From positions 1-64,000 of the forward strand of contig CALDZJ010000078.1 of NCBI GenBank assembly GCA_937944055.1: DNA of 64,000 nucleotides, written 5' to 3'. Of the stretch, positions 1 through 64,000 are shown in pieces (the stretch's first letter is position 1; each line of letters opens with the position of its first letter). The stretch comes from an uncultured Verrucomicrobiales bacterium (GTDB lineage Bacteria > Verrucomicrobiota > Verrucomicrobiia > Verrucomicrobiales > Akkermansiaceae). Below the pieces are notes generated by a model. That model was given only the letters and a program-made list of their open reading frames with translations, did no database searches and was not told the origin of the DNA. The position numbers were made by a program, and so were the translations under genes.

Positions 1-150
1 GTCCTCCAAGGAGGTAAATTTGCCGACTTCATCGATGCCCATACCGAACTCTTCGACTACATCGAGAGCTACTACAATCATCACCGGAAACACTCCTCAA
101 TTGGCTATAAAACTCCGGTCCAATTCGAAAACCTCTACTACAAAAACTAA
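1..150 (+). CDS. IS3-family transposase (OrfB), C-terminal fragment, truncated by window start
   Basis: Frame 1 reads ...FIDAHTELFDYIESYYNHHRKHSSIGYKTPVQFENLYYKN*, the typical IS3-group integrase-core C-terminus (YNxxRxHSSIGYKTPxxFE). Confidence 0.85.
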   Translation, partial: VLQGGKFADFIDAHTELFDYIESYYNHHRKHSSIGYKTPVQFENLYYKN

Positions 151-183
151 CCAACAAGTGGTCCAGAAAATCCTTGCACCTCA
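1..183 (+). mobile_element. Right end of an IS3-family element (left part outside the window)
   Basis: Transposase C-terminus followed by ccaacaagtggtccagaaaatccttgcacctca, which could be a terminal inverted repeat ending in ..CA; the partner repeat is not visible. Confidence 0.5.
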
Positions 184-205
184 AAAGTCCCAGCTCCAGA
201 CCTGA

Positions 206-853
<648 letters not shown>

Positions 854-890
854 AAAAAACAGCCCGCCAAGAAAAGGCCCTGCCACCTGC

Positions 891-923
891 ACCACCATCG
901 ACTCAAAGATGGTGGTTTTTTTT
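891..923 (+). terminator. Rho-independent terminator downstream of glnB
   Basis: accaccatc-N8-gatggtggt perfect 9-bp stem followed by a T run. Confidence 0.9.
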
Positions 924-962
924 GCTCTGATGACCTGCTCTGATGATCTCTAGTCTTGGGGC

Positions 963-997
963 AGAAAAAGAGCGGTAAGGTCACCCCTACCGCTCTT
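963..997 (-). terminator. Terminator for the sigma factor gene
   Basis: Minus strand aagagcggtagg..ccttaccgctcttttt: stem with one bulge then T5. Confidence 0.75.
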
Positions 998-1039
998 CAC
1001 ACCTACGATCCCAATCGCAATGGATTGTGTTATCTAACC

Positions 1040-1975
1040 TTAGGATGCCTTTCTCGAGAGAAAGTCCTCCGCTGGCTCCTCCCTTTTTCGCAAAGTTTTA
1101 CGCATCTTATCAAGCGCAATGTTCTGTAATTGACGAATTCTTTCGCGCGTCACGCCAAATTCCACCCCGACTTCCTCTAAAGTCATTGGCGTTTTCCCAT
1201 CGAGACCGAAACGGTCCCCGATGATTTTGGCCTCTCTCTCGTCCAAAATTTCCATAAGATCGTCTAACTGATGGTACATATTCTTCTCTGAAAGCGCATC
1301 AAAGGGGTTGACGGCATGCTCGTCACCAATGATTTCAGAGAAATCTGAGCTATCCTCATCACCAATCGGAGCATCCAGTGAAGTCGGACGGAGCGAGGCC
1401 CGCTTCAGGAGCCTTAACTTCCGAACCGGAATCCCAGTTTCTTCCGCAATTTCCTCACTGGTCGGTTCACGACCGTATGATTCGGCCAAAATACTCGTGA
1501 TTCGCCGTAACTTCGCGATCTTATCTACCATGTGAACCGGGAGGCGAATCGTCTTACTTTGGTTAGCGAGAGCGCGCTTGATCGATTGCTTAATCCACCA
1601 GGAACCGTAAGTAGAAAGCTTACCGCCCTTGCTTGGGTCAAAGCGTTCTACCGCCTTCATCAGGCCGATATTTCCCTCAGACACTAAATCTGCTAACGGG
1701 AGTCCGTAGTGGGCGTAGTCTTGTGCAATTTTCACCACGAGGCGGAGATTGGCCTTAATCATGGTCATTCGTGCTTCCTTATCACCGCTCTGGATTTTTT
1801 GAGCTAGATCGGTCTCTTCCTCTGGAGTGAGGAGCGGGCAGTCACTAATTTCCCGCATGTAAAGTTGTAAACTATGATTCGCATCATAACGCGACACGGT
1901 AGGATTAGGGGGTGTGGGAGCAGTGTTCATGGTGTGTTTCTGGGGTTCAGAGTTCTTCAAAAGCGCTTTGTGCAT
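1040..1975 (-). CDS. RNA polymerase sigma-70 family factor (RpoD/group 2 type; lacks region 1.1)
   Basis: YMREISDCPLLTPEEE (region 1.2), NLRLVVKIAQDYAHYGLPLADLVSEGNIGLMKAVERFDP...STYGSWWIKQSI (region 2), GVTRERIRQLQ (4.2). An internal ATG at about 1930 is an alternative start. Confidence 0.93.
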   Translation of the reverse strand: MHKALLKNSEPQKHTMNTAPTPPNPTVSRYDANHSLQLYMREISDCPLLTPEEETDLAQKIQSGDKEARMTMIKANLRLVVKIAQDYAHYGLPLADLVSEGNIGLMKAVERFDPSKGGKLSTYGSWWIKQSIKRALANQSKTIRLPVHMVDKIAKLRRITSILAESYGREPTSEEIAEETGIPVRKLRLLKRASLRPTSLDAPIGDEDSSDFSEIIGDEHAVNPFDALSEKNMYHQLDDLMEILDEREAKIIGDRFGLDGKTPMTLEEVGVEFGVTRERIRQLQNIALDKMRKTLRKREEPAEDFLSRKAS

Positions 1976-2560
1976 TCAACGTAATCACAATGTATGCGCG
2001 ATTGACTACCAATCAGACGGTCGAGCCTCTCAAAAAATTCCCCTAATTCGAAAAAAAAATCCCTTTTTAAAGTCTTCAAAGCCTTAAGCCTTGGTCGAAA
2101 AACCCTTAGAGCGGAAAAAAAATGGGAATTCAGACCGTCCTGTGCGAATTTAAGCTCCTTTGTGCCTTTCTAAAGTCCCCGATTCCTCCCTCACTTCCCT
2201 CTCAAGCCTGCCTCTGAGAAAGTGAAACAAAGCATCGAGGAAACGGCAAGTTCACCTCGAGCATCATCAAGCATCGTCGAGCAGACGCTTCCGGGGCACG
2301 GGGCTTCATTTCAACGAGCTCGGTTCAAGGATCTCTGGCCCGGATCTTTGAGACACTCGCCCGATTACCCTCGCTCCTTCGGGGGAAAATTCTCTCGCTG
2401 GGGTGCTTCCGCCTCAGGAGGCTTGCCTATCTCTATGCTTCGCGACAGCTCGTGGATGCGCGTCTGGTCATCCCGCTAATGAAATTTCCCTCCTTTACTG
2501 AGCCCATAGACTCATAAGGAACATGAACCCCTGAGTAACTGACGGCCCTGCCGGGCGCAG

Positions 2561-2600
2561 CAAAAAAACGACCGATCCCCGGAGAGGAATCGGTCGTTTG
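2561..2600 (-). terminator. Terminator downstream of rplQ
   Basis: Minus strand aaacgaccgat-loop-atcggtcgtttttttg: 11-bp stem plus T7. Confidence 0.9.
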
Positions 2601-2628
2601 ATAGTTCTTTTTCTAGAGAGCCCGCAGA

Positions 2629-3042
2629 TTATTCCGCAGTCTCTTCAGCAGTATCCTCGATGTCCGCGTCACTGACGAGGTTCTCAAGGTCAACCCACTC
2701 GATGTATGCCATCGGTGCGGCATCACTCGTCCGTGGTCCAAGCTTCGTGATCCGGCAGTAGCCACCTGGGCGATCAGCAACCTCAGGAGCGACAATGTCA
2801 AAGAGACGTTTCACGCTGGAAGCTTGGCGTAAGAAGCGGAAGGCCATACGGCGAGCATGCACTCCGTCTTCTTTTTTGGTTAAGGTGATCAGCTTCTCTA
2901 CGATGGGGCGGAGAGCCTTGGCCTTAGCTACGGTGGTGCGGATGCGACCATGCTCGATCAGAGCACAGGCCTGGTTCGCAAGCAGAGAACGGCGGTGGCC
3001 GTCTTTGCGCTGGAGTCTAACTGTTTTACGACGATGTCTCAT
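2629..3042 (-). CDS. rplQ: 50S ribosomal protein L17
   Basis: MRHRRKTVRLQRKDGHRRSLLANQACALIEHGRIRTTVAKAKALRPIVEKLITL. Confidence 0.96.
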   Translation of the reverse strand: MRHRRKTVRLQRKDGHRRSLLANQACALIEHGRIRTTVAKAKALRPIVEKLITLTKKEDGVHARRMAFRFLRQASSVKRLFDIVAPEVADRPGGYCRITKLGPRTSDAAPMAYIEWVDLENLVSDADIEDTAEETAE

Positions 3043-3084
3043 CAGATTATTTCTTTCTTAAAGTGTAGGTTTATGAGCGACCTT

Positions 3085-4203
3085 TTATTGGTCGAGGTTT
3101 TGAGCGATGAGATCAGCAAGACCGACGGGTGCTTCCTCTTCCACTCCGAGACGTGGAGCAGCCGGAGCACCGAGAGCAGGTCCCGTGAGCAATGATGGGT
3201 CAAGATTCATACCAAGGCCCAGACCAAGCTCCTGAAGCTTGTCCTTAATCTCGTTCAGAGACTTCTTACCAAAGTTACGATACTTGAGCATCTCAGCCTC
3301 CGTTTTAAGGGCAAGTTGGCCGACGGAAGTGATATTGGCGTTGTTCAGGCAGTTTGCGGCACGCACGGAAAGCTCAATCTCGTTAACACTCATGTTAAGG
3401 AGTTTCTTAAGGGCGGCATTTTCCTCGGACTGCTCGGCAGGAGCTTCCTCGAAGCCGACGGCATCATCGTCATAGTTGACGAAGACATCAAGGTGGTGAC
3501 GAAGAATCGCGGAGGCTTGTAGAAGCGCATCGTGCGGCTCGATCCGGCCATCAGTCCAGATATCGAGGATGACCTTATCGAAGTCCGTCATTTGACCGAC
3601 CCGAGTGGCACCTACCGAATACTTCACGCGGGAAACTGGTGAGAAAATGGAGTCAATCGCGATGACGCCGATCGGTGCGCCCTCGCGCTTATTCTCATCA
3701 CCCGTCTTGAAGCCACGGCCCACTTGGACCTCAATCTCGGCATCAAATTTCACCTTCTTATCGAGGGTGCAGATGACCTGGTCTTTATTGACAACCTCGT
3801 AGATATTGTCGTCTTGAATATCACCAGCGGTCACCACGCCAGACTTCTCAACCTTGAGGCTGAGAACGCGGGGCTCCTTCGCATGCGCGATAAATTTGAC
3901 CTTCTTCAAGTTGAGGACAATGTCGGTGACATCCTCGATGACTCCGGGGAGAGTCGCAAATTCGTGTTGAACGCCAGCAATGCGCACCGAGGTGATGGCA
4001 GCGCCTTCCAAGGAGGAGAGGAGCACGCGGCGCAATGAGTTCCCGATGGTGTGACCGAATCCCTGCTCGAATGGCTCGGCAGTGAATTGGGCATAAGTAT
4101 CGGTGGCGGTATCCTCATCTTTAATGAGGCGGCTGGGGAGCTCGAAGCGGTTCAGTTTTACTGGGCCTTCTTTCTCTTCAACTTCGGTAGTTTCTTCTGA
4201 CAT
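3085..4203 (-). CDS. rpoA: DNA-directed RNA polymerase subunit alpha
   Basis: EQGFGHTIGNSLRRVLLSSLEGAAITSVRI N-terminal domain; ELSVRAANCLNNANITSVGQL...KYRNFGKKSLNEIKDKL C-terminal domain. Confidence 0.97.
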   Translation of the reverse strand: MSEETTEVEEKEGPVKLNRFELPSRLIKDEDTATDTYAQFTAEPFEQGFGHTIGNSLRRVLLSSLEGAAITSVRIAGVQHEFATLPGVIEDVTDIVLNLKKVKFIAHAKEPRVLSLKVEKSGVVTAGDIQDDNIYEVVNKDQVICTLDKKVKFDAEIEVQVGRGFKTGDENKREGAPIGVIAIDSIFSPVSRVKYSVGATRVGQMTDFDKVILDIWTDGRIEPHDALLQASAILRHHLDVFVNYDDDAVGFEEAPAEQSEENAALKKLLNMSVNEIELSVRAANCLNNANITSVGQLALKTEAEMLKYRNFGKKSLNEIKDKLQELGLGLGMNLDPSLLTGPALGAPAAPRLGVEEEAPVGLADLIAQNLDQ

Positions 4204-4431
4204 GGTATTGGATCGTTGCCGGGTTTCCCTCTTGCGAGCAAGTTACCCATTCGGGGAACTACAGAGGACCTACGGCGATTTCAAAAAGCTCGCTGGGGGC
4301 GGAAAGAACCAGCTTCAAAGGGTCGATGCAATCCTTTTCTCTTTCGAAATCCGAAAGATTTTTGCCCTGCGCTTCGATTTCCGGGTGTAATTGTCAAAAG
4401 CTGGACTATCTATGCGCAGAGATGAGCTATT

Positions 4432-4692
4432 ATGAAGTCCCGTAAGAATTTGACCCGCTTCACTTACGAAACCGCCGCATTTGAGGGCTGGCGCCTCTGC
4501 GTAAGTCGCTCAGGTACGACATTTACTAAGTATTTCTCTGACAAAAAACACGGCAGTGAGAAAAAAGCTCTCAAAGCTGCTGAGGAGACAAAGATGAGGC
4601 TACTCAAAATCGTGGATCACTCCCGCCGCGTGAATGGCAAGCTGAGCAAAACGACCATCGAGAAGATCCATAAACTTCTGGAAGCCTCCTGA
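4432..4692 (+). CDS. Small AP2-like DNA-binding domain protein (putative)
   Basis: FEGWRLCVSRSGTTFTKYFSDKKHGSEKKALKAAEETKMRLLKI resembles bacterial AP2-like modules (GWRVxIxRxGxxYxKYFSDxKYGGxEKALxAA); family call by pattern only. Confidence 0.6.
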   Translation: MKSRKNLTRFTYETAAFEGWRLCVSRSGTTFTKYFSDKKHGSEKKALKAAEETKMRLLKIVDHSRRVNGKLSKTTIEKIHKLLEAS

Positions 4693-4704
4693 CCTCAGCA
4701 CTTT

Positions 4705-6102
4705 ATGCCCGATCGAGCCTCCCCCAATTCTTTTTCTCGCGCCATTCATTGGTTCCGCCGTGACCTCCGCCTCACCGATAATACTTCGCTGCGAGAGGCA
4801 CAAGCTCGCGCTGATGAGGTGATTCCTCTCTACATTCTGAGTGACTGGACTCAGGACCATCTTTGGACGGGCGAAAAGCGACAAAAGTTCCTCTGCGAAT
4901 GCTTGTCCTCGCTTTCGGCAAATTTCGCCCACCTCGGCGCTGCTCTCATTATCCGACAAGGTGAGGCGGTCAGCGAGCTGCTCAAGCTCGTGGAAGAATC
5001 CGGAGCCGAGGCCATTTTCCTGAATGAAGATGTCGATCCCTTTGGTCAGGCGATCGAGGCTAAGCTGAAGCAAAAATCCCCGGTCCCCGTTTTCAGCCAT
5101 CAAGATGCCGCCCTGCACGGCGTCAGCGAGGTTCTCAAGGGCGATGGCACGCCCTACCGCGTTTACACCCCATTTTCGAAGCGCTGGCTACCTCTTAAGA
5201 AAGCGAAGGCGGAGGGCAGTCCAAAATCGTTCAAATCCCCCACAAACATCCCCTCGCTCCCATTGCCGAGCCTTGCCACTTGGGGCTTGGAATCGAGCTC
5301 TTGCGAGACTCTACCAGGCGGAGAAAAGGCAGCCCGTGCTCGCTTGAAAGAAGCCTTATCGAACAGAATTTCTGATTACGACGGGACTCGGGACATCCCT
5401 TCCCTTCCCGGAACGAGCCGCCTTTCCCAAGATCTCCGCTGGGGGACTCTCTCCGTGCGAGAACTCTACCAAAAGGCCCAACACTGTGGTTCTGAGCAAT
5501 ACCTCAAGGAACTAGCGTGGCGGGAATTTTATTTTCAAATTCTCCACCATTTCCCAGACGTCTTAGAGCTGGAGTTCAATGCTGATTGGCGGGGGCTCCC
5601 TTGGGATGAGCCTGCCGAGCAGTTCGAGGCTTGGAAAAGTGGGCAGACCGGCTTTCCCATCATCGACGCTGGGATCCGGGAACTTTTACAGAGCGGATTC
5701 ATGCACAATCGCGTCCGCATGATCGTGGCAATGTTTCTCACGAAAGACCTGCATCTCGACTGGCGGCTTGGTGAGCAATTTTTTGCCCAACACTTGCTCG
5801 ATGGTGAGATTGCCTCGAACAATGGCGGCTGGCAATGGAGTGCCGGAACTGGAGCAGATGCCGCCCCGTATTTCCGGATTCAAAACCCCTGGGCTCAGAC
5901 AAAGCGCTTCGATCCACAGGGCATTTACATCAAGCGCTGGGTCCCGGAGCTCGCGGAGATTGACCCTAAGCTTTTTCTCGCTCCACCTCCTGAGGGGCAA
6001 GCGCTTGCCAAAGGCTACCCCTCGCCCATCGTGGACCACGGTGACGAGCGAAAGCGAACGCTCGCGATCTTCAAAAAACACCGCGAGAACAAAGGCGCTT
6101 AA
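4705..6102 (+). CDS. phrB: Deoxyribodipyrimidine photolyase
   Basis: IHWFRRDLRLTDNTSL; ELAWREFYFQILHHFP; GFPIIDAGIRELLQSGFMHNRVRMIVAMFLTKDLHLDWRLGEQFFAQHLLDGEIASNNGGWQWSAGTG. Confidence 0.95.
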   Translation: MPDRASPNSFSRAIHWFRRDLRLTDNTSLREAQARADEVIPLYILSDWTQDHLWTGEKRQKFLCECLSSLSANFAHLGAALIIRQGEAVSELLKLVEESGAEAIFLNEDVDPFGQAIEAKLKQKSPVPVFSHQDAALHGVSEVLKGDGTPYRVYTPFSKRWLPLKKAKAEGSPKSFKSPTNIPSLPLPSLATWGLESSSCETLPGGEKAARARLKEALSNRISDYDGTRDIPSLPGTSRLSQDLRWGTLSVRELYQKAQHCGSEQYLKELAWREFYFQILHHFPDVLELEFNADWRGLPWDEPAEQFEAWKSGQTGFPIIDAGIRELLQSGFMHNRVRMIVAMFLTKDLHLDWRLGEQFFAQHLLDGEIASNNGGWQWSAGTGADAAPYFRIQNPWAQTKRFDPQGIYIKRWVPELAEIDPKLFLAPPPEGQALAKGYPSPIVDHGDERKRTLAIFKKHRENKGA

Positions 6103-6177
6103 AGGAAGCTCCCCACTCCCGTTCTTGCCCGCCGCCCCCCTCGCCTGCGCTCTCTCTTCCGCCCCCTCTTTCGCTCT

Positions 6178-7173
6178 TTAAGGCTTTAGAGCGGTGAAGA
6201 CTTCCGCCAGCTCCTTTGCTGGGATCGCAAAGACCTCCACTCGATTCACCGCTGCGATGTTCATTCCTAAAAAGTGCCCATCTAGAGTGAAGAGAGGCCC
6301 CCCCATCATCCTCCGTGTCAGTGTCGTCTCGTGCTGGATGACCATTGGAAAACCACTCCTCCGCGCTGACTGCTGCGCGAGCCCTCCACTGAGCTGGTCA
6401 TTACGGTCCATCTCCTTCGGATAAAGCTTATGGCGCGCCACGAGCGTGATGGCCAAGTCGATCACTTCAGCCTCTCGCTTTACCTTCAGCTGAATGACCT
6501 CACCGACTCCTTTTCCGCTGAGGTATTTGATAAATTCCTCACGGTTTTCGATCTCAGCTCCATCGATCTCTCGCAAGACATCTCCTTCTTTCAGCCCGGC
6601 CTTTTCCGCCCCTGAGCCCTCTGAGACAGCACTCGCCACCAGTCCTTCTTCACTCACCTTTAAGGCCACGCCAAGCACCGCCGGACTCCCTCCGGGGATT
6701 TCCCGCTTATTCGCGCTGATCATCCCGACTCTCGGGCGGCGGAACCTCCTCTCGGCCGCCCCGTTCGAGACGATCCAAGTCCCATGGGCCAGATCCTCTG
6801 TGAAATCCATCGTCACTGGCCGCAGGTTCTCAGCCTCGATCTTCACCAAGACCAGATCCCACTGATCATTACGGGAAAGCAGCTTGGGTGAGCGGTATTT
6901 TTTAGCTCCCACTCGGACATAAAAATCCGCCACTTCATCGAGTTCACTCGCTTTGGTTAAAATGAGGCCATCTTCGCTCACGATCGTCCCAAAGAGAAAG
7001 GAACGTGATTCCTGGCTGTTGAAAAAAACGGCGCTACTTTCCTGCAATGAGACCTGCACCGGAGCGAGGGCTTTTTGAATCAAGGCCCCATTCTTACGGA
7101 GTTCTGATGGGAGTAAATTCGCGCTCAGCGGGAGAGCCAGAACGAAGCTTAAAATCAGGTAAATTCTCTTCAT
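6178..7173 (-). CDS. HtrA-like PDZ protein with degenerate catalytic triad (predicted inactive protease paralogue)
   Basis: Trypsin-like fold plus PDZ, but the His motif is LTKASE (not LTAAH) and the Ser motif is RMMGGPL (not GDSGGPL). Start taken at MKRIYLILSFVL, overlapping the upstream stop. Confidence 0.85.
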   Translation of the reverse strand: MKRIYLILSFVLALPLSANLLPSELRKNGALIQKALAPVQVSLQESSAVFFNSQESRSFLFGTIVSEDGLILTKASELDEVADFYVRVGAKKYRSPKLLSRNDQWDLVLVKIEAENLRPVTMDFTEDLAHGTWIVSNGAAERRFRRPRVGMISANKREIPGGSPAVLGVALKVSEEGLVASAVSEGSGAEKAGLKEGDVLREIDGAEIENREEFIKYLSGKGVGEVIQLKVKREAEVIDLAITLVARHKLYPKEMDRNDQLSGGLAQQSARRSGFPMVIQHETTLTRRMMGGPLFTLDGHFLGMNIAAVNRVEVFAIPAKELAEVFTALKP

Positions 7174-8147
7174 GGTCGTGCTCCTAGCTCTAGGGTTTTT
7201 TCCTGGGTTTCCTCGCCACTGATCCACTTAAGCGTCAGCTCCTCTCCGCTTCCCAGCTCCGCCAAACGAGCCGTCAACTTCTCCTCACTGGCCACCTCTC
7301 CATCGATCTCAATGATCCGGTCTCCCACTTTTAGTCCTGCTTTTTCAGCCACGCCCTCGGCAAAGAGTTCCTGCACCTCCAGCCCCCCGTCCGCCGAATC
7401 CCTCGCTACTAATCCTAAGAAACCCGTGCCGGGCTCCACTTTTTGAGCAAAGCCCCCTTCCCCAATAAAATCACCTTTTTTGAGCTCCTCCCAATGAGCC
7501 TGAAACTCGCGAATCGGTACGTGCAAGCTTTGCTCACGAGAGGTCCCCACGCGACTGTGAATCCCCACTAATTCCCCCTCCATATTAAAGAGCGGCCCCC
7601 CAGAATCTCCGCCGATGAGCATGCAATCGGACTGGATGGTCGAGTTCTCCTGCTTCACAAGGCGGCCTACTCGCACATTCACCCCCCTTTTCTTATCAAA
7701 GCCTCCCGAGTGACCGAGCGAAAAAACCCAGTCCCCCAAGATCGTAGAATCCTCCAAGTCGACTTCCACATAAGGAAAAGGCCCGTCATCGATGATTTGT
7801 AACATTGCCGAATCTGTCTCCGAATTCAGCCCGAGCGAGCGCCCCCTCAGCTCACGGCCATCCTCCATAATGACTTTGACTTCCTCATCAACCTTCGCGG
7901 TAACATGAGCCGCAGTGAGCACTAAACCTTCCTCACTAATGATGACCGCACTCCCAGAGCCCTCACCCATTTGCAGACAGACCGTGGCCGCACGGGCCCG
8001 CTCTAAATGGGATTGCAGAGCGCCCTGAATCGCACGCAAATCTTCCAGATTCCGGGGGATTTTTTGCTCATTCAGCGAGAGCCGCTCAGCCCCCATCGAA
8101 GGAGGAAACAGCAATAAGCCTAGCATCCACAAGCCTCTCAATTTCAT
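7170..8147 (-). CDS. HtrA/Deg-like trypsin-PDZ serine protease (triad intact)
   Basis: GLVLTAAHV, TDSAMLQI, GGDSGGPLF, and C-terminal PDZ (AEKAGLKVGDRIIEIDG). Start at MKLRGLWMLGLLLF signal peptide. Confidence 0.9.
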   Translation of the reverse strand: MKLRGLWMLGLLLFPPSMGAERLSLNEQKIPRNLEDLRAIQGALQSHLERARAATVCLQMGEGSGSAVIISEEGLVLTAAHVTAKVDEEVKVIMEDGRELRGRSLGLNSETDSAMLQIIDDGPFPYVEVDLEDSTILGDWVFSLGHSGGFDKKRGVNVRVGRLVKQENSTIQSDCMLIGGDSGGPLFNMEGELVGIHSRVGTSREQSLHVPIREFQAHWEELKKGDFIGEGGFAQKVEPGTGFLGLVARDSADGGLEVQELFAEGVAEKAGLKVGDRIIEIDGEVASEEKLTARLAELGSGEELTLKWISGEETQEKTLELGARP

Positions 8148-8269
8148 GATCATAAAATAAGGCGAATCGTCCGTCATGGCAACGGACAAAGGTGTAAATG
8201 AAGCGCAAACGAGGCGCAAATGACGAGGTGAGGGGGAAGCTTCGCTAAAAAATCACGCAGCCAGAAGGA

Positions 8270-8343
8270 GAATCAAAAAGGAAAGGCCCGGCTAACGCTC
8301 ACAGGAACCCCCGAACCTGTATAGGATGAACAGCCAGCCGGAC
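8270..8343 (-). terminator. Structured hairpin / possible terminator or small RNA
   Basis: Minus strand GGTCCGGCT...AGCCGGGCC 9-bp outer stem (one G-U), inner ACAGG/CCTGT stem with G-rich loop, then TTTCCTTTTTG. Confidence 0.5.
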
Positions 8344-8439
8344 CTAAAACAAAAATATTAAAATTCGATACCGCTAGATGGCCCAATCAGAGGATTCTTA
8401 CAAGAACAAATCCCCTCGTTCACAAAAAGTCTAAGTGAT

Positions 8440-9555
8440 TCACATCTTTTCTAAATAATCAGGAACATCACTTTTCTGGCGAGCCGGAGGCAGCTCGCCG
8501 GACGAGAAGGAAATGACCCCGCCCACTCCGGGAGCATGAGGAGCCTCTAAAAGGAGATTCCCCTGAGCATCGGGAAAGATATATACTCGCTTTCGCTCAG
8601 CGATAAGCCGCCCAAGGTAACCCAGCAGGGTCGCCAGAAAAAGAAGCCCAAGAATCATCAGCGAATAATACAAAGCCGCATTTTGTTTGAGCTTCGCCCA
8701 GGGACTGAGATTTTCTGAGGAGGCGCTCTGAGTCTCGGGATAAATAAATGGATTTCTCGAAGAAATTCCCTTTCCGCCGCGAGCCACCACCTTTTCTAAC
8801 CAATAAAGGCGGATCGAAAGCTGGATCGAGAAGCTATCGAGCTGGGAAGAAGGGTCTGATTTTTCCAGAGCTTCTTCCACCGCCATGCGTAGCACTTTTT
8901 CGCGCTCATCAATCGAGACCGATTCCGTAACCTTCTCTGAAAAGGCGAGCTGGGATTTCTCTGGCATTCCCAAGAAGTAAAAAACGACAGCCACCGGCTT
9001 ATCTTGATCGATGTGTGAACGCACCACGCTCCCGATCGACTCGCTGGGCGGGATCTCCTGCAACGAGTCGAAGAGGTAAATATAAAGATCAATTTCCGTA
9101 TCCCGAGCATGATAATTGAGAAAACTCTCCCGATCTCGGAACTCCTGAGTGGTCAGTAAATACTGGGGATCCGTGAGGTAACTTCTGGGCATCTCATGGA
9201 AATAAGGCGCGAAGAATTGCTCCTGAATCCTAGTCGACCATTCCTCATCCTCTGGATCGTCATCCGGTAAATCACGCACCGCTGGGTCGAGCTCGATCGG
9301 GGCCTCATTATCTGAATGTAGCAGTCTTAATGCGATGCTTCCCAGCAAGTCAGAGCCCGGAACGAAGTCACCGGATTCCAAGGCCTCTAAATCATCCTGC
9401 GTCCAGCTCGGCAGGATCAGCTCGGCAGGTTCTTCGAATTCCTCGAAACCGCCCACCGCATCATCATCATCATCTGCGGTCTGAAAAGACTGCCCGAGGA
9501 GAAAGTCCCCCCCAAGGCTTAAGCAAAAGATAAATATGACAACGACTTCCTTCAC
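8440..9555 (-). CDS. Hypothetical secreted/membrane protein (signal peptide, one C-terminal TM segment)
   Basis: N-terminal hydrophobic VVVIFIFCLSLGGDFLLG; TM SLMILGLLFLATLLGYLG; overlaps the upstream TPM-like gene by ATGA. Confidence 0.75.
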   Translation of the reverse strand: MKEVVVIFIFCLSLGGDFLLGQSFQTADDDDDAVGGFEEFEEPAELILPSWTQDDLEALESGDFVPGSDLLGSIALRLLHSDNEAPIELDPAVRDLPDDDPEDEEWSTRIQEQFFAPYFHEMPRSYLTDPQYLLTTQEFRDRESFLNYHARDTEIDLYIYLFDSLQEIPPSESIGSVVRSHIDQDKPVAVVFYFLGMPEKSQLAFSEKVTESVSIDEREKVLRMAVEEALEKSDPSSQLDSFSIQLSIRLYWLEKVVARGGKGISSRNPFIYPETQSASSENLSPWAKLKQNAALYYSLMILGLLFLATLLGYLGRLIAERKRVYIFPDAQGNLLLEAPHAPGVGGVISFSSGELPPARQKSDVPDYLEKM

Positions 9556-10208
9556 TCGCTCACCCCTTCTCGCTTTGCTCGTTGATCCTGCGCTTCGGCC
9601 CGGATCTCATCCAGAAGCTCCCCCACTCTTTTGGGGCTCTGGCCACTCTCAGCGAGCATGGAAGCTGGGTCTTTATTCACCCGCTTCCAGCCCTTCATTA
9701 AGTAACTTTCTAACTTCGCCACCACCAGCGTGAGAGCCTCGCGATAATCCCCTTTGAGAAAAGCGGGATGGCCGGCTGAGAGGGCCGCAAAGGTCATCTT
9801 CTCATCGAGGTAGGGCAGAAGGGCATAGCCATAAGTGATGCTCGCGCTCTTCGAGTTCACATCGACAAGAATCAGAATGCCATTTTCATTCGGCCGTCCC
9901 TCATCCAGATCGACATATTGAGCCCGGTTCAGCATCCAAAACCCCAGCTGGCGGATGCTCTGAAGCTCCTCAAAAGCCCCCAGATAAATCGAGACAAAGA
10001 GCTGAGGAAATCTCGCCTCAAAGCGCTTCAAAAATCTCCTCATCGGCTCCCGTTCCTTCATCCGCATGACCCCCGCCGCATCGGTGAAACGATTTAAGCT
10101 CATGTCCTGAATGCCGAATAATTCATCGACATGCCACATCGTAAAGCCGCAGTGCGGACACGAGGATGCCGCGCGGTGGATGCTCTGCACACATCTGGGA
10201 CACTTCAT
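9552..10208 (-). CDS. Zinc-ribbon plus TPM-like domain protein
   Basis: CPRC...CPHCG N-terminal zinc ribbon followed by a TPM-phosphatase-like region (ILILVDVNSKSASITYGYALLPYL). Confidence 0.65.
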   Translation of the reverse strand: MKCPRCVQSIHRAASSCPHCGFTMWHVDELFGIQDMSLNRFTDAAGVMRMKEREPMRRFLKRFEARFPQLFVSIYLGAFEELQSIRQLGFWMLNRAQYVDLDEGRPNENGILILVDVNSKSASITYGYALLPYLDEKMTFAALSAGHPAFLKGDYREALTLVVAKLESYLMKGWKRVNKDPASMLAESGQSPKRVGELLDEIRAEAQDQRAKREGVSE

Positions 10209-10311
10209 GAAGATACTTAACTGAAATTAACTAAACGGATTTCAGTCGTTTCACCAAGATATTTTTGCCCGAGTGGGTGAATCTTCTCGTCGTCCGCGCA
10301 GCCGCGTAAAA

Positions 10312-10971
10312 TTAATCATTCGCAATCACGCCATCTTGGATCGTGAAAATACGGTCTCCATGACGGGATAAGCCCGCATCGTGCGTCACCACCACAAGGG
10401 TGGCATTTTGCTCTTCCACCACCTCGAGCAAAATTTTCATGACCTCATCGCTATTCGCAGTATCGAGGTTCCCCGTCGGTTCATCGGCAAAAATGATCGA
10501 GGGTGAATTCACCAAAGCGCGGGCGATCGCGACCCGTTGTTGCTCGCCGCCAGACAGCTCTGCGGGAAGGTGATCGATCCGCTTCGCAAGGCCCACGCGC
10601 TCAAGCGCCGCCCTTGCCGCCTCGGGGTCTGACTTTCCTCCGATCAAGCCTGGCACGAGGACGTTCTCGATTGCCGTGAGCTCGGGAAGGAGGAAGTAGT
10701 TCTGAAAAATGTAGCCAATTTTTTCATTACGCAGGCGAGCTTGGTTCGCTGATGAGAGGCCGTAGAAGTCAGTCCCATCGATCAGGACTTTCCCCTGATG
10801 AGGATTTTCTAGCCCTGCCAAAGTGTACATTAAAGTGGTCTTACCAGCTCCACTGGGACCGCAGAGAAAGACTTTCTCGCCGGCCTCGATTTTCAAGTCG
10901 ATGCCTTTCAGCACCTCGATCTCTTTCTTAGCGAGAGTGTAGGAGCGGTGGACGTTATGAGCTTCGATCAT
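10312..10971 (-). CDS. ABC transporter ATP-binding protein, LolD/MacB family
   Basis: GPSGAGKTT Walker [46 protein letters not shown]. Confidence 0.92.
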
Positions 10972-12260
10972 CTGGTGCCGATACTTTCGATAGTTTGGAA
11001 GATCGCCGTGATCATGAGGTAAGCCATCGATCCAATCAAGACTGCCATCACTAATAAGACGGCGGGCATGATGAGAGCCATGATCGCTTGCAGAGAATTA
11101 TTCAACTCCTTGTCGAAGCGGTTCGCCGCTTTGCGGAGAGATTGATCAATCTTCCCCGTCTGCTCACCCACCGAAACCATATCGATCAAAAGCGGAGAAA
11201 AAGCACCCGTTCGGCTCAGCGAAGCGGATAAAGAACGCCCATCGCCGACCCACTCCAGCATCTCAGTGAGGTGCGCTTTGAGATAGAGGTTCGGCGTGGC
11301 ATCCTTCGTTAATTCAAGCGCCCTCAAAAGCGGTAAACCATTGCCAACCAAGTTCGCCATGGTTTCCAGAAATTGCACGTAAAAGCGGTGCTCCAGAACC
11401 CGACCAAAAAGGGGCATTTTTAATTTCATCCGGTCCCAAGCCGGTCGGTTCGCCTCGTTATCTTTCCACGCCTTAAAAAGAATCAAGACGGCTACGATGA
11501 CGAGAACCATGACGAGCCACCATTGCGAGAAAAAGTTCGAGGCTCCCATGAGGATCTTCGCTCCGAGTGGGATTTTGCCACCCGCACTATTCTCGATCAG
11601 TCCGGTGAGCTGCGGGATGAGTTGAGTGATAAAAACGATGCCCACCCCAATGCCAGCTAGAACAAGAAAACAGGGGTAAATTAGAGCGAGGACTACCTTG
11701 CCCTGCAACTCTTGCAGCGTCTTTAAGTAGTGGGCTTGCCGTTCCAGAATGGTATCAAGCGCTCCGCTGGCCTCACCCGCCGCAGCCAGATTACAGTAGA
11801 GAGAGCCAAAGCTCGGGCTCACTCGGCGCAGCGAAGCAGAGAAGCTGTTACCATCACGAACGAGCTGGCGAACCTTCGATGAAACAAGTTTGAGACTCCC
11901 GAGTTCTTGGCGATTTTCCATCGCTCGCAGAGCTGGCTCTAATTGCAAACCAGCCGCTAGCATGTCAGAGAGTTCCTCCGTGAAGAGGACAATTTCACCC
12001 CGCTTCAACTTGATCGGACCCTCAGGGATCACCTCGTCTTCCACCGCCTTGACGCTTTCTGCCTTGGTGCTCTCCTCAGCGGCCTTTTTCACGTCACCTT
12101 TTCTAACCAGAGCACTCGCCTCGCCGCCGAGGCTAATCGAGACGGGTTGAAGTCCTTTACGATCGAGCTGCCGCAGAGCTTCCCCTCGATCCCCCGCATC
12201 CAAGGAGCCCTTAACGACCGCTCCGCTTCCGCTCAATGCCTTGTATGTAAAACTTGCCAC
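10968..12260 (-). CDS. Type II secretion / type IV pilus inner-membrane platform protein (GspF/PilC family)
   Basis: FTYKALSGSGAVVKGSLDAGDRGEAL; FTEELSDMLAAGLQLEPALRAM; GEASGALDTILERQAHY; VSVGEQTGKIDQSLRKAANRFD. Confidence 0.93.
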   Translation of the reverse strand: MASFTYKALSGSGAVVKGSLDAGDRGEALRQLDRKGLQPVSISLGGEASALVRKGDVKKAAEESTKAESVKAVEDEVIPEGPIKLKRGEIVLFTEELSDMLAAGLQLEPALRAMENRQELGSLKLVSSKVRQLVRDGNSFSASLRRVSPSFGSLYCNLAAAGEASGALDTILERQAHYLKTLQELQGKVVLALIYPCFLVLAGIGVGIVFITQLIPQLTGLIENSAGGKIPLGAKILMGASNFFSQWWLVMVLVIVAVLILFKAWKDNEANRPAWDRMKLKMPLFGRVLEHRFYVQFLETMANLVGNGLPLLRALELTKDATPNLYLKAHLTEMLEWVGDGRSLSASLSRTGAFSPLLIDMVSVGEQTGKIDQSLRKAANRFDKELNNSLQAIMALIMPAVLLVMAVLIGSMAYLMITAIFQTIESIGTR

Positions 12261-12324
12261 CTGATCAAAAAATAAATCGTCGTTTGCTTCTTACTGCTTA
12301 CCCCGCTTTGGACTTGCCTGATGT

Positions 12325-14034
12325 TTAATGCTTCGCGGCAAGATCCGTGGCGGTCACCGAGACGACTTCCTCGATCGTCGTGACCCCCTTCATCACCTTG
12401 TGCCAGCCATACTCGCGCATGGGGACGAAGCCATCTTTCACTGCCTGTTCCTTTAAGATAGGGGCCGCTGAATTTTTCGCCACCAATTCCTCCATTTCAC
12501 TTCCGATTAAAATCACTTCATAAATAGCGAGTCGGCCAGAAAAGCCTGTTCCCCGACACTTATCACAGCCCACCGGCTCATGAGCTTGCCCCTGAATATG
12601 ATCTGGGATCTCCAGTCGCTGACGCCGCTCTGCTGAAAGTTCAATCGGCACCTTACATTCGTTACAGAGCCGGCGGACGAGGCGCTGGGCCAAGAAAGCG
12701 CGCACCGAGGCAGCCACAAGGAAGGGCTCTACTCCCATGTCGACCAAGCGGCTGATGCCTCCCAGCGCATCATTCGTGTGGAGGGTGGAAAAGACCAAGT
12801 GCCCCGTCAAGGAGGCCCGAATCGCGATTTCCGCGGTCTCCAAGTCACGAATCTCACCGAGCATGACGATATTAGGATCCGCGCGGAGGATCGAGCGCAG
12901 CCCGCTCGCGAAGGTGAGGCCGATCTCACTCTTCACCGCGATCTGCATCACTCCCTCGAGCTTATTCTCCACCGGATCTTCAATCGTGACGATGCGAGTG
13001 TCTGAGGTGTTTAACTCACTCAGGAAAGAATAGAGAGTGGTCGATTTACCCGATCCGGTCGGACCGGTGATCAAGATGATCCCGTTCGGGAGGCTGAGAA
13101 TGCTGTTAATTTTTTGGAGAACAAAGTCCTCCATTCCGAGGAGTTCCACATTGAATTTCTCTTGGTTCAGGAGACGCAGACTCACTGATTCCCCTTCCAC
13201 GGTCGGCACGGTCGCGACGCGCACATCGATCGAGGCTCCCTCAAACTGAAGATTAATCCGTCCATCCTGAGGCAGACGGCGCTCGGCAATATCGAGCTTT
13301 GACATGATCTTAAGACGCGCGATCACCGAGGCTTGCAGGGCCTTAATCTGATCAGGAACCGCAATATCCACCAGCCCCCCATCGATCCGATAGCGGATGC
13401 GCAAATTATCGGCCAGCGGCTCAACGTGAATATCAGTCGCCTTCTGATCGAGTGACTCGCGGATAATTTGGTTCACAAACTTCACGACACTTGCTTCCTC
13501 ATCCTCAATCTCATCGATGACGCTGGCTTCATCTTTATCGAGATTATCAAGGTCGAGATCACGGCCCTCTAAAAGTTGCTCAAAGGTGTCTGCACCCACT
13601 CCATACAGCTTCCGCAGGGACTCGTGCACGCGCCGACGTGAGGCCATGTGCCAGACGAGAGGCATCTCGATCGCCTGCGCAGCCGCTTGCCGGGCCATCA
13701 GATTTAGCGGATCATAAGTCACCATGTGTAGCCTTGCTGACTCCCCTTCCCCGACAATCTCAATTGGTAAAACACGGTGCTTCAGCGCGATCTGTGGCCC
13801 ACACGCTGCCCTCAGCGGTAGCGGTTTTTCCACCGCGGGAATTTCTGCGAGCCATTCCATATTCAGTCCGTGAGAGAGTCCCTGCATGTAGGGCTCCTCG
13901 TCGACGAGCCCGCTGTCGAGAATATCGTCCACCGGAGAGCCCTGTCGCTGGCTCGCCTCCTCCACGGTTTCTTGAAGCGCAGTAAGATCGCTACATCCAG
14001 TATCGCGGGCGGGCTTGATGAGAATTTCGGTCAT
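12325..14034 (-). CDS. GspE/PilB-family secretion ATPase
   Basis: ITGPTGSGKSTTLYSFL Walker A; DPVENKLEGVMQIAV; LRADPNIVMLGEIRDLETAEIA; CNEC...CDKC zinc motif. Confidence 0.95.
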   Translation of the reverse strand: MTEILIKPARDTGCSDLTALQETVEEASQRQGSPVDDILDSGLVDEEPYMQGLSHGLNMEWLAEIPAVEKPLPLRAACGPQIALKHRVLPIEIVGEGESARLHMVTYDPLNLMARQAAAQAIEMPLVWHMASRRRVHESLRKLYGVGADTFEQLLEGRDLDLDNLDKDEASVIDEIEDEEASVVKFVNQIIRESLDQKATDIHVEPLADNLRIRYRIDGGLVDIAVPDQIKALQASVIARLKIMSKLDIAERRLPQDGRINLQFEGASIDVRVATVPTVEGESVSLRLLNQEKFNVELLGMEDFVLQKINSILSLPNGIILITGPTGSGKSTTLYSFLSELNTSDTRIVTIEDPVENKLEGVMQIAVKSEIGLTFASGLRSILRADPNIVMLGEIRDLETAEIAIRASLTGHLVFSTLHTNDALGGISRLVDMGVEPFLVAASVRAFLAQRLVRRLCNECKVPIELSAERRQRLEIPDHIQGQAHEPVGCDKCRGTGFSGRLAIYEVILIGSEMEELVAKNSAAPILKEQAVKDGFVPMREYGWHKVMKGVTTIEEVVSVTATDLAAKH

Positions 14035-14130
14035 GGACTGAGTGATTATTGATAAAACGTCTGAGGAAGCGCTTTCTGTCTGATCAATTCTGAAGAATTT
14101 GTGACCCTAGCTCAAGTTCCTGAATTTTCA

Positions 14131-14159
14131 TTGCGAAAAAGCAAAGTCACCCCTATCAT
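14131..14159 (+). promoter_or_regulatory. Sigma-70-type promoter for the intergenic ncRNA
   Basis: TTGCGA (14131-14136), 17-nt spacer, TATCAT (14154-14159); predicted +1 near 14166, the start of the RNA closing stem. Confidence 0.6.
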
Positions 14160-14164
14160 CGCAT

Positions 14165-14370
14165 ATCTGCCTCATGCGCCAGATGTGGTTAATTGGCCGA
14201 CCCGATATTATTATTAATGGGGGTTGCCCCGGAGACTCAATGTCATGCCTTTATTGGAAGACAGCGGGTTGATGGATACCCCCAACCTCGACCTTCGGGA
14301 GAGCGGCTCATGTGCCTCGGACGGTGAGGCAGATTCCTAAAGCCCGCTCTGTGAATAGAGCGGGCTTTTT
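14165..14370 (+). ncRNA. Structured small RNA, 6S-RNA-like rod (about 170 nt plus terminator)
   Basis: Perfect 10-bp closing stem ATCTGCCTCA (14165-14174)/TGAGGCAGAT (14325-14334); inner helices GCCG/CGGC, CCCG/CGGG, GGGGGT/ACCCCC; own promoter and terminator; no ORF. 6S identity is inference. Confidence 0.5.
14341..14370 (+). terminator. Rho-independent terminator
   Basis: agcccgctct-gtgaat-agagcgggctttttag: perfect 10-bp stem and T5 on the plus strand (only T3 on minus). Confidence 0.9.
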
Positions 14371-14398
14371 AGTCTCCCTCTTGATCCCACTGAGCGAG

Positions 14399-17029
14399 TC
14401 ATTCCACTGGAAAAGGCTGCTCTCTGAAGCGGAGATTTTGATACTGGAGTTCCCAACGGCTGCCCCGACTCCCCAGGATGGAGTTTTGCACGCTTCGATC
14501 ACTCCACGCCACGGCCTTTTCACGATCGCGGCGAGCGAAATAGATCTCTCCCATCGTATCGAGGTAAGCCGCCGATTCAGGATTCAACGAAAGCGCGATT
14601 TTCAGGTACCCCTCCGCTTCATCCAGCGAACGATTCGCTCGCGAGGCCATCCAAGCGAAGTTGTTATAAACATTATGATCCTTGGGATAGCGGCGGATGC
14701 TCTCACGGGAAGAGGTGATCGTCTTCTCATAAAGTTGATCGTGCAGCTCGCTTAATCCTAGATTACGCAGCAGGGGAAAGAAATCATTGGCGAGGTAGCC
14801 ATCGCTCGGCAGGATCTCGTGCGCTCGTGAAAAGGCTCTCACTGCGCTCTCTTCATCTCCCTGCTCCATCGCCACCGCGCCGCGCGCCAGAAGGATCTGA
14901 AAACGCGGGCGGAGCAAATAAATCCCGTATTCCACGCTTCCGGCTCCGTTGAAGCGGGAGAACAAGCTCACCTCACGATAAGCTAAGACATTTTGCCAAC
15001 GCCCTAAGGTAACTGCCTCGCTTGCGAGTTCCTCAATGATCGAGTTGCGAATCCCAACGCGCGAGGACTCTGCGGGATTCTCAGTTCGTAAAAGAGCGCG
15101 CCGCATCAGCTCGTAGGCCTCTTCAATCTCTCCGAGTCTTAAGTGCTCCATCGCAAAATCCCGCAGGGCTAAGGCACTCCCATTTGAGAGCAAGAGAGCT
15201 CGCTTCATGGCCTCCTCGCCTCCTTCCTTACCCGCATTCTTGAAGACCAAGCCCTTCCGATAAAGGAACTCGGCACTCTCACTTGAGGCCTCACCTTCGA
15301 TCTTTGCCAGCGCTTCTGCACCCTCTTTGATCTGGCCCCCATCTAGCGCTAAGATCGCCTCCACAAAGTGATCGGGCTCCTTCTCTTCCGCAAGCGCCGC
15401 ACAGATCATCAAGAGGTCTTCTTTGCGGTTCCGGTTGACCATGAGATTCAGGAGATTGCGCAAACTATTCACGCGGTCATCATCCTTTTTCACTTCATCG
15501 AAGACTCGATCCCGCACCCTTTTAAAGAGCTCTGGGCTCACTAAAAGATTCTGCGCCGAAAAGGACATCGTCACGAGGAGTCGCTCTCGGAGCTCCATTT
15601 CAGGGTCCATTTCGCCGATAAAATTAAGAAGCCAGAGGCTCTCATCAGACGCTGGAATGGGGAGCATCTCAAAGAATTCATCAAGCGAGGCTCCATGCTC
15701 GCTAAGCTCCCGTGCGATGACTGTCAAGGTGGTGAATGGAGCCACAAAATACAGATCGTGAGCATAGCGCCTGGCATTCAGATCCTTCACTGGACGGATC
15801 AAGTCGAAGAGCGCATACCCCCCCTTAATGGCCCTCTCTTTCAGCCCTCTTTCCTCCAGAAATCTCACTGCGAGATTTAAGCGGCTCAGGGCAGGAGAGC
15901 GGCCCTGCTCATCGAGCTCCTTACGAATTCGAGTCGAGATGTCCTCCAACCATTGCTCAAATTCCCCCTCTTCCCCGAAGGGTAAGGTCAGTATTTCTTG
16001 GACCTCGGCGTAGCGATCATGGGCCAGCAAGTAGGGAATCTTCGCCTCGTCCTCGCTTGGCGAAAGATTTCCCAGAACCAGCTCACCGTAGCCCATCCGC
16101 AGGAGACTAACACGTGCGCCTTTGCGCTCTCTCTTCTGATCCATGAGAGAGACCAGAGCATCGTAAGCCTCCTTCTCTGCCGCGCGATTCCCCTCATGAT
16201 TCGCGATGGTCCATTTAATGTAGAGCTGATCAGCGAGAGTCGGATTACTCGCTTCAAGAAGATTTCTTAAATAAGGGAGATGATCCCCGAGGCAAAGGCT
16301 AGCGAGCGTTTGCGCATCGCGGTCCCCTAGCCTCGTTGCCTCGGTTTGTAGCAGCTGAGCCTCCGCTCGCACGCGCAGATAAATGAGGTAGCGGGCCTGA
16401 TCTTCCTCTGATTCCGACTGGCTGAGTCGCGCGATTTCTTCATCCAAATCCCCCGTCACTTGCAGCAGGTGCGCGTAGTGAATGACGTGATCAAATTGCA
16501 CACTCAAGGCGAGGCACTCCTTCGCCAAAGCGATCTCCCCCTCATTTAAATGACGCCGCACCACTCCCGGAAGAAGGTCCGCGATGATTTGATCAATCCG
16601 ACCAATCACAGTCTCGTTATCCTCAAACTCGCGGAGTCGGAGAAGGACATTGTACTCTTCGAGCGCCAATAATTTCTCGATCAGGATGATCTTTTCCTTC
16701 GCGGTCGCCTCGAAATATTGATCAAGCAATTGGCTCACCTCCTCTGAGGTCTCCGGCGTGATCCCGAGCTTCACCTTCCGCAAGATCGCCACCGCGCGGG
16801 TGGCCAGCTCTGGGTCATCCCCCGCGATGAGGAGATTTAGGAAATCGAGGTTCCCTCGCCCGCCGCTCCAGATTTCAATCGAGGCCGCTTTCCGTTCTTC
16901 GAATTTTTCTGAGCGGAGAGCCGCCATCCATGCCGCATGCTTCTCGGACTCGCTCTGAGCTGGGGCCGAGAGGCAGCAAATGGAGAGGCAGCAAATGGAA
17001 CATAAAAAAAAGGTGAATCTTTCGCTCAT
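14399..17029 (-). CDS. Large secreted TPR-like repeat protein
   Basis: Signal peptide; helical repeats (e.g. EEAYELMRRALLRT..., LDEAEGYLKIALSLNPESAAYLDTMGEIYFARRDREKA). Confidence 0.8.
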   Translation of the reverse strand: MSERFTFFLCSICCLSICCLSAPAQSESEKHAAWMAALRSEKFEERKAASIEIWSGGRGNLDFLNLLIAGDDPELATRAVAILRKVKLGITPETSEEVSQLLDQYFEATAKEKIILIEKLLALEEYNVLLRLREFEDNETVIGRIDQIIADLLPGVVRRHLNEGEIALAKECLALSVQFDHVIHYAHLLQVTGDLDEEIARLSQSESEEDQARYLIYLRVRAEAQLLQTEATRLGDRDAQTLASLCLGDHLPYLRNLLEASNPTLADQLYIKWTIANHEGNRAAEKEAYDALVSLMDQKRERKGARVSLLRMGYGELVLGNLSPSEDEAKIPYLLAHDRYAEVQEILTLPFGEEGEFEQWLEDISTRIRKELDEQGRSPALSRLNLAVRFLEERGLKERAIKGGYALFDLIRPVKDLNARRYAHDLYFVAPFTTLTVIARELSEHGASLDEFFEMLPIPASDESLWLLNFIGEMDPEMELRERLLVTMSFSAQNLLVSPELFKRVRDRVFDEVKKDDDRVNSLRNLLNLMVNRNRKEDLLMICAALAEEKEPDHFVEAILALDGGQIKEGAEALAKIEGEASSESAEFLYRKGLVFKNAGKEGGEEAMKRALLLSNGSALALRDFAMEHLRLGEIEEAYELMRRALLRTENPAESSRVGIRNSIIEELASEAVTLGRWQNVLAYREVSLFSRFNGAGSVEYGIYLLRPRFQILLARGAVAMEQGDEESAVRAFSRAHEILPSDGYLANDFFPLLRNLGLSELHDQLYEKTITSSRESIRRYPKDHNVYNNFAWMASRANRSLDEAEGYLKIALSLNPESAAYLDTMGEIYFARRDREKAVAWSDRSVQNSILGSRGSRWELQYQNLRFREQPFPVE

Positions 17030-17116
17030 GATAGTTTTGCTAAGAGTCGCTGATTTTCGCCAAGGTTCAAGGCTCAGGAAATTTCAGCCGGCATTGGAGC
17101 CGTAGACGGTAAGAGA

Positions 17117-17344
17117 TTACTTTCTCTTGCGAGACTTCCAACGATAAATCCAGAGGGCGAGCAAGCCAAGGAGAAGAACTGCGCTGAAAATGAGGCTGTA
17201 AATCGAAAGGGGCGTCACCGTCTCAACTGCTCCAGATTCCAGTAAAAGCTCCTCGTAGCGAGGCGAAATAAAGCGCCCAAACAGGAAGGCAATCGCGGCG
17301 GTAGAAAGGAGGATCCAATCGAGTGAATATCGCCGTGACTTCAT
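17117..17344 (-). CDS. Small membrane protein
   Basis: Two hydrophobic segments; start MKSRRYSL overlaps the mnmE stop codon. Confidence 0.6.
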   Translation of the reverse strand: MKSRRYSLDWILLSTAAIAFLFGRFISPRYEELLLESGAVETVTPLSIYSLIFSAVLLLGLLALWIYRWKSRKRK

Positions 17345-18693
17345 TTCCCGATGCAAAAGCGGCTAAAGATTTCTCCCAATATTTCCTCCGTATCGACCAC
17401 TCCAGCGACTCCTCCGATCGCAGTGAGCGACTCCCGTAGATCCAGCGCCGTGAGTTCTGGCTCCTCTCCCGCGCGCAAGGAAGCCAAGGCCGCTTCCAAG
17501 GCCTTAGAGGATTTCACCAAGCAAGATTGATGACGGGCATTCACCGCAACGGAATGATCCCCCCAGTGAGCCTCATCGAGCAATAAGAGTTGCGCAATCG
17601 CATCCTCCATCGCGGGAAATCCTTCCCCAGTTTCGCATGAAATCTTCAAGCCTTCCTGACTTGCCCAACTTTCATGAGCGCGGTCCGCTTTGTTCAAAAG
17701 TAGCAAATGCTTAGCATCCGGCGGAACTTCCAAGATAGACTCCGCATAAGGCTCGCTGAGGTCCCTCACTTCCAGCACTAAATCGGCCCGCGAAAGCTGG
17801 CCGTGGGTCATGGCGATCCCTTCCTGTTCGATTTCGTCATCCGACTCACGCACCCCTGCGGTATCGATCAATCTCAGCGGAATTCCTCGTAAATTAACAA
17901 CTTCTTCGATCGTGTCACGCGTCGTCCCCTCACGCGCACTCACAATCGCTCGTTGATAGCCTAAGAGACAATTCAGCAAGCTTGATTTCCCGACATTCGG
18001 CTTTCCGTAAATGACGGTCCGCACCCCTTCGCGGAGAATTCTCCCCTGATCTGCGCTGGCCAATAACTCCCGGATCCTCGCTTCTTGCGTCTCAAGAGTC
18101 TGACAAAGAGCTGCACCCACTGCGGCATTAATGTCTTCTTCTGGGAAATCAATGTAAGCTTCTAAGTGGGCGGTGGCACCCAAGAGAGCCGCACGGATCT
18201 CTTCGCAAATCCTACCAAGTCTCCCTTCTAACTGTTCATTCGCAGACCGAAGCGCAAGAGAGGTTTGCGCCGAGATGAGGTCCATCACCGCCTCAGCCTG
18301 CGTCAGGTCTAGTCGACCATTCATGAAGGCTCTTTGCGTGAATTCACCCGCTTCAGCAGGCTGCGCCCCTAGCTCAATAAAGCGCTCTAAGATCTTCTGT
18401 GTCACCACCACCCCACCATGCCCAGTGAACTCCACCACATCTTCCCCAGTGTAGCTTCTCGGCCCCTCGAAAATGACCAATACCCCCTCATCGATCACCC
18501 GCCCATGGGCATCGCGAATCTTCCTCAAGCCCACAAAACGAGAGGCTGGAAGTTTTGCTCCAGTCTGGCTTTTTTCCTTCGCGAGGCTGAGAGCCTCGCT
18601 GGCAATCCGCTTCGCCTCGGGCCCAGAGATTCGGATTAATGAGACCGCCCCCGTTCCTGCTGGGCTGGCGATCGCGGTGATCGTCTTAAGCAT
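17341..18693 (-). CDS. mnmE: tRNA modification GTPase MnmE
   Basis: ITAIASPAGTGAVSLIRISG; GKPNVGKSSLLN; ILGEIFSRFCIGK C-terminus. Confidence 0.96.
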   Translation of the reverse strand: MLKTITAIASPAGTGAVSLIRISGPEAKRIASEALSLAKEKSQTGAKLPASRFVGLRKIRDAHGRVIDEGVLVIFEGPRSYTGEDVVEFTGHGGVVVTQKILERFIELGAQPAEAGEFTQRAFMNGRLDLTQAEAVMDLISAQTSLALRSANEQLEGRLGRICEEIRAALLGATAHLEAYIDFPEEDINAAVGAALCQTLETQEARIRELLASADQGRILREGVRTVIYGKPNVGKSSLLNCLLGYQRAIVSAREGTTRDTIEEVVNLRGIPLRLIDTAGVRESDDEIEQEGIAMTHGQLSRADLVLEVRDLSEPYAESILEVPPDAKHLLLLNKADRAHESWASQEGLKISCETGEGFPAMEDAIAQLLLLDEAHWGDHSVAVNARHQSCLVKSSKALEAALASLRAGEEPELTALDLRESLTAIGGVAGVVDTEEILGEIFSRFCIGK

Positions 18694-18695
18694 CC

Positions 18696-19958
18696 TTAAT
18701 TTGCCTTCGTGAGATTTGAGGGATCCCCCCCGACCCCCAAGAACTCCCAGCAAATGATCTTAGCGATTTTTAAGACAGGTTCAGAGTCTTGGCTCCACTC
18801 CAGCTCGACAGTTGCTCCCCTACTGGTCCCCTCACCTCGGTTTGATTTCTCAGGAACATCAGTCCAGGCCAGCTCTTCAAGGATTTTCCCAACCTCGGAA
18901 TCTCGTTTTACTTTAATAATGGCTGAATCCTCCTCAAAGTGAGCCGGCTCCACTACGTTGTAGTTTCTTGTCGCAGCACCCTTGTCATAAAGCGTGCTGA
19001 CATGCTCTCTGAGCAAGACGCGGAATGTCCCCTTGCGGCCTGCCACTGGATACTCGATGAAATTCCGAAACAAGCGGTTCTTCGTCTGCACATACGTATT
19101 CCAATCAATGAGAAGCTCGCCATCCTTCTCCTTGAAAAAAACCATCGCTCGCACTGCTTCCATCTCATAATTCTCGCGAAAGGCCTTTGAGCGGGTCTGC
19201 ATATCCGGTGCCTCCAACTGAAGACGAGTCTTAAAATCTGCGATCGGCCCAAAGAGCTCACTCATCTTAAAGCGCTTCGGAAGCTCAAACTCAAAAAGGT
19301 AAATACCACGCGCAAGATCGAGGGGATTCATTGCTAACTCCGAGAAGAAATCAGATTGCAGATCATCTGGCTCAATGGCGCCCTCTCCATAAAAAGCCCT
19401 CATTTCAGGAATCTTCGCCTCTTTACCGATGACATACTTCGCCTTTTGCTCCACTGAAGTCGCCTTAAAAAAGCTCTCAAGTAAGGCGGTAGCCCGCTTT
19501 TCAAAATCCGATGAAGGACCGGCCTCACCTACGGTCTCACTAGGGGCCATCGGATTTTCCGCTACGACCGAAGCTGGCGCCGCTTCGCTTTTTTGTGATT
19601 TTTTGAAGAATAGAAACGCCAGAACCAAGAGCGCTAAGGCCATCAAGCCTAAGATTCCCCAAAGCATTCCAGCCCCTTTTGACCCACTGCGCTGTTCTCC
19701 TCTTTCAGAAGAGGCTACTTGCTCTTCCACGGGGGCAGATGGAGCTGACGTGGAAGAAGATGAAACGGCGGCTAATTCCGGAGCCGGAGCCGGAGCACTC
19801 TGAACTTCCTGAGCCGCAGCTGCCTCAAGCGGGGGAGACGTCGTAATCTGATGACAAGAAGGACAAGGCGCTGAAGTCGCGGGGAGATCAATCGGCACTA
19901 AAATCGCAGCTTGGCAGTGCTCACACTCAAATTTTTTCTGTCCTGGGGGAATTTCCAT
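18696..19958 (-). CDS. Hypothetical zinc-ribbon plus single-TM protein
   Basis: FECEHCQAAILVPIDLPATSAPCPSCHQ (two CxxC); TM GMLWGILGLMALALLVLAFLFF; start taken at MEIPPGQKKFEC. Confidence 0.65.
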   Translation of the reverse strand: MEIPPGQKKFECEHCQAAILVPIDLPATSAPCPSCHQITTSPPLEAAAAQEVQSAPAPAPELAAVSSSSTSAPSAPVEEQVASSERGEQRSGSKGAGMLWGILGLMALALLVLAFLFFKKSQKSEAAPASVVAENPMAPSETVGEAGPSSDFEKRATALLESFFKATSVEQKAKYVIGKEAKIPEMRAFYGEGAIEPDDLQSDFFSELAMNPLDLARGIYLFEFELPKRFKMSELFGPIADFKTRLQLEAPDMQTRSKAFRENYEMEAVRAMVFFKEKDGELLIDWNTYVQTKNRLFRNFIEYPVAGRKGTFRVLLREHVSTLYDKGAATRNYNVVEPAHFEEDSAIIKVKRDSEVGKILEELAWTDVPEKSNRGEGTSRGATVELEWSQDSEPVLKIAKIICWEFLGVGGDPSNLTKAN

Positions 19959-19992
19959 GTCGCTCCAAGTAGAGTGAAATTGCTGCTTGAAG

Positions 19993-21087
19993 TCAACTAG
20001 CGAGAAGTCGGTCCATCTCCTCAAGACAGCGCTCATTCTGCTCCGGCGTCCCGATTGAGATTCTGAGCCACTCGGGGAGCTGATAGCTACTCATCGCCCT
20101 GACAATAATCCCCTTCTTTAAGAGTCCTGCAAAAACGTCATCACCATCCCCCACTTTCACCATGACAAAGTTCGCATGACTCGGGATAAATTCCCATCCC
20201 CGCTCAGAAAAAGCTTCTTCAAAGAAGCGTCGCCCGATCGCATTGTTCTGCACGGTCGCTGCAATATGATCGCGGTCTTGGATCGCTGCCAGTGCCCCCG
20301 CTTGAGCGATCGCGTTGGCATTAAAGGGCTGGCGCGCGCGATTTAACATTCCCGCAAGTTCTGGCGTGGTAATTCCATATCCTATTCGCAGGGCTGAGAG
20401 CCCCTGAGCCTTTGAAAAAGTCCGCATCACACACACATTGCGCCCCTCTTTGACATAGCGGATGACATCGGGCGCCTCTTCCAAGAACTCATGGTAAGCT
20501 TCATCAAAAACGATCACGACATGATCAGGAACCTGAGCCATGAACCGATCAATCTCCTCCTGATTGACTAAAGTTCCGGTCGGATTATTGGGATTTGCAA
20601 TAAAGAGGAGTCTTGTCTCTGGCGTGATCGCCGCAGCCATGGCCTCTAAATCATGCACAAAGCCCGGATCCGGCACCTTGATATAATCTCCACCAAATAA
20701 AGTGGCCATAAGCTTATACACGACGAAGGCATGCTCTGCCGCAATAAGGGAGGCCCCAGGTTTCAGAAAGGAATGACAGAGGAGTTCGATAATCTCGTTC
20801 GAGCCATTTCCTAGCACGATGTTTTCAAAAGCCACTCCATGTTTCTCGGACAAGGCTGACCTTAAACGATATCCGCCGCCATCGGGATAAAGATGGGCCT
20901 TCTCCACCTCCGCAATCATCGCCTCCTTCGCCTTCGGGGAAGGACCCAGCGGGTTCTCATTGCTCGCTAACTTTATGATCGCATCAGGATCCAGCCCCAG
21001 CTCCCGCGCTGTTTCCTCAATCGGCTTCCCCGGCTCATAAGGCACTAGATCACACACCCATTGATTCCCATATCCCGTGATTTCCAT
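19993..21087 (-). CDS. hisC: Histidinol-phosphate aminotransferase
   Basis: IKLASNENPLGPSPKA; NPNNPTGTLV; TFSKAQGLSALRIGYGI. Confidence 0.93.
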   Translation of the reverse strand: MEITGYGNQWVCDLVPYEPGKPIEETARELGLDPDAIIKLASNENPLGPSPKAKEAMIAEVEKAHLYPDGGGYRLRSALSEKHGVAFENIVLGNGSNEIIELLCHSFLKPGASLIAAEHAFVVYKLMATLFGGDYIKVPDPGFVHDLEAMAAAITPETRLLFIANPNNPTGTLVNQEEIDRFMAQVPDHVVIVFDEAYHEFLEEAPDVIRYVKEGRNVCVMRTFSKAQGLSALRIGYGITTPELAGMLNRARQPFNANAIAQAGALAAIQDRDHIAATVQNNAIGRRFFEEAFSERGWEFIPSHANFVMVKVGDGDDVFAGLLKKGIIVRAMSSYQLPEWLRISIGTPEQNERCLEEMDRLLAS

Positions 21088-21153
21088 GGCGAAAAAACTA
21101 GCGAACTTCCGCCCATCAGCAAGCCCCGATCAAAGCACCATGCGCTTAAAAAA

Positions 21154-21837
21154 CTAAGCAGCCTTTACCCCCGTATAAATCGAGGCAATGCCACCACTCA
21201 GGGGCTCACATTGACTTTCTAACAGACCCGCTTTTTTGAAAAGCTCGACCATTTCCTCACCAAAAGGGAAATCACTAATCGAGCCCGCGAGGTATTGATA
21301 CGCCGCCCCTTGCCCAGTCAGTAAGCCGGCAATTTTCGGAAGCACCCGATTCAAGTAGTAGCCATAAGGCTTTCTCAAAAGCCCACAAGCTTGTGAAAAA
21401 TCTAAGACCAACAAATGACCTCCGGGGCGAATCACCCGGGCCATTTCTCGCAGGGCCCCTTCCCAGTTTTCCATGTTACGGAGCCCAAAAGCGACCGTCA
21501 CCACATCGAAGGAAGCGTCCTCGAAGGGCAAATTCATGGCGTCCGCCAGCTGCGTTTCATGCACCCCGCTCTCAGTCGCATGAGCTAACATTTCTGGGCA
21601 GAAATCAGATCCTAGCACCCTCGCATCAGGGCATTTTTTCTGAATTTCCAAAGCCAAATCTCCTGTTCCAGTGGCCACATCCAGCACCCTCTGAGCTTGC
21701 CAGCCTTGCACGATGCGCCCCACTTTCTTCCGCCAAAGGATATCAGTCCCCAGACTTAGGACGTGATTTGTCATCACATAGCGATCGGCTATTTTCGCGA
21801 AGGCTCCCTTCACAAATTTCGGATCTTGGCCGCTCAT
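21154..21837 (-). CDS. ubiE: Demethylmenaquinone/ubiquinone methyltransferase
   Basis: IADRYVMTNHVLSLGTDILWRKKV; VLDVATGTGDLAL; VTVAFGLRNMENWEGALREMARVIRPGG. Confidence 0.94.
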   Translation of the reverse strand: MSGQDPKFVKGAFAKIADRYVMTNHVLSLGTDILWRKKVGRIVQGWQAQRVLDVATGTGDLALEIQKKCPDARVLGSDFCPEMLAHATESGVHETQLADAMNLPFEDASFDVVTVAFGLRNMENWEGALREMARVIRPGGHLLVLDFSQACGLLRKPYGYYLNRVLPKIAGLLTGQGAAYQYLAGSISDFPFGEEMVELFKKAGLLESQCEPLSGGIASIYTGVKAA

Positions 21838-22322
21838 GATTCGCTAGGGGGCTCAGGTAAAATATCGCGGTAAACCCCGGGATCACTTCCGGGGATTTCG
21901 ACCGCTCCCACCGTCTTCGCATAGAACTCCTTCGGGCCGACTCCCCCGATGAAAGCGTAGGCATAACCCGCCTCCCGCTGTGCTTCCAGCGCCTTAAAAA
22001 GGAGAGCCTTCCCTAGGCCCAGCCCGCGGGCTGCTTCAGAGACCCCCGTCGGCCCAAAGTAGCCCTTCGCCGTCGTTTCGTAACAGGCAAAGCCTAAGAC
22101 CTCCTTTTCTTTCGTCGCGATAAAACAAGAAATCGGCTGCCGTGAAAATGCCACCTGCAGCTCACTCACCCATTTTGGCGAGAAGTGCGCCCTCACAAAG
22201 TTCTCCACCAAGTGTTTCTCATAAGCCCCTGGTCGACGCAGAATCACCCCAGACTCCGCCACTCGCTCATAAAGTTCCTGACTTTCTGGCAAGTCATACA
22301 GCCGCACTAGCATGTCGATCAT
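21834..22322 (-). CDS. GNAT-family N-acetyltransferase
   Basis: GPTGVSEAARGLGLGKALLFKALEAQREAGYAYAFIGG acetyl-CoA binding pattern; ATGA overlap with ubiE. Confidence 0.8.
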   Translation of the reverse strand: MIDMLVRLYDLPESQELYERVAESGVILRRPGAYEKHLVENFVRAHFSPKWVSELQVAFSRQPISCFIATKEKEVLGFACYETTAKGYFGPTGVSEAARGLGLGKALLFKALEAQREAGYAYAFIGGVGPKEFYAKTVGAVEIPGSDPGVYRDILPEPPSES

Positions 22323-22369
22323 CTCGCCGCTAACCTCACCCCGATCCTTAAAAAATCCAACTCGAAAGA

Positions 22370-24148
22370 TTAAGTCAGTAACTGCGTTTCGGCCAGCAAG
22401 CGATAGGTCCCCGCCTTTGCCATCAATTCAGCATGGGTCCCACTTTCCACGATCCGCCCCTCTTTAAGGACTAAAATCTTATCGGCACTTTTCACGGTGG
22501 CGAGTCGGTGCGCGATGATGAGACTCGTTCGGCCTTTCATTAAATCATCGAGCGCCTCTTGCACTAATCTCTCGCTTTCTGAATCCAACGCGCTGGTCGC
22601 CTCGTCCAAGAGAAGAATCTTAGGGTCAGCCAACACGGCACGGGCAATCGCAATGCGTTGACGTTGCCCGCCACTCAGCTTCACTCCGCGCGGCCCCACT
22701 AGCGCCTCATAGGCCTCCGGAAATGAATCGATAAACTCGTGGGCATTCGCCTTCTTGGCCGCCGCGATGATCGCCTCCTCGCTCGCTCCCGGCGATCCGT
22801 AGGCAATGTTCTCACGGATCGTCCCGCCAAATAAAAGCACCTCCTGAGGAACCACCGCCATTGCTGCGCGACGCGTCGCCACGGGGAATTCTGAAACGGC
22901 TTTCCCATCGAAAGTTAGGCAACCCTCATCCCCTTCATAGAAAGCGAGAAGCAGAGAAAAAAGGGTCGATTTCCCAGCCCCACTTGGCCCCACTAGAGCG
23001 ACCCGCTCGCCTGCTGCAATTTCAAAGCTCACCCCATCCAGCACCTTCTTTTCCTTGCGCGAGGGATAGGAAAAGACCAGATCCTGAACTGCCATTTCCC
23101 CGCTCAGGCTCTCGTGACTCGCCGCTCGATCGTCCTCAATCTCGTGATCTAGAATTTCCCGAATCCGCTCCGTGGCTCCCTGCGTTTTTTGCAGCTGACT
23201 CATGATGTCTGGGAGCGATCCGAGGGAGGCCCCGACAAAGATACTAAAAAGGATGAAGTGGGTGAATTGCTCACTGCTAATTTGCCCCTTAGCCATCATC
23301 CCTGCGCCGAACCAGACCACGATCGAAATCGTCCCAAAGAGGATGAAGATGATGAAGCTCACAAACATCGCGCGGGCCTTCGAGCCCTCGATCACGGTGC
23401 CCAAAAATTCATCCAAGGCGCTGCGGTACCGTTCTTCTTCAAAGCCCTCGTTCGAGTAAGCCTTCACGTCTGCGATGCCCTGCACTGCCTCCTCCGCGAC
23501 AATGTTACTTTGCGCAAGCTGATCCTGAGCATCCCGAGACCAGCGCCGGATTTTACGCCCCACGATCGCCACCACCAGCACCACCACCGGGATCATTGCC
23601 AGCATGAAAAGCGAGAGCTTGACCGAGGCGATGAAGATAAAGATGAGCCCCCCAATAAAAGTCACCGACTGCCTGACCATCTGCGGCACCGTCGTGATTA
23701 AAGTCTCTTGCAAGATCGAGAGATCCGCCGCAAAGCGTGATCCCACCTCACCAGTCCTCCGCTCCATAAACCACGGCATTGGCAATCTCACCAAACGGGC
23801 GAAGACGTCTTGGCGCAAGTCACAAAGCGCACTTTCACCGGCCTTAATAAAGCCCCTCACACGCCAGTAGGCCACCATCGCTTGCACACAGAGAATGATC
23901 AAGAGGGTGGAAACCACTCGGTTAATGTCCGCACTCACCTTGCCCGCATCCACCCCTTCTCTCATCGCCTCCTGTGGCGAGCCGATCAAGCTCCCCAAAA
24001 AGTAGGGAAAAGCGAGGGACAAAGCCCCCGTTAAGAAAAGGGCCAGCACCGAGGGAATGAAAATCGCCCGATATTTTCCGAGATAGCTGTAAAGTCCGAA
24101 GGTCTTCTTCCAGTCAATCCTGCGGGACTTTTTTTCCGAGTTGCGCAC
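22370..24148 (-). CDS. ABC exporter, fused permease-ATPase (MsbA/ABCB-like)
   Basis: Six-TM N-terminal region; GPSGAGKSTLFSLL; LSGGQRQRIAIARAVLADPKILLLDEATSALDSESE. Confidence 0.93.
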   Translation of the reverse strand: MRNSEKKSRRIDWKKTFGLYSYLGKYRAIFIPSVLALFLTGALSLAFPYFLGSLIGSPQEAMREGVDAGKVSADINRVVSTLLIILCVQAMVAYWRVRGFIKAGESALCDLRQDVFARLVRLPMPWFMERRTGEVGSRFAADLSILQETLITTVPQMVRQSVTFIGGLIFIFIASVKLSLFMLAMIPVVVLVVAIVGRKIRRWSRDAQDQLAQSNIVAEEAVQGIADVKAYSNEGFEEERYRSALDEFLGTVIEGSKARAMFVSFIIFILFGTISIVVWFGAGMMAKGQISSEQFTHFILFSIFVGASLGSLPDIMSQLQKTQGATERIREILDHEIEDDRAASHESLSGEMAVQDLVFSYPSRKEKKVLDGVSFEIAAGERVALVGPSGAGKSTLFSLLLAFYEGDEGCLTFDGKAVSEFPVATRRAAMAVVPQEVLLFGGTIRENIAYGSPGASEEAIIAAAKKANAHEFIDSFPEAYEALVGPRGVKLSGGQRQRIAIARAVLADPKILLLDEATSALDSESERLVQEALDDLMKGRTSLIIAHRLATVKSADKILVLKEGRIVESGTHAELMAKAGTYRLLAETQLLT

Positions 24149-24183
24149 GCCGCAGTGAAGCGAAGCGAAGCGCCCCCGTCAAA

Positions 24184-25128
24184 TCAGGAGCGCGATCGTC
24201 CCCTTAAAAAGACCCCACTCAGCATCAGTAAGAAGGCCGCACTTGGCTCCGGGATCGCACGAATCGCCTCGATCTGGCTCTCGTAAACTGACAAATCCGC
24301 CGCCGTAGAGACCCGCCCGAAGTAAGGATAGGGATTCGAGGAAGTCTCCCCCGGAGGCCGACCATCAAAGGGAAAGGTATTACCCGTTCCAACCGCATTT
24401 AAAATACCGCCCAGCTTCCAAACTCCGTTTTCTTGTAAAAAGACCGCTCCCCCAGAGTCCCCATTGCTTGCCTGAGCCTCGTGAGTCCTCCCAAAACGAT
24501 CAAAGGTCGTAAAAAAACTGACCACATCCCCATCAGTTGCTCCTAAATCGACGATGGCTGATCCCGTAACGCTGTTCTCTCCCCAGCGCACCTCCTTTGA
24601 GCCCACTGCACGCCAGCCCCGCACATCGGCAAAGGGACTCGTCGTCTCAGTCCAAGTGTCTGGGCCAGCGGGATCGACCGTGACATTCCACCTCGTTTGA
24701 TCGACTTCCCGCCCCCTCCCGTTTCCGATCATGATGACATCAGTTCCCGCACTCACGGTGTTCATCACCAAGTCAAGTGGAGTGAGGCCTGGGTCATTGA
24801 TCAGGCGATACATGATGAGATCCGTGAACTGGCTTAAGTTCTGTCCAGTCGGATTCTCCAGACGACGCCCAGATCCCGCCTCCACTTCGAAGCTGACACC
24901 TCCAAAAATCACCGGCACCTCATTTGGAACCGTCACTCGGCCCACATGATTCGCCGTCAAAACCCACTGATTCCCCAAATACACCGCTGAGGCTCCACCT
25001 AGTGTTCCCACATTCGCGAAGCCCGGGTCATCTGCCGGAGCACTCGTATTGCCAGAACCATCTCCGGAGGAAATCATCACAGCGTGAGAAAAACCAAGCG
25101 TTGCAAAGATAAGGGGAACAAAACGCAT
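24184..25128 (-). CDS. Trypsin-like serine protease with PEP-CTERM sorting signal
   Basis: VLTANHV, FTDLIMYRL, NGDSGGAVF; C-terminal AIPEPSAAFLLMLSGVFLRGRSRS. Confidence 0.88.
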   Translation of the reverse strand: MRFVPLIFATLGFSHAVMISSGDGSGNTSAPADDPGFANVGTLGGASAVYLGNQWVLTANHVGRVTVPNEVPVIFGGVSFEVEAGSGRRLENPTGQNLSQFTDLIMYRLINDPGLTPLDLVMNTVSAGTDVIMIGNGRGREVDQTRWNVTVDPAGPDTWTETTSPFADVRGWRAVGSKEVRWGENSVTGSAIVDLGATDGDVVSFFTTFDRFGRTHEAQASNGDSGGAVFLQENGVWKLGGILNAVGTGNTFPFDGRPPGETSSNPYPYFGRVSTAADLSVYESQIEAIRAIPEPSAAFLLMLSGVFLRGRSRS

Positions 25129-25216
25129 CCCTCACTAATTCACAAAACTTAAGCATTTTCAACTTCAAAAAAAAATGGCATCGAAGACACACCCCGCCCT
25201 GACTTAGAATCCCCCA

Positions 25217-25978
25217 ATGCAGCGCATTTTGACTTTCATGGGAATTACTTTGGCAATCGCAGCGATCCTTCTTATCACAAAAACAATGAGTTCGGTTGGA
25301 CATGCTCAGAGTCTTCAAATCTCAGCGGAAGACTACGCCAATGGCTCGAAACGCTCCGCCGCCGTTTCGCGAAAAGTCAGCCCCGCTCTAAAAGCAGCCT
25401 TCCAAGAACAAGGACTCGAATGGGGAGCTCCCATTTTCATTCGCGCCTTTAAGGAGGAGCGCACGCTCGAGCTCTGGGTCAAAAAGAATGAGAAATTTGT
25501 CCACTTCCGCAGCTATCCCATCGCTGCCGCATCCGGGAAACTTGGCCCCAAACGCCGCGAAGGAGATCGCCAAGTGCCAGAGGGCTTCTACTTCGTCAAA
25601 CCCTCCCAGATGAACCCTCGGAGTAATTTCCACCTCGCCTTCAACATCGGCTATCCAAATTCCTATGACAAGGCTCACGGCAGAACCGGAAGCTTCATCA
25701 TGGTGCACGGCTCAGATGTTTCCATCGGATGCCTCGCCATGACAGATGAGAAAATCGAAGAGATTTACACCCTCGCAGATGCCGCCCATCAAGGTGGGCA
25801 GGCCTTCTTTCGCATTCACATCTTTCCCTTTCACCTCAAGGGCCCCGCTCTCGCTCAGCAGTCAGCTCACCCCGAGCACCCATTTTGGAAAAACCTCCAG
25901 ACAGGCTATCAATTCTTCGAAGACCAGCAACGGCCACCAAATGTCACCGTGAAGAATAAATACTATCACTTTGAGTGA
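25217..25978 (+). CDS. L,D-transpeptidase (YkuD/YafK-like)
   Basis: SFIMVHGSDVSIGCLAMTDEKIEEIY catalytic motif; N-terminal signal/TM. Confidence 0.85.
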   Translation: MQRILTFMGITLAIAAILLITKTMSSVGHAQSLQISAEDYANGSKRSAAVSRKVSPALKAAFQEQGLEWGAPIFIRAFKEERTLELWVKKNEKFVHFRSYPIAAASGKLGPKRREGDRQVPEGFYFVKPSQMNPRSNFHLAFNIGYPNSYDKAHGRTGSFIMVHGSDVSIGCLAMTDEKIEEIYTLADAAHQGGQAFFRIHIFPFHLKGPALAQQSAHPEHPFWKNLQTGYQFFEDQQRPPNVTVKNKYYHFE

Positions 25979-26033
25979 ACTCTCATTCCTGAATCACTCT
26001 ATTTCTCACTCTCCAAATTGCCACTTCTCTTTC

Positions 26034-28415
26034 ATGAACTTCGCACCTCCATTCCGCACTCAGCTCGCCACTCACCTTTTGACTCACCTCTTCGCCGTCA
26101 TCGTCATCAACCTCTCTCCTTGCCTCGCTCACCCTATCGAATTTCACAATGACCCCTTCCGTCAGCTAGAGGAAGTTTGGCCCACTCCGAGCGAGTCCCG
26201 CATCGCCTCGGGCGCGCCCGGCCCACAATACTGGCAGCAGCAAGCAGACTACGATCTAGCCATCTCGCTTAATGAAGAGGAGAACATCCTCACCGGCCAC
26301 GGCAGCATCACATATCATAATAACTCCCCCCATCCCCTAAGCTACCTCTGGATCCAGCTCGATCGTAATAAACACTCGCCCGGATCCGCAGGCCACCAAA
26401 GCACGGAAGCCCCAGCCCTCGGAGAGCTGACCTTTGATTCCTTTGAGAGTCTTCTTCTCAAGGAAAGCTTCGATGGCCGCTTCCACATCGACAGCCTCAG
26501 CGACTCTGAAGGCAAAGCCCTCAATTACCGCATTGTCGATACCATGATGCGCCTCGATCTCCCAAAACCTCTCACCTCAGGCCGGAAATTCACCTACCAC
26601 ATCGCTTGGCACTACACCCTTACCAACTCCCGCACCTCCCGAGGCCGCAGCAATATGGAACAGTTCGGAAGCGGCACAAAAATCTTCCAAATTGCACAAT
26701 GGTATCCCCGCGTTTGCGCCTACACCGATGTCCGCGGCTGGCAAAACAAAGCCTTCCTAGGCCGCGGAGAGTTCGCCCTAGAATTCGGCAACTATAAAGT
26801 CGCCATCACCGTCCCTGATAACCACGTCGTCGCCTCCACTGGAGAACTCAAGAACGGCCACGAAGTCCTCAAGGAACTTTGGCAAGAACGGCTCAAAAAA
26901 GCCGAATCAGCGAAAGCTCCCCTCTTCATCATCACCCCAGAAGAAGCCGCCAAAAATGAGAAAACAAAAGCCAAAGGAACTCAGACGTGGCTCTTCGAGG
27001 CGCAGAACGTGCGGGACTTCTCCTGGGCCTCCTCTCAGAAATTCATCTGGGATGCCCTCCGCCATAAGCTCACCACCAATCAGGCCCCAGTCTGGGCCAT
27101 GTCCTTCTACCCGAATGAGGCCGAGCCCCTCTGGAGTCAATATTCCACCCACGCTATCATCCACACCCTTAACGTCTACTCACGTCTCACCTTCGACTAT
27201 CCCTACCCCGTCGCCCTCTCCGTGAACGGCCCTGTTCGCGGCATGGAATATCCCATGATCACCTTTAACGGCCCCCGCCCTGAAAAAGACGGCAGCTATT
27301 CTGAACGGACTAAGAATTCCCTCATCTCCATCATCATCCATGAAATTGGCCACAACTGGTTTCCCATGATCGTAAACTCAGATGAACGCCAATGGACTTG
27401 GATGGACGAAGGCCTCAACACCTTCCTCCAAGTCCTCACCGAGCAAGAATGGCGAGAAAACTATCCCTCACGGGCCACTCCCCGCAAGATCATTAGCTAC
27501 ATGACTAGCTCCGAGCAAAGGCCCATCATGACCAATTCGGAATCCCTCCTCCAATTCGGACAAAACTCCTACCGCAAACCCGCCACCGCTCTCTCCATTC
27601 TCCGCGAGACCATTCTGGGACGCGAGATTTTCGATGACGCCTTTAAAAAGTTCAGCACCCGCTGGATGTTTAAGAGTCCAGAACCGGCCGATTTTTTCCG
27701 CAGTATGGAAGATGCCGCAGGAGTGGATCTCGATTGGTTCTGGCACGCCTGGTTCTACACCACAAAACACGTTGACCTCGCCATCACCTCATTTGAACGA
27801 CACCGCATTGACCTAGGAGACCCCGATCTCATTGCCAAAAAAACGACCCAGGAAGCGCAAGCAGAGGCCGAGAAAAACATCGTCGCGAAGCGCAATCAAA
27901 AAATCCCAAAATACGTGGACCAAAACAAAGGCCTCAAGGACTTCTACGACCAAAAAGAGAGCCCCAAGGTGAGCCCGGAAGAACGCCAAGATTTCAAACA
28001 AATGATCCGCGCTCTCACACCCCAGGAACGCCGACTCCTCCGAACGAAGAAGAGCTTCACCATCGCCCACTTTGAAAATAAAGGCGGAGTCCTCATGCCC
28101 CTGATTGTCGAGCTTCACCTCGCAAACGGGAAAAAAGAAAACCGCCAAGTCCCGGTCGAAATTTGGAAGAAAAACCACCAAAAAGTCAGCAAGCTATTCG
28201 TCACCGATCAACCCGTCATAAAAATCGTCCTCGATCCCCATGAACAAACCGCTGATGCCGACACCAGCAACAATTGCTGGCCGCCCGAAATTGACGATCA
28301 CCCTATCTCCCTAGCACCCCGCGATGAATCATTCACCAACGAGATGAAAGAAGCCCGCGAAAAGGAAGAGAACGAAAAAGCAGAAAAGAAGGTGCAAAAG
28401 AAAGCGGAAAACTAA
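26034..28415 (+). CDS. M1-family zinc metallopeptidase
   Basis: IIHEIGHNWFPMIVNSDERQWTWMDEGLNTFLQ (HEXXH-18-E); GMEYPMITF (GxMEN-like). Confidence 0.9.
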   Translation: MNFAPPFRTQLATHLLTHLFAVIVINLSPCLAHPIEFHNDPFRQLEEVWPTPSESRIASGAPGPQYWQQQADYDLAISLNEEENILTGHGSITYHNNSPHPLSYLWIQLDRNKHSPGSAGHQSTEAPALGELTFDSFESLLLKESFDGRFHIDSLSDSEGKALNYRIVDTMMRLDLPKPLTSGRKFTYHIAWHYTLTNSRTSRGRSNMEQFGSGTKIFQIAQWYPRVCAYTDVRGWQNKAFLGRGEFALEFGNYKVAITVPDNHVVASTGELKNGHEVLKELWQERLKKAESAKAPLFIITPEEAAKNEKTKAKGTQTWLFEAQNVRDFSWASSQKFIWDALRHKLTTNQAPVWAMSFYPNEAEPLWSQYSTHAIIHTLNVYSRLTFDYPYPVALSVNGPVRGMEYPMITFNGPRPEKDGSYSERTKNSLISIIIHEIGHNWFPMIVNSDERQWTWMDEGLNTFLQVLTEQEWRENYPSRATPRKIISYMTSSEQRPIMTNSESLLQFGQNSYRKPATALSILRETILGREIFDDAFKKFSTRWMFKSPEPADFFRSMEDAAGVDLDWFWHAWFYTTKHVDLAITSFERHRIDLGDPDLIAKKTTQEAQAEAEKNIVAKRNQKIPKYVDQNKGLKDFYDQKESPKVSPEERQDFKQMIRALTPQERRLLRTKKSFTIAHFENKGGVLMPLIVELHLANGKKENRQVPVEIWKKNHQKVSKLFVTDQPVIKIVLDPHEQTADADTSNNCWPPEIDDHPISLAPRDESFTNEMKEAREKEENEKAEKKVQKKAEN

Positions 28416-28620
28416 GGCTAAAGCAGCCATTGCGCAGCATCTTTACTCAGCCATTAAATTCCAAATAACCCGCGCCATTTCGCGTCCACGCAAAAGGCTG
28501 GAATGATCGCGGTTTATCACTCAATCACCAAACTCGCGCGGAACAAGCAAGCGAAGTGTCGAATAGACGCCGAGCGAAGGATTGCTTGCCTCCGCTGATG
28601 GAAAATCTGAGTATTGCGCC

Positions 28621-29430
28621 ATGCAGACTTACCTCGATCTCCTCCGCGACGTTCTTGAAAACGGCGAAGAACGAGGAGACCGGACTGGCACCGGGACACG
28701 GAGTGTTTTTGGCCGGCAGGCACGCTACGATCTCCGCGAAGGATTCCCCTGCATCACGACAAAGAAGTTACACCTTCGCTCGATCATTCACGAGCTGCTT
28801 TGGTTCCTAAAAGGCGATACCAACATCGCCTACCTCAAGGAGCATAAGGTGCGGATCTGGGACGAGTGGGCCGATCAAAATGGGAACCTCGGCCCGGTTT
28901 ATGGGCAGCAGTGGCGTTCTTGGCCCCGGGCTGATGGCTCCACGATTGACCAGATCACGCAGCTCGTGGAGACCCTTCAAAAGAACCCCACTTCACGACG
29001 CCACCTCGTATCCGCGTGGAACGTTGCTCAGGTAGATGAGATGGCCCTTCCACCTTGCCACCTTCTCTTTCAATTCTACGTTCACGAGCCGGATTCAGAG
29101 CACCCAGGGCTCAGTTGCCAACTTTACCAAAGGAGTGCTGATCTCTTCCTAGGGGTGCCCTTCAACATTGCCTCCTATGCCCTGCTGACCATGATGGTGG
29201 CGCAGGTCTGTGGCTATGAGGCCCGGGAGTTCATCCATACTTTTGGCGATCTCCACTTGTATTCTAATCACTTGGAGCAGGCACGCGAGCAAGTGACGCG
29301 GAAGCCCTTAGCGCTACCTCAGATGCAGATCAATCCCGAGGTTTCTTCTCTGGATGATTTCACGATCGAGGACTTTACGCTGGTGGACTACGAGGCCCAC
29401 CCTCACATTAAAGGAGACGTTGCGATATGA
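28621..29430 (+). CDS. thyA: Thymidylate synthase
   Basis: [71 protein letters not shown]. Confidence 0.97.
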
Positions 29431-29888
29431 AATTAACTGCCATTGTTGCCATGACTCCCGAGCGGGTAATCGGAAAGGGCGGAGGGCTTCCTTGGAATCT
29501 CCCGGACGACCTGAAATTTTTCAAAAAACACACCTCGGGCCACCCGATTGTGATGGGGCGTAAGACTTTTGACTCGATCGGCAAGCCCCTTCCGCACCGT
29601 CAAAACATCGTCCTCACCCATGATCCGGCCTGGCATCATGATGGCGTAGAGAGTCTTCACCAACCGCAGGAGCTGCGAGAATTCGCCCTGATTGACCCCC
29701 AAGTTTTCATCATCGGGGGAGAGCAGATTTATCGCTTTTTCCTCCCGCTTCTCAGCGATATTGTCATCACACACGTGAAGCAGTCCTATGAGGGCGATAC
29801 CTACTTCCCTGAATACGTCGATCTTTTCCCTAATTCTGAATTAATATGGGAGCAAGAAGACTTCATCATTCGGCGTCATTTTAAATAA
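29427..29888 (+). CDS. folA: Dihydrofolate reductase
   Basis: [59 protein letters not shown] overlap with thyA. Confidence 0.96.
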
Positions 29889-29911
29889 AAACTCACCCAC
29901 TTTCTCAAACT

Positions 29912-30307
29912 ATGGCAAATTCATTTGAACTTAACGGCACGCTCAAAGTCCTCGAAGATCTCCAAACCTTCGCAAGCGGATTTACGAAGCGCGAATTCGT
30001 GATCGAAGTCCCTGATGGGAAATACCCCCAAATGGTGAAATTCGAAACAGTGCGCGATAAGATTGAGCAACTCGATAGCCTGAATATCGGCGACGAACTC
30101 AAGGTCACCTTCGACATCCGTGGGAATGAGTATAAAGGCCGCTACTACGTAAATCTCAATGCTTGGAAGATCGAGTCCTCCGGCGGCGGGCAAGGCGGAG
30201 GCAATGCGAGTGCCGAGCAAGGAGCCCCTTCTGATCCTCCTCCGAGTTCCTTCGATAGCGCCTTCGATAACGAGACCGAAATCAGCGAGGACGACATTCC
30301 ATTTTAG
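29912..30307 (+). CDS. DUF3127 (OB-fold/SSB-like) protein with acidic -EDDIPF tail
   Basis: ELNGTLKVLEDLQTFASGFTKREFVIEV...YPQMVKFETVRDKI; C-terminus EISEDDIPF. Confidence 0.85.
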   Translation: MANSFELNGTLKVLEDLQTFASGFTKREFVIEVPDGKYPQMVKFETVRDKIEQLDSLNIGDELKVTFDIRGNEYKGRYYVNLNAWKIESSGGGQGGGNASAEQGAPSDPPPSSFDSAFDNETEISEDDIPF

Positions 30308-30392
30308 GACGTGGCGGAGAGCTCTGCTCTCCCTGCCATTCTCAATAATCCGGGCTTGGAGACCAGAGGCCCCCGCCACGGAAGAGAAACTT

Positions 30393-31727
30393 CTACTCAA
30401 CCCGCGTCTTAATTTTACCGTCGCTCACTTGCACCCTTAGCTCCTCTCCGGAGGAAACTGACTCGATCGATCTCACAATCTCGCCATCAGCTCTGAAGGT
30501 GATCGAGAATCCCCGTTCGAGAATGCTCCTCGGACCTAGGGCTTGGAGCAAGGAACCCAGCCGTTCGATCCGCGTCTGCTGGTCCTCAAGGCTCTGACGT
30601 GCCGCGCTGGTGAGATCCCCGTTAAGCCGATCAACTTTCTCCTGCCTCCTTTTAAAGACCTCGCTCGGATGGTAGCGCGCCAGTCTCAGTTCATATTCTC
30701 CAAGAAGGTGCTCTCGCCGCTGCATCGACTCCTGGACGATGTGCCCTAGATCGCGCTCTAGGCCCTCGATCCTAGAAATGGGCCGCTGGAGTTTTTGCTC
30801 GGCAGATTGTTTGAAAACCCCTCGCTCGTAGTAGTCGAGTTGATCGGATAGCCGATCAATCCTCCCATAGACCACACGGGCGAGACGGCCCCCAAGTTCG
30901 CTGAGTCGATGTGCTAATTCAGCCTGATCTGGGACCACTAATTCGGCAGCGGCGCTAGGGGTGGGTGCCCGTAAATCCGCAACAAAATCCGCGATTGTGA
31001 AATCAATCTCATGGCCGACTCCGCTCACGACCGGAATGGGACAATTAGCGATGGCCCGAGCGACCATCTCTTCGTTAAAATTCCAAAGATCCTCTAAAGA
31101 TCCCCCTCCCCGCGCCACGATCAAGATCTCGGGATCCGGAGTCTCACCTCCACCGCGCCCAGCCTGTCGGATTGCTTGGGCAATTCCTCGCTCCGCTCCC
31201 CTTCCCTGCACCGCAACGGGATACAAAACAACCTGCACCCATGGAGCACGTCGGCTCAGGACGTTCTTCATATCCTGAAGAGCGGCTCCTGTCGGTGAAG
31301 TCACAATCCCAATCACTCGCGGAAACCCCGGCAGCAATTTCTTCCGCTCCTGCGCGAATAAGCCTTCTTCATTCAGCTTCTTCTTTAGCGCCTCAAAGCG
31401 AGCTTGCAGATCACCGAGCCCCACCGCTTGCGCTTTTTTAACAATGAGCTGGGTGCTTCCACGAGCTTCATAAAAACTAATCTCTCCCAGAAGCTGAACC
31501 TTGGCCCCATCTTGAATGACCTCATTTCCCATACGACGCTTCGCGCTAAACATGGCACAGGAAATTTGCGCGGATTCGTCTTTTAGGGAGAAATACCAAT
31601 GCCCGCTGGATTGTTGACGCAGGTTGCTCACCTCCCCTTCCACCCAGAGATCCCCGATTTCAATCTCGAGGAGATTCCGAATCCGGCGAGCGAGCCGAGT
31701 CACCGAGATTGCCTGAACATCGCTCAC
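30393..31727 (-). CDS. xseA: Exodeoxyribonuclease VII large subunit
   Basis: ISVTRLARRIRNLLE; LWVEGEVSNLRQQSSGHWYFSLKDE; GIVTSPTGAALQDMKNVLSRR; GHEIDFTIADFVADLRAPTPSAAAEL. Confidence 0.96.
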   Translation of the reverse strand: MSDVQAISVTRLARRIRNLLEIEIGDLWVEGEVSNLRQQSSGHWYFSLKDESAQISCAMFSAKRRMGNEVIQDGAKVQLLGEISFYEARGSTQLIVKKAQAVGLGDLQARFEALKKKLNEEGLFAQERKKLLPGFPRVIGIVTSPTGAALQDMKNVLSRRAPWVQVVLYPVAVQGRGAERGIAQAIRQAGRGGGETPDPEILIVARGGGSLEDLWNFNEEMVARAIANCPIPVVSGVGHEIDFTIADFVADLRAPTPSAAAELVVPDQAELAHRLSELGGRLARVVYGRIDRLSDQLDYYERGVFKQSAEQKLQRPISRIEGLERDLGHIVQESMQRREHLLGEYELRLARYHPSEVFKRRQEKVDRLNGDLTSAARQSLEDQQTRIERLGSLLQALGPRSILERGFSITFRADGEIVRSIESVSSGEELRVQVSDGKIKTRVE

Positions 31728-31730
31728 AGT

Positions 31731-32786
31731 TTAGTGATCCTCCTGGCTATTCAACTCTGCGAAGATCATCTCCCCAGCGCTCGTCTGAATGGAGCTGACC
31801 ACCGTAACATTCTGCGAAGTGCCAATTTTGCTGATGGCGTGATTCACGACAATCATGGTCCCGTCAGGCATGTATCCAACCGCTTGATGATCATCCTTAC
31901 CAGCGCGAACTAAGGCCAAGCGGACGGATTCTCCGACCACTACGGAAGGTTTAAGCGCGTCTGAAAGATCGTTGAAGTTTATGATATCCGCTCCCTGAAG
32001 ATGGGCCACTTTGGTCAAATTCTCATCAGTCGTGAGGAGGCGCCCAGAGAGCAGCTTCGCCATCTGGACGAGGCGACCCTGGAATGATTCATCCTCAGCC
32101 ATGCCCCGGGAATCTTGGATGGAAATAGGAATGGCAGGGTTCTTTTGCAAGTCACTGAGGATTTCTAAGCCACGCTGACCACGTTGACGCTTCCCAGAAG
32201 CGGGTGAATTCGCCATCACCTGAAGTTCATCAAGCACGAACTGGGGCACCAGAACGCGCCCCGTGAGAAAACCAGCCGCCATAAGACTGGGTAAGCGGCC
32301 ATCAATGATGACTTCGGCATCGAGGATTAAGAGCTGCCCGGAGGCGGCATCTTGGCGGAAACGCACGTAAGGAATGATAAAGGAGAACTCCTCCTGATTA
32401 CTGCGAAGGGCGAGAACTGATCCTAAAAATGCGAGGGAGGCATAGGAACTGACCGTGAAGGCCAAGGCGAGAGCTTCCCCGATGCCCGGGTCATTAAGCG
32501 GAGTAGCGGCGAGCTTAATAAGCTCCGGAATCTGAGCCCGATTGAGGAGAAAGGCGCAAAGCAGGCCAATCGCCACCCCAAAGGTGGCGGTGGAAAATCC
32601 CCGCAAGGTGAAATCCTTCATCAAGCCCTCCACGATGATGAAGAAAATGGCGATTCCTAATCCCCCCACCAAGCCAGCCCAGAGCGGGATGCTTTCGGAG
32701 CTCAGAGCAATCGCAAATCCAGCCAGCTCACAGAGAACGAGGTAGATCAGGCGAGCGACATTTACGGAGGGCTGGGAGCTCTTCAT
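31731..32786 (-). CDS. PIN/TRAM domain membrane protein (YacL-like)
   Basis: N-terminal TMs; PIN ILDAEVIIDGRLP...LVPQFVLDELQ...LLTTDENLTKVA; C-terminal TRAM-like region. Confidence 0.87.
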   Translation of the reverse strand: MKSSQPSVNVARLIYLVLCELAGFAIALSSESIPLWAGLVGGLGIAIFFIIVEGLMKDFTLRGFSTATFGVAIGLLCAFLLNRAQIPELIKLAATPLNDPGIGEALALAFTVSSYASLAFLGSVLALRSNQEEFSFIIPYVRFRQDAASGQLLILDAEVIIDGRLPSLMAAGFLTGRVLVPQFVLDELQVMANSPASGKRQRGQRGLEILSDLQKNPAIPISIQDSRGMAEDESFQGRLVQMAKLLSGRLLTTDENLTKVAHLQGADIINFNDLSDALKPSVVVGESVRLALVRAGKDDHQAVGYMPDGTMIVVNHAISKIGTSQNVTVVSSIQTSAGEMIFAELNSQEDH

Positions 32787-32800
32787 GATACGTTCGGGAG

Positions 32801-34252
32801 TTATGATTTAGGCCACTCGAGGGTCCTCTTCCCCTCCGCCTTAGTTTCATTCACCTCATCGCCAATGTCCTTGGTGGTGATGTAGAGCATGAAGCCCATA
32901 AGGAGGAGGGCGAAGGCGGTTTGGACGAATTCGAGAAGGCGCTGCGGGAGTGGCTTACCGCGCACCCACTCCATGATCGCCATGACGATATGCCCCCCAT
33001 CTAAGACGGGCAGAGGCATCATGTTCAAGACAGCGAGGTTCACATTAAAGAGGACAAAAAAGGCCAGCACACGCAGCCAGCCATCTGGTTCTTGTAGGAG
33101 AAGAAACTTCGTCCGGGCGATCCCGATGGGACCTGAGAGCTGGTCCACGCCAACGTTCGAGGTTGGCGAGGAGATTGTCTTAATGGTCATCCACATCGTG
33201 CGGAGGCTATCCCTGATCTGTTCCCATGGATTCGGGTGGAGAATCTCGGTGCTGACCATGGCCTCGCTGTCCCAATAAACCCCGAGCATGGGGTTCTCAG
33301 AGTAGCCATTCAGGGGCATTTCGGGAGTGACTGTGAGCGATAATTCTTCTTCACCCCGCTTCACGAGTAGATTGACTTTTTGGTAATCAAAATCCTTAAA
33401 AAGTTGATTGGCATGCCCGATGCCATAGACAACTTTGTCGTTAATTTTCAGGATTTGATCGCCCTTTTTGAGGCCGGACTTGCTGGCAGGACTCATCCCA
33501 ATGACGCTAAGGTTCTTAGGAATCACTTCCCCGGTGACGCCTTCATCCAGCGCTTGATCAACGATGACCGGGCTGCCCGGGCGGATGCCCACGCGGGGCA
33601 GAGCCCGCCTTTTATACCAAGGAGTCTCCGCGATATTAAACTGAGTGGTGACGATCTGGACCACGCCATCGCGCTCAATCTCGAAATCGATATCACTGCC
33701 CTCGGTGAGCATGATCCGGGTCATGATGTCATCGAAGATACGACCGTGAAACCACTGAACGGGCTCTCCATCAATCTTGAGAATCTTGTCACCGGGACGC
33801 AAGATGCCATCTGCGGCGCTGCCTTCTTGCACGCCGCCAATGACGTTGGATTTAATGGCATCTTGCGGCTTCCCCATTCCCCACACCGCCAGCGCGGCAA
33901 GGACAGCGAGCATGAGACTGAAAAGCGGCCCGGCGAAAGCGACGATGATTTTATCGAGCGGCGAGACGGGCGGGAGCGGCTTTTCATCGAGGTTATCTCC
34001 CTCGATTGACTCCATCGCAGCCATCTGAGGAAGGGCCACGAAGCCTCCAGCCGGGATCCAGCCGAGACCGTATTGCACCCCATTGATCTCTTTCTTCCAG
34101 ATAGGCTTACCGAACCAAATCTGGAAGCGGTCCACTTGGAGTCCTCGCCAACGCGCCGCCAAGAAATGGCCAAGCTCGTGGATAAAAATCATGACGTTAA
34201 ACAACATGACCACCACGAAGATGAAGAGGACGGTATAAAAGAATTCAGTCAT
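32801..34252 (-). CDS. rseP: Site-2 protease (RseP) with PDZ domains
   Basis: FIHELGHFLAARWRGLQVDRFQIWFG; AFAGPLFSLM; LNMMPLPVLDGGHIV. Confidence 0.94.
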   Translation of the reverse strand: MTEFFYTVLFIFVVVMLFNVMIFIHELGHFLAARWRGLQVDRFQIWFGKPIWKKEINGVQYGLGWIPAGGFVALPQMAAMESIEGDNLDEKPLPPVSPLDKIIVAFAGPLFSLMLAVLAALAVWGMGKPQDAIKSNVIGGVQEGSAADGILRPGDKILKIDGEPVQWFHGRIFDDIMTRIMLTEGSDIDFEIERDGVVQIVTTQFNIAETPWYKRRALPRVGIRPGSPVIVDQALDEGVTGEVIPKNLSVIGMSPASKSGLKKGDQILKINDKVVYGIGHANQLFKDFDYQKVNLLVKRGEEELSLTVTPEMPLNGYSENPMLGVYWDSEAMVSTEILHPNPWEQIRDSLRTMWMTIKTISSPTSNVGVDQLSGPIGIARTKFLLLQEPDGWLRVLAFFVLFNVNLAVLNMMPLPVLDGGHIVMAIMEWVRGKPLPQRLLEFVQTAFALLLMGFMLYITTKDIGDEVNETKAEGKRTLEWPKS

Positions 34253-34311
34253 AAATGTTTCTAGGCGGAAGTTAGCCCAAGCTTATCGATTGGACCAGAG
34301 TCATTTCCTTG

Positions 34312-34330
34312 TTTGGAAAACGTTTCCAAA
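34312..34330. promoter_or_regulatory. LacI-type operator-like palindrome upstream of rseP
   Basis: TTTGGAAA-ACG-TTTCCAAA perfect 8-bp arms; no T run, so not an obvious terminator. Confidence 0.4.
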
Positions 34331-34342
34331 GCCCCCTTCCGT

Positions 34343-35524
34343 CTAGGAAAGGCGGACGCTTTGTTTTTTGCTCAAACGCAGGACTTGCCCCGCTTTTCCA
34401 GTGAACTCAGCCATGGGATCGCTCAGCTTTTCGCCATCCAGCTGAACGGCCCCAGTGGTGATGAATTGCTTCCGAAGCTCGCCATTCGACTTTTCGAGGC
34501 CAAAGCTCTCCTTAAAGACTTGGCTGACCACTTCGAGAACATTTCCGTGAAGATCGCTGGCCGCCAGCTCTGGGAGATCGACCGAATCCAGATCCCGCTT
34601 TGAAAAGCGCGTTTCCCAATCAGTCCGCGCGGCCTGTCCTTCTTCTTCGCTGTGGTAACGAACCACAATGCGGCGAGCCAACTCCTTCTTAGACTCCATC
34701 GGGTGCTGCGCTTCATCACGCGCATCACCAAGAAGTAAAAGGTAGTAACGATCCATCAGCTCATCGCTAATACTCATGAGCTTTCCAAACATCTCATTGG
34801 GAGGCTCATTGACGCCCACATAATTGTTGGCGCTTTTGGACATCTTCTTTGTTCCGTCCAAGCCTTCTAGAAGAGGCATGCAGATGACCGATTGCTGAGG
34901 CTGAGCTTCTTCTTTTTGTAGATCACGGCCCACCAGCATATTAAAAAGTTGATCGGTGCCGCCAATCTCGACATCCGCTTTTAGCTCGACCGAATCCCAG
35001 CCCTGCATGATGGGATACTGCAGCTCGTGCAGGCGGACCTCCGTCCCTTTCCCGACTCGCTCCTTAAAGTCCTCGCGCTGGAGCATCTGTTGTAAAGTGA
35101 CGCGGGCATTGAGCTTGAGAACTTGCTCATAGGTCATTTTCCGAAACCAATCTCCATTGAAAATGATCTCAGTCTTGGCTCGGTCGAGCACCTTGAAGGC
35201 TTGGTCGGTGTAAGTCTCGGCATTTGCCAGAACCTCATCACGAGTGAGCGGTGGGCGGGCGCTGCTGCGGCCCGTGGGGTCTCCCACCGTCGCGGTGAAG
35301 TCACCAATTAGGAGAATCGCTTGATGCCCCATCTCTTGAAACTGGCGCAATTTTTCTAAAGGCACCGTATGCCCGAGATGAATGTCTGGAGCGGTGGGAT
35401 CAACCCCGAATTTGATCCGGAGAGGACGCCCCTGCTTTAATTTTTCATCCAGTTCCTGTTCAGAAAGGACCTTGGAGGTGCCGCGGACGAATTGGGCTAA
35501 GGCGGGATGTGCTGCGTCGCTCAT
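34343..35524 (-). CDS. tyrS: Tyrosyl-tRNA synthetase
   Basis: IKFGVDPTAPDIHLGHTVPLEKLRQFQ; IGGTDQLFNMLVGRDLQ; KKMSKSANN. Start at MSDAAHPALAQFV. Confidence 0.96.
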   Translation of the reverse strand: MSDAAHPALAQFVRGTSKVLSEQELDEKLKQGRPLRIKFGVDPTAPDIHLGHTVPLEKLRQFQEMGHQAILLIGDFTATVGDPTGRSSARPPLTRDEVLANAETYTDQAFKVLDRAKTEIIFNGDWFRKMTYEQVLKLNARVTLQQMLQREDFKERVGKGTEVRLHELQYPIMQGWDSVELKADVEIGGTDQLFNMLVGRDLQKEEAQPQQSVICMPLLEGLDGTKKMSKSANNYVGVNEPPNEMFGKLMSISDELMDRYYLLLLGDARDEAQHPMESKKELARRIVVRYHSEEEGQAARTDWETRFSKRDLDSVDLPELAASDLHGNVLEVVSQVFKESFGLEKSNGELRKQFITTGAVQLDGEKLSDPMAEFTGKAGQVLRLSKKQSVRLS

Positions 35525-35680
35525 GTGAGCGAGAGTCAAACCGGAGGGAGCGGGGAATTCAAGCGTGCGGAAAAACAAAAAGCCGAACTCAGTCGAGAGC
35601 GCGGCCATTCAGGAAGTGCTTCAGTCAACGCGGGCGCGGGGTCGGAATGCCAGAAGCGAAAGAAAATAAAAAAAGAAAAA

Positions 35681-35757
35681 TGGGGTGATCGACGGGACTT
35701 GAACCCGCGACAGCCAGAATCACAATCTGGAGCTCTACCAACTGAGCTACGACCACC
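35681..35757 (-). tRNA. tRNA-His (GTG), CCA encoded
   Basis: ggtggtcgtagctcagttggtagagctccagattGTGattctggctgtcgcgggttcaagtcccgtcgatcacccca; G-1 opposite C73. Confidence 0.95.
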
Positions 35758-35893
35758 GTCTTGGTGGGCGGGAGACTAGAAAAAAATTCCGCGATGGCAA
35801 GAGGAGAATTTCGGAATTTTATCTCCTTCCCCTTCCCCACCGGCTGCCCCACTCCCTCTCTCTCAAACGCGGAACAACTCGCTCACAACACCA

Positions 35894-37045
35894 CTAGCGC
35901 GGCCCCTCGTGCTGCTCATTATCAATCTCCTCGGGCCTCGCCACCGTCAAGCCCGGAACGTCGAAGGAGAAATTCTGAGCCTTGAGATAATCATGCAACA
36001 TGCTGGGCCGGTTTGCCTCCTGCTCTGCCACCTCCGCTGTAATGAGATTCTGGCGGACCTTGGCAGCAAGAGAAAGCTCAAGCGGACACATCCCCCCCTT
36101 AACCCCACCCGTAAGCGCATTGTAAAGTTGGTGAGAATTCCCCTCTCGGATCATGGTCCGCACCGCGGGAGTGGCGAGGAGGATCTCGCGAGCGGCAATT
36201 CGTCCAGTTCCCGAGGCCCTTGGCAGGAGGACTTGCGTGACGATCCCCTGAAGGACCGAAGATAGCTGGGACCTCACCAAAGCTTGCTGTGAGGCCGGGA
36301 AGACATCGATAATTCGATCGACAGTTTGGGAAGTATCACTCGTGTGCAAAGTTGAGAATACGAGGTGCCCCGTCTCACTCGCGGTCAGGGCCAGATGAAT
36401 CGTCTCCAGATCCCGCATCTCACCCACCAAGATCACATCGGGATCTTCACGAAGGGCGGACTTTAGGGCGGGCCCGAAGCCATGAGTGTGCATGCCGAGC
36501 TCCCTCTGAGTGATACAGGCTTTCTTCTCCTCATAAGTGTACTCGATGGGGTCCTCTACCGTGAGAATATGCTTGGGACGGCGCTCATTGATGAGGTTGA
36601 TCAAGCAGGCCATCGTAGTTGATTTCCCGGTTCCGGTCGCACCTGTGAAAAGAACGAGCCCACGAGGGACCTTGGAGAAACGGTAGATCGACTCCTCCAT
36701 GGTGAGATCCTCGGGAGAAGGAATGACACTCGAGATCAAGCGGAAGACCGCAGCGAGCCCTCGCTGCTGGCGGTGGATATTGACCCGGAAACGCGTGCGG
36801 CCACTTGGAAGATCAAGTGAGTGACTAATATCGATTTCAAGCCTTTCTTCTAAGGCTTCCATTTGCTTGGCCGTCAACATGCTGAAGATCAACTTCTCAC
36901 ACTCATCTGGCGAAAGTGGCTCGTACTCATCTTCCAAAGGTCTCAGGGCTCCATCCACTCGAAACGCGGGACATCTTTCAGGCGCGAGATGCACATCAGA
37001 GACCCTGCGAATGACCGCAAGTTCCATTAAATCAGGTAAGTTCAT
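35894..37045 (-). CDS. pilT: Type IV pilus retraction ATPase (PilT family)
   Basis: VSDVHLAPERCPAFRVDGAL; GATGTGKSTTMACLI; THGFGPALKSALREDPDVILVGEMRDLETIHLALTASETGHLVFSTLHT. Confidence 0.93.
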   Translation of the reverse strand: MNLPDLMELAVIRRVSDVHLAPERCPAFRVDGALRPLEDEYEPLSPDECEKLIFSMLTAKQMEALEERLEIDISHSLDLPSGRTRFRVNIHRQQRGLAAVFRLISSVIPSPEDLTMEESIYRFSKVPRGLVLFTGATGTGKSTTMACLINLINERRPKHILTVEDPIEYTYEEKKACITQRELGMHTHGFGPALKSALREDPDVILVGEMRDLETIHLALTASETGHLVFSTLHTSDTSQTVDRIIDVFPASQQALVRSQLSSVLQGIVTQVLLPRASGTGRIAAREILLATPAVRTMIREGNSHQLYNALTGGVKGGMCPLELSLAAKVRQNLITAEVAEQEANRPSMLHDYLKAQNFSFDVPGLTVARPEEIDNEQHEGPR

Positions 37046-37067
37046 AAAATTTCGGAGCGCTGGGAAT

Positions 37068-38300
37068 TTAGGTCTTTTTGGAGGCCATTTGGGTCAACTC
37101 CCACATCGGCAGGTAAATCGCTAAGGCAAAGAAACCCACCACCCCTGTGAGAGAAACGATCAAAATCGGCCCGATGGCATCCGTCATCTTTTTAATCGTG
37201 TAGCTAATCTCTACATCATAATGCTCAGAGACATGCTGTAGCATTTCATCGAGCCGCCCAGATTCCTCCCCGATCTTCACCATATTGACCAACATGGGCG
37301 GGAAATACGGGGAGGCCCCGAGTGGCCCTGCAATCCCGTGACCCTCTTCCAGCATTCCGCGAATCTCAGCAAACTCCGCAGAAATAGCGGCATTTCCCAC
37401 CGTCTTCTCTAGAATTCGTAACGCGTCCAGCACGAGCACTCCGCTCGACTGCAAAATCGCAAAGATACTCGCAAAACGGGACATTGCCGCCTTGATCAGA
37501 ACTGGCCCAATCAGGGGGATTTTTAAAAGGGCACTATCGCGAAGGTAGATCCCTTTGTCCGTCTTATTAAAATAACGATGATAAGCGATCCCTCCGATGA
37601 TCAGGAGGAAAAGGATCAAAAGCCCATAAGTCTTGAGAACGTAACTCATGGACATGCAGAGCCGCGTCGGAGCGGGCAGCTCGAGAGAGGCACTCTCGAA
37701 GAAGGCTGAAAAGCGAGGAATCACAAAACCCACCATCACCAGAAAAGCGGCGCCTAAAACGACCACAACGATCTGTGGGTAACGCATCGCAGTTTTAATT
37801 TCGGCTTTCACCTTCGCCTCGTGCTCAATCAGGTAAAGGAGCCGATCAAGAACCTCCGGAAGAGTTCCCGCAGTCTCCCCTGCCTCAATCATACTGCAAA
37901 AGAGGGGGGAGAAAACGTCCTGATGCTTTGCCGTCGCCGAGGAAAGGCTCATTCCGCCCTCGATATCTTCCTTAATTAGGCCTGCTAATTTCTTCAAGCG
38001 AGGTTGCGTGGTCTGATCTTCCAGAATCCCGAAAGCCTGCGTCATCGGGATTCCCACGCGGACCATCGTCACCAGCTGCTTGGTAAAAACGATGAGCTCG
38101 GCTGGCGGAACCTTAAAGTGGTTCGTTTTGAGACGCGTGATGAGCCCTCCGCTCGAGTGATCACCGGCCGGCTTTAACTCGATCGGAATGAGATCCGATT
38201 GGCCTAATTGCGCAAGCGCGTCCTCAAGTGAGTCCGCCGTGAGCGTGCCCGCCTTTATTTTTCCCGCAGGGTTTGATGCTTGATAGGTAAATTCAGCCAT
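37068..38300 (-). CDS. pilC: PilC/GspF-family inner-membrane platform protein
   Basis: FTYQASNPAGKIKAGTLTADSLEDALAQL; FTKQLVTMVRVGIPMTQAFGIL; VKIGEESGRLDEMLQHVSEHYD. Confidence 0.92.
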   Translation of the reverse strand: MAEFTYQASNPAGKIKAGTLTADSLEDALAQLGQSDLIPIELKPAGDHSSGGLITRLKTNHFKVPPAELIVFTKQLVTMVRVGIPMTQAFGILEDQTTQPRLKKLAGLIKEDIEGGMSLSSATAKHQDVFSPLFCSMIEAGETAGTLPEVLDRLLYLIEHEAKVKAEIKTAMRYPQIVVVVLGAAFLVMVGFVIPRFSAFFESASLELPAPTRLCMSMSYVLKTYGLLILFLLIIGGIAYHRYFNKTDKGIYLRDSALLKIPLIGPVLIKAAMSRFASIFAILQSSGVLVLDALRILEKTVGNAAISAEFAEIRGMLEEGHGIAGPLGASPYFPPMLVNMVKIGEESGRLDEMLQHVSEHYDVEISYTIKKMTDAIGPILIVSLTGVVGFFALAIYLPMWELTQMASKKT

Positions 38301-38367
38301 GGACGATCAATTTATCGACCGATTATTCACCTAAAATTGAAAGAATAGCGATCCTAAATATCAATTT

Positions 38368-40074
38368 TTACAAAACAACCTTCGCTGCTGCTTCTTCAAG
38401 CGTTGTCAGTCCTCTCTGCGCCTTAATCGCAGCATCATCCCGCATCGTCGTAAACTTCCCCTCAGCCCTCGCGGCTGCTAACAAATCATTCTCGGTCGCA
38501 TTGCTGGTGATGAGCTCTTGAAGGGTCTCGTCGATCACAAGCACCTCGTAGACACCCACCCGGCCTCGGTAGCCGGAGTTCCGACAGCGGGAACAGCCCT
38601 TCGCCTTCAAGAACTTCGCATCAGGATCGGCGCTCAGCCCCCAAAACTCTAAGACTTCAGCCTGCGGTGACCAAGGCTCGGCGCAGCTATCGCAAACCTT
38701 TCTCAAAAGACGCTGGCCAATCACACAAGAAACGACTGATGAAATTAAAAAGGCTTCGATCCCCATATCAATGAGGCGAGCCACCGTGCCGATCGCGGTA
38801 TTCGTGTGGACCGTACTGAGAACGAGGTGCCCTGTCAGCGCGGCTTGGATCGCGATGAGAGCCGTTTCACCATCGCGAATCTCACCAATCATCGCCACAT
38901 CAGGATCCTGTCGCAAGATCGCCTTCAGACTACTCGCGAAGGACATTCCGGCCCGAATATTGAGCTCCACCTGGCGGATTCTAGGGATCTGATACTCCAC
39001 CGGATCTTCAACCGTAATGATGTTCACCTCTGGGCGATTGAGCATCCCTAAGACCGAGTAAAGCGTGGTGGTCTTACCACTTCCCGTCGGCCCAGTATTC
39101 AAAATCATCCCGTGCGGCCGCTGGATCGTCGCCTCGATTTTAGCGATATCCTCCTCACGCATTCCGAGCTGATCTAACTTGAACACCAGTGAGTTCATAT
39201 CGAGCAAGCGCATCACGACATTTTCGCCGTGAATTGTCGGCATTGCCGACACCCGAACATTGATTTCTCGGCCGCTAATTTTCGCAGCAAAGCGACCATC
39301 CTGCGGAACCCGAGTGATCGCAATATCCATCCGCCCCAGAATTTTCAAGCGCGAGACCACCGAGGATAAAAGCGACTTCGGCATGGTCGGTAAGTCTTTT
39401 AACATCCCATCCACTCGCAGCCGGACCTGCACGTGGGTCTTCTCAGGACAAACGTGCACATCACTTGCTCCCTCACGGACTGCGCGCGTAATGATCCAGT
39501 CAACCGCACGGACCGCCGTGGTCCCCTCTGCCATATCCTTGAGCGCTTCAACCTGTGACTGCTCACCTTCATCTTGATCGTCATCATTGTTTTGCGTGCT
39601 GCCATAAAGGACCTCTTCCACATCTTCAAACTGAGAACCAAGGCTCGAGCTCAGGCCGTAAAGGCCATTCATCAGCTCATTATACTCCGTTTCAGTACAA
39701 ATAACGGGCTCCAACTCGATCTTAATCTGGCGTTGTACCGTGTCTAACTCCAGCACCTCAGTGGGGTAAGGCATCGCCACAAAGAGCAAGTTCCCCTCTT
39801 CGCGCAAGGGGACCATCCGGTGTTTACCCGCCATGGAGGCTGGTATGATTTCCGTTAATTCACGCTGGATCGGATAGCTCTCAGAATCGTATTTCGGAAT
39901 ATCTAAGCGCCGGCTTAAGACACTGACCATATCCGTATCTGCCAGCATCCCTTCCCGCAGGATGAACTCCTCCACCTTGAAGCCAGCTGGCCTAGGGGCC
40001 TCCTGAATCTTGTCGAACTGCTCTTGAGTGAGGAAGCCCTCCTCAAGTAGCATCTCCTCGAGCTTAATATTCAC
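38368..40074 (-). CDS. pilB: PilB/GspE-family assembly ATPase
   Basis: LNTGPTGSGKTTTLYSVL; LRQDPDVAMIGEIRDGETALIAIQAALTGHLVLSTVHTN; CDSC...CSRC. Confidence 0.94.
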   Translation of the reverse strand: MNIKLEEMLLEEGFLTQEQFDKIQEAPRPAGFKVEEFILREGMLADTDMVSVLSRRLDIPKYDSESYPIQRELTEIIPASMAGKHRMVPLREEGNLLFVAMPYPTEVLELDTVQRQIKIELEPVICTETEYNELMNGLYGLSSSLGSQFEDVEEVLYGSTQNNDDDQDEGEQSQVEALKDMAEGTTAVRAVDWIITRAVREGASDVHVCPEKTHVQVRLRVDGMLKDLPTMPKSLLSSVVSRLKILGRMDIAITRVPQDGRFAAKISGREINVRVSAMPTIHGENVVMRLLDMNSLVFKLDQLGMREEDIAKIEATIQRPHGMILNTGPTGSGKTTTLYSVLGMLNRPEVNIITVEDPVEYQIPRIRQVELNIRAGMSFASSLKAILRQDPDVAMIGEIRDGETALIAIQAALTGHLVLSTVHTNTAIGTVARLIDMGIEAFLISSVVSCVIGQRLLRKVCDSCAEPWSPQAEVLEFWGLSADPDAKFLKAKGCSRCRNSGYRGRVGVYEVLVIDETLQELITSNATENDLLAAARAEGKFTTMRDDAAIKAQRGLTTLEEAAAKVVL

Positions 40075-40089
40075 GATACATCGTCTGAA

Positions 40090-41730
40090 TTATTTCCCTT
40101 GATACCTCACCCGCTGATCGCCTCGTGGAAGAATATGAGGAGTCAGGAAAATTAAGGTATCGCTGAAAGAATCACGATCTGAGCTATTCCGGAACATCGC
40201 TCCGAGGCCTGGGATGTTTTTCAAGAATGGGATCCCCTCTTCCTGAAGACTGGTGCTTTCAGAGGAAAGTCCCCCGATCACCGTCGTTTGCCCCGTCGCC
40301 AAGTAGAGGGAAGTGATTGCCGAGCGCGTTAAGATCGGAGTTTGCACATTTCCATCCACAATCACCGAGCGTGTGTCATCGAACTCATCCTTACTCGTAT
40401 TAATATCCAATTTCACCCAATTCGTATCAATCACGTGAGGAGTCACTTCTAAGCGTAAGGTTGCCCGTTTAAACTCGACCTGCGAAACCGCCGCGACCCC
40501 GCTCCCGGCTGAGGATGCAAATGGTCTCTCCTCCCCGCTCTCAATGATGGCCGTCAACTGATCCAGCGTCGTAATCGAGGGTCTCGAGACAATGTTAAGT
40601 CTTCCATCTTTCTGTAAGGCTGAAAGCTGGGCTTGCAGGAGATGGCTCCCTCTCACACGGCTCAAGCCGTAAAGTAAGCCTCTCCCGTTGAGGTCGAATC
40701 CGGCCGGAAAGTTAGAACTCACCCCATCAGTATTTGGAGGAAATCCGACATCCAGATCATCTACGCCCGCTGAATCAAAGACTCCCCATTGGACTCCAAG
40801 TTGGCGCGCAATCTCATTACTCGCTTGGACAATGCTGGCTTCAATCAAAATTTGATACGAAGGCTGATCTAAGCCCGCGATGAGCTTCCGCGCCTGAGCG
40901 AGGTCTGTGGGGATGCCATGAATAATGACCTGCCCCGTATCCTTAGAGGCCCGAATTGTGAAGCGGGCCCCCTCCTCTTCCTCCGCTGCCGCGCTATTAC
41001 CAGCCTCAGCTGAGCCCCCGGCTGCTTGATCATCTGCCACCATCGCATTCATGGTCTCGCCCACTGCCGCAACCAGATTATCGAGGTCAGCATAATGGAT
41101 GCGGATCATCTCCACTCCCATCGGCTCGGAGCGCATTCTCCTTTCAGCCGCCATCGTCTGATCATGCAGGGCCTGCTCCATCGCAATCTTCCCTTGGATG
41201 TCTTGCACCGAGAAAAGGCTCAAAAGATCATCCTTAAGATCATAGTGAATTCCCCGAGCCTCCGTAATGGCCAAGAAGAGGCGATCCCATCGAGTTTCAT
41301 GACGCAAGCTCACATGAACTGGCCCCGAGATATTATTGCTGATGATGACATTCAAATCCGCCGCATCCGCAAGGGTCCGCAACAATACCCCGACATCCAT
41401 CTCACGACTTAAGACAATGTTCTTGATCGGGATCTGTGGCAGTGGCTCAGGGCGCGTAGCCTGCAGAGCCGTTTCAGCTTCCTCATGAAAATCGCGCATC
41501 GTTGAGAAATCCGGAGCAGGCGGAGCGAAACTTGCAGAATTTGCCGCCGCTTGCTTCCATGCCTTATAAGTCGCGTTTTCACTCGCCGACTCCCATTTTT
41601 CTTGGAACGGCATATTGCAGCCCCCCAGGAAAACACCCATTCCGAGGACTCCGAAAAACCTGCGCCCAAATCTCCCCAAAAACTGAGGAACTGCGCTTTG
41701 TGTAAAGATGGTCATTGTCGTATTTTTCAT
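40090..41730 (-). CDS. Outer-membrane secretin, lipoprotein type (PilQ/GspD/MshL-like)
   Basis: Lipobox GVFLGGC; STN/N0-like LSREMDVGVLLRTLADAADLNVIISNNI; secretin core RPSITTLDQLTAIIESGEE...TTVIGGLSSES...PGLGAMFRNSS...LIFLTPHIL. Confidence 0.92.
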   Translation of the reverse strand: MKNTTMTIFTQSAVPQFLGRFGRRFFGVLGMGVFLGGCNMPFQEKWESASENATYKAWKQAAANSASFAPPAPDFSTMRDFHEEAETALQATRPEPLPQIPIKNIVLSREMDVGVLLRTLADAADLNVIISNNISGPVHVSLRHETRWDRLFLAITEARGIHYDLKDDLLSLFSVQDIQGKIAMEQALHDQTMAAERRMRSEPMGVEMIRIHYADLDNLVAAVGETMNAMVADDQAAGGSAEAGNSAAAEEEEGARFTIRASKDTGQVIIHGIPTDLAQARKLIAGLDQPSYQILIEASIVQASNEIARQLGVQWGVFDSAGVDDLDVGFPPNTDGVSSNFPAGFDLNGRGLLYGLSRVRGSHLLQAQLSALQKDGRLNIVSRPSITTLDQLTAIIESGEERPFASSAGSGVAAVSQVEFKRATLRLEVTPHVIDTNWVKLDINTSKDEFDDTRSVIVDGNVQTPILTRSAITSLYLATGQTTVIGGLSSESTSLQEEGIPFLKNIPGLGAMFRNSSDRDSFSDTLIFLTPHILPRGDQRVRYQGK

Positions 41731-42455
41731 CGTGTCTCTGTGCTGCTTGGAGATTGTTCTGGGCTTGGGGCAGGGCTAACTGGAGGAGGAAGAACGGGAA
41801 GTGGGACCACTTCCACACCCGGGACTTGAGTCGGAGGCAGGGTTTCTTGCCCCAGTGGAGGAGGACCCGGCACGAGAGGTCTTTCCGAATCTGAAGAGGA
41901 GCCATCTTCCTCATTCTCATCCGGATCTGCCGTCAGCTCTTGAGGCTTCCCATTAATAAAAGGCTTCGCAAGAGGCACATCTACGGGGTCACTCGCTCCC
42001 CGTCGAAGAACCTTAATGTGATCTGAAAAAATTCTTAAGAGTTGAAATTCCCCACCATCGATCGGCTCCCCGGCTCGGTAATCTTGCCCATCAATAATCG
42101 CGATTAAGCGATCACCAATGCTAAGAAAGCCAACATACTCAGGAAGCGGCGCGATGTATTCCGCGGTAGGTGCTGCCACAACGGGTTCCTCACGCTCTTC
42201 TACTACCAAAAGCCGATCTCGAAAGGGATTGCGTAGCCAGTTAGTCGTTGCGGCAGCCAAGATGTCTTTCTCACGACTCGTAGATTCGCCCTTCTTCAGG
42301 CTGGTTTGAACCTTTACGGTCAAGGAGGAAAAATCAATCGGGGTCCGTGCGGAAACCCCAGCTGGCGGGTTTAAGATTGCAGGCAGATAGCTCGCGACTG
42401 CTCCGACCGCGGCAACTCCCACTAAACCGAGTAATATTTTCTCTCTAAGTATCAT
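41727..42455 (-). CDS. PilP/GspC-like inner-membrane protein with proline-rich tail
   Basis: N-terminal TM; NPFRDRL; PLPEYVGFLSIGDRLIAIIDGQDYRAGEPIDGGEFQLLRIFSDHIKVLRRG; ATGA overlap with the secretin gene. Confidence 0.65.
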   Translation of the reverse strand: MILREKILLGLVGVAAVGAVASYLPAILNPPAGVSARTPIDFSSLTVKVQTSLKKGESTSREKDILAAATTNWLRNPFRDRLLVVEEREEPVVAAPTAEYIAPLPEYVGFLSIGDRLIAIIDGQDYRAGEPIDGGEFQLLRIFSDHIKVLRRGASDPVDVPLAKPFINGKPQELTADPDENEEDGSSSDSERPLVPGPPPLGQETLPPTQVPGVEVVPLPVLPPPVSPAPSPEQSPSSTETR

Positions 42456-42985
42456 TGTATTGCAAGCCAGACTGAAAGATTCATTTCGTGCCCCAAATCA
42501 GTCACATCAATCGTAAACGAGTCGATAGAATCGATCGATTTCATTTTATTAAGCCCCCCCAAGAGCTTGTTGAAAGTTAAGAACTGTCCGCGCATGCGAG
42601 CATCCACTCGCAACATCTCGCGCCCCCCTTGTAGCGAGCGGACCTGCGGAGTCACCGCTACGAGCTCGACCTGTGACTCACGGGCCAGCGTCTCAAAAAC
42701 CTCCGGCAACTCCGCCAGATCATCGATTTTAAGCGGCTCTAGTTGATTGACCGCTATCGCCTCCGGCAAGGAATCATTTTTACGTCGCTGGAGCGGGATG
42801 AAAATTGGAGTGAAAGCCTTCTGTTCTTCGATATCAGCTTTCAACTCCACAATCGCCTTCTTAGTGCTCGCGATTCCTCGTGAAGTGGGAAGAACCCCGA
42901 TGAAAATAACGGTCAATAAAGCCACGATCAAAATGACCGGTAAGGCGAATTTCAAGCTAGTTGAGGTGCGTGAGTTTTTTGCCAT
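42452..42985 (-). CDS. PilO/GspM-like protein
   Basis: N-terminal TM, coiled coil, small alpha/beta domain; position between PilMN- and PilP-like genes. Confidence 0.65.
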   Translation of the reverse strand: MAKNSRTSTSLKFALPVILIVALLTVIFIGVLPTSRGIASTKKAIVELKADIEEQKAFTPIFIPLQRRKNDSLPEAIAVNQLEPLKIDDLAELPEVFETLARESQVELVAVTPQVRSLQGGREMLRVDARMRGQFLTFNKLLGGLNKMKSIDSIDSFTIDVTDLGHEMNLSVWLAIQ

Positions 42986-42990
42986 CGTCT

Positions 42991-44796
42991 CTATTGGTTT
43001 TCGCTGCTCTCCGGCTCCGTGACGGTCTCGACCTTTAAGGTAAAGGTGAGGTGCAAACGGCCCTCACTTTGGACCAACTCGGTCGATTCAACCTCGATCT
43101 CGGTCAGCAAGCGTGATTGATCGAGGCGGGCAATATAAATGGTAAGAGAAGTCTCCAAGCTGGTGCGCTCGCCCGTGACGACCCCTCTTAGGAGCAGGGT
43201 GCCCTTGCGATCCGCTACCGCCTTCCCTGACGTCACTTTGATGTTTTGTGCCGCAGGGTCAAAGAAGGTAATGCCGCCCTCCATCGCGGCTGAGACGTGC
43301 AGTAGTGAAACGTTTTCAGGAGTCAGTCGAGTCACCTCAGACAAAAGCGCCAGAGCCTCGTAGCGGTTAATCGCTGCCTTGCGGCGTTCTCCTAGCACCT
43401 TTACTTCTTGATTTGTTTTCGTAACGAGAGATTCCGTAATCCGTGGTCCTAGAGACTCGAGCGTGGCCTCGAGCTTTTCTTTCTCTACCTTCAGCTCGCC
43501 TAAGCTCGCTCGTTGAGAATTGTAATATAAAGCCGCAGCGAGAGCTAAGAGCAGCAGTAAGATAGAAGCGATCGTGGAAAACTTATTCTCCGCCCCCTCG
43601 CGCTGACGTTCTTGATAAGTGTTGGCAAGATTGATCCCAGCTTGATTGGCCTCCAATGCCAAACCAAAGGCAGGACCATAGACCACCCGCTCAGCTTTCT
43701 CTTTAGGAACAGAAGCATGATCACCCAGCTCGACTCCATGAAAAGGATCAATCGCGAGCACTTCAGGGGAGAGCTTCTCCGCAAAAAAGTCGAAAAGCTT
43801 CCCGCGCGCCGCAATTTCACCGCCAAGAAAAACCGTCTCGATCGATTCTGAACCAAAGTTATTTTGGAAATACTCGATCGTGCGCTCGATCTGCCGGACG
43901 GTGCGCTCCAGCACTGGCACGAGCAGGGTGAAGGCTTTTTCACGGCTTTCACTCTCATCCCCGTCCCCAAAATTCTTGCCAAAGCTCCCTCCATTCTCTT
44001 CCGCGCCCCCTAAGTCCAACACCCGCTCGCAGCCCTCTTGCTCACTTAGCGCGGGATCGCTTTCGTGAGTCAGTGCGGCTGATAAACTGTCCAATCCAGA
44101 TGGGATATTTCGAGTAAAGACCAAACGTCCTTTGAGCAGAACACTCACACTGGTAGAAAGCTGTCCCAACTGACAGATCATGACAGGCCCTTGGGATTCC
44201 TGACCTGCATTCAATTTCACCAAATTTCGCAAACCAAGAAGGGGAAGCCCGATCCCCTCCAAGGAATAAGTGGATTGTGCAAAACCCTTCTTAACACTCT
44301 CGACACACTCGCGCTCAACCAGTGCACCCGTGATCTCTAATATCGGCCCGCTCTCTCCCCCTTGCTCGACTTCAAAATCAACGATCGTCTCTTCTTCAAC
44401 GAATTCATCCTCCTTCTGAAGCGCCCAATACACCGCCCCGGGGAGGCCAGATGGCTTCACCTTCGGGACCTTCAGATGATGGAGACGGGCTCGATCTAGC
44501 TTGGGGCAAGCCCACACATGCAGCTCCTTTGAAGAAGGAGAAAATTCCGCAAGTGCCTTCTTTAAAATCGAAGAAAAAGCCGGAGAATCAATTTCTAGGC
44601 TCGGATCAAAATCGTAGGTCCCACACTTTTGACATCGAGCCTTCCCGTCCGAGGAAAACTTGAGAAGAACTATGTAAATACTACGATAAGTAATCTCTAC
44701 CCCCACAGCCGCCCGGAGACCGCGTGTCTGCTTGCCCCGCCTAGAAGCTGGCGAGTCAATCCCCTCAGAAGTCGTTTTAGTGTTAGGTTCCTCCAT
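42991..44796 (-). CDS. PilM-PilN fusion (GspL-like architecture)
   Basis: N-terminal actin-like region (AVGVEITYRSIYIVLLKF...; ETVFLGGEIAARGKLFDFFAEKL) followed by one TM (ASILLLLLALAAALYYNSQ) and PilN-like periplasmic domain. Confidence 0.75.
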   Translation of the reverse strand: MEEPNTKTTSEGIDSPASRRGKQTRGLRAAVGVEITYRSIYIVLLKFSSDGKARCQKCGTYDFDPSLEIDSPAFSSILKKALAEFSPSSKELHVWACPKLDRARLHHLKVPKVKPSGLPGAVYWALQKEDEFVEEETIVDFEVEQGGESGPILEITGALVERECVESVKKGFAQSTYSLEGIGLPLLGLRNLVKLNAGQESQGPVMICQLGQLSTSVSVLLKGRLVFTRNIPSGLDSLSAALTHESDPALSEQEGCERVLDLGGAEENGGSFGKNFGDGDESESREKAFTLLVPVLERTVRQIERTIEYFQNNFGSESIETVFLGGEIAARGKLFDFFAEKLSPEVLAIDPFHGVELGDHASVPKEKAERVVYGPAFGLALEANQAGINLANTYQERQREGAENKFSTIASILLLLLALAAALYYNSQRASLGELKVEKEKLEATLESLGPRITESLVTKTNQEVKVLGERRKAAINRYEALALLSEVTRLTPENVSLLHVSAAMEGGITFFDPAAQNIKVTSGKAVADRKGTLLLRGVVTGERTSLETSLTIYIARLDQSRLLTEIEVESTELVQSEGRLHLTFTLKVETVTEPESSENQ

Positions 44797-44895
44797 CCTT
44801 ACGAACCCTCGAATAACTGAAACCTAAGGGCTTGGAAAGGGAATTTCTTTAAGGAAGAAGAGCAAAAAAAAGAAAATGAACAAAAAAAATCTACA

Positions 44896-44965
44896 CCTCG
44901 CTGATAGCCCCCTATCATATCTAAAAATATAGTTTTATATCACAGATTAAAGGGGCTTTTTTTTA
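44896..44965. promoter_or_regulatory. AT-rich upstream region of the pilus/secretion operon with nested palindromes
   Basis: TGATAG-CCCC-CTATCA palindrome; taaaa/tttta inner repeat; agcccc...ggggctttttttt. Confidence 0.4.
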
Positions 44966-45159
44966 AAAAAGAAATAAAGTTGATCAGAAAGCTAGGGTGA
45001 GATTTTTTTCGAGCATTTCGCCCAGCATGCCAGCCATTCCCCAAGCCATCCCCCATGATACACCCGAAGGCAGTGAAGGCCAATCAGCGCCTCTTCAAGG
45101 CGCTAGCTCCCCTACCCGATCCGAGCCCCTTTCACTTTGAGACCCGCTCCCCCCGCTCC

Positions 45160-45345
45160 CTATTGAGTCACTTCCTCTTCTTCCTTAGGAGCATCTGCCC
45201 CTTCTTTGTGATCTTCAGAGTGATCCTCGTGCTTGAAAAGATTTACGGTATCACTGGATTTCGGTGGATCAGATTCCCACTCGTGACGCTCACATGAGCA
45301 CAAGCCAAGAGCGATTGCAGCCAAAAGAACTGTAATTTTTTTCAT
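45160..45345 (-). CDS. Small acidic lipoprotein
   Basis: MKKITVLLAAIALGLCSCERHEW signal peptide/lipobox-like; charged remainder. Confidence 0.6.
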   Translation of the reverse strand: MKKITVLLAAIALGLCSCERHEWESDPPKSSDTVNLFKHEDHSEDHKEGADAPKEEEEVTQ

Positions 45346-45406
45346 TGCCCCCGTTGGATAGGTGAACGCTGCCGAAAAGGCAACTCCTCTTTGCGCCCTC
45401 TGCCTC

Positions 45407-46711
45407 CTAAATGCTCTGACGCCGATCGAGATAGGCGTTCGCCAGGGCCACCGGAAATCGCTGCGCCGTTTCGTCGAGCGTCACGATGCCATCTCCCTCC
45501 AAACCAGCAAGGACTCGCTCACGTTCAGCGGCATAATCTTCCGCCGCGAGATAAGCCAAGGCATCATCAAAGTTGCGTAATTCTTTCTCCCGCATTTCGC
45601 CAATTCCCGACTCCTGCAAACTCGCTAAGACGACCAGATGTTTCTCGCGTAATTTCCGCAGAGGCTCCCGCAGTTCCTCAGCATCTTCACCTCTTAAATT
45701 CGTCATCAGGATCACCATGGACCTCCGCCTTTGCACCTTCAACAAACGCTCGGCCGCCTCACTGAAATCGCTGGGAAAGGGTGAGGTTTCGTAGTCATAA
45801 AGGTGATTCAAAATCGTCGTCATCGCACTGCTGCCCTTCACTGGTGGCAGCCAGCGCTCGGTCCCTCCAAAGCTCAAGACGCCAATCTGGTCTCCTTGCC
45901 GCAGAGCGATGTAGGAAAGGAGAAGCATCGAGTTCAAACAGTGATCAAATTGCCTGATCTTTCCATCCATCGTCCGCATTCTCCGCCCACAATCCAGCAT
46001 CAGAATCACGGACTGATCGAGCTGTTCCTGAAAATCCCGGCTAATGAGTGCTTGCCTTTTCGAGCTGGCCTTCCAGTCAATCTGAGTCAAGGAATCGCCC
46101 ATTTGGTAATCCCGTAATTGGTGGAAATCTCGACTTAAGCCCGCGCGGTTTTTGCGAACAATCCCGCTGTGTTCTGGTCGATGAGCCATCGCCATCAAAG
46201 CGTAGCTCAAGACGGGCTGATAGTTGGGATAGACGCGCAGTTGCGCATTCTCTCCTAGGAGATGCCGCCGTGACCAAAGTCCCAAGAGAGAACTCAGGAG
46301 AATATGGGTTTTTCCAAAACAGACTTCACCTCGATCGTGCAGAGTGATCGGGTAGTTCAGGTCCAAATATGCCTGCTTTCTGACCCAGCCCTTCCATGGG
46401 AAAATGTCACAGTCACTGCGGGCTGGAATCCCATCATAAACCGACAGGTGGAGATGCCGTTTCGAGCCATTCACGAGCCTAAGGCGCAAGTCTGACTCGA
46501 TCCCGACAGCCATACGGCTTGGTAATGTTCGCTCGACCGATAGGGGCTTTAAAAAAACGACGGACAAGGCATCGCACAGAGCAAGCAGGCTCATCAAAAC
46601 TCCGCTCCACCTCCACCAGAACGAGAGTGCAGGCCAGATGGAAGCTGCTAAACCCAAAGCAGTCCAGAGGAGTAAAAGCCCTAAGAGAGCATGTGTCGGG
46701 CGCAGTGGCAT
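45407..46711 (-). CDS. DUF58 domain protein
   Basis: DFHQLRDYQMGDSLTQIDWKASSKRQALISRDFQEQLDQSVILMLDCGRRM. Confidence 0.92.
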   Translation of the reverse strand: MPLRPTHALLGLLLLWTALGLAASIWPALSFWWRWSGVLMSLLALCDALSVVFLKPLSVERTLPSRMAVGIESDLRLRLVNGSKRHLHLSVYDGIPARSDCDIFPWKGWVRKQAYLDLNYPITLHDRGEVCFGKTHILLSSLLGLWSRRHLLGENAQLRVYPNYQPVLSYALMAMAHRPEHSGIVRKNRAGLSRDFHQLRDYQMGDSLTQIDWKASSKRQALISRDFQEQLDQSVILMLDCGRRMRTMDGKIRQFDHCLNSMLLLSYIALRQGDQIGVLSFGGTERWLPPVKGSSAMTTILNHLYDYETSPFPSDFSEAAERLLKVQRRRSMVILMTNLRGEDAEELREPLRKLREKHLVVLASLQESGIGEMREKELRNFDDALAYLAAEDYAAERERVLAGLEGDGIVTLDETAQRFPVALANAYLDRRQSI

Positions 46712-46741
46712 CGAGCGATTTTTTCTTTTGTCTTTTAGCCG

Positions 46742-47776
46742 CTAAATTCGTGGAGCCTCGATCGATTCCAAAGCGGAACTCAGGAGGTCATCGACATTCT
46801 GCCCACTGATCGCCACTTCCGCCGCGATCTGGACGCGGTGCCGGAAGACAGGGAGCGCGGCACCTTTAATATCATCCGGAATCACGTAATCACGCCCACT
46901 CATCACGGCGTAGGATTTAGCGACTTGCACGAGGCTAATGGCCCCCCGCGTTCCCGCTCCGAGGCTCATTCCTTGCGCTTCACGAGTGTGCCGCGTTAAA
47001 CGCAAGGCGTAGTCGATCACCTCCGGCACCGCCCTCACCGTAGCGGTCAGAGCTTGGGCTTCGATGATAGTGGGGCGATCGCAAACTTGCTCGACTCCTC
47101 TCGGATCTAAGCCCCGCCCACCTGCCGTAGCGGTGACATTTGAGACCACTTGAAGTTCCTCACTCATCGTCGGGTAATCGATGATCACCTTCATGAGGAA
47201 GCGATCCAGTTGAGCCTCCGGGAGCGGGTAGGTTCCTTCTTGCTCAATTGGGTTTTGCGTCGCGAAGCACATGAACGGAGGCGCGACGGAGAGTGACTCT
47301 CCATCGATCGTGACTTGCTCCTCCTGCATCACTTCTAACAGCGCCGCTTGGGTCTTCGCCGGAGCGCGGTTAATCTCATCTGCTAAGAGCAGATTCGTGA
47401 ACACAGGGCCTCGGCGAGTTTGAAAGGACTGGCTTTTCATATCGAAAAGCGTGAAGCCCGTGATGTCTGAAGGCATCATATCTGGGGTGAATTGAAGACG
47501 GCCAAAGTCCCCCCCAAAGGTGCCCGCCAGAGCCAAGACAAGATGAGTTTTCCCAAGGCCGGGTTTTCCTTCTAAGAGGACATGACCGCCTGCCAAAAAG
47601 GCCGCCAGCACTTGCTCGATCGTCTCATCTTGACCATAGACCACTTTTTTAATCTCGCCCCGCAGAGCATCCGCTAGGCGGGTCACGCTGCTGAGCGCGG
47701 TCGTCGAGGATTGCGGTGGTCCTTCCTGTGAAGAATAAGGAAGAGGAGAATTTGCAGGATCATTTTCTGTCATCAC
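46742..47776 (-). CDS. MoxR-family AAA+ ATPase
   Basis: VVYGQDETIEQVLAAFLAGGHVLLEGKPGLGKTHLV; ADEINRAPAKTQAALLEVMQEEQVT; FATQNPIEQEGTYPLPEAQLDRFLMKV. Confidence 0.95.
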   Translation of the reverse strand: MMTENDPANSPLPYSSQEGPPQSSTTALSSVTRLADALRGEIKKVVYGQDETIEQVLAAFLAGGHVLLEGKPGLGKTHLVLALAGTFGGDFGRLQFTPDMMPSDITGFTLFDMKSQSFQTRRGPVFTNLLLADEINRAPAKTQAALLEVMQEEQVTIDGESLSVAPPFMCFATQNPIEQEGTYPLPEAQLDRFLMKVIIDYPTMSEELQVVSNVTATAGGRGLDPRGVEQVCDRPTIIEAQALTATVRAVPEVIDYALRLTRHTREAQGMSLGAGTRGAISLVQVAKSYAVMSGRDYVIPDDIKGAALPVFRHRVQIAAEVAISGQNVDDLLSSALESIEAPRI

Positions 47777-48969
47777 TTTAAGAGGCTTTGGATTTTTTGG
47801 ACCATTTTTAGGACCTGGCCGGGGTCTTTGTTTACGGGCTGAGTGAGCGCTTTCACAATCTCTTCGCGGGAAAGCTGAGAGGATTCGGCAAGGCGGTCGT
47901 AAAAACTTGCAGGGTCCCCCTGATGCTCACGCATGATCCGTGCACGCAAGGGCGCGATGAGATGATTGATTTTCCCGCGCCGCCAAAGATAGCGAGCAGA
48001 GGCCTGCAAAGAATCGCGATACGGTAAGGATTGGGAACTCTGATGAGAGTCTTGTAAAAGCGGCCCAAATCGTGGGACCTTTTTCCAAAGCCAGCAGAGC
48101 AGAAAAACAAGGCCTGCCAGCACACACATCCACCCCTCCCTCCAGAGTAGTCCGAAGAAGCCTGCTTGTGATCCGTAGAGAAAGACAATCCTCCCCATTT
48201 CCCCCGGCTCTTCTCCGGCATAACGATGGGCGATCATTTCCAGAAACTTGGCGTGATCTGCTCGCGCTAAATAGGGACTACGAAGTGGACGAGCGTGAGC
48301 CATCACAATCACCTCTCCGGTCCCATGACTCACTCCGATGACTCGGGAGAGCCCCTCATGTTCAAAATCCCAAATTTTAGCCTGCGCGGCGGAGAGCCCT
48401 GTCACGCCTTCTTGCTCTAATTGCAGGCCCGGCAGTCCCGGCATCCCCGGAACCGCCAAATCTTCGCGGAGTTTCGTTATGTGCCAGGACTGACTCAGAT
48501 GGCCCACCGCCTCTGCCTCGGAATCGCTAAAGGGGCTCCAATCCGCTCGTTTCACTTCGACGCCCAGCTCCTCGAAGAGGTAATCCATTCCGCTGAAATC
48601 CCCCTTTTCGGGAAGTTGAGAGCGAGAGGGCTGGACTCGGAAATCATTGCGCTCCTGCTCCCCGCCCTCGACGCTTAAAATGAGGGTCCCCCCTTGCTGG
48701 ACCCAAGTCAGCACGCGCATCCCCATCCCCTGAGTTTGTAAAAAAGAGACCGGCATAAAGACCACGCTCGTCTCCCTTCCATCCTGCGACCAAATCCGTG
48801 AACTCTCAACTGCCCAACCCTTTTCTTTTAAATAGAGCTCGGCAGCAAGATAGGGATTTAGCCGAGCCTCGCCGCTGTATCCCCGCGGGATCTCCCTCTC
48901 TAGAACCCTGCGATTCTCTTTCTGACAGCTCCACAGGAGAATGGCGCACAGTAAGATGAAATATCTCAC
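47773..48969 (-). CDS. DUF4350 domain lipoprotein (probable GTG start)
   Basis: VRYFILLCAILLWSCQ lipobox; YSGEARLNPYLAAELYLKEKGW; TLILSVEGGE. GTG start overlaps the preceding stop. Confidence 0.75.
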   Translation of the reverse strand: MRYFILLCAILLWSCQKENRRVLEREIPRGYSGEARLNPYLAAELYLKEKGWAVESSRIWSQDGRETSVVFMPVSFLQTQGMGMRVLTWVQQGGTLILSVEGGEQERNDFRVQPSRSQLPEKGDFSGMDYLFEELGVEVKRADWSPFSDSEAEAVGHLSQSWHITKLREDLAVPGMPGLPGLQLEQEGVTGLSAAQAKIWDFEHEGLSRVIGVSHGTGEVIVMAHARPLRSPYLARADHAKFLEMIAHRYAGEEPGEMGRIVFLYGSQAGFFGLLWREGWMCVLAGLVFLLCWLWKKVPRFGPLLQDSHQSSQSLPYRDSLQASARYLWRRGKINHLIAPLRARIMREHQGDPASFYDRLAESSQLSREEIVKALTQPVNKDPGQVLKMVQKIQSLLK

Positions 48970-50564
48970 AATTTCCTCCTCTCTTGGAAAGGCCACTTCA
49001 ACCATAGATGCTCGATTGTTTTCCCATCTGGCTGGCGCTGCGCATAGGCTTGGCTCATCCAAGCCATCGTCAGAATTTTAAAGTATGAGGCATTGGCCGC
49101 CTCCCCCTTTTCAGTGACGCGCCGCAGGCAGTCCATCTCGGTATCACTCTCCTCAATCTCGACGAGTCGATTCCGAATCAAAGACGAAATGGCGCCCCGA
49201 TAAAGAAGGCCCAGAGCATCCTGATACTGTCCTGACTCCCACAGCTGGCGCGCTATTTTCAGCAAATCAGACGGGAGCTTTTCTGCCTCAACATTCAGTC
49301 CCGCTACCGTGGTCACGGTTTTCCCCTTCTTCTCATTTCCTAACATGGTCCCATCATGATTCCTGAAGAGGTGGGAATTTGTCACGATCACCCCGATTAC
49401 GACAGCGAAGAGGATGAGCGTGATGATCCAAAACAAAAATGGCCCCACCCCGGCGAAGATCCCCGCCGCGCTCGAGGCATTTCCACCGCCGTCTTCCTTT
49501 GAGGTCCCTAAATCGCGGGAGGTATTCCGATAAATCCGCTGCGTCTGAACCTCGAACTCCTCTCGATCGAGAATCTTTTGGGCTCCCTGATCCGCCCCGA
49601 GCGGAGGCGCACCTAGCAAAGTGAAAAAGACGATGAGTAGTCCCAGACCTGCGCCGAATTTTTTGCCTACCCCTCTTCCTCTGCCTAATCCTCTGCCCCT
49701 CCCGATTCGTTGCCCCAGGCCCTTGAACTTCAACTCAATGTCCCAGCCCTCGGTCCAAGTCCGCGTGTTCAGATAAAGGCCAAAGCCCCCTCCGGTGTAA
49801 AACCACGCCACCAGAGTCATCGCATTCACATAAAACAGCGCGAGCAGCACCGCGACCCAGCGCGGGATGGGCTGCGAAAACTCATCACCTCCAAGCTCTA
49901 AAATGAAGGATTCAACGAGGCTATTTTCCGAAGGGAGCATGATGCTCAGCAACCACAACTGAGAAGCAAAAAGGGCGAACTCCATCATGAGGCAAATCAC
50001 GGTGAGCCCCACCCCGGCACCGGAGCTACGATTCGAGAGCACCTGAATGCGCGCCTTGCGCTCCTTCCCGCTTAGGCCCTCCAGATAATTAACTGGGAGG
50101 GTCAAGCAGCGACTCAAGCTCGATCGGTAAAACAAGAGGCCCACGATCGCCAGCCAGAGCAGCGCGAGGGATTTCGCTCCCTCGCCTCGTTCCGCATTCG
50201 CGCCCAGCATGCTCCCAACCAAGACTAGCCCAACTCCCAGCCCTACGAGCCATTTATTTTTCCAAAGTTCCGCCAGAAGAACTCTCATGCTGTCCTGCCA
50301 AGAGAGACGCTCACCGAAGAGACTCCGGCTCAGGGGGTGCAGCGCCACCCGCTCCCAGACTGGCTTTAACCACCAAATTAAAAACACCCCCCAGAACAAG
50401 GAATTCCAGCTCAGAGCAAGGATCAACAAACAGAGTGGATAGACCGAACTCATCCAGCCTTTCCACAGCGCAGCCGCATGGGCGCGGACCAAACTCACTC
50501 CTAAATCAATCGCCTCCCAACTTGTGCGAGGACGAATCTCAGCACTTACTTTCTCAAGCTCCAC
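48966..50564 (-). CDS. DUF4129-domain multi-TM protein
   Basis: Multiple TM; C-terminal LLKIARQLWESGQYQDALGLLYRGAISSLIRNRLVEIEESDTEMDCLRRV. Confidence 0.8.
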   Translation of the reverse strand: MELEKVSAEIRPRTSWEAIDLGVSLVRAHAAALWKGWMSSVYPLCLLILALSWNSLFWGVFLIWWLKPVWERVALHPLSRSLFGERLSWQDSMRVLLAELWKNKWLVGLGVGLVLVGSMLGANAERGEGAKSLALLWLAIVGLLFYRSSLSRCLTLPVNYLEGLSGKERKARIQVLSNRSSGAGVGLTVICLMMEFALFASQLWLLSIMLPSENSLVESFILELGGDEFSQPIPRWVAVLLALFYVNAMTLVAWFYTGGGFGLYLNTRTWTEGWDIELKFKGLGQRIGRGRGLGRGRGVGKKFGAGLGLLIVFFTLLGAPPLGADQGAQKILDREEFEVQTQRIYRNTSRDLGTSKEDGGGNASSAAGIFAGVGPFLFWIITLILFAVVIGVIVTNSHLFRNHDGTMLGNEKKGKTVTTVAGLNVEAEKLPSDLLKIARQLWESGQYQDALGLLYRGAISSLIRNRLVEIEESDTEMDCLRRVTEKGEAANASYFKILTMAWMSQAYAQRQPDGKTIEHLWLKWPFQERRKL

Positions 50565-51523
50565 GCCGTCCCCCTTCCTACGGAGGTAAAGTAGAAGCCG
50601 TGCAAGAGCCAGAAGGTGATTCCCACCGCATATTTCAGTTTCGTCGCAACCGCTTGGGCGGACCAGAAACCCTCCACCACCGCTGCCAGCACCGTCATTG
50701 CCGCACCCCCAATCAGCAGAGGCAGAGCCTCACGCCCTGCCTTCGAGAGGGCCTCAGCTCGGCTCAACTGCCCCGGCGAGAGTAAGGCCAAGCCAATTTT
50801 TAGCCCCGCCATACCGACCACTAAAAAACCCAATAGCTCAAAGGAGGAATGCCCCGCCACAAAGCTCCAAAGCAACTCCGGCTCTCCCACATATTCCACA
50901 TAAGCAATGACCGCCCCAAAATAGAGCCCATTAAAAAGAAGATAAAAAAGGGTCCCAATGCCAAAAAAAATCCCGCCCGCGAAGATGCGGAAATCAATCC
51001 CTACATTATTCTGAATGTAGAAGGCGAACATCATGAAATTTGACCCGTGCTCCTCCCTAAGATGCTCCGCTGTGTCAGAATCCTTGCCATACATTTGCTC
51101 GATGCTCGCCATCTGCTCCGCTCCCAGAAAGGCCTGCACCCACTGAATTTCACGTTCTCCCAGCCCCCACATTACAAAGAATGGGAGCCAAAAAACCAGC
51201 GAAACCAGCGCGAAAAGCCTCCACTCACGACGGACGGTCTGCGGGAAAGTGCGAAGGACGAAGTCCACTGTCGCTTCACCAAAGCCACCCCGCTTCCGGT
51301 GAATGAGACGATAGCCTCGGATCGCAAGCCCATTGAGCCGATCGCAAATCTGATGCCCAAACATGCGATACTGCGCCAAGGAGAGATCGTAACAAATCTT
51401 ACGAAAACGCGAAGGAAGACTCACCTCCCCAGGGCCTGCTTTCCCCTTTTCGGCGATTTCTAAATCAGCCTCGAATGACTGCCACTCCTCGCGATTTCTC
51501 GCCTCAAATTCCTGACGGTTCAT
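50546..51523 (-). CDS. Stage II sporulation protein M (SpoIIM)/DUF95 family membrane protein
   Basis: LPSRFRKICYDLSLAQYR; NNVGIDFRIFAGGIFFGIGTLFYLLFNGLYFGAV; GHSSFELLGFLVVGMAGLKIG. Start at MNRQEFEARN. Confidence 0.87.
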   Translation of the reverse strand: MNRQEFEARNREEWQSFEADLEIAEKGKAGPGEVSLPSRFRKICYDLSLAQYRMFGHQICDRLNGLAIRGYRLIHRKRGGFGEATVDFVLRTFPQTVRREWRLFALVSLVFWLPFFVMWGLGEREIQWVQAFLGAEQMASIEQMYGKDSDTAEHLREEHGSNFMMFAFYIQNNVGIDFRIFAGGIFFGIGTLFYLLFNGLYFGAVIAYVEYVGEPELLWSFVAGHSSFELLGFLVVGMAGLKIGLALLSPGQLSRAEALSKAGREALPLLIGGAAMTVLAAVVEGFWSAQAVATKLKYAVGITFWLLHGFYFTSVGRGTAWSLRK

Positions 51524-52230
51524 CGTTGTTCCTCCAGCCAATGAGCCATTCCTAAAACACGCGTCACCCCCTTCGGGCCAGTCTCTCCAGTGAGCCCGCT
51601 CAAGTGATTCGCCAATTCCACCTGCCGAGCTGCAGACCAACTCCCACTCCGATAGCGGAAGGATAAAATTGCCGCTTCCTCCTCGCGTGTGAGAGTCACA
51701 TTGACCGGAATCGCGTTCAGCGGCGGAGGCCCCGGAACGATCGGATCCTTACGCGGACGAGAATACACGACCAAGCTCCCCGCCGCCAAATCCCCTAAGC
51801 GCTGAAAGCGAGGGTTAAAAAAGGCAATCAAGGGCACGAAAGGAAGAACACATTCCACCCCACGGATGAAATTACGAATCATCGACTGCCCCATTGTCAC
51901 TGCTCCGCCAGCCTCATTCACCACCCGCATTCCAAAGGCCCGCTTCCCCACCGTAGCCCCCCAAGGACTCAGCTCAAAAATCACATGGTAAAACCACCAA
52001 ATGACAAAGACCGCCAACAGGTAAAACGCTTGCCCCACATTCTCACCGAGGACCGGAAAAGCGACATTGATGATGAGGCCTAAGACCGCCAACAGAGCTA
52101 ACTCCACTAATAAATCGATCAGATAGGCCACGAGGCGTAGAAATGGCCCCGCTGCGCGAAGGTGAATTTCTATGCCCTCAGCCAGCTCCACCCTTTGCAG
52201 GGTATCTATCCGTTGTTCTGCCACACTCAT
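51520..52230 (-). CDS. RDD family membrane protein
   Basis: GPFLRLVAYLIDLLVELALL; SPWGATVGKRAFGMRVVNEAG; GDLAAGSLVVYSRPR. Confidence 0.9.
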   Translation of the reverse strand: MSVAEQRIDTLQRVELAEGIEIHLRAAGPFLRLVAYLIDLLVELALLAVLGLIINVAFPVLGENVGQAFYLLAVFVIWWFYHVIFELSPWGATVGKRAFGMRVVNEAGGAVTMGQSMIRNFIRGVECVLPFVPLIAFFNPRFQRLGDLAAGSLVVYSRPRKDPIVPGPPPLNAIPVNVTLTREEEAAILSFRYRSGSWSAARQVELANHLSGLTGETGPKGVTRVLGMAHWLEEQR

Positions 52231-52283
52231 CGAAGGAATCCCAGAAACGCTAGCGGGCTAGATCGACAGGTAAAGAACCCAAT

Positions 52284-53138
52284 TTAGTCCGGAAAAACGA
52301 TCGCTCGATCCGCATCGATAATCGTCCGATCATGCACATGATAGCGTATCCCCTTCGCCAAGGCAGCTCGCTCACAATCGCGCCCTAGCCGGACCAGATC
52401 GCGCACGCTGTGATGGTGCTGCACGCGCTCGACCTCTTGCTCGATAATTGGCCCTCCATCCAGCTCGCCCGTCACATAATGACAAGTGGCCCCGATTAAT
52501 TTCACCCCGCGCTCGTAGGCTTGGCGATAAGGATTCGCCCCGATGAACGCCGGCAGAAAGCTATGGTGAATATTGATCATCCTCCCCTGATACTTCTCAC
52601 ACATCCACTTGGGCATGATCTGCATGAAGCGTGCGAGAACCACTAATTGCACCTCCTGTGCTTCAAGCAAGGTCTCAATCTTTCTAAAGCCTCCTTCCTT
52701 ATCTTCTCCAAGTTCAATATAATGGAAGGGAATTCCCGCATTTTCAGCGATTTCTCGGCAATCGTCACGGTTCCCGATGATCGAGGTGATCTCCACGGGC
52801 ATCTCACCCAGACCCGTGCGCCATAAAATCTCATTCAGACAATGATCCGTCTTAGTGACTAAAACCGCGGTGCGCATCCGGTAAGGAAGACGGCGGAAGT
52901 GCCAATCGGCCTCGATCTCGCGCCCCAGTGGATCAAAACTCGCGATGAAGTCATCGACAGGGATCTCTAAGCTCGCGGTATCGATCTCCAGCCTCGCATA
53001 GAAGACTCCGCGCTCACGCTCGATGAACTGCTTGAACTCCACGAGATTTGCCTGAAAGGCAGACACATGAGTCGCAATCCTTGAAACGAGGCCCGGTTTA
53101 TCTGGGCAGGTGATTTTTAGAATGAGTCCCTCATGCAT
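52284..53138 (-). CDS. purU: Formyltetrahydrofolate deformylase
   Basis: N-terminal ACT; VTKTDHCLNEILWR; NIHHSFLPAFIGANPYRQAYERGVKLIGATCHYV. Confidence 0.95.
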   Translation of the reverse strand: MHEGLILKITCPDKPGLVSRIATHVSAFQANLVEFKQFIERERGVFYARLEIDTASLEIPVDDFIASFDPLGREIEADWHFRRLPYRMRTAVLVTKTDHCLNEILWRTGLGEMPVEITSIIGNRDDCREIAENAGIPFHYIELGEDKEGGFRKIETLLEAQEVQLVVLARFMQIMPKWMCEKYQGRMINIHHSFLPAFIGANPYRQAYERGVKLIGATCHYVTGELDGGPIIEQEVERVQHHHSVRDLVRLGRDCERAALAKGIRYHVHDRTIIDADRAIVFPD

Positions 53139-53173
53139 AAGCGAGGCCTCTTTGCCCTAACTTTACTGAAAAC

Positions 53174-54067
53174 TCAAGTAAGACCCTTGCTGTGCTCTTT
53201 GGAAATCCTCAGGAAATCTTTCACCACTTCTTTAGGACGGCCCTGATACATCGCACCAATCACCAGCGGTGGAAAGCCCTTCATCGGCAGGGGCTTCACT
53301 CCCTTGGGCGGCTGTAAGCCGGGGATGAAGACCCCGATCCCGAGGCCAAAGCCACGCAGCACGAAGTCCCGCACCAGATCAGTGGAGTTCACCTCCACGG
53401 AAGTTGGCCAATTCACGTCTCGGCGGTCAAATTCCCGCTGAAAGAGCTGCTGGAGGACCTCATGAGCGGGCAGGCCGATGAGGGCTTCTTTTCCAATCAT
53501 CCCGTTTTTTGAGTTCGGATCTTTCATGAGGAACTCCTGCCAACACTTCGCCTTCGACTCAGCCGGGACCCATAACACGCAGGGGATTTTTAGCAGCACT
53601 TCACTCTTTAAGCCCTCTGATAATTTCCCGCCCAGAACTCCAATCGCGACATCCACTTGCTGCGAAGTGATCAAGCCATGCACCTCTGAGGGCGCCACTT
53701 CCTGAAGGGAAAGTCTGAGCTGAGGCTCCTCTTCCTTTAAGCGCTCCAGAACATCAGGAAGATGGCTCCGTAAGGCCGATCCCGTCGCCGCTAAGCGAAG
53801 ACGCCTCCCTTCTTCTCCCCGTAACTTTTCTTCTAAATCACCCAGGCGCGAAAAAAATGGATAGATGAAATCATACATCTCCTCGCCCGCTGGAGTGAGT
53901 GCAAAGGGCCGCCGGTTAAAAAGGCGCACCCCTAGCTTCTCTTCAAGTTGTATCAATTGCCCACTCACCGCAGGTTGCTGAATGCCGTAGGGCATCTTGC
54001 GCACCGCCGCCGTGATTCCCTCAAATTTCGCGACGAAGTAAAAGAGCTCAAGATGGTGAATGTTCAT
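53174..54067 (-). CDS. LysR-family transcriptional regulator
   Basis: [67 protein letters not shown]. Confidence 0.92.
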
Positions 54068-54191
54068 GATAAGCCGCACCATAGCCCCCCTCTTTATCAC
54101 TTCAATCAATGTTTATCTCGGCAGTAGATCTGATTTAAAAAAGGGGCCACGCCCTTGCACTCTGGCGCACATTCTCCACAGTGAGCCCCGC

Positions 54192-54644
54192 ATGAGAGCC
54201 ATCCTTCAAAGGGTCAGCGAGGCTTCCGTCTCGGTCGATCAGCGTGTCATCTCCAAAATCCGCGGCGGTTTTTTGATCCTGCTGGGCATTGAGGAAGCAG
54301 ATGGCCCCGAGGATATCGAATGGCTCGTGGCTAAGATCGCGAAGATGAGAGTCTTCGAGGATTCAGAAGCTAAGATGAATCTCTCCCTCATTGACTGCGC
54401 GGGCGCGGCCCTCGTGGTGAGCCAGTTCACCTTGCACGCTTCCACCAAGAAAGGAAATCGACCCAGCTTCATAAAGGCCGCGCGCCCTGAGTCTGCCGAA
54501 CCGCTCTACCTCGATTTTTGCGAAGCCCTTTCCGCCGAGCTTTCCGGCCCAGTGGAGCGAGGATCATTTGGAGCCATGATGGAGGTCTCACTTTGTAACG
54601 ATGGTCCAGTCACGATTTCTATCGATTCCCGAAATCGCGAGTAA
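54192..54644 (+). CDS. dtd: D-aminoacyl-tRNA deacylase
   Basis: [75 protein letters not shown]. Confidence 0.95.
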
Positions 54645-54650
54645 AGCGCT

Positions 54651-55808
54651 TCACTCCTTTAAGCGCACTGCCGTCCCGCAATAGATGCAGCGGAACCAAT
54701 GGAAGAAGAGCATGTGCAGGCTCGTCGGCACAATATAACCGAGAAGTGGTAAGCGGTGCGCTTTGACATGCTTAAAGCAAGCCTTGCGACTCAGAAGAGG
54801 CTGCCCACAGATCCGGCACTTAAGGGGCCTCGCAATGGCCAGATATAAACAGGCGAAGAAGAAAAATGCCCCCGGAGCGGCTAAAAGCCAGAGCGATGGC
54901 TCGATCTGAAGTGGCTCTCGGAAGATCACAATCACCGCCGCGATGAGAATCGTCGGGAAAAGCAGAAAGGTGAGGAAAGAAATGAAGGCCGCAAGCTTCA
55001 CGCGCCCTGGCTGAGGATGAAGCACTCCTCTGACAAAGCGGCGGGAGTGAGGGGTCCGCCCCTCATTGAGTTTTGCGCTCGCCGTTTTACGGATATCAAA
55101 ACCAGCATTTCTTTTGAGAGGCTCTATCGGGGCTGGGCGGCTCTCCTTCGTGACCCGATTTTCCTCCCCCTGAGCAAGGGGATTTGACTTCGAGGTGGGA
55201 ATTTTTTGAGGTCTCGCTTGGCCTTCGCCACTGCTGACCCGCTCCGCCCGGCTCTCAAGATGGCCTCGCTCACCTCGCTTGCTAGTTCCAGAAGCGGGTT
55301 CGGATTTTTCCTGAGCCTTGCTCGGATCTTTCCGTTTCCGTTTCAGTTTTCGTTTCAGCTTTTGTTTTCTGCGAGGCGTCGCGCTGGGAGCTTGAGACAC
55401 AAGGTCTCCCGATTCTCCAAGCTCTCCCAAATCTTCCAGAAAATCTTCCATCATCGGCACATCACTGACCGCGATCTTATTCTTGATAATTTGCTCTTTT
55501 TTAACCGCCACAGCTAGCGGGAGAATGATTGAAATTTCTTCTACGGAGCGCTGCGCGGGAGCTACCTGAGACCGTGAATCCGTCCGCTCATCTGAGCCCT
55601 GAGCTTCCCGAATCCATCCCGTGATTTTCCGCTTCGTGGGAATTTCCTCGGTGAGAGACAAGTGACGATTCGCCCTGAACATCTCATCATAGAGACTCAG
55701 GGGATCACTCTGCGCCAGTGAGGGAAGACTCTCCACGCCAACCGCGCTGAGGAGCTCGATCGTCTCCCCCGTCATCCCCTTGATTTGCTTTAAATCCCCA
55801 ATTAACAT
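54651..55808 (-). CDS. Helix-hairpin-helix (DUF4332-like) plus TM plus Cys-rich protein
   Basis: LKQIKGMTGETIELLSAVGVESLPSLA; basic linker KLKRKLKRKRK; two TMs; CRICG...CFKHVKAH...CIYCG. Confidence 0.65.
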   Translation of the reverse strand: MLIGDLKQIKGMTGETIELLSAVGVESLPSLAQSDPLSLYDEMFRANRHLSLTEEIPTKRKITGWIREAQGSDERTDSRSQVAPAQRSVEEISIILPLAVAVKKEQIIKNKIAVSDVPMMEDFLEDLGELGESGDLVSQAPSATPRRKQKLKRKLKRKRKDPSKAQEKSEPASGTSKRGERGHLESRAERVSSGEGQARPQKIPTSKSNPLAQGEENRVTKESRPAPIEPLKRNAGFDIRKTASAKLNEGRTPHSRRFVRGVLHPQPGRVKLAAFISFLTFLLFPTILIAAVIVIFREPLQIEPSLWLLAAPGAFFFFACLYLAIARPLKCRICGQPLLSRKACFKHVKAHRLPLLGYIVPTSLHMLFFHWFRCIYCGTAVRLKE

Positions 55809-55860
55809 TCAGGCGCGTAATGTAAGCTCATTTTATTCTCAGCTCAAATGAAAGAATAAT

Positions 55861-58557
55861 TCAGCTCAGGCTGCGGCGCATCTCTTGCACTTGCGCTAGC
55901 TTCCCCTCCCATTCCGTAAGTCTCTCTCGCTCAGCACTTACCACTTCAGGTTTTGCGTTTGCGACGAATTTTTCATTCCCCAATTTCCCTTTTGCCTTCC
56001 CGACTTCTTTTTGGATTTTTTCGATTTCTTTATCCAAGCGGCTCTTCTCCGCCTCGACATCGATCAGCCCATCGAGCGGCATGAAGATCTCGCCTGCTGG
56101 CGTGACCGCCCCCGGGGTTCCCTGTTCTGGTTGATAGGCTTCCTCCCGTGTCACTCCTTGGGAGCCCGCGAGGAGTGCGAGAGTATCAGCCTCGGCCTCC
56201 AACCAAGCAGGGCCGCTCTTCGCGATAAATTGCACGTCCTTGCGAGCGGCCAGACGATATTCAGCTTTGAGATTTCGTAGCTTTGCCGCACTTTCATAAA
56301 CCGCCGCCGCTTGCGCACTACCTTCTTGCACTTTTAATGGATCAACCGCACTCAGAAGAGCGGTTTTTGGCAGCTCCTTTTCCATGACAAATTCCCCCTC
56401 GGCAAGGTAGCCCATACGGGAGCTTAACTCCTCGGTCATGTGTGGCATGTAGGGATGCAGGAATTGTAAATAACGGGCCATCACAAGGTCGAAGACTCCT
56501 AAAGTGGTCTCCCGCTGCTCCTCACTCGCTTCTTCACGCAGGTCGCCCTTCACCGCTTCTAGGAATTTGTCACAAAATTCACCCCAGAGAAAATCATACA
56601 ATTGCTGGCCCACTTCATTAAAGCGATACTCCGCGTAAGCACTCTCTTGATTGATCGCGAGGGCATCACACTTCGCTAAAATATCCAGATGATAAGGCCG
56701 CAAGCTCTCACAAGCACTCGGCTCAAAGTCCACCCGTGAGTCACTCCCGGCCATCCTCCGGAAACGGCAAGCATTATAGATTTTATTGGCAAAATTGCGC
56801 CCCTCTTCCACCTGAGCTTCATCAAAGCGTAAATCCGCGCCAATTGGAGCCGTCCGCATCAGGCCGAAGCGTAAGCCATCCGCCCCGTATTTATCCATGA
56901 GGTCGATCGGATCAGGGGAATTCCCCAAGGATTTACTCATCTTACGTCCCTGAATGTCGCGAATGATCGAGGTGAAAAAGACATTCTTAAAGGGCAGTTC
57001 TCCCTGAAAGCGATACCCTGCCATGATCATACGAGCGACCCAGAAGAAGATAATATCAGGCCCCGTCACCAGATCCGTGGTGGGGTAGAACTTCTTCGCC
57101 AGGTCAGACTCTTCATCAAGCTTTTGCATCGTCGCGAAGGGCCATAACCAAGAGCTAAACCAAGTGTCTAACACATCAGCATCCTGCACCCAATTTTCCG
57201 GATCCGCAGGCGGCTCCGCGCTCACGTGTAAATCACCGGCTGAGAGGTCCTCTAGTGTCAGAGACTCAGCCCCTTGCAAGGCCTCCACTTTCTCTTTGCG
57301 ATACCAAACCGGGATGCGATGCCCCCACCAAAGCTGCCGAGAAACGCACCAATCCTGAATGCCATCCATCCAACTCCCGTGCGTCTTAGCCCAGCGCGCC
57401 GGACGGTAGGAGATGTCTCCCTCCGCCACCGCCTTCGCGGTCTCCTCAGTCGCGGGGTATTTTAAAAACCACTGCATCGAGATTCGCGGCTCGATCGGCA
57501 CATCAGCCCGTTCGGAGAACCCTACGTTATTTTCATGCTCTTCCACCTTAATCAACAGGCCCATCTCCTCCAGCATCGCAGTCGCTTTCTTACGAGCCAC
57601 AAAGCGATCTAAGCCATCTAACTCCGGCACCTCAGGGCAGTTTACCGTGGCGTCAGGGTGGAAGATATCGATGATTTCGAGCTCATTACGCATTCCGATT
57701 TCAAAGTCCGCCTTATCATGGGCCGGAGTAATTTTTAAGGCCCCCGTTCCAAATTCTGGATCCACGTGATCATCCGCCACGACTGGGATTTCCGCAGGTG
57801 GAAAAGGCCGCTTCACCCTCTTCCCGACATACTTCCCATAGCGCTCATCCTTGGGATTCACCGCCACTGCAACATCCCCCATGAGAGTTTCTGGCCGAGT
57901 CGTAGCCACTTCTAAAAATTCCCCCGGCGTCTCCACCAGCTCATACTTCATGTAAAAGAGCTGAGAGTTCTGCTTCTTCGGGATCACTTCCTCATCCGAT
58001 AAGGCCGTCAGAGATACCGGGCACCAGTTCACCATCCGCTTGCCTCGATAAACGAGCCCCTCGTTGAAAAGATCCGCGAAGACCTTGGCAACCCACTTCG
58101 AGTAATCCTCATCCATCGTAAAGCGCTCCCGCTCCCAATCGCAGGAACAGCCCAGCCGCTTCAACTGCTGAATGATGATCCCCCCATGCTTCTCTTTCCA
58201 ATCCCAGACTTTCTCTAAAAAGGCCTCACGCCCGATGTCGCGCCGCGTCTTCCCCTCCTCATCACGCAGCTGCCGCTCCACCTTCGTTTGCGTCGCGATC
58301 CCCGCATGGTCCGTCCCCGGTAACCACAGCACCTCACAACCCTTCTGCCGCGCTCGCCGCGCTAAGATGTCCTGAATCGTAGTGTTTAAGACATGCCCTA
58401 AGTGCAAGATCCCCGTGACATTCGGTGGCGGAATGACGATCGAGTAAGGCGGCTTATCAGACGCCGGATCTGCCTCGAAACACTTCCCATCCAACCAAGC
58501 TTGATACCAAGACTTCTCAACATCAGCGGGCTCATAACCCTTCGGCAACTCAGACAT
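55861..58557 (-). CDS. valS: Valyl-tRNA synthetase
   Basis: PPPNVTGILHLGHVLNTTIQD; RMVNWCPV; DVLDTWFSSWLWPF; GRKMSKSLGNSPDPID. Start at MSELPKGYEPADVEKSWY. Confidence 0.97.
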   Translation of the reverse strand: MSELPKGYEPADVEKSWYQAWLDGKCFEADPASDKPPYSIVIPPPNVTGILHLGHVLNTTIQDILARRARQKGCEVLWLPGTDHAGIATQTKVERQLRDEEGKTRRDIGREAFLEKVWDWKEKHGGIIIQQLKRLGCSCDWERERFTMDEDYSKWVAKVFADLFNEGLVYRGKRMVNWCPVSLTALSDEEVIPKKQNSQLFYMKYELVETPGEFLEVATTRPETLMGDVAVAVNPKDERYGKYVGKRVKRPFPPAEIPVVADDHVDPEFGTGALKITPAHDKADFEIGMRNELEIIDIFHPDATVNCPEVPELDGLDRFVARKKATAMLEEMGLLIKVEEHENNVGFSERADVPIEPRISMQWFLKYPATEETAKAVAEGDISYRPARWAKTHGSWMDGIQDWCVSRQLWWGHRIPVWYRKEKVEALQGAESLTLEDLSAGDLHVSAEPPADPENWVQDADVLDTWFSSWLWPFATMQKLDEESDLAKKFYPTTDLVTGPDIIFFWVARMIMAGYRFQGELPFKNVFFTSIIRDIQGRKMSKSLGNSPDPIDLMDKYGADGLRFGLMRTAPIGADLRFDEAQVEEGRNFANKIYNACRFRRMAGSDSRVDFEPSACESLRPYHLDILAKCDALAINQESAYAEYRFNEVGQQLYDFLWGEFCDKFLEAVKGDLREEASEEQRETTLGVFDLVMARYLQFLHPYMPHMTEELSSRMGYLAEGEFVMEKELPKTALLSAVDPLKVQEGSAQAAAVYESAAKLRNLKAEYRLAARKDVQFIAKSGPAWLEAEADTLALLAGSQGVTREEAYQPEQGTPGAVTPAGEIFMPLDGLIDVEAEKSRLDKEIEKIQKEVGKAKGKLGNEKFVANAKPEVVSAERERLTEWEGKLAQVQEMRRSLS

Positions 58558-58666
58558 GGGGCTTCTCCTACCCGAGTCCCCCCCTGCAAGCAAGCCCCCG
58601 CATCGAATTCCCTCCTGAATTCCCTCCTCCTGTTCTACCCAGTAAAGTGCTACCTCTTCCCTCGCA

Positions 58667-61600
58667 GTGGAACTCCTCGCTAAATCAAATTTCTCTTTCC
58701 TCCGAGGGGCCTCATCACCAGAGGCCCTCGTGCAGCGCGCTGCTGAGCTGGGCCACCGATCACTGGGCCTGATCGATCACATGGGCTTCTACGGCTCCGC
58801 CCGCGCTCATGCCGCCGCCCGGAGAGCGGGCATCCAAGCCATCACAGGAGCCACCCTCGAGTCCGTTTCCAACTTCGATCAACTGACGATTCTCAACAAA
58901 TCTCGCCTCGGATACCAAAACCTCTCTCGCTTCATCACGAGCCTGCATTGTGAAGAAGATGTGAACACCTTTGAGGGGCACGACCTCGCCGGAAATCACG
59001 CCATTCTTACGGCCGATTCACTCCGCCAAGCCAGCAAGGAAAATCTGCACGCCGCAGCTCAGCGTCTCCTCGCACACTTCGGCCCCGCAAATCTCTCCAT
59101 CGCCCTCTCCCACCACTCCCGCCGCGGAGAAGAGACGCTCAATCACACCCTCCGCGATCTTGCCGCATTTCTCAAAATCCCCATCATCGCAAGCAATGCG
59201 CCTCTTTACGCACAGAGATCAGAGCGCCTTCTCGCCGATGCCTTCACCTGCCTAAGGGAGCATAAATCGCTCGATGACGCCGGACGACTCCTCGAAAGCA
59301 ATGGCGAGCGCTCTTTGAAATCCCCCAAAGCGATTCAGGACTTATTCACAGGTTATTCACAGGATTTTAGCAATGCCCAAGCCCTCTCAGAGGAATGCGG
59401 TGATTTCTCGCTCGAGAAACTCGGCTATCGCTTTCCTTCCTTTCGCGATCCCGAGAGCGGAAACTTATTCACAGCTTCTCAACACGCCGGCTATCTCCGC
59501 TATATCGTCAAAAAAGGCCTCGCTTCTCGATTCCGTAAATTAAGTGAAAAACACCTTCAACAAATTGAAATTGAGCTATCGACAATTGAAAAACTCGGAT
59601 TTCAAGGCTACTTTCTCATCGTCTGGGATCTTGTGCGCTTCGCTCGCTCACAGGGGATTCTTTGCCAAGGCAGAGGATCGGCAGCCAACTCTTTAGTGTG
59701 TTATGCCATCGGCGTCACGAGTGTCGATCCAGTTGCGAGCGGCCTCCTCTTTGAGCGCTTTCTCTCTGAGAATCGTCAATCGTGGCCAGATATTGACATC
59801 GATTTCCCCTCCGGTGAACGGCGGGAAGCGGTGATCCAATACCTCTTCAAAAAATACGCTCCACGAGGAGCCGCCATGACCGCGAATGTCATCACCTACA
59901 AACCCAGATCGGCCTTCCGTGAAATGTCTAAAATTCTGGGATTCCCAGACAGCATCGCCAGTCGCTTCTCAGAACTTTGCACCTCAACAAAGGTGCAGGA
60001 CCGAACTCGGGAGGAAGAGCTCTCGATGAGTCATGATGACCCGGGCGACCGTGTGATGGACCTAAGCAGCACAGTCGAGGAGTGCGGGATCCCCTCCTCT
60101 CACCCCCGTTTCAAGCCGCTCATGAGGCTCTACCAAAGCATCCTCCACTGCCCTCGCCACCTCGGCCAGCATTCCGGAGGGATGGTCTTTTGTGACGAAG
60201 GCTTAGACCACATTGTTCCCCTGCAAGCCGCCGCGATGGAGAAGCGGACCGTGCTGCAATGGGACAAAGATGATTGTGAGGACCTCGGCATCGTCAAGGT
60301 GGATCTCCTCGGCTTAGGCATGCTGGCCGCGATGGAAGATAGCTTGAAAATCTGCGAGCGCCGAGGCCGCCCAGTCCAGCTCTCCCAGATCCCCAAGGAC
60401 GATCCTGCAACTTACGATTTACTATGCCGAGCTGATACGATCGGCACCTTTCAGGTCGAGTCCCGCGCTCAGATGGCCACCCTCCCCATCATGCAGCCGC
60501 GGGAGTTTTACGATCTCGCAGTGGAAGTCGCGATCATCCGCCCCGGTCCCATCGTGGGAGACTTAGTGCATCCCTACCTGAATCGCCGCAGCGGACGAGA
60601 GCCCATTGACTCGATTCACCCAGATTTTGAACCCATTTTGAAGCGGACTCTCGGTGTTCCACTCTTCCAAGAGCAGGTGCTGCGGATGGCGATGGTGATT
60701 GCCGGATTCACCGGAGCAGAGGCGGATGAACTCCGCAAGGCGATGTCTTTTAAAAGATCTGATGAGCGCATGAATGCCATCGTTGAAAAGCTCAAAACAC
60801 GGATGCAAGCGCGCGGAGTCACGCCCGAGGTCCAGCAAAGAGTGATCGACTCCATCGGCTCCTTCGCACTCTACGGCTTCCCGGAATCGCACGCCATCTC
60901 CTTCGCCCTCATCGCATACGCATCCTGCTGGCTCAAGGTGCATCGCCCCGCAGAATTCTACTGCGGACTCATCAACAACCAACCCATGGGCTTCTACTCG
61001 GTGAACACCTTGATCCAAGACGCAAAGCGCCACGGGATCCGCACGCAGCCGATCTCCATCATCCACTCACAGCTCGATACGGGGGTCATTGATAATCATC
61101 GGCTCCGCCTCGGCCTGCACCGCCTCAAGGAGCTACGGCAGCGCACGAAAGAGCAGATCATCGAGGAACGCTCGAAGGCACACTTCGAATCGCTCGATGA
61201 TTTCCTACGCCGAGTGCGGCCCAATGCCAAAGAACGTCGCATCCTTGCCTCCTCCGGAGCCCTCAATGATCTTCACGGGGTCAAGCACCGCCGGGATGCC
61301 CTATGGCTCGCTGAGCAACTCCCGGAGGATGACCTCTTCGCCCAACAAGCCTCAGAGCAAACTCTCAAAGGAGAAACAAAGCGAGTGACCGAGCCGGCGA
61401 ACGAGGGAACTTTAGAAATGATGACGCCCATCGAGCGGCTCCAGACAGATTTTGCCCTCCAAGGCTCCACCACCGGTCCCCACCCCATGCGCCTCTGGCG
61501 CGAGCAGAATAAACAAGAACTGGCGACCTCTGCCAGCCTTCTCACCCTGCCTCACGGGAGCCCCCTGAGCATTGCCGGTTTAGTCATTTGCCGTCAACGC

Positions 61601-61840
61601 CCCGGCACCGCAAAAGGCCACTGCTTCATATCCTTAGAAGATGAATACGGGATCGCCAACCTCTTCATCCCCCGGAAAACTTTCCAAAATTTTAAGCCCC
61701 TCATCACCAGCGAGCCCTTCCTCCTCGTGCAAGGGCGCTTACAAATCAGCGAGGGAAGACAAGCCAGCATCTACGTGACCTCCCTGCAAGGCCTCGGTTT
61801 CTCGCATGATCTCGCCGCCACCTCTCATGACTTTCACTAA
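58667..61840 (+). CDS. dnaE2: Error-prone DNA polymerase III alpha subunit (DnaE2/ImuC)
   Basis: ELLAKSNFSFLRGASSPEALVQRAAELGHRSLGLID; GRGSAANSLVCYAIGVTSVDP; SWPDIDIDFPSGERREAVIQY; KVDLLGLGMLAAM; FPESHAISFALIAYASCWLKVHRPAEFYC; C-terminal OB fold. Confidence 0.92.
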   Translation: MELLAKSNFSFLRGASSPEALVQRAAELGHRSLGLIDHMGFYGSARAHAAARRAGIQAITGATLESVSNFDQLTILNKSRLGYQNLSRFITSLHCEEDVNTFEGHDLAGNHAILTADSLRQASKENLHAAAQRLLAHFGPANLSIALSHHSRRGEETLNHTLRDLAAFLKIPIIASNAPLYAQRSERLLADAFTCLREHKSLDDAGRLLESNGERSLKSPKAIQDLFTGYSQDFSNAQALSEECGDFSLEKLGYRFPSFRDPESGNLFTASQHAGYLRYIVKKGLASRFRKLSEKHLQQIEIELSTIEKLGFQGYFLIVWDLVRFARSQGILCQGRGSAANSLVCYAIGVTSVDPVASGLLFERFLSENRQSWPDIDIDFPSGERREAVIQYLFKKYAPRGAAMTANVITYKPRSAFREMSKILGFPDSIASRFSELCTSTKVQDRTREEELSMSHDDPGDRVMDLSSTVEECGIPSSHPRFKPLMRLYQSILHCPRHLGQHSGGMVFCDEGLDHIVPLQAAAMEKRTVLQWDKDDCEDLGIVKVDLLGLGMLAAMEDSLKICERRGRPVQLSQIPKDDPATYDLLCRADTIGTFQVESRAQMATLPIMQPREFYDLAVEVAIIRPGPIVGDLVHPYLNRRSGREPIDSIHPDFEPILKRTLGVPLFQEQVLRMAMVIAGFTGAEADELRKAMSFKRSDERMNAIVEKLKTRMQARGVTPEVQQRVIDSIGSFALYGFPESHAISFALIAYASCWLKVHRPAEFYCGLINNQPMGFYSVNTLIQDAKRHGIRTQPISIIHSQLDTGVIDNHRLRLGLHRLKELRQRTKEQIIEERSKAHFESLDDFLRRVRPNAKERRILASSGALNDLHGVKHRRDALWLAEQLPEDDLFAQQASEQTLKGETKRVTEPANEGTLEMMTPIERLQTDFALQGSTTGPHPMRLWREQNKQELATSASLLTLPHGSPLSIAGLVICRQRPGTAKGHCFISLEDEYGIANLFIPRKTFQNFKPLITSEPFLLVQGRLQISEGRQASIYVTSLQGLGFSHDLAATSHDFH
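59342..59473 (+). promoter_or_regulatory. Cluster of three consensus DnaA boxes inside dnaE2
   Basis: TTATTCACA at 59342-59350, 59353-59361 and 59465-59473, all perfect TTATNCACA and same orientation; first two 11 bp apart. Confidence 0.6.
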
Positions 61841-61956
61841 ATGGCAGCAAGAAAGCCCTTCATCGCTCCTCCAATCATCCCCTAGAAACTGAGAAATTTC
61901 AACAATGTCCCCTTCATTGATTTGACGATCTCTCATTTCTCGACCACACTCTTGGC

Positions 61957-62049
61957 GGAGAGTGCTGTGTGCCTGGTGGTCGCCGCGGTTTTCAAAACCG
62001 TTGAAGGGCAATCTGTCCTTGGTGGGTTCAATTCCTTCCCTCTCCGCCA
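61957..62049 (+). tRNA. selC: tRNA-Sec-like / opal-decoding tRNA (anticodon TCA), G73 and CCA encoded
   Basis: GGAGAGTGCTGTGTGCCTGGTGGTCGCCGCGGTTTTCAAAACCGTTGAAGGGCAATCTGTCCTTGGTGGGTTCAATTCCTTCCCTCTCCGCCA: anticodon stem GCGGT/ACCGT with loop TTTCAAA, long variable arm AAGGGC/GTCCTT, tetraloop TGGT in a long D-stem. Some mismatches (T7-C66, T-stem T-T). Confidence 0.75.
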
Positions 62050-62099
62050 CTTTCCTCTTTGATCGCTGGAAATCAACGGCTGGAAGTGAACGGCAGCTC

Positions 62100-62378
62100 T
62101 TACCTCGTGAGGATGCAGATCTGCCGCAGGGGCTCGGACTCGCCCCTAGGCTGGATCACTTCAGTAGATTGTTCATTCTCCGAATTGATCAGGAATGAAA
62201 TCAGTAGGGCACAGACGAGGAGGACTGCCACTCCGATCCACTCAGTGATCACTGATTCAGAATAATCCCCATCGTCCAGATTGATCTTCCCAAGCGTGAG
62301 GATTTTGACAAACACTTTCCCCAGCCAGCCACAAAAGCCGAAGAACAGGTATTCAAGGATCAGCCCAATGATAAACAC
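62100..62378 (-). CDS. Small membrane protein (low confidence, GTG start)
   Basis: Two hydrophobic segments (VFIIGLILEYLFFGFCGWLG; WIGVAVLLVCALLISFLI). The longer ORF in the track runs into tRNA-Cys, so an internal start is required. Confidence 0.4.
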   Translation of the reverse strand: MFIIGLILEYLFFGFCGWLGKVFVKILTLGKINLDDGDYSESVITEWIGVAVLLVCALLISFLINSENEQSTEVIQPRGESEPLRQICILTR

Positions 62379-62400
62379 AATAACTGAGGGGGAGAGTGCG

Positions 62401-62444
62401 GAAAAAAGAGGCCGAATCCCTTTATTTCCAAAAGGAATCCGGCC
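62401..62444 (-). terminator. Terminator downstream of tRNA-Cys
   Basis: Minus strand GGCCGGATTCCTTT-loop-AAAGGGATTCGGCC (14 bp with two G-U) then TCTTTTTT. Confidence 0.85.
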
Positions 62445-62453
62445 AGAAAAATT

Positions 62454-62528
62454 TGGAGGCGGAGGCGAGAATCGAACTCGCGAATACAGGTTTTGCAAAC
62501 CCGCGCCTTACCACTTGGCTACTCCGCC
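62454..62528 (-). tRNA. tRNA-Cys (GCA), CCA encoded
   Basis: GGCGGAGTAGCCAAGTGGTAAGGCGCGGGTTTGCAAAACCTGTATTCGCGAGTTCGATTCTCGCCTCCGCCTCCA. Confidence 0.96.
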
Positions 62529-62706
62529 GTCTCCGGCGGATTGGTAATCGCCTCCCCCACCACTGTCAACCTCATGATGAGGGAAAGGCGCAATTCCCGA
62601 TTTTTTCCCGATTTTTTCTTTGGAGAACTCTCCCCTTTTCTTCCATCCCTTCCATTCATTCTGCCCTTCCCCCCTTGCGGGCCCTTTGCTAAGACATAGA
62701 CCTCTC

Positions 62707-64000
62707 ATGACCTACCTACGTCATCTCATCCGCGTGTTTTTAGCAGCGTTGCTTGCGAGTCAAGCTTGGGCCCAAACCCCTGAGGAACTCGCCAATCTGG
62801 ATCCGGGAGAGCTTTACTTCCAAGCTTGGAGCCTGGTGAAGGAGGCTGAGGAGTTGGAAGAGAAGGAGAACTTTGTCAAAGCCTTCACGAAATATCGTAA
62901 GGCGAGTTCCTTTTTCGACATCATCAAGATGACCCGACCAGAATTCCGGCGCGAAGGCATCAAATACCGCAGTGACGCCACGAAACAGGCAATGGAGAAG
63001 ATCCATGAAAAAGCGCTGGCTCAGCAAAAGGCAGAGCAAGACGCGGGTGAAACACCTCTCTTAGAAATCCCGGGCGAGACTCTACCGAATCTCCAAGTCC
63101 CGGGCATGATCGACCCCAGCGGCACGGACTCAAGGCGCATCAAGGAGCTGCAAACAATGATTCAGCAGCTAAAACTTCAGCTCGCTCAGAAGGCAAATCC
63201 ACGCGATGCCGAGAGCGCCCGCATTCGCCAATCGATCAAGAATCGCGAAGCAGAACTCTCACGGCTTGCTGCCTCCCCCTTGCGCGATCAGGTGCGGGAT
63301 CTGAATGATCAAATCGAGCAACTCCGCCGAGAACGCAATGCGATGCAGCGTGCCAAAAATAAAGCGAACGCGGAAAAGGAACAGACCTTACGCCGCCTTG
63401 CTAACACGCAGCGCCTCCTCGCTGCAGCGAACGCCGAGAAGGCAGAGCTGGAAGCCATCATTGCCAAGCAAAGTAAAATTAGTGGCCGCGTGGTAGAAGG
63501 ACAGCAGGAGCAAATCGAGCGACTTCAGGCCGTCATTCAGGAACGAGACGCCATGATTGCGGAAGTGAATCGCAATGTCGATGACCTGACTCAGCAATTG
63601 GACCAATCGCAGAAAATGGTCGCCGAATTAGAAGTCGAGCGGGATAGCCTAATCGGGGAGCGGGATCAAATGAAGGCCCTCCTCAAGATGAATGAAGCGG
63701 ATCGCGTGCAGCAGTTGATCACGCAAAATGTCACGCTGAGTAAGGAGCTCAACGAGGCCAAATCGAATCTGGAAACCGTGCAGGCTGAGGGGAACTCGAA
63801 GAAAGACGCCATCCTCCTCGCCAAACAACGCCTCGTCGTGGCAAAAGCGAAGATTGAGAATCTCCAAAAATCAAATACCCAGGCAAACCAAAGCATGGAG
63901 CGCTTAAAAAAACGCCTGAAGCAAGCTGAAGAAGATCTGCTTTCCCAAATCAACGGGAAAGAACTCAACCAGCGCGGGCGGGAGGAAGTGGCGATGCTTC
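62707..64000 (+). CDS. Secreted coiled-coil protein, truncated by window end
   Basis: MTYLRHLIRVFLAALLASQAWAQTPEELANLDPGELYFQAWSLVKEAEELEE... signal peptide then long heptad-rich coiled coil; open to position 64000. Confidence 0.8.
   Translation, partial: MTYLRHLIRVFLAALLASQAWAQTPEELANLDPGELYFQAWSLVKEAEELEEKENFVKAFTKYRKASSFFDIIKMTRPEFRREGIKYRSDATKQAMEKIHEKALAQQKAEQDAGETPLLEIPGETLPNLQVPGMIDPSGTDSRRIKELQTMIQQLKLQLAQKANPRDAESARIRQSIKNREAELSRLAASPLRDQVRDLNDQIEQLRRERNAMQRAKNKANAEKEQTLRRLANTQRLLAAANAEKAELEAIIAKQSKISGRVVEGQQEQIERLQAVIQERDAMIAEVNRNVDDLTQQLDQSQKMVAELEVERDSLIGERDQMKALLKMNEADRVQQLITQNVTLSKELNEAKSNLETVQAEGNSKKDAILLAKQRLVVAKAKIENLQKSNTQANQSMERLKKRLKQAEEDLLSQINGKELNQRGREEVAML

Follow-up and report, generated by a model that had tools for sequence, protein, structure and literature searches.

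A predicted 7/5 selenocysteine tRNA with a 12-bp acceptor/T branch in the order Verrucomicrobiales

Introduction

A 64,000-nt window, the whole stretch of DNA analysed here, from an uncultured Verrucomicrobiales bacterium contains a tRNA gene with a UCA anticodon that raises two linked questions: can a tRNA with the features of tRNA-Sec serve in selenocysteine (Sec) decoding when its acceptor/T branch is one nucleotide shorter than the canonical 8/5 form, and how is that shorter branch folded? A preliminary description of the gene offered three options, a divergent Sec tRNA, an opal suppressor or a decaying gene. A 2016 study by Mukai reportedly describes 12-bp tRNA-Sec in Cloacimonetes. Forms of 12 bp, in which the acceptor stem has 7 bp plus a bulged nucleotide, are documented in Gammaproteobacteria, Clostridiales, Spirochaetes and other taxa (Santesmasses et al. 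2017, PMC5330540), and the available part of Cravedi et al. 2015 (PMC4607533) presents a covariation-supported 7/5 tRNA-Sec, together with a full sel system, in Epsilonproteobacteria. Searches of the literature library yielded no paper dealing with tRNA-Sec in Verrucomicrobia, a group that might be mentioned in Mukai 2016 and 2017.

Methods

The window's genome comprises 2.59 Mb in 108 contigs and is 92% complete. Structure was assigned by comparative evidence instead of single-sequence folding, in which the acceptor/D junction departs from the standard cloverleaf and the z-score is mild (-1.9). Weaker matches to the Rfam model RF01852 in related genomes correspond to tRNA-Ser(UGA) or tRNA-Leu and were left out; a match in genome G055 was assumed to be of the same kind.

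Results

The tRNA-Sec (selC) gene occupies positions 61957-62049 on the + strand of the window. ARAGORN calls this segment tRNA-SeC(tca), and RF01852 matches it with 59.2 bits (E 1.8e-9), above the gathering score of 47. Sequence and fold reveal the hallmarks of tRNA-Sec, namely the UCA anticodon, a UGGU D-loop, a long variable arm, G73 and an encoded CCA, and the position, the D-arm bulge and the other landmarks given in the preliminary description were all recovered. The parts of the tRNA are as follows.

61957..61964, + strand: 5′ acceptor strand GGAGAG-U-G, with six pairs, an unpaired U (61963) and a G (61964) opposite C66
61967..61983, + strand: D-arm GUG[U]GCC / UGGU loop / GGUCGC, with 6 pairs and one bulged U on the 5′ strand, as read from the sequence
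61985..62003, + strand: anticodon arm, with UCA at 61992-61994 and an extra U at 62002 (43a-like bulge)
62004..62020, + strand: long variable arm, up to 7 bp in the RNA fold
62022..62038, + strand: T-arm GUGGG / UUCAAUU / CCUUC, with a 5-bp T-stem containing G51-U63 and a U50-U64 mismatch
62039..62049, + strand: 3′ acceptor strand CCUCUCC (7 nt), discriminator G73 and CCA end

The fold also allows the D-arm bulge to be placed on the 3′ strand. The variable arm is long, as first described, with seven pairs in place of the six then counted; its stem differs in sequence between relatives and largely maintains its pairing. Twelve nucleotides (CCTTCCCTCTCC) separate the T-loop from G73, where the canonical 8/5 form has 13, and this spacing is shared by the Verrucomicrobiales copies that were checked, all with 7 nt between T-stem and G73. 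The U-U apposition noticed earlier in the T-stem is likewise real.

The gene lies downstream of a long ORF (58667-61840) whose translation resembles, by eye, a DnaE-type DNA polymerase, and is followed by a tRNA-Cys gene on the - strand (62454-62528). It is the single tRNA-Sec above the cut-off in the window's genome, and its 90-nt body is identical in several other genomes. A proposed extension of the acceptor helix by pairing of the flanking TGGC with GCCA is possible in this window and was rejected as a chance match, relatives with an identical gene carrying other 5′ flanks such as TTGC or TGCC. As judged from its sequence, the locus is confirmed as an intact tRNA-Sec gene of an uncultured Verrucomicrobiales bacterium.

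The folding of the short branch was addressed by comparing 61 distinct sequences of the class, in which the 12-nt 3′ strand is kept. Acceptor pairs 1:72 to 6:67 are standard in all 61. The seventh nucleotide (U in 44, A in 16 and C in 1) pairs with C66 in none of them, and the eighth, a G in 57, is able to do so in 57 of the 61. On the T side, the outer pair 49:65 is standard throughout and displays compensatory changes from G49-C65 to A-U (L174, L200) or C-G (L204, L206); pair 52:62 also covaries, and the T-stem is fully paired in L174 (AUAGG/CCUAU), L182 (GUAGG/CCUAC), L183 and L026. Because of the compensatory changes at 49:65, the T-stem would have five pairs and the branch would be 7/5 instead of 8/4. 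The comparison thus supports a predicted 7/5 fold with one unpaired nucleotide after pair 6:67, GGAGAG[U]G / C-CUCUCC. What had been described as a T7-C66 mismatch makes better sense as an unpaired U followed by a G that pairs with C66, and from the earlier choice between a 7/5 and an imperfect 8/4 arrangement the former is retained, with its unpaired acceptor nucleotide added.

An 8/4 structure akin to allo-tRNA, in which a T-stem nucleotide is bulged and the eighth nucleotide pairs with position 65, would accord with the G-C combination at these two positions in 56 of the 61 sequences and with reported 8/4 forms of tRNA-Sec (PMC7609411). We consider it quite improbable, and rejected it, since 49:65 covaries as a T-stem pair: position 65 varies with position 49 and not with the eighth nucleotide (A49-U65 in L174 and L200, C49-G65 in L204 and L206), and L174, L182, L183 and L026 have fully paired 5-bp T-stems. 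Within the preferred 12-nt fold, C66 could pair with G48 in place of the eighth nucleotide in 60 of the 61 sequences, and the branch could on this pairing adopt a 6/6 arrangement.

The preliminary description had proposed a search for selA, selB, selD and UGA-containing genes, counting absence of the three sel genes against a Sec function. All three are present and full-length in the window's genome. The selA product (409 bits, 457 aa) has about 70 residues ahead of the Pfam SelA domain; the selB product (307 bits, 644 aa) has GTPase, SelB beta-barrel and winged-helix domains; and selD scores 380 bits. Within the selD frame there is one TGA (SCGGUASKLG), aligned with the position of Cys17, the catalytic cysteine, in the solved SelD structure 3u0o. 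A SelW/Rdx (selW-like) gene of the same genome also has one TGA, placed in a CxxU motif, and exactly one TGA is present in this gene in 18 of 18 same-genus genomes with a copy, its own included. In a check for SECIS elements, a hairpin lies downstream of the selD UGA (z -2.5) and the region after the selW UGA folds weakly. No complete copy of the formate dehydrogenase alpha gene was found above the cut-off in the window's genome. The sel genes and the UGA-containing selD and selW-like genes are, at the level of sequence, features of a live Sec-decoding trait.

On contig C14 of the same genome, a SelO gene (L199, 57-1457, + strand) and the UGA-containing SelW-like gene (1483-1695, - strand) are convergent neighbours.

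Co-occurrence was evaluated in 58 genomes, comprising that of the window and its relatives, of which 34 have a true tRNA-Sec and 24 do not. SelA is found in 33 of the 34 with the tRNA versus 5 of the 24 without it, and four of these five are less than 90% complete. Among the matches listed, the same form of the tRNA occurs in Roseibacillus persicicus, Roseibacillus ishigakijimensis, Rubritalea marina and Rubritalea profundi, as well as in many Akkermansiaceae/Verrucomicrobiales metagenome-assembled genomes (MAGs). In the sequences at hand, the predicted short acceptor branch is common to the whole order Verrucomicrobiales.

U50-U64 is an uncommon trait. It is present in nearly all copies in the order, often beside U51-U63, a frequency judged from the genome-search set, a separate pattern scan having required CCTTCC in the 3′ T-strand. 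The mismatch is not universal, L026 and three class-level copies having paired T-stems. In 19 non-Sec tRNAs from the same and related genomes, T-stems are fully paired, G-U pairs included.

In other classes of the phylum the tRNA-Sec is of the 13-nt 8/5 type, for example GGAGGUGG/CCACCUCC with T-stem GUAGG/CCUAU (L168) or, in a second instance, GGGAGUGA/UCACUCCC. Set against a perfect 8-bp stem, the GGAGAG[U]G/C-CUCUCC of Verrucomicrobiia lacks an A opposite U7. Since the sister classes have the 8/5 form, the base opposite U7 was likely lost from an 8/5 ancestor (GGAGAGUG/CACUCUCC to GGAGAG[U]G/C-CUCUCC), and base loss followed by free drift of the seventh position would be the simplest history.

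Several further copies bear on the diversity of these branches. UCA tRNA-Sec genes from other classes of the phylum, L185, L189 and L192, also have 12 nt; in L185 the 7-bp acceptor stem is fully paired with no extra nucleotide (GGAGAAG/CUUCUCU), and this 12-bp form apparently had a separate origin. In another group of the phylum, the 8/5 copies L169-L173, L175 and L178-L180 have a T-stem that seems bulged (GUUGGG or GUCGGG versus CCCAC). In the Candidatus Zixiibacteriota copies L050, L098 and L100, which have 12 nt, the T-stem is paired and the branch can be read as 7/5 with an A bulged after pair 5 (GGAAG[A]GG/CCCUUCC).

In E. coli, mobile elements integrate at selC. Six copies in our set (L063, L068, L076, L078, L094 and L097) consist of the tRNA-Sec 3′ half only, from about the anticodon stem onward, with unrelated DNA upstream; the MAG that carries L094 also has a full copy, L096, and in L078 an ORF that by eye resembles a tyrosine recombinase (1168-2184) adjoins the partial gene. 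This pattern suggests that tRNA-Sec is a mobile-element integration site in Verrucomicrobiales as well. In L089, two near-identical tRNA-Sec copies (1210-1260 and 3732-3782) share a contig and are separated by about 2.5 kb; the 3′ acceptor strand of the first has extra bases (CCTTCCCTCCCCTCTCCG) that possibly mark an element boundary.

Discussion

Taken on its sequence and genomic context, the gene is almost certainly a functional selC that belongs to a complete bacterial system for Sec decoding, encoding a 7/5 (12-bp) tRNA-Sec with an extra 5′ nucleotide. SerRS would serylate the tRNA through its long variable arm and G73, SelA would convert the serine to selenocysteine with selenophosphate from SelD, and SelB would bring Sec-tRNA to the in-frame UGA of mRNAs such as those of selD and the selW-like gene; we infer both the charging and the use by SelA and SelB. 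SelA binding has been described as requiring a 13-bp acceptor domain (PMC11231383), and the 12-bp tRNA must therefore be accommodated somehow.

The other two options of the preliminary description fare poorly, and both were rejected on the complete sel system, the selenoprotein genes and conservation. An opal suppressor serine tRNA, or an allo-tRNA, that reads UGA as serine via EF-Tu would share the UCA anticodon and the SerRS identity features, and EF-Tu prefers acceptor branches of 12 bp (PMC11231383); this explanation is nevertheless very improbable given the complete selA/selB/selD set, the UGA conserved at catalytic Cys positions, the co-occurrence with SelA and a U50-U64 apposition that breaks one of the T-stem pairs setting EF-Tu affinity. 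That the gene is a decaying relic, as its T-stem mismatches and unpaired acceptor nucleotide might suggest, is scarcely credible when identical features are kept throughout the order, the body is identical in several separate genomes and pairs 1:72 to 6:67 are intact in 61 of 61 sequences.

EF-Tu affinity is set by pairs 49:65, 50:64 and 51:63, and in E. coli tRNA-Sec the pairs C7-G66, G49-U65 and C50-G64 reject EF-Tu (PMC11231383, PMC9976931). We hypothesize that the T-stem mismatch could act as an EF-Tu antideterminant in a tRNA whose acceptor branch is 12 bp. The broader proposal that U-U mismatches at 50:64 and 51:63 replaced the usual length-based and sequence-based rejection of EF-Tu, with SelA and SelB adapted to the 12-bp branch, is a doubtful one.

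The tRNA studied here shares with the 12-bp forms of PMC5330540 the 7 nt between T-stem and G73, an extra unpaired 5′ acceptor nucleotide, bulges in the anticodon stem (43a-like) and D-stem, and the presence of Sec genes. It differs in the position of the extra nucleotide, which is 3a, 4a, 5a or 7a there and follows pair 6:67 here, and in its T-stem U50-U64; Verrucomicrobia are absent from the taxa listed in that work and are not mentioned in it. A covariation-backed 7/5 branch and a full sel system also link it to the Epsilonproteobacterial tRNA-Sec as presented in the available part of PMC4607533, which concerns another phylum and in that part has no description of T-stem U-U mismatches that we saw. 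With the 8/5 tRNA-Sec of E. coli it has in common UCA, a long variable arm, a long D-stem with a 4-nt loop and G73, whereas the E. coli branch is 13 bp and its C7-G66, G49-U65 and C50-G64 are absent here. Allo-tRNA and 8/4 tRNA-Sec-like tRNAs (reviewed in PMC7609411) resemble it in their 12-nt acceptor/T branch and long variable arm, but here covariation indicates a 5-bp T-stem and the full Sec system is present.

The structural class is thus one already described in other bacteria, and Verrucomicrobiales is an addition to the lineages with 12-bp tRNA-Sec. The order, including Roseibacillus and Rubritalea, joins the known users of this form. The presence of 8/5 and 7/5 forms within one phylum makes the change placeable on a tree and testable. 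The 12-bp tRNA-Sec also provides a natural setting in which to test how SelB and EF-Tu distinguish Sec-tRNA with no difference in length to rely on. In annotation, standard gene callers will truncate or miss selD and selW at UGA in these genomes.
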